Positions 1 through 11,423 of a stretch of 11,423 bases of DNA are shown here, in pieces. Source of the stretch: an uncultured Lentisphaeraceae bacterium (GTDB taxonomy: Bacteria > Verrucomicrobiota > Kiritimatiellia > RFP12 > DVOR01); contig CAMGJH010000003.1 in the NCBI GenBank assembly GCA_946056345.1, positions 1 through 11,423 of the forward strand, read 5' to 3'. The translations under genes and the position numbers were made by a program. The stretch's first letter is position 1; the number at the start of each line of letters is the position of its first letter. The notes beneath the pieces were generated by a model. It saw nothing but the letters and a program-made list of their open reading frames with translations, ran no database searches and was not told the origin of the DNA.

Positions 1-997
1 GGATGCTGCTCTTCTTAAACTCGTGCGTGGAGAAGAAGACCTTGCCCGCCGGCGCGCCGATGAGCCCGCCCAGGCGGCAGAAGGCCGCGTAGCCCGCCGA
101 CCACGAGCGCTTGTGGACCATCGCGTAGAGGGTGAAGGGGAAGGCCGCGCTCGCCGGGCGGGCGTAGCAGTGCGTGACCTCCGCCTCGGCCGCCAAACGC
201 CGCCCCGCCGCGTCGCACGCTTCCGGCGCCACCTGCCAGCAGCACATCCCGTTGGCCGTAAAGCCTCCCGCGCGGTGGCGCAGCAGGAGGGCGAAGCGCC
301 GCAGCGTGCCATCGGCCTGCCAGACGCGCAACTGCGGCAAATCGGCCACCCGCCACGGCTCAACCACCTTCGCCGTATCGTCCTGATAGCGCCGGACAAT
401 GGCCACGGCCTTGGGCGAGAGCGGCGGGGCCGGCACCACCTCCGGCGCCGGCGCGGCCACCGGCGCGCGGTATTCGGTCCGCTCGTCGCGTTCGCGTGTG
501 CCGGCCTCGAAGACCACATCGATCTTGTAGCGCGTCAGGGCCGGGAAGGGGGTCGGGGCCAGGTCGGCCAACCGCGCGGCCTCGGCCTCGAAGCGTTCAG
601 CCGGCGCCGAGAGGGTCCACCAGAGGTTTGGATAGGGCGCGTAATCCTGCGCCGAGAGGCCATTGGCCGAAAAGTCCACCGGCCAAGCGCGCTCGTAAGC
701 GTGCGTCACCCCCGGCAACGCACAGACCCGCGCCGCGGCTGCCGCTAGCGCCGGGCCTTCCGCCCGCACGGCGTAGAGGCAGCTGCGATAGCCCAAGCGC
801 CGCGCATCGAAGACCGCCCCCACGCGCCGCACCATTCCCGCCGCGCGCAACCGGCCGATAAAGCCCGCCAGCTGCGCCTCGCTCGCGCCAAGCGCCTCCC
901 CCAAAACAGTCAACGGCCGCGACACCAAAGGCCACGGCCGCTGCAAGGCATAGAGCCAGCGCGCTTCATCTGCAGAGAGTTGGATCTGTTCGTCCAT
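1..997 (-). CDS. Two-domain siroheme decarboxylase (AhbA/AhbB or NirDL type), 3' end cut by window edge
   Basis: Siroheme decarboxylases convert siroheme to didecarboxysiroheme in the cytoplasm, a step in the alternative (Ahb) heme pathway or in heme d1 synthesis. I translated 332 residues with no stop. Residues about 8-75 form an Lrp/AsnC-like winged helix ending in RRVGAVFDARRLGYRS, followed by GVTHAYER (96-103) and YPNLWWTL (122-129). After an Ala/Pro-rich linker (about 178-192) a second copy has a degenerate helix-turn-helix, then FTANGMCCW (246-254), EVTHCYARP (273-281) and FFSTHEFKKSS near the end. These are family hallmarks, and the last motif normally lies just before the C-terminus, so only a few residues should be missing. 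D. desulfuricans makes the two halves as separate AhbA and AhbB; fused NirDL forms are known. The ATG at 997 has no Shine-Dalgarno sequence. It follows the hexokinase gene by 44 bp. An Lrp-type regulator is the alternative, but the paired catalytic-type motifs argue against it. Confidence 0.85.
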   Translation of the reverse strand, partial: MDEQIQLSADEARWLYALQRPWPLVSRPLTVLGEALGASEAQLAGFIGRLRAAGMVRRVGAVFDARRLGYRSCLYAVRAEGPALAAAAARVCALPGVTHAYERAWPVDFSANGLSAQDYAPYPNLWWTLSAPAERFEAEAARLADLAPTPFPALTRYKIDVVFEAGTRERDERTEYRAPVAAPAPEVVPAPPLSPKAVAIVRRYQDDTAKVVEPWRVADLPQLRVWQADGTLRRFALLLRHRAGGFTANGMCCWQVAPEACDAAGRRLAAEAEVTHCYARPASAAFPFTLYAMVHKRSWSAGYAAFCRLGGLIGAPAGKVFFSTHEFKKSSI

Positions 998-1004
998 CGC
1001 GCGT

Positions 1005-1013
1005 AAAGTAGCA
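1005..1013 (-). promoter_or_regulatory. Candidate extended -10 promoter for the siroheme decarboxylase gene
   Basis: On the minus strand the sequence reads TGCTACTTT, an extended -10 (TG-N) with TACTTT as the hexamer at 1005-1010. No convincing -35 lies 16-18 bp upstream. The hexamer ends 7 bases before the ATG at 997, so transcription would start at or right beside the start codon. The same TGTGCTA core precedes aroKB and rpsT, which raises confidence that it is a real promoter element. Confidence 0.45.
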
Positions 1014-1041
1014 CATTTCCCGCCCCGAGGGAAGCCCGGCC

Positions 1042-2289
1042 CTAGATGGCGGCGGCGATGGCGGCGCCGAGGAGGGGGGCGTCGTCGATACGAACAATCT
1101 CGAAGGAGAAGCCGCGGGGGCGGAGGAGTGCATCGAGCTGCTGCTCGACGATTTTGCGGAAGGGGACGCAGGCGGTCTTCCAGAAGGTGGAGCCATCGGC
1201 ATTGATACGGCAGAGGCCGGAGCGGCAGCCGCGGGCCTCGGCGGATTGGAGGGCGGCGGCAGCGATGTTGATGGCGGCGAAACGGGCAGCGCGCTCGTAC
1301 ATCGGGCAGAGGAGCGAGCGGATGACCTCGGCTTCGTCGGCCGAACAGGCGAAAAGGTCTGGCCGGCGGCCGGCGCAGAAGTCGTCGAGCTCGATGTTAG
1401 TGAGGGCGCGCGAGAGGATGTCATCGCGTAGGCCGGCGGAGAAGAGGTTGGCTTCGGCGGCGGAGCGGAGGATTTCGGTGCCCAGTCCGCCGAGGTGGAC
1501 GCCGGAGATGCAGCGCTCCCAGAGGGCCCTGCCGTTGCCGGAGGTGGCCTCGTGGCGTTCGTCGAAGCGCGAGCGAGAGAAGTCGGCGAAGTTGCCCGAC
1601 TCGCAATTGATGGGGTAGAAGGTGCCTGCGGGGAGGCCGGGGGCTTTGAGGATGCGCCCGGCGGCTTCGGCGTAGGCGGTGTTGGTGCCGGTGCCGAGGA
1701 TGAAGCCCACGTAGGCCGCGCGCCGTTCTTCGGCGTGATGGGCGTAGGCGGCGAGCAGGGCGGCGACGGTGTCGTTGAGCACCACGGGGCGGGTCTGGCC
1801 GATGTTGCCGGCGGCGAGGGCCGCGCAGAGCCCCTGGGCCACGTTGGTGCCGACGATGGACGAGGCCTGGATGTGCTTGGTCCAATAGAGCAACACGCCC
1901 TCGGAGGTGACGGGGTAGGAGAAGCAGAAGCCGAAGGGCTCACCGGGGTGGAGGTTCGGCCCGAGCACATCGCAGAGTAGGCGGTAGAACTCCTCGTGGC
2001 TGACCGGCCCGCGCGAGCCGGGCATAAAACCCTTGAGCTGCGGGCCAATCGCCGGCACGCCCTGCGCGTCGAAGCGGACCCGGGCCGAGCGCGTGTTCGT
2101 GCCGCCCACATCGAAGGCCGGCACCTCGCAGTTGCGCGGCATTTCGCGGTTCATCGCGAAGCCGGCCGGCAACATCGGCAGCCGCCCTTCGCCCAAGAGT
2201 CCGCGCGCCATCTCGGCGCGAAAGGCCTGGAGGATCTCTTCTGCGTTGGCCACCTGGGCATCAAAGCCGTTGTCCAGTAAGAACTTCAT
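1042..2289 (-). CDS. Hexokinase, eukaryotic type (actin-fold sugar kinase)
   Basis: This 415-residue cytoplasmic protein should phosphorylate a hexose at C6 with ATP; glucose is likely but not proven. Visible hexokinase motifs, in order, are the phosphate-1 loop DVGGTNTR (60-67), FSYP (123-126), LNDT (171-174) with D173 as the expected catalytic base, the phosphate-2 loop LGTGTN (198-203), CESGNF (229-234) with E230 at the usual sugar-binding position, ISGVHLGGLGTEIL (261-274), and a C-terminal nucleotide-binding segment ending DDAPLLGAAIAAAI. These order and spacings are those of the eukaryotic-type Hexokinase_1/2 family, not bacterial Glk or ROK kinases, and the length is close to a single hexokinase unit. 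The start at 2289 was chosen because GGAGG lies 7 bases upstream and the protein begins MKFLLDNGF. In-frame codons further upstream only read the shikimate gene out of frame. It overlaps the end of the aroB part by 29 bp, implying translational coupling. Confidence 0.88.
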   Translation of the reverse strand: MKFLLDNGFDAQVANAEEILQAFRAEMARGLLGEGRLPMLPAGFAMNREMPRNCEVPAFDVGGTNTRSARVRFDAQGVPAIGPQLKGFMPGSRGPVSHEEFYRLLCDVLGPNLHPGEPFGFCFSYPVTSEGVLLYWTKHIQASSIVGTNVAQGLCAALAAGNIGQTRPVVLNDTVAALLAAYAHHAEERRAAYVGFILGTGTNTAYAEAAGRILKAPGLPAGTFYPINCESGNFADFSRSRFDERHEATSGNGRALWERCISGVHLGGLGTEILRSAAEANLFSAGLRDDILSRALTNIELDDFCAGRRPDLFACSADEAEVIRSLLCPMYERAARFAAINIAAAALQSAEARGCRSGLCRINADGSTFWKTACVPFRKIVEQQLDALLRPRGFSFEIVRIDDAPLLGAAIAAAI

Positions 2290-3844
2290 CAAGCACCTCC
2301 TCGCGCACCGTACAGCCGGTCCGCACCTCGCCAAAGGCCACCGGCAGGGCGAACCGAACCACGCCCGCGGCCTTCTTCTTGTCGTGTGAAAGGTAATCCC
2401 TGAGCGTGGCGGCATCGTAGCCGGCGGGGATCTCCGTGGGCAGCCCCAACGCCTCGAGCCCGGCCTTGACGCGCGCCGAGAGCCCCGCCTCGCGCGCCAC
2501 ACCCATCCCCTCTGCCAACCGCGCCGCCGCCACCGTCCCAATCGCTACCGCCTCGCCGTGCGCCACGGTAAAGCCGCTGGCCGCCTCGACCGCGTGGCCG
2601 ACGGTGTGACCCAGGTTGAGCGCCGCGCGTAGACCAGTCCGCTCGAAGGGGTCGGCCAAGATGGTGCGCACCTTTACGCCCACCGAGCGCACCACCAGCT
2701 CGGTCAAATAGTCCACCGAGCCGCGCGCCTGGGCAAAACGCCCGAGCAGCTCGGCCAGCGCCGGGTCGCCAATCATCGCGTGCTTATAGGTTTCGGCCAG
2801 ACCGCAGCGCAGTTCGCGCTCGGGTAGCGTGGAGAGCACTTCGGTATCCGAGAGCACCGCGCAAGGCGGATGGAAGGCACCAATCAAGTTCTTCCCGGCC
2901 GCCAGGTCCGCCCCCGTCTTGCCCCCCACGCCGGCATCGACCATTGCCAGCAGGCTCGTGGGCAGATTCAGCCAGCGGATACCGCGCAGCCAGGTGGCCG
3001 CCGCAAAGCCCGTCAAGTCGCCCACCACCCCGCCGCCCAGGGCCAACACCAAGTCGCCGCGCTCCAGCCCCGCGCGCAACATCGCCCCCCAGATGCCCTC
3101 CACCGTCGCCAAGGTCTTATGCTCCTCGCCGGCGGGAATTTCGTGGCAGGGCACCGACGCGCCCAAGGCCGCCTCCACCCGCGCGCGGTAAAGCGGCAAC
3201 GTGTTGCTATCGCCCACCAACAGCAGGTGCCGCGGTCGGGGCTCCAACCGCGCAATCACCCCGCCCAGCAGCCCAATCGCCCCCGGCGCCACGCGCACCG
3301 TGTAGGGCGCACCCATCCCCGAGACCAGGTAGACCCCGAAGGCCGCCAGCACCCGCGGCCAGACCTCCTGCGGCGGGGCAATGCCATCGACCGCCACCTG
3401 CAGCCGGAAGGAGGCGTAGTGCTCCTTGCGCTCGGCCAGCGTTTTGAGCAACGCCGAAGCGTCCGCCGAGAAGGGGCGACTCCCCGCCTTGCGCTCGACG
3501 CGCCGCGCCAACTCCTCCGGCGGCGTCTGAATGCACACCACCGGCCCGCACGCCTCCACCAACGCGCGGTTGCGCTCGCGCAAGAGCGCCCCGCCCCCCA
3601 ACGCCACCACCGCGTTCGGCGCCTCGGCACAGAGCGCCTCCAAGGTCGCACTCTCCGCATCGCGAAAAGCCTCGCGCCCGGCCTGCGCCACATAGTTCGG
3701 AATGCTCATCCCCACCCGCGCCTCAATCAGCGCGTCCAAGTCCACCGCGCGCTTCCCCAGCGCCGCAGCCAAATTGCGCGCGCAGGTCGACTTCCCCGTC
3801 GCCGGTGGCCCATACAAAAAGAACGTCTCCGAAGCGTACTGCAT
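2261..3844 (-). CDS. aroKB: Bifunctional shikimate kinase / 3-dehydroquinate synthase
   Basis: One 527-residue cytoplasmic protein covers two steps of the shikimate pathway, phosphorylation of shikimate and closure of DAHP to 3-dehydroquinate. The kinase (about 6-170) shows Walker A GPPATGKST (12-20), DLD (35-37), the shikimate-contact region GREAFR (56-61), GGG (83-85) and a lid arginine in SRPF (122-125). The synthase (about 178-520) shows GEEHKTL (239-245), GGGVVGD (270-276), DAGVGGKTG (303-311) and the zinc ligands E351, H413 and H429; the 16-residue spacing of the two histidines matches characterised enzymes. All expected catalytic residues are present, so both halves look active. The same kinase-first fusion is known from Thermotoga maritima. 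The start at 3844 places the kinase loop at the normal distance; GGAG lies 13 bases upstream, a rather long spacing. Its 3' end supplies the ribosome-binding site of the overlapping hexokinase gene. Confidence 0.95.
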   Translation of the reverse strand: MQYASETFFLYGPPATGKSTCARNLAAALGKRAVDLDALIEARVGMSIPNYVAQAGREAFRDAESATLEALCAEAPNAVVALGGGALLRERNRALVEACGPVVCIQTPPEELARRVERKAGSRPFSADASALLKTLAERKEHYASFRLQVAVDGIAPPQEVWPRVLAAFGVYLVSGMGAPYTVRVAPGAIGLLGGVIARLEPRPRHLLLVGDSNTLPLYRARVEAALGASVPCHEIPAGEEHKTLATVEGIWGAMLRAGLERGDLVLALGGGVVGDLTGFAAATWLRGIRWLNLPTSLLAMVDAGVGGKTGADLAAGKNLIGAFHPPCAVLSDTEVLSTLPERELRCGLAETYKHAMIGDPALAELLGRFAQARGSVDYLTELVVRSVGVKVRTILADPFERTGLRAALNLGHTVGHAVEAASGFTVAHGEAVAIGTVAAARLAEGMGVAREAGLSARVKAGLEALGLPTEIPAGYDAATLRDYLSHDKKKAAGVVRFALPVAFGEVRTGCTVREEVLDEVLTGQRL

Positions 3845-3872
3845 ACCGTCTGCCTAACTCCTTCTTCGCCCC

Positions 3873-3881
3873 ATTGTAGCA
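3873..3881 (-). promoter_or_regulatory. Extended -10 promoter of aroKB
   Basis: The minus strand reads TGCTACAAT, a near-consensus extended -10 with hexamer TACAAT at 3873-3878. I see no good -35 at 16-18 bp, which is common for extended -10 promoters. The start of transcription would be near 3866, giving a leader of about 20 bases. It lies between the rpsU terminator and aroKB, so aroKB and the hexokinase gene form their own unit. Confidence 0.6.
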
Positions 3882-3910
3882 CATCTTGCCCCTCGGCGGG
3901 CAGCGCGTAG

Positions 3911-3947
3911 ACCATAAAACAAGAGAGCAGCCCCAAGGCCGCTCTCT
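3911..3947 (-). terminator. Intrinsic terminator after rpsU
   Basis: Read on the minus strand, AGAGAGCGGCC pairs with GGCTGCTCTCT (11 bp, one G-T pair) around a TTGG loop, followed by TTGTTTTAT. It begins 23 bases after the rpsU stop codon and ends the two-gene ribosomal operon before the aroKB promoter. Confidence 0.9.
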
Positions 3948-3970
3948 CGCCACGGTTGACACGGCAGCGC

Positions 3971-4168
3971 TTAGTACTGCGCCATCGCGCTACGGGACTT
4001 GGCGCGGATGCGAGCACGCGCGGATTTACGACGCGCCTTTTCGCAAGGCTTCTCGTAATAACGGGTTGCACGCAACTGCTTGATGAGACCCTCCTTGTCG
4101 AGAATCTTCTTCAGGCGCTTGAGACCGCGCTCCACCGATTCGCCCTTTTTCAAACGAACCTGGATCAT
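3971..4168 (-). CDS. rpsU: Small ribosomal subunit protein S21 (bS21)
   Basis: The 65-residue basic protein begins MIQVRLKKGESVERGLKRLK and has the S21 pattern of an N-terminal beta segment followed by long Arg/Lys-rich helices, with RATRYYEKPCEKARRKSARA at 33-52. S21 binds the 30S platform near the anti-Shine-Dalgarno region and helps initiation. Length is normal for the family. The start at 4168 is fixed by a strong AAAGGAGGTGA ribosome-binding site; the upstream in-frame extension overlaps the preceding gene in another frame and is not coding. It lies 38 bp downstream of the small basic protein gene and shares its promoter, and a hairpin terminator follows. Confidence 0.95.
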   Translation of the reverse strand: MIQVRLKKGESVERGLKRLKKILDKEGLIKQLRATRYYEKPCEKARRKSARARIRAKSRSAMAQY

Positions 4169-4206
4169 GCTTTGCTCACCTCCTTTCCCGGAAATCTTCC
4201 TGTGAG

Positions 4207-4362
4207 TTAGGCTTCGGGCATCGTCTTGCGCAGACCCTGGCCGCGATCGCCCTCTTTCCACTGACCACGCTTGATCAGCAGATTGATGCGCTCGAAGCGC
4301 TTGAGCACGTTGCGCTTGCTCGTAATCTTGCCCGAGCCCTTGAGGCTTCTGTGTTGGCTCAT
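4207..4362 (-). CDS. Small basic protein of the Chlamydiae/Verrucomicrobia type (TIGR04137-like)
   Basis: This 51-residue, strongly basic protein begins MSQHRSLKGSGKITSKRNVL, then has KRFERINLLIKRGQWKEGD and ends GLRKTMPEA. That layout (a Ser-Leu-Lys-Gly start, RNVLKRFERI, then WKEGD and a GL-x-K tail) matches my memory of the family of small basic proteins from Verrucomicrobia and Chlamydiae, described as possibly rRNA-related. Function is not established. The ATG at 4362 has a perfect AAGGAGGT site 5 bases upstream. It is the first gene of an operon with rpsU, under a consensus promoter, which supports a role at the ribosome. It is also the best taxonomic marker in the window. Confidence 0.85.
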   Translation of the reverse strand: MSQHRSLKGSGKITSKRNVLKRFERINLLIKRGQWKEGDRGQGLRKTMPEA

Positions 4363-4387
4363 CTTGAACCTCCTTAAGGTCTGTCGA

Positions 4388-4401
4388 GGGGTCGAGACCC
4401 C
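4388..4401 (-). promoter_or_regulatory. Small hairpin in the leader of the small basic protein/rpsU operon
   Basis: The predicted 53-base leader contains GGGGTCTCGACCCC, a 5-bp GC-rich stem with a CTCG loop. It lies between the predicted start of transcription and the ribosome-binding site. Ribosomal operons are often controlled by binding of their own product to the leader, so this may be a control site, but nothing beyond the hairpin is seen. Confidence 0.3.
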
Positions 4402-4421
4402 AATTGGTTGAAAGTCGCGCA

Positions 4422-4450
4422 ATGGTAGCAAAGCACTCCGCCAAAGTCAA
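4422..4450 (-). promoter_or_regulatory. Sigma70-type promoter of the small basic protein/rpsU operon
   Basis: On the minus strand TTGACT (4445-4450) and TACCAT (4422-4427) are separated by exactly 17 bases, with a TG-N extended element (TGC) before the -10. This is the most consensus-like promoter in the window. Transcription would start near 4415. The 22-bp array lies from about 55 bp upstream of the -35. Confidence 0.85.
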
Positions 4451-4504
4451 ACACTTTACGAACTGTTCACCGTTCAAGATGGGGCCTTATGAGTTTGCTC
4501 TGGG

Positions 4505-4636
4505 CCGGGTTCGTTTTGGACCCGAGGCGCTTTACATTTTTGTCCGCCCCGGGTTCGAGGTCGATCCGCCCCGGGTTGACCTCGAGGTAGGCCCGGGTTG
4601 CCCTCGAGGTAGGGCCGGGTTCGTTTTGCACCTGGG
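4505..4636. repeat. Six-unit tandem array with a 22-bp period
   Basis: CCGGGTT occurs at 4505, 4549, 4571, 4593 and 4615. All spacings are 22 bp or exactly twice 22, so a sixth, degenerate unit fills 4527-4548. The third and fourth intact units (4571-4592 and 4593-4614) share CCGGGTTG and CCTCGAGGTAGG and are nearly identical. The first and last units share CCGGGTTCGTTTTG and are 110 bp (5 x 22) apart. Because 22 is not a multiple of 3, the array is unlikely to be protein-coding. The period equals about two helical turns, so all copies face the same side of the DNA. Confidence 0.8.
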
Positions 4637-4704
4637 CTAGGTGTCCGCCGGAGGCGGCACTCCCCGGCGTGCCCGCGCGCTTGCTCGCGGGTGGTCCTTG
4701 CGGC

Positions 4705-4740
4705 AAAAAAGAGCCGCAGCGCCAAGGGAGGCGCTGCGGC
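4705..4740 (-). terminator. Intrinsic terminator after the diheme/FGE-like gene
   Basis: The minus strand reads GCCGCAGCGCC, loop TCCCTT, GGCGCTGCGGC, then TCTTTTTT. This is a perfect 11-bp GC-rich stem with a U-tract, starting 43 bases after the stop codon at 4784. Confidence 0.95.
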
Positions 4741-4783
4741 CGAAGGGGGAGGAGGCTAACAGCCAGCCGCTAACGGCTTGTCA

Positions 4784-7700
4784 CTATTCCTCGACAACCA
4801 CGCGGAAGCCGACGTTGTAGGGGCGCTGCCAGGAGGGATAGCCCCAGCGGGTGGCGGAGGTGGCGCGGATTTGGCGCTGGTACCAGGAGCCGCCGCGGAT
4901 AACGCGCAGGTCGGGGTTCTCGGCCTCGAAGCCAGTGCCGCCGACGTAGGCGGTGAAGGGCGAGGAGGTCCATTCGGCCACATTGCCGTGCATATCGTGG
5001 AGGCCGAAGGCGTTGGGCTGGTAGGAGCCGACCTTGGCGAGGTGGAGGACCCCGTCGTTAAAGCGGGGGTCCTTCTTCTCGTAGTCCATAAACTGGTTGG
5101 GATTACGGATGGGCTGGGGGTCGACGCCGGAGACGGCGAGCTTCTTTATCGTGACGTCGGCGAGGTTGGCGTGCTTGGAGAAGTCGTCGTTGAGTTCGCC
5201 GTAGTTCATCGGGGTGTCGGTGCCGGCGCGGCAGGCGTATTCCCACTCGGTCTCGGTGGGGAGGCGGACGGTGCGGCCGGTCTTGGCTGAGAGCCACGCG
5301 CAGAAGGCTTGGGCCTTGTCGTAGGAGACGCGGATGGCCGGGAAGTCGGGGCCGTTGACGAAGTAGCCGCGGCGGACCTGGTCCTTGTAGTGCATATCGT
5401 AAACACCGTTCTCGAAGGTGGCATCGAACTGCTGCATCATCGCCATCGTGGTCTCGGTGGTGGCCATATAGAAGGGCTTGGAGACGGTGGCGATGTGGGC
5501 GGGGGCTTCGGCGTTGGACTCGGTGTTAGAACCCATCACGAAGGAGCCGGCGGGGATGCGCACGGCGGTGATGACCTGGCCGCCACCGAGGTCGAGCTTC
5601 AACTCTTGGCGCGGGCCCTGCTTGGCTTGCCCATCGAAGGGCCAGCCATCGAGATCGATCTCGGCCTTGGTCACGCGCGGGCCGGTGGGAGGCTCGAAGG
5701 TGACGGCGCCGGGCTTGTAGGGGTTGATCACGCGCTCGGGGTTGAAGTCGAGGTTGGTGGTTTTCTTCTCGTAGCTGCGGCGCTGCTCAATGACATTCTG
5801 GCGGCCGCCGCGCTCGGTCCAGGTGCCGAAGTAGGGGACGTTGAGGTCGATCCAGGTGACGAGGCGGTCCCACTCTTCGGCGGTGAGCTGCACGCCCTTG
5901 TGGCCCTTCTTGAGGTGCTGATAGAGTTCGGAGGTCGAGGCGTGGAACTCGAGGGGCGTGAGGACGTGGTAGTCGCCCTCGGGGCCATTGCGGCGGACGT
6001 AGGGATGCAGGGCGATGTAGGAGCCGCTGAAGCCGTTCCAGACATTGGGGCGGTAGGTGAAGTCGGGGATCTTCTGGCCGATGGCGTTGGTGGCCTTGGT
6101 CTGGCCGTTGTGGCAACCGACGCACTTGCGGTCGAGGACGGGCTGGACCTCGCGGTCGAAGCTCCAGCCGCGCGCCGGGCCGTACCAGGGCTTAATCTGC
6201 TGGGGCTTCTTGCGCGAGGCGATGGGGGCGATGGTCGGCGGGGCCATATTTTGGCTTTCGTGGCAGCCGATGCAGCTGATGGTCTCGCCCGGCATGCCCA
6301 CGAGCCACGAACGCATCATCTGCAGCGCCTGGCCGTTTTCATCGAGCGGCTGGACGGTGAGGGGCGTGTTGGCCGGGAACTCGAACATGCACGAGCCATC
6401 TTCTTCCACATCCACGGTGCCGTGGAGGATGCGCACGTCCCACGGACCTTCCATCCCGATGGCGTAGTGGCCGCCGGCGTGGCGCGGAGCGTATTCGTAG
6501 TTGAAGACGCGCAGCTTCTTAACCTTGCCGTGGGGGACGCCTTCCAGGGTCTTCTGGCCACGGTAGACGTTGGCCATATAGACATTGCAGGTCTTGCTCT
6601 CGAGGTTGACGCGGTCGGGGCGGACGGGCGGTTTGGGGCGGGCCTTGAGGGGAATGGGCTCGTAGTAGTTCGCGTCGGGGCTCTCCCAGAGGGTGAGGAC
6701 GTTGTCGTAGATATCCACGAGCACGAGGCGCCAGGGGGAGGCGTTGTCATCCTGCATCGCGGCGAGGACGAGCTCGTCGTTGAGCGGGCGGGGGTGGAGG
6801 AAGTAGGGCTTGATATTGTCGACCAGGCGGTCCAGGGTGATGTTCTCGATCGGGCGGCCACGGAAGGGGAACTTGTGGATGGCGCCCTGGGTCTCGATGC
6901 GGCCCTTGGAGACGTCGAACATCACCAGTTCACCCTTGCGGGCCACGCCGTGGTGGCCGGTGACGATACCGACGAACTTGGTGGAGCTGCCGGGGATGTT
7001 CTGGTGGTAGAAGACGGCGTTGGGCCAGTAGCTGTTCGAGCCGTAGAACTCCTGCTGGTCAGTGCCGTCGGGGTTCATCGTCATCAGCACGCGCGAGAAG
7101 TAGTGGGCTGAGTCGGTGTACTCCCAGCGCATAAAGACCACGCGGCCGTTGGGGTAGACCTCGGGGTTCCAGTTGATGTCTTGGTCAAAGGTCAGGCGGC
7201 GCGAGCTCTTGCGGTCGGCCGAGAGGAGCAGGAGGTTGGCCACGTAGTCTCCGCCGGCCACGCAGGGCACGCCCTGGAAGCCCACGGTGGCGGTGGTGAT
7301 GATGCGCCCATCGGGCAGGTAGCAGGCATCGTAGTAGTCCACATCGGGGTTGGCATCCTCGTAGGCCTTGTGCCAATCCGAGCCATCGACGTTCATCTCA
7401 TAGATGCCCCAGGGGCCTTCCTTTTCGTCGCCGGAGGAGAGGAGGATGCGCTTGGCGTCCCAATCGAGTTCCACGTCGCCGAGGTAGGCGCTCGAGCTCT
7501 TGAGGGTGGTGGGCTGACCGTTGGGGGCATCTTCCTGGCAGAGCGGCCCGCGCAGGAGGGTGTTGCGGTAGCCGCGCAACGTGGCGTTGTTGTCGCCATT
7601 CCAACCGGTGTTGCCCTGGTAGTTCTGGAAGAGGCCCTGCTTGGAACCCTTCGGGCGGTTGACGAAGAGGATCTCCTTAAAGTCCACCGCCGGGTGCTGG

Positions 7701-8443
7701 AGGAGGACCTTCTTCTGCAGGTCGCGGTAGGTATCGTAGAGGGCCTGAGCATCGCTTTCCTTGGCCTCCAGCCGCTGCTGGAGCGCGTCGATGCCCGCGG
7801 CAATCTCGGCGGCATTCGGGTAGGCCTCGGGATACTTTTCGGCATAGGCCTTGAGCGCATCGCGCAGGGCATTGACCTTGATTGCGCCCACCAACGCGGC
7901 GATCCGCGCCCGTTCGGCGCGCTCAGCCAGGGTGTCGGCGTGCTGACCGGTGCGCGGGCCCTTGCCGGCTTCGGGGACAAAGTAGTTCGTTCGTTCGGTC
8001 TTCGGCCGCGTCTCTTCCCAGACAATCGTGCGGTTCGCGTCCGAGAGGGTGACGCGCACGCCGTTAAGGCGCTGGGCATACCCGTCGCCGCGGTTCCAGA
8101 CGACGATCTTCTCCACGGGGACGCTTTTGCCCAGGTCGACTTCCCACATCGGGTCGGTCAGGTCTTCAGGCGTGTGGGTGATGGTGTTATCGCCATAACG
8201 ATCGGAGGTGTTGCCGTCGATGGCGCGCTTGGCATCGCCGCCCCAAGCGGTGGCGCACTGCACGGCCGTTCCGCCGAGGGCCACATTCTGCCCATTGGCG
8301 AAGACCTCCACCTCTGCGAGCGAGAGCGTGGCCTTGTCCTTCGGGATATCCACCGTCACATACCGCGCCTCCACCGCCGCATCAAGCTGCCCGGCCCCAA
8401 TTGCCGCCAGCGCTGCTAAGAGTGTATTCCGCATCCAAGTCAT
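4784..8443 (-). CDS. Exported HzsA-like diheme c protein with N-terminal F5/8C and C-terminal FGE-like domain
   Basis: This 1219-residue protein has a signal peptide (hydrophobic 7-19, cleavage near 22-27). Domains in order: an F5/8 type C-like sandwich (about 28-160; AIDGNTSDRYGDN, WEVDLGK, VWNRGD); a charged helical segment (about 168-250); a propeller-like region with PD40-type strands (about 255-660; VELDWDAKRILLSS, YLPDGRIITTA, VYPNGRVVFMRW); heme-c motifs CIGCH (724-728, bases 6260-6274) and CVGCH (774-778, bases 6110-6124) with a WIDLNVPYFGTW segment (864-875); and an FGE-sulfatase/SUMF1-like domain (about 960-1219; RLPTETEWEYACRAG, MHGNVAEW, RGGSW, VGFRVV). The middle resembles HzsA-related proteins of planctomycetes and relatives. 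The FGE-like domain has no cysteine after C1071, so formylglycine-generating activity is unlikely. The start at 8443 follows GGAGG by 9 bases; ATG 8434 is an alternative. It probably acts outside the cytoplasmic membrane, and needs a cytochrome c maturation system. Substrate unknown; hydrazine synthesis is not implied. Confidence 0.85.
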   Translation of the reverse strand: MTWMRNTLLAALAAIGAGQLDAAVEARYVTVDIPKDKATLSLAEVEVFANGQNVALGGTAVQCATAWGGDAKRAIDGNTSDRYGDNTITHTPEDLTDPMWEVDLGKSVPVEKIVVWNRGDGYAQRLNGVRVTLSDANRTIVWEETRPKTERTNYFVPEAGKGPRTGQHADTLAERAERARIAALVGAIKVNALRDALKAYAEKYPEAYPNAAEIAAGIDALQQRLEAKESDAQALYDTYRDLQKKVLLQHPAVDFKEILFVNRPKGSKQGLFQNYQGNTGWNGDNNATLRGYRNTLLRGPLCQEDAPNGQPTTLKSSSAYLGDVELDWDAKRILLSSGDEKEGPWGIYEMNVDGSDWHKAYEDANPDVDYYDACYLPDGRIITTATVGFQGVPCVAGGDYVANLLLLSADRKSSRRLTFDQDINWNPEVYPNGRVVFMRWEYTDSAHYFSRVLMTMNPDGTDQQEFYGSNSYWPNAVFYHQNIPGSSTKFVGIVTGHHGVARKGELVMFDVSKGRIETQGAIHKFPFRGRPIENITLDRLVDNIKPYFLHPRPLNDELVLAAMQDDNASPWRLVLVDIYDNVLTLWESPDANYYEPIPLKARPKPPVRPDRVNLESKTCNVYMANVYRGQKTLEGVPHGKVKKLRVFNYEYAPRHAGGHYAIGMEGPWDVRILHGTVDVEEDGSCMFEFPANTPLTVQPLDENGQALQMMRSWLVGMPGETISCIGCHESQNMAPPTIAPIASRKKPQQIKPWYGPARGWSFDREVQPVLDRKCVGCHNGQTKATNAIGQKIPDFTYRPNVWNGFSGSYIALHPYVRRNGPEGDYHVLTPLEFHASTSELYQHLKKGHKGVQLTAEEWDRLVTWIDLNVPYFGTWTERGGRQNVIEQRRSYEKKTTNLDFNPERVINPYKPGAVTFEPPTGPRVTKAEIDLDGWPFDGQAKQGPRQELKLDLGGGQVITAVRIPAGSFVMGSNTESNAEAPAHIATVSKPFYMATTETTMAMMQQFDATFENGVYDMHYKDQVRRGYFVNGPDFPAIRVSYDKAQAFCAWLSAKTGRTVRLPTETEWEYACRAGTDTPMNYGELNDDFSKHANLADVTIKKLAVSGVDPQPIRNPNQFMDYEKKDPRFNDGVLHLAKVGSYQPNAFGLHDMHGNVAEWTSSPFTAYVGGTGFEAENPDLRVIRGGSWYQRQIRATSATRWGYPSWQRPYNVGFRVVVEE

Positions 8444-8472
8444 ATCATGTATCCTCCAAGTTGAGTAACCAT

Positions 8473-8502
8473 AGAATACCCGAAAGCCCGCCTCCTTGGC
8501 AA
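8473..8502 (-). promoter_or_regulatory. Promoter of the diheme/FGE-like gene
   Basis: On the minus strand TTGCCA (8497-8502) and TATTCT (8473-8478) are 18 bases apart, giving a start near 8466 and a short leader containing GGAGG. It lies between the CACAAAGG inverted repeat and the gene, so the gene can be transcribed independently of the permease operon. Confidence 0.6.
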
Positions 8503-8529
8503 GCCTTTTCGCCGATTCACGCAGGATTG

Positions 8530-8613
8530 GCAACCACAAAGGGCACAAAGGACACAAAGGGCACAAGGTCAAGCAACGCGAGAGGCTATGCCCTTTGTGT
8601 CCTTTGTGGTTGC
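8530..8613. repeat. Inverted repeat built of 9-bp CACAAAGG-type units
   Basis: The left arm (8530-8562, 33 bp) starts GCAACCACAAAGG and continues with further GCACAAAGG/ACACAAAGG units. The right arm (8590-8613, 24 bp) is its exact reverse complement except that it lacks one 9-bp unit. The loop is 27 bases. It begins 12 bases after the stop codon of the OppC-like gene, so its RNA hairpin would cap that operon's transcript. No T-run follows, so it is not a standard terminator. Similar CACAAAGG-rich elements are, from memory, scattered through many environmental bacterial genomes, where they give spurious NHKGHKGH-like peptides. Confidence 0.8.
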
Positions 8614-8625
8614 TAAAACGCACGC

Positions 8626-9612
8626 TTAGCGGTTGCGCAGGGCGGGGTCGAAGAGATCGCGCAGGTCGTCGGCGAGGCGATTGAAGATGAAGACGAGCAG
8701 GAAGATAGCGAGCGAGACGAAGGTGAGCTCCCACCAAATCCCTTGCCACAGGCGAACGCGGGCGTTGTTAATCATAATCCCCCACGAGGGCTCGCCCTGC
8801 ACGCCAATGCCGAGGAAGGAGATGAAGACCTCCGTGGCCACGCTCGCCGGGAAGCGGATGGAGAAGGAGATCAGCACAATATGCATCACGTTGGGGAGGA
8901 TGTGGCGGAAGAGGATGCGCGCGTGCGAGTAGCCCAAGACGCGCGCGGCTTGGACGTAGGCGCGCGAGCGGTGTTTAAGCACCTCCGCGCGCAGGTTGCG
9001 GCAGACGCTTACCCAGGTGGTCAGGCCAATGCCTAGGTAGATGCCAAAGAGCCCCTTGCCGGCGATGAGGGCGATGGCCAGGATAAAGAGCAGTCCGGGC
9101 ATGGCCGAGACCGTGGCGCAGAGCCAAACCACGGCGCTGTCGATTTTCCCGCCAAAGTAGCCGCCGAGGCAGCCCAAGAGCACGCCCAGGGGGATGGCGA
9201 TGAGCGAGGTCATAATGCCCACGTGGAAGGCAATGCGCGCACCTTGGATGAGGCGTTGGAGCACGTCGCGCCCGAGGTTATCCGAGCCCAACCAGTAGCG
9301 ATGCGTGCGCGGCGGCAGGCGCGTGCCATCGGGGAGCGTACTCTCGGGCCAGGTGACGCGGGTGAGCGGCGGCACATAGCGGCTTTCCATATGCAACTCG
9401 TTGTAGGGCGCCTGCCGCTCGGGGGCCCAGGTAAGGGCCGGGCAGCCGGGCAGGAGCGTGCCGCGGTAGTAGCGGTAGACCCCCTCGCCCCAGAGCGCGG
9501 CCAGGGTGTAGAGGAGGATGGCCAGCAGGCAGAGGCGCGAGACGGCGTTGCTCCACAGGCGCTGCCAGGGGCTTGGGGCGCGGAGGGCGACACTTTCGGC
9601 GGCGGGTTTCAT
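8626..9612 (-). CDS. ABC transporter permease, OppC/DppC family
   Basis: A 328-residue inner-membrane permease of the oligopeptide/dipeptide importer family. Evidence: one N-terminal membrane segment (about 25-41), the signature HRYWLGSDNLGRDVLQRLIQ (104-123) before the five-helix core, the cytoplasmic EAA loop AARVLGYSHARILFRHILPN (222-241) that docks the ATPase, and FISFLGIGVQGEPSWGIMI (263-281). The stretch between the first helix and the LGSDNLGRD motif (about 42-107) is long and Pro/Arg/Tyr-rich, an enlarged external loop. The start at 9612 overlaps the stop of the OppB-like gene as ATGA, and no separate Shine-Dalgarno is seen, so translation is probably coupled. Peptides are the family's usual cargo, but nickel and other solutes are also carried, so the substrate is unknown. 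Confidence 0.93.
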   Translation of the reverse strand: MKPAAESVALRAPSPWQRLWSNAVSRLCLLAILLYTLAALWGEGVYRYYRGTLLPGCPALTWAPERQAPYNELHMESRYVPPLTRVTWPESTLPDGTRLPPRTHRYWLGSDNLGRDVLQRLIQGARIAFHVGIMTSLIAIPLGVLLGCLGGYFGGKIDSAVVWLCATVSAMPGLLFILAIALIAGKGLFGIYLGIGLTTWVSVCRNLRAEVLKHRSRAYVQAARVLGYSHARILFRHILPNVMHIVLISFSIRFPASVATEVFISFLGIGVQGEPSWGIMINNARVRLWQGIWWELTFVSLAIFLLVFIFNRLADDLRDLFDPALRNR

Positions 9613-10778
9613 ACGGCGAGGCGGACGCGCGGATCGAGCCAGCCGTAGGCCAGGTCGGTCAGCAGGTTGACGAGTTGGTAGATGAGCGCGCCGAAGATGA
9701 CCACCGCGCGGACCACGGAGAGGTCGGCGGAGTTGATGGCGTTGATCGAGACGCTCCCCAGGCCCGGGATGCCGAAGAAGCTCTCGAGCAGCAGCGAGCC
9801 GGTGAAGAGGTAGGGGATGGAGAGGGAGATGTAGGTGACCACGGGGATGAGCGAATTGCGAAGCACGTGGCCAAAGAGGATGCGCCGGCGGCTGATGCCC
9901 TTGGCCAGGGCCGTGCGCACATAGGGCTTGTAGATTTCATCGAGCATCACCGCGCGGTAGAAGCGCACGTCCGATCCCAGGGAACTGACCACACCGATAA
10001 TCACCGGCAGCACCAGGTAGTAGGCGCTCTCGTAGCCCCACAGCGGAAAGAGCGGCCAGCGGAAGCCCAGCAAGAACTGCCCCAGCAAAATCCAAACCAC
10101 GTAGTTGATGCTCATCAGGAGCGTTGAGAAGCCGAGCACCCCGCGGTCCCACACGCCCCCCTGCTTGGCCGCGCACAGCAGCCCCAGCAGCACTCCGCTC
10201 GCCGCCCCAAAGAGCAAAATCGGCACCGAGAGCGACAAGGTCGGCAGCAGCCCCTGCGCCAACACGTGCGCCACCGGCTGCTTCGTCTCAATCGACATCC
10301 CCAGGTCCAGCCGCGCCAACGAGCGCAGATAAAGCACGAACTGCGACTCGAAGGGATGGCGCAGCTTCCGCCGCACTGCCTCCACCCCCTTTGCCGAGAC
10401 TGCCTGCCACCCCTCGGGCACCTCCACCTCCTGCTGCCCCGTCACGCGCCGCAGCGTCGAACCCTCCACCTGCCGCAACTCTACCACCGCCGCCCCCGGC
10501 AACGCATAGGTCCCCGCGTGCAACGCAAAGGCCAAATCCGTGCCCCCATCGCTCGCGCGCTGCACGCCATCAACCTTCGCCCAACGCCCGAAAAAGAGCG
10601 GCAAGTCGTAGCCATTGGCCTCGTCGAAGGCCGCGATTGCCTGCTGCGTGGCGTGCTGCCCCAACATCGTCTGCGCCGGCGATCCGCCCACCACGTAGAA
10701 GAGAATAAAGGAGAGCACCAACACCCCGAAGGTCGTCGGCAACATCTCTAGCAATCGGCGGAGGATATAGCGGGTCAT
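9609..10778 (-). CDS. ABC transporter permease, OppB/DppB family, with an external insertion
   Basis: The 389-residue partner of the OppC-like permease. It starts with MTRYILRRLLEMLPTTFGVL and helix 1 (about 10-30), has the family loop NGYDLPLFF (55-63), PFESQFVLYLRSLARLDLGM (142-161), an EAA loop YVRTALAKGISRRRILFGHV (286-305) and ESFFGIPGLG (332-341). Ordinary members have about 305-340 residues. The extra length is an insertion at about 64-141, between the DLPL and QFVLYLRSL segments, which should face the periplasm. The start at 10778 gives the standard N-terminus, but no Shine-Dalgarno or clear promoter precedes it. Only the two permeases are here: no ATPase and no solute-binding protein gene within the window, so the partners must be encoded elsewhere. 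Confidence 0.93.
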   Translation of the reverse strand: MTRYILRRLLEMLPTTFGVLVLSFILFYVVGGSPAQTMLGQHATQQAIAAFDEANGYDLPLFFGRWAKVDGVQRASDGGTDLAFALHAGTYALPGAAVVELRQVEGSTLRRVTGQQEVEVPEGWQAVSAKGVEAVRRKLRHPFESQFVLYLRSLARLDLGMSIETKQPVAHVLAQGLLPTLSLSVPILLFGAASGVLLGLLCAAKQGGVWDRGVLGFSTLLMSINYVVWILLGQFLLGFRWPLFPLWGYESAYYLVLPVIIGVVSSLGSDVRFYRAVMLDEIYKPYVRTALAKGISRRRILFGHVLRNSLIPVVTYISLSIPYLFTGSLLLESFFGIPGLGSVSINAINSADLSVVRAVVIFGALIYQLVNLLTDLAYGWLDPRVRLAV

Positions 10779-10832
10779 AGTGTGCTCGCTGCGCTTGCGG
10801 GAGAACGCAACTTCGCCCGTCGCGTCAGCGCC

Positions 10833-10867
10833 CTGTCGACTGATGACTGTTCACTGTCGACTGTCTC
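10833..10867. repeat. Five-unit tandem repeat with a 7-bp period
   Basis: The sequence reads CTGTCGA, CTGATGA, CTGTTCA, CTGTCGA, CTGTCTC, a CTGNNNA-type 7-bp tandem repeat of 35 bp. It sits in the gap between the rpsT terminator and the OppB-like gene, where the promoter for the permease genes would be expected. From memory, similar CACTGTC/GACTGTC low-complexity elements recur between genes in environmental bacterial genomes. Confidence 0.7.
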
Positions 10868-10870
10868 TCC

Positions 10871-10922
10871 AAAAGCAAAGAACGAAACCCGGCGTAGCGC
10901 GTACGCACAGCGTTTCGTTCTT
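10871..10922 (-). terminator. Hairpin terminator after rpsT
   Basis: On the minus strand AAGAACGAAAC (10912-10922) pairs perfectly with GTTTCGTTCTT (10878-10888), with an inner GCGTA/TACGC stem in the loop, followed by TGCTTTTGG. The U-tract is short, so the terminator may be moderate in strength. It starts 28 bases after the rpsT stop codon. Confidence 0.7.
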
Positions 10923-10950
10923 CGGCAGGCCAACGCGCGCGGATGCGCGG

Positions 10951-11214
10951 TTAGGCGAGCTTCGCAACGGCGAGCGTGGAACGGGACTTCTTGCGGTCGG
11001 CCGTGTTGTGCTTGATAACGCCCTTCTTCACGGCCTTATCCAGCTTCGAAGCGTACACAGAGGCGAGCGCGGTCGCGGCAGCCTTGTCGCCAGAGGCAAT
11101 GGCCTCTTCCACCTTGCGGCGATAGGTCAGCAATTCGCTGCGCACGGAACGGTTGCGCAGGTTAGCCTTGGCTGCGGTCTTCACGCGCTTAGCGGCACTC
11201 TTGATGTTCGGCAT
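10951..11214 (-). CDS. rpsT: Small ribosomal subunit protein S20 (bS20)
   Basis: This 87-residue Lys/Arg/Ala-rich helical protein begins MPNIKSAAKRVKTAAKANLR and contains the family segment KLDKAVKKGVIKHNTADRKK (57-76). S20 binds 16S rRNA early in 30S assembly. The length is typical. The start at 11214 is preceded by AAGGA at 8-9 bases and gives the standard MPNIKSA N-terminus; the upstream in-frame codons cross the promoter and are not coding. It is a single-gene unit with its own promoter and terminator, the usual arrangement for rpsT. Confidence 0.97.
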   Translation of the reverse strand: MPNIKSAAKRVKTAAKANLRNRSVRSELLTYRRKVEEAIASGDKAAATALASVYASKLDKAVKKGVIKHNTADRKKSRSTLAVAKLA

Positions 11215-11285
11215 GGTCAATATCCTTCGCGTTTGTCTGACAAAATGGAGGGGAAACTCGTCTGCTTTCCCTTCGGTGAGCGCAC

Positions 11286-11315
11286 ACAATAGCACACTAC
11301 GCCCCCAAAAAGCAA
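11286..11315 (-). promoter_or_regulatory. Promoter of rpsT
   Basis: Minus-strand TTGCTT (11310-11315), an 18-base spacer ending in TGTGC, and TATTGT (11286-11291) form an extended -10 sigma70-type promoter. Transcription would start near 11279, giving a leader of about 65 bases. Confidence 0.7.
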
Positions 11316-11344
11316 GCACTTTTTACGCGACCCCGGGTTTACGC

Positions 11345-11372
11345 AAATAAAAAGCCCGCCAATCGGCGGGCT
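11345..11372 (-). terminator. Intrinsic terminator after tRNA-Asn
   Basis: The minus strand reads AGCCCGCC, loop GATT, GGCGGGCT, then TTTTATTT. This perfect 8-bp stem with a U-tract starts 4 bases after the encoded CCA end of the tRNA. Confidence 0.92.
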
Positions 11373-11376
11373 AAAT

Positions 11377-11423
11377 TGGCTCCGAAGGCAGGATTCGAAC
11401 CTGCGACCAAGTGATTAACAGTC
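11377..11423 (-). tRNA. tRNA-Asn (anticodon GTT), 5' part beyond the window
   Basis: The visible 47 bases run from the anticodon stem to the 3' end. The anticodon loop CTGTTAA contains GTT, read as Asn, with a TCACT 3' stem strand. A five-base variable region (TGGTC) follows, then the T-arm GCAGG-TTCGAAT-CCTGC, the acceptor strand CTTCGGA, discriminator G and an encoded CCA. The 5' acceptor, D-arm and 5' anticodon strand lie outside the window. Confidence 0.93.

Follow-up and report, generated by a model that had tools for sequence, protein, structure and literature searches.

The analysed window, an 11,423-nucleotide stretch of a Lentisphaeraceae genome, carries on the minus strand a gene (4784..8443, 1219 aa) for a hydrazine synthase (HZS)-alpha-like diheme protein that also contains lectin and FGE-like domains. 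The product, referred to below as the window alpha, begins with a putative signal peptide (residues 1 to approximately 22, MTWMRNTLLAALAAIGAGQLDA; 8378..8443), a hydrophobic stretch with a Kyte-Doolittle maximum of 1.95 over 12 residues. An F-type-lectin-like domain (residues ~22-157; 7973..8380) was recognized through matches to PF22633/PF00754 and to sequences in the PDB, and is followed by an HzsA-like module (residues 254-879; 5807..7684) composed of a beta-propeller, a middle domain matching the HZS_alpha profile (PF18582; residues 639-729; 6257..6529) and a C-terminal cytochrome domain. Alignment with HzsA places 2 heme-c sites, CIGCH 724-728 (6260..6274) and CVGCH 774-778 (6110..6124), at the positions of hemes alpha-I and alpha-II, respectively, and singles out His848 (5900..5902) as a candidate distal ligand of heme 2. 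The C-terminal part adopts an FGE-like (C-type-lectin) fold (residues 959-1216; 4796..5569). All features lie on the minus strand. The profile matches, the structural match to HzsA and the FGE fold bear out the domain order of the original prediction. The hydrophobic N-terminus makes the predicted export likely, and the proposed role as a redox protein tethered to a surface or to glycans appears plausible.

As had been anticipated for residues 255-880, the central module matches chain A of the HZS structure 5c2v over residues 254-879, and profile-profile comparison with 12 HzsA sequences aligned 578 columns (Prob 99.5, E 2.1e-22). The 2 CXXCH motifs align with the first and second motifs of HzsA and, in agreement with the expected conservation among homologues, both are invariant in 79/79 alphas. 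His848 is equally invariant (79/79), with HzsA His772 aligning one residue further, beside a gap. By contrast, the catalytic tyrosine near heme alpha-I, the retention of which had been raised as a question, is not kept: the Tyr591 position, which provides the proximal ligand of heme alpha-I 4 residues after the motif histidine, is Tyr in 12/12 HzsA but Asn732 in the window alpha, although a gap falls at this site in the profile alignment. In a broader set, only 2/84 alphas have Tyr there. Heme alpha-I of the window alpha is probably His-ligated instead of Tyr-ligated. The position of the Zn-site Cys303 is occupied by Asn470 (Asn in 73/79 and Gly in 6/79 alphas), but only 5 of the 12 HzsA have Cys in this column and, according to PMC12758564, Cys303 is not universal among anammox bacteria. 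Against the alpha equivalog NF052339, the window alpha scores 47.4 bits (cut-off 800); for comparison, 27/392 genomes of a planctomycete phylum sample exceed this cut-off. In a quick FastTree phylogeny of the 79 alpha cores and 12 HzsA, the clade of the window's genus joins 2 further alphas, L067 and L068 (support 0.98), and the Akkermansia-type alphas lie next to this group (support 1.0), the root on HzsA being unresolved.

The best PDB sequence matches of the N-terminal domain include FBP32, Sm-hPAF and fucolectins. In F-type lectins, a His-Arg-Arg triad contacts the 4-OH of fucose (PMC5712786), and the corresponding basic residues are largely maintained (H90 in 74/79, R118 in 75/79 and R125 in 76/79 alphas). 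The motif aspartate, D120 in the window protein, is not conserved across relatives (Asp in 11/79, Glu in 33/79). As to the FGE-like domain, the window alpha contains no Cys after residue 1071, and 65/79 alphas have none, and 14/79 a single one, after residue 1075. FGE activity in sulfatase maturation was rejected because the catalytic Cys pair (Cys336/Cys341 in the human enzyme) is missing.

The original prediction had regarded the protein as an HzsA relative without the rest of the machinery. However, the same genome encodes a fused beta-gamma-like subunit (G000:C30:2397-4040, E 2.4e-174), and the 2 genes co-occur strongly. The best PDB sequence matches of the beta-gamma protein are HZS beta (2.3e-24) and HZS gamma (1.1e-18), and its gamma part matches CCP_MauG (E 1.7e-8). 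With 97.7 bits against NF052342, the model for fused HZS beta-gamma (cut-off 1250), it is a homologue below the HZS cut-off. VIA-align lists for both the alpha and beta-gamma models were dominated by single domains, and the gamma part of the latter has low pLDDT; hence, the gamma identity rests on sequence rather than on fold. Judged from the alignment, Cys502 would correspond to the third heme-linking cysteine of HZS gamma (Cys165). Among 51 aligned sequences, this residue is kept in 14/14 members of the genus and 9/12 of a sister family, but in 0/5 Akkermansia-type proteins, 1/12 other phylum sequences and 0/8 named loci. It is replaced by Ala, Gly or Ser in 27/37 sequences from outside the genus and is therefore not essential to the family. 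The position of gamma Asp168, near heme gamma-I, is Ala in the protein from the window's genome (40 Ala, 8 Lys and 3 Ser among the 51). No match to PF13447 (HAO/HDH-type) was found in this genome (a MAG, 78% complete) or in any control genome.

At the genome level, alpha and beta-gamma are both tightly associated with a Rid/chorismatase-like protein. In the phylum sample, alpha lacks beta-gamma in 3 of the 49 alpha genomes, and beta-gamma occurs without alpha in a further count of 3/49; among the relatives, alpha is without beta-gamma in 3 of 27 (G004, G015 and G029). This association does not extend to physical linkage in the window's genus (0/14 loci). Copy numbers also differ: 9 genomes of one sister family encode 194 alphas versus 12 beta-gamma proteins, so that many of the alphas may function by themselves or with a partner in common. 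Alpha paralogues reach 36 copies versus 1-3 full-length beta-gamma. Records that contain both homologues bear the titles Planctomycetota, Verrucomicrobia, Kiritimatiellae, Lentisphaerae, Bacteroidota, Hydrogenedentota and Armatimonadetes. Genes in relatives were called by an amino-acid-composition score, with some starts misplaced.

Conserved synteny of the window gene was rejected, with neighbours differing between loci. The gene sits between oppBC and rpsU, whereas its orthologue adjoins a purM-type gene (AIRS domains) in 8 loci of the genus and an mraW/ftsI-type cluster in L051 and L063. Given this variation, the opp ABC transporter is unlikely to be functionally connected with the window gene; a long inverted repeat also lies between oppC and the gene. 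Near alpha genes of 3 lineages, we observed genes for Dak1-, Dak2- and DeoC/LacD-type aldolases, suggestive of DHA metabolism, but no link to a particular reaction emerged.

The Rid-type protein accompanies beta-gamma in 24/24 genomes (59 relatives were tested for Rid) and was found without partners in one genome (G017). Its gene also adjoins beta-gamma in a Tannerellaceae record, a Hydrogenedentota record and Akkermansia-type genomes, where alpha, beta-gamma and rid are clustered together. The protein scores far below both the chorismatase and the Rid family cut-offs. Residues R313, E319 and E321 of one representative (L158) are invariant in 9/9 aligned rows and were matched to RidA by motif rather than by structure; a catalytic role of the RidA arginine has been described (PMC4433059). 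The one Rid protein checked has no hydrophobic N-terminus and thus looks cytoplasmic, whereas the alpha/beta-gamma complex looks exported.

Collectively, the computed evidence comprises an HzsA fold, 2 invariant c-heme motifs, a beta-gamma partner, the Rid association and the loss of HZS active-site residues. Our preferred reading, to which we assign a probability of roughly 0.6, is that the window gene encodes the alpha subunit of an exported, glycan-held, HZS-like four-heme enzyme that pairs with beta-gamma and oxidises a nitrogen-bearing substrate, the product of which is hydrolysed by Rid. The alpha protein would be exported and fitted with 2 c-type hemes, the lectin-like domain would hold it at fucosylated glycans, such as mucin, and the FGE-like pocket could bind a second ligand. 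By analogy with HZS, alpha would pair with beta-gamma, and a reactive intermediate or electrons from heme gamma-I would pass to heme alpha-I. In what we consider the weakest step, argued from the Rid partner and HZS ancestry only, oxidation of a nitrogen-bearing substrate, for example an amine or amino sugar, may yield a product of the imine or enamine type that Rid would hydrolyse after uptake. The window alpha would thereby be likely to oxidise nitrogen-bearing substrates outside the cytoplasm while tethered to glycans.

Peroxidase- or peroxygenase-type chemistry, in which beta-gamma, being MauG/CCP-like, would handle peroxide, the enzyme would oxidise glycans, or their aglycones, to which the lectin and FGE-like domains bind, and Rid would only clear by-products, is an appreciable though clearly less probable alternative. 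It draws on the CCP_MauG match, on a GH20 gene at the beta-gamma locus of the window's genome, on an alpha-L-fucosidase and a sulfatase at 2 other loci (L090 and L081, respectively) and on the excess of alphas, which would fit substrate-specific subunits; however, it provides no peroxide source and leaves unexplained why beta-gamma is accompanied in 24/24 genomes by a Rid protein that has the Arg and Glu of imine hydrolases. We find it rather unlikely that the complex serves the extracellular, reductive detoxification of NO, hydroxylamine, nitrite or peroxide, with the lectin serving only as a mucus or cell-surface anchor. The relationship to HZS gamma, in which heme gamma-I has been proposed to reduce NO (PMC12607021), and the uniform retention of the Cys165 position in the genus are consistent with such a role, but detoxification has no need for up to 36 alpha paralogues or for lectin, FGE, PKD and PATR domains, and the replacements at the Asp168 position and, outside the genus, of the third cysteine argue against it.

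That alpha is a non-catalytic glycan-binding or sensing surface protein, with the HzsA module as a scaffold, would agree with its several ligand-binding folds and an FGE-like domain devoid of catalytic cysteines, yet the invariance of both heme motifs and the conservation of a diheme partner make this improbable. Least probable of all, to the point of being nearly discounted, is a genuine hydrazine synthase in a cryptic anammox-like metabolism of the kind proposed for some Phycisphaerae (PMC10732223). Although alpha- and beta-gamma-like subunits are both present, hydrazine synthesis was judged very unlikely because the Tyr591 and Cys303 residues are missing and both proteins score far below the equivalog cut-offs; the homologues studied in PMC12758564 were likewise concluded not to be hydrazine synthases.

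To our knowledge, hydrazine synthase is biochemically singular and its relatives have no known reaction. The presence, in the window's genome, of a fused beta-gamma gene beside an imine-hydrolase-like gene makes it seem that an unstudied redox enzyme system is common to many bacteria, Akkermansia included. More speculatively, and in our estimate on the doubtful side, the proteins of Akkermansia and of further bacteria, in the gut and elsewhere, could form a widespread extracytoplasmic class that shares ancestry with HZS and performs a new heme-catalysed reaction on nitrogen-bearing glycans or amines, for instance amino-sugar oxidation or, with an organic amine as substrate, N-N/N-O bond chemistry. 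Alphas specific for different substrates would then share one beta-gamma, and a dedicated Rid would clear the imine-type product. The gene clusters in Akkermansia-type genomes could make the function of HZS relatives addressable in a cultured commensal, and the findings bear on how hydrazine synthase arose and suggest a possible additional redox activity at the surface of glycans.

Homologues of hzsABC outside anammox bacteria are already in print (clades I-IV of PMC12758564; PMC10732223), and clade IV may overlap the family of the window alpha. Hence, the undescribed biochemistry of the original prediction is confined to the lectin/FGE subtype and its partners and does not extend to HzsA relatives outside anammox as such. 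Searched by word, the main texts of these 2 papers do not contain the terms formylglycine, lectin, Kiritimatiell, Akkermansia or Rid protein, and hydrazine synthase did not appear among the literature matches listed for the FGE/SUMF1 pairing.

Among known systems, the published homologues resemble the present one in their co-located alpha and fused beta-gamma lacking key HZS residues, as described in the same papers. The Rid partner shares with RidA and with the FkbO/Hyg5 chorismatases a two-domain Rid-type sequence and a DVCRDDLLFELE motif that includes an Arg and a Glu of RidA type, but its scores of 52-91 bits stay below the chorismatase cut-off (325). The N-terminal domain belongs by sequence to the fold family of F-type lectins (fucolectins) and has the His-Arg-Arg triad with RXDX4R, yet its His-to-Arg spacing is 27 rather than the 24 of the motif HX24RXDX4(R/K). 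Unlike FGE, PvdO and TvpA, which share the C-type-lectin fold, the C-terminal domain lacks the catalytic Cys pair and may serve ligand binding or another role. Beta-gamma differs from HZS beta-gamma (separate chains B and C in 5c2v) by an added conserved Cys444 beside the first CXXCH, and the 14 sequences from the genus have no His at the presumed His144 column, where the alignment is uncertain. Finally, the window alpha and HzsA of Kuenenia stuttgartiensis (5c2v chain A) share the propeller, middle and cytochrome domains in identical order, 2 c-heme motifs and 52 near-universal identical positions, among them both CXXCH, His659 and Trp713, whereas they differ in overall sequence (20% identity in the structural alignment) and in the lectin and FGE-like domains added to the window alpha.

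The open reading frame at 4784-8443 on the minus strand is genuine, comprising 1219 codons with a GGAGG motif 9 nt upstream of the ATG, and encodes a protein with a hydrophobic N-terminus. Pfam profile searches placed F5/8C-type, HZS_alpha and FGE domains where the original prediction had put them, and the two CXXCH motifs lie at residues 724-728 and 774-778, confirming its description of the protein (hereafter alpha). A protein search with this sequence recovered 4601 relatives out of 7997 scored candidates. A second alpha paralogue in the same genome (G000:C162:1-3947; L032) is approximately 37% identical and carries HZS_alpha and FGE domains, with no lectin domain in the domain scan. A long inverted repeat at 8527-8616, between oppC and the alpha gene, has 28-nt arms that are 89% complementary, with perfect inner 20-nt arms, and is possibly a terminator or a dispersed repeat. 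The window also encodes a fused shikimate kinase and 3-dehydroquinate synthase (2261-3844, minus strand) and, open at the window edge, a fused AhbA-AhbB-like siroheme decarboxylase (2-997, minus strand), which scores over the cut-off for AhbB (152.6 versus 125 bits) and under that for AhbA (100.1 versus 140 bits); from this fusion, a siroheme route may be the heme source. In 8 loci of the genus (L033, L037, L041, L044, L050, L052, L055, and L061), the neighbours of alpha are a purM-type gene and one for a small protein, the one scanned copy of which had no Pfam match.

The suggestion that alpha occurs in isolation proved wrong: it co-occurs with a fused homologue of the HZS beta and gamma subunits (beta-gamma). 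Among 240 evenly drawn genomes of the phylum, with beta-gamma counted at E values up to 1e-50, alpha was present in 49, beta-gamma in 49, both in 46 and neither in 188 (Fisher 6e-42, ignoring kinship), versus 3 genomes with alpha only (G015, G666, and G669); beta-gamma without alpha was found in G554, G555, and G559. Counted by genus (n = 131), 18 had both and 2 and 2 had one only (6e-18). Among 59 close relatives, all 24 genomes with beta-gamma, a count that excludes a weak match (1e-4) in G046, were among the 27 with alpha, which occurs without beta-gamma in G004, G015, and G029. A genome-wide search covering 27 of 30 loci picked for alpha (L066-L095), corresponding to 26 genomes whose record titles include Planctomycetota, Bacteroidota (Parabacteroides sp. 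PF5-9), Hydrogenedentota, Armatimonadetes, Lentisphaerae, and Verrucomicrobia, returned a beta-gamma match in every genome, 25 below 1e-50 and one, in G061, to a short piece (2e-20). Eight of the 26 had contributed rows to the profile; the other 18 also match, 17 of them below 1e-50. G059, among these 26, yields the same matches as G040 from the set of close relatives, and the two are probably one genome. In the sister family f3, alpha has undergone a large expansion, to 36, 35, and 29 HZS_alpha genes in G023, G040, and G048, respectively, alongside 3, 1, and 2 full-length beta-gamma genes.

The third gene of the proposed system encodes a two-domain Rid protein related to the FkbO/Hyg5 chorismatases; its RidA-type Arg and Glu are unchanged across 9/9 rows. 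Among the 59 relatives, it is present as a single copy in all 24 beta-gamma genomes (8 supplied profile rows, and the remaining 16 match too) and in only 1 of the other 35 (G017). Since Rid and beta-gamma lie on different contigs in 4 genomes (G018, G050, G051, and G057), their association does not merely reflect close linkage.

Among the 52 beta-gamma genes that carry two or more CXXCH motifs, 22 have an alpha no more than two genes away on the same strand or within one ORF with them, and 28 likewise have a Rid-like gene. Five loci were examined from the 12 genomes in the phylum sample of a group here termed Akkermansia-type, after the 94% identity between the alpha of L235 and a protein named Akkermansia sp.; 4 have the order alpha, beta-gamma, Rid, a small gene separating the first two in one of them, and in the fifth the contig stops after beta-gamma. 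All five beta-gamma proteins of this group (L235-L239) contain a third CXXCH. In G023, a single ORF of 3,065 aa as called (C36; L202 3635-12832, plus strand) combines PATR, HZS_alpha, FGE, PKD, and CCP_MauG domains with CXXCH motifs at 1450, 1500, 2640, and 2750, and by its sequence represents alpha and beta-gamma in one chain. Cys444 of the beta-gamma protein L154_2, seven residues ahead of the first CXXCH, is kept in 48/51 sequences, whereas the HZS gamma alignment has no Cys there. Dak-type and DeoC/LacD-type aldolase genes occur near alpha in three lineages, with Dak1 in L075 and Dak2 plus aldolase in L083 and L239, the remainder being read by eye.

Beyond the observed fold, heme motifs, partner genes, co-occurrence and loss of HZS active-site residues, we propose that alpha would be exported and loaded with heme; the genome encodes a cytochrome c assembly protein, and the AhbAB-like fusion would fit heme supply. 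The protein may be tethered to glycan and, by analogy with HZS, might form a complex with beta-gamma. For the weakest step, the chemistry, we favor a nitrogen-bearing substrate on two concordant grounds: nitrogen compounds are what HZS itself uses, and PMC4433059 describes imine hydrolysis by Rid proteins that have this Arg, as well as their clustering with amine oxidases.

For comparison with true HzsA, 12 loci (L223-L234) came from 392 genomes sampled across the phylum to which a Planctomycetes MAG belongs; 27 of these genomes exceed the NF052339 cut-off. Profile-profile alignment related the alpha family to HzsA over 578 columns (Prob 99.5, E 2.1e-22). At 52 positions, one residue is shared by 12/12 HzsA and 95% or more of the family; His659 and both CXXCH motifs are among them. 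The catalytic Tyr is not retained: it lies 4 residues past the first CXXCH in 12/12 HzsA, whereas the window alpha has Asn, with a gap opened in the alignment; PMC12758564 describes its clades I-III likewise. In a broader set, 2/84 alphas, L242_6 (L242 8724-11228) and L251_6, have Tyr at this position, and could be intermediates or have acquired it by chance. The Cys303 column of HzsA holds Asn470 in the window alpha. His848 is invariant in the alpha family; HzsA His772 aligns one residue off, at 849 beside a gap, and a bis-His heme 2 is plausible at most. Hydrazine synthase was not found together with FGE/SUMF1 terms among the literature matches listed. Papers matching hydrazine-synthase homologues were PMC12607021, PMC10732223, PMC12758564 and PMC7782526, the last of these on anammox reactors, and the one match for Akkermansia muciniphila together with hydrazine synthase was on ruminants. 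In the literature searched, supplements and most subscription papers aside, the following appear to be new: an alpha with lectin and FGE domains, its Rid partner, the fusion into a single ORF, and the Akkermansia cluster. As a kind, HZS-like homologues outside anammox are already known: PMC10732223 reports hzsABC-like genes in Phycisphaerae and KSB1 and suggests that the enzyme family is broader and acts on other substrates, and PMC12758564 reports four clades in which homologues of alpha and beta-gamma lie together and judges these homologues incapable of making hydrazine.
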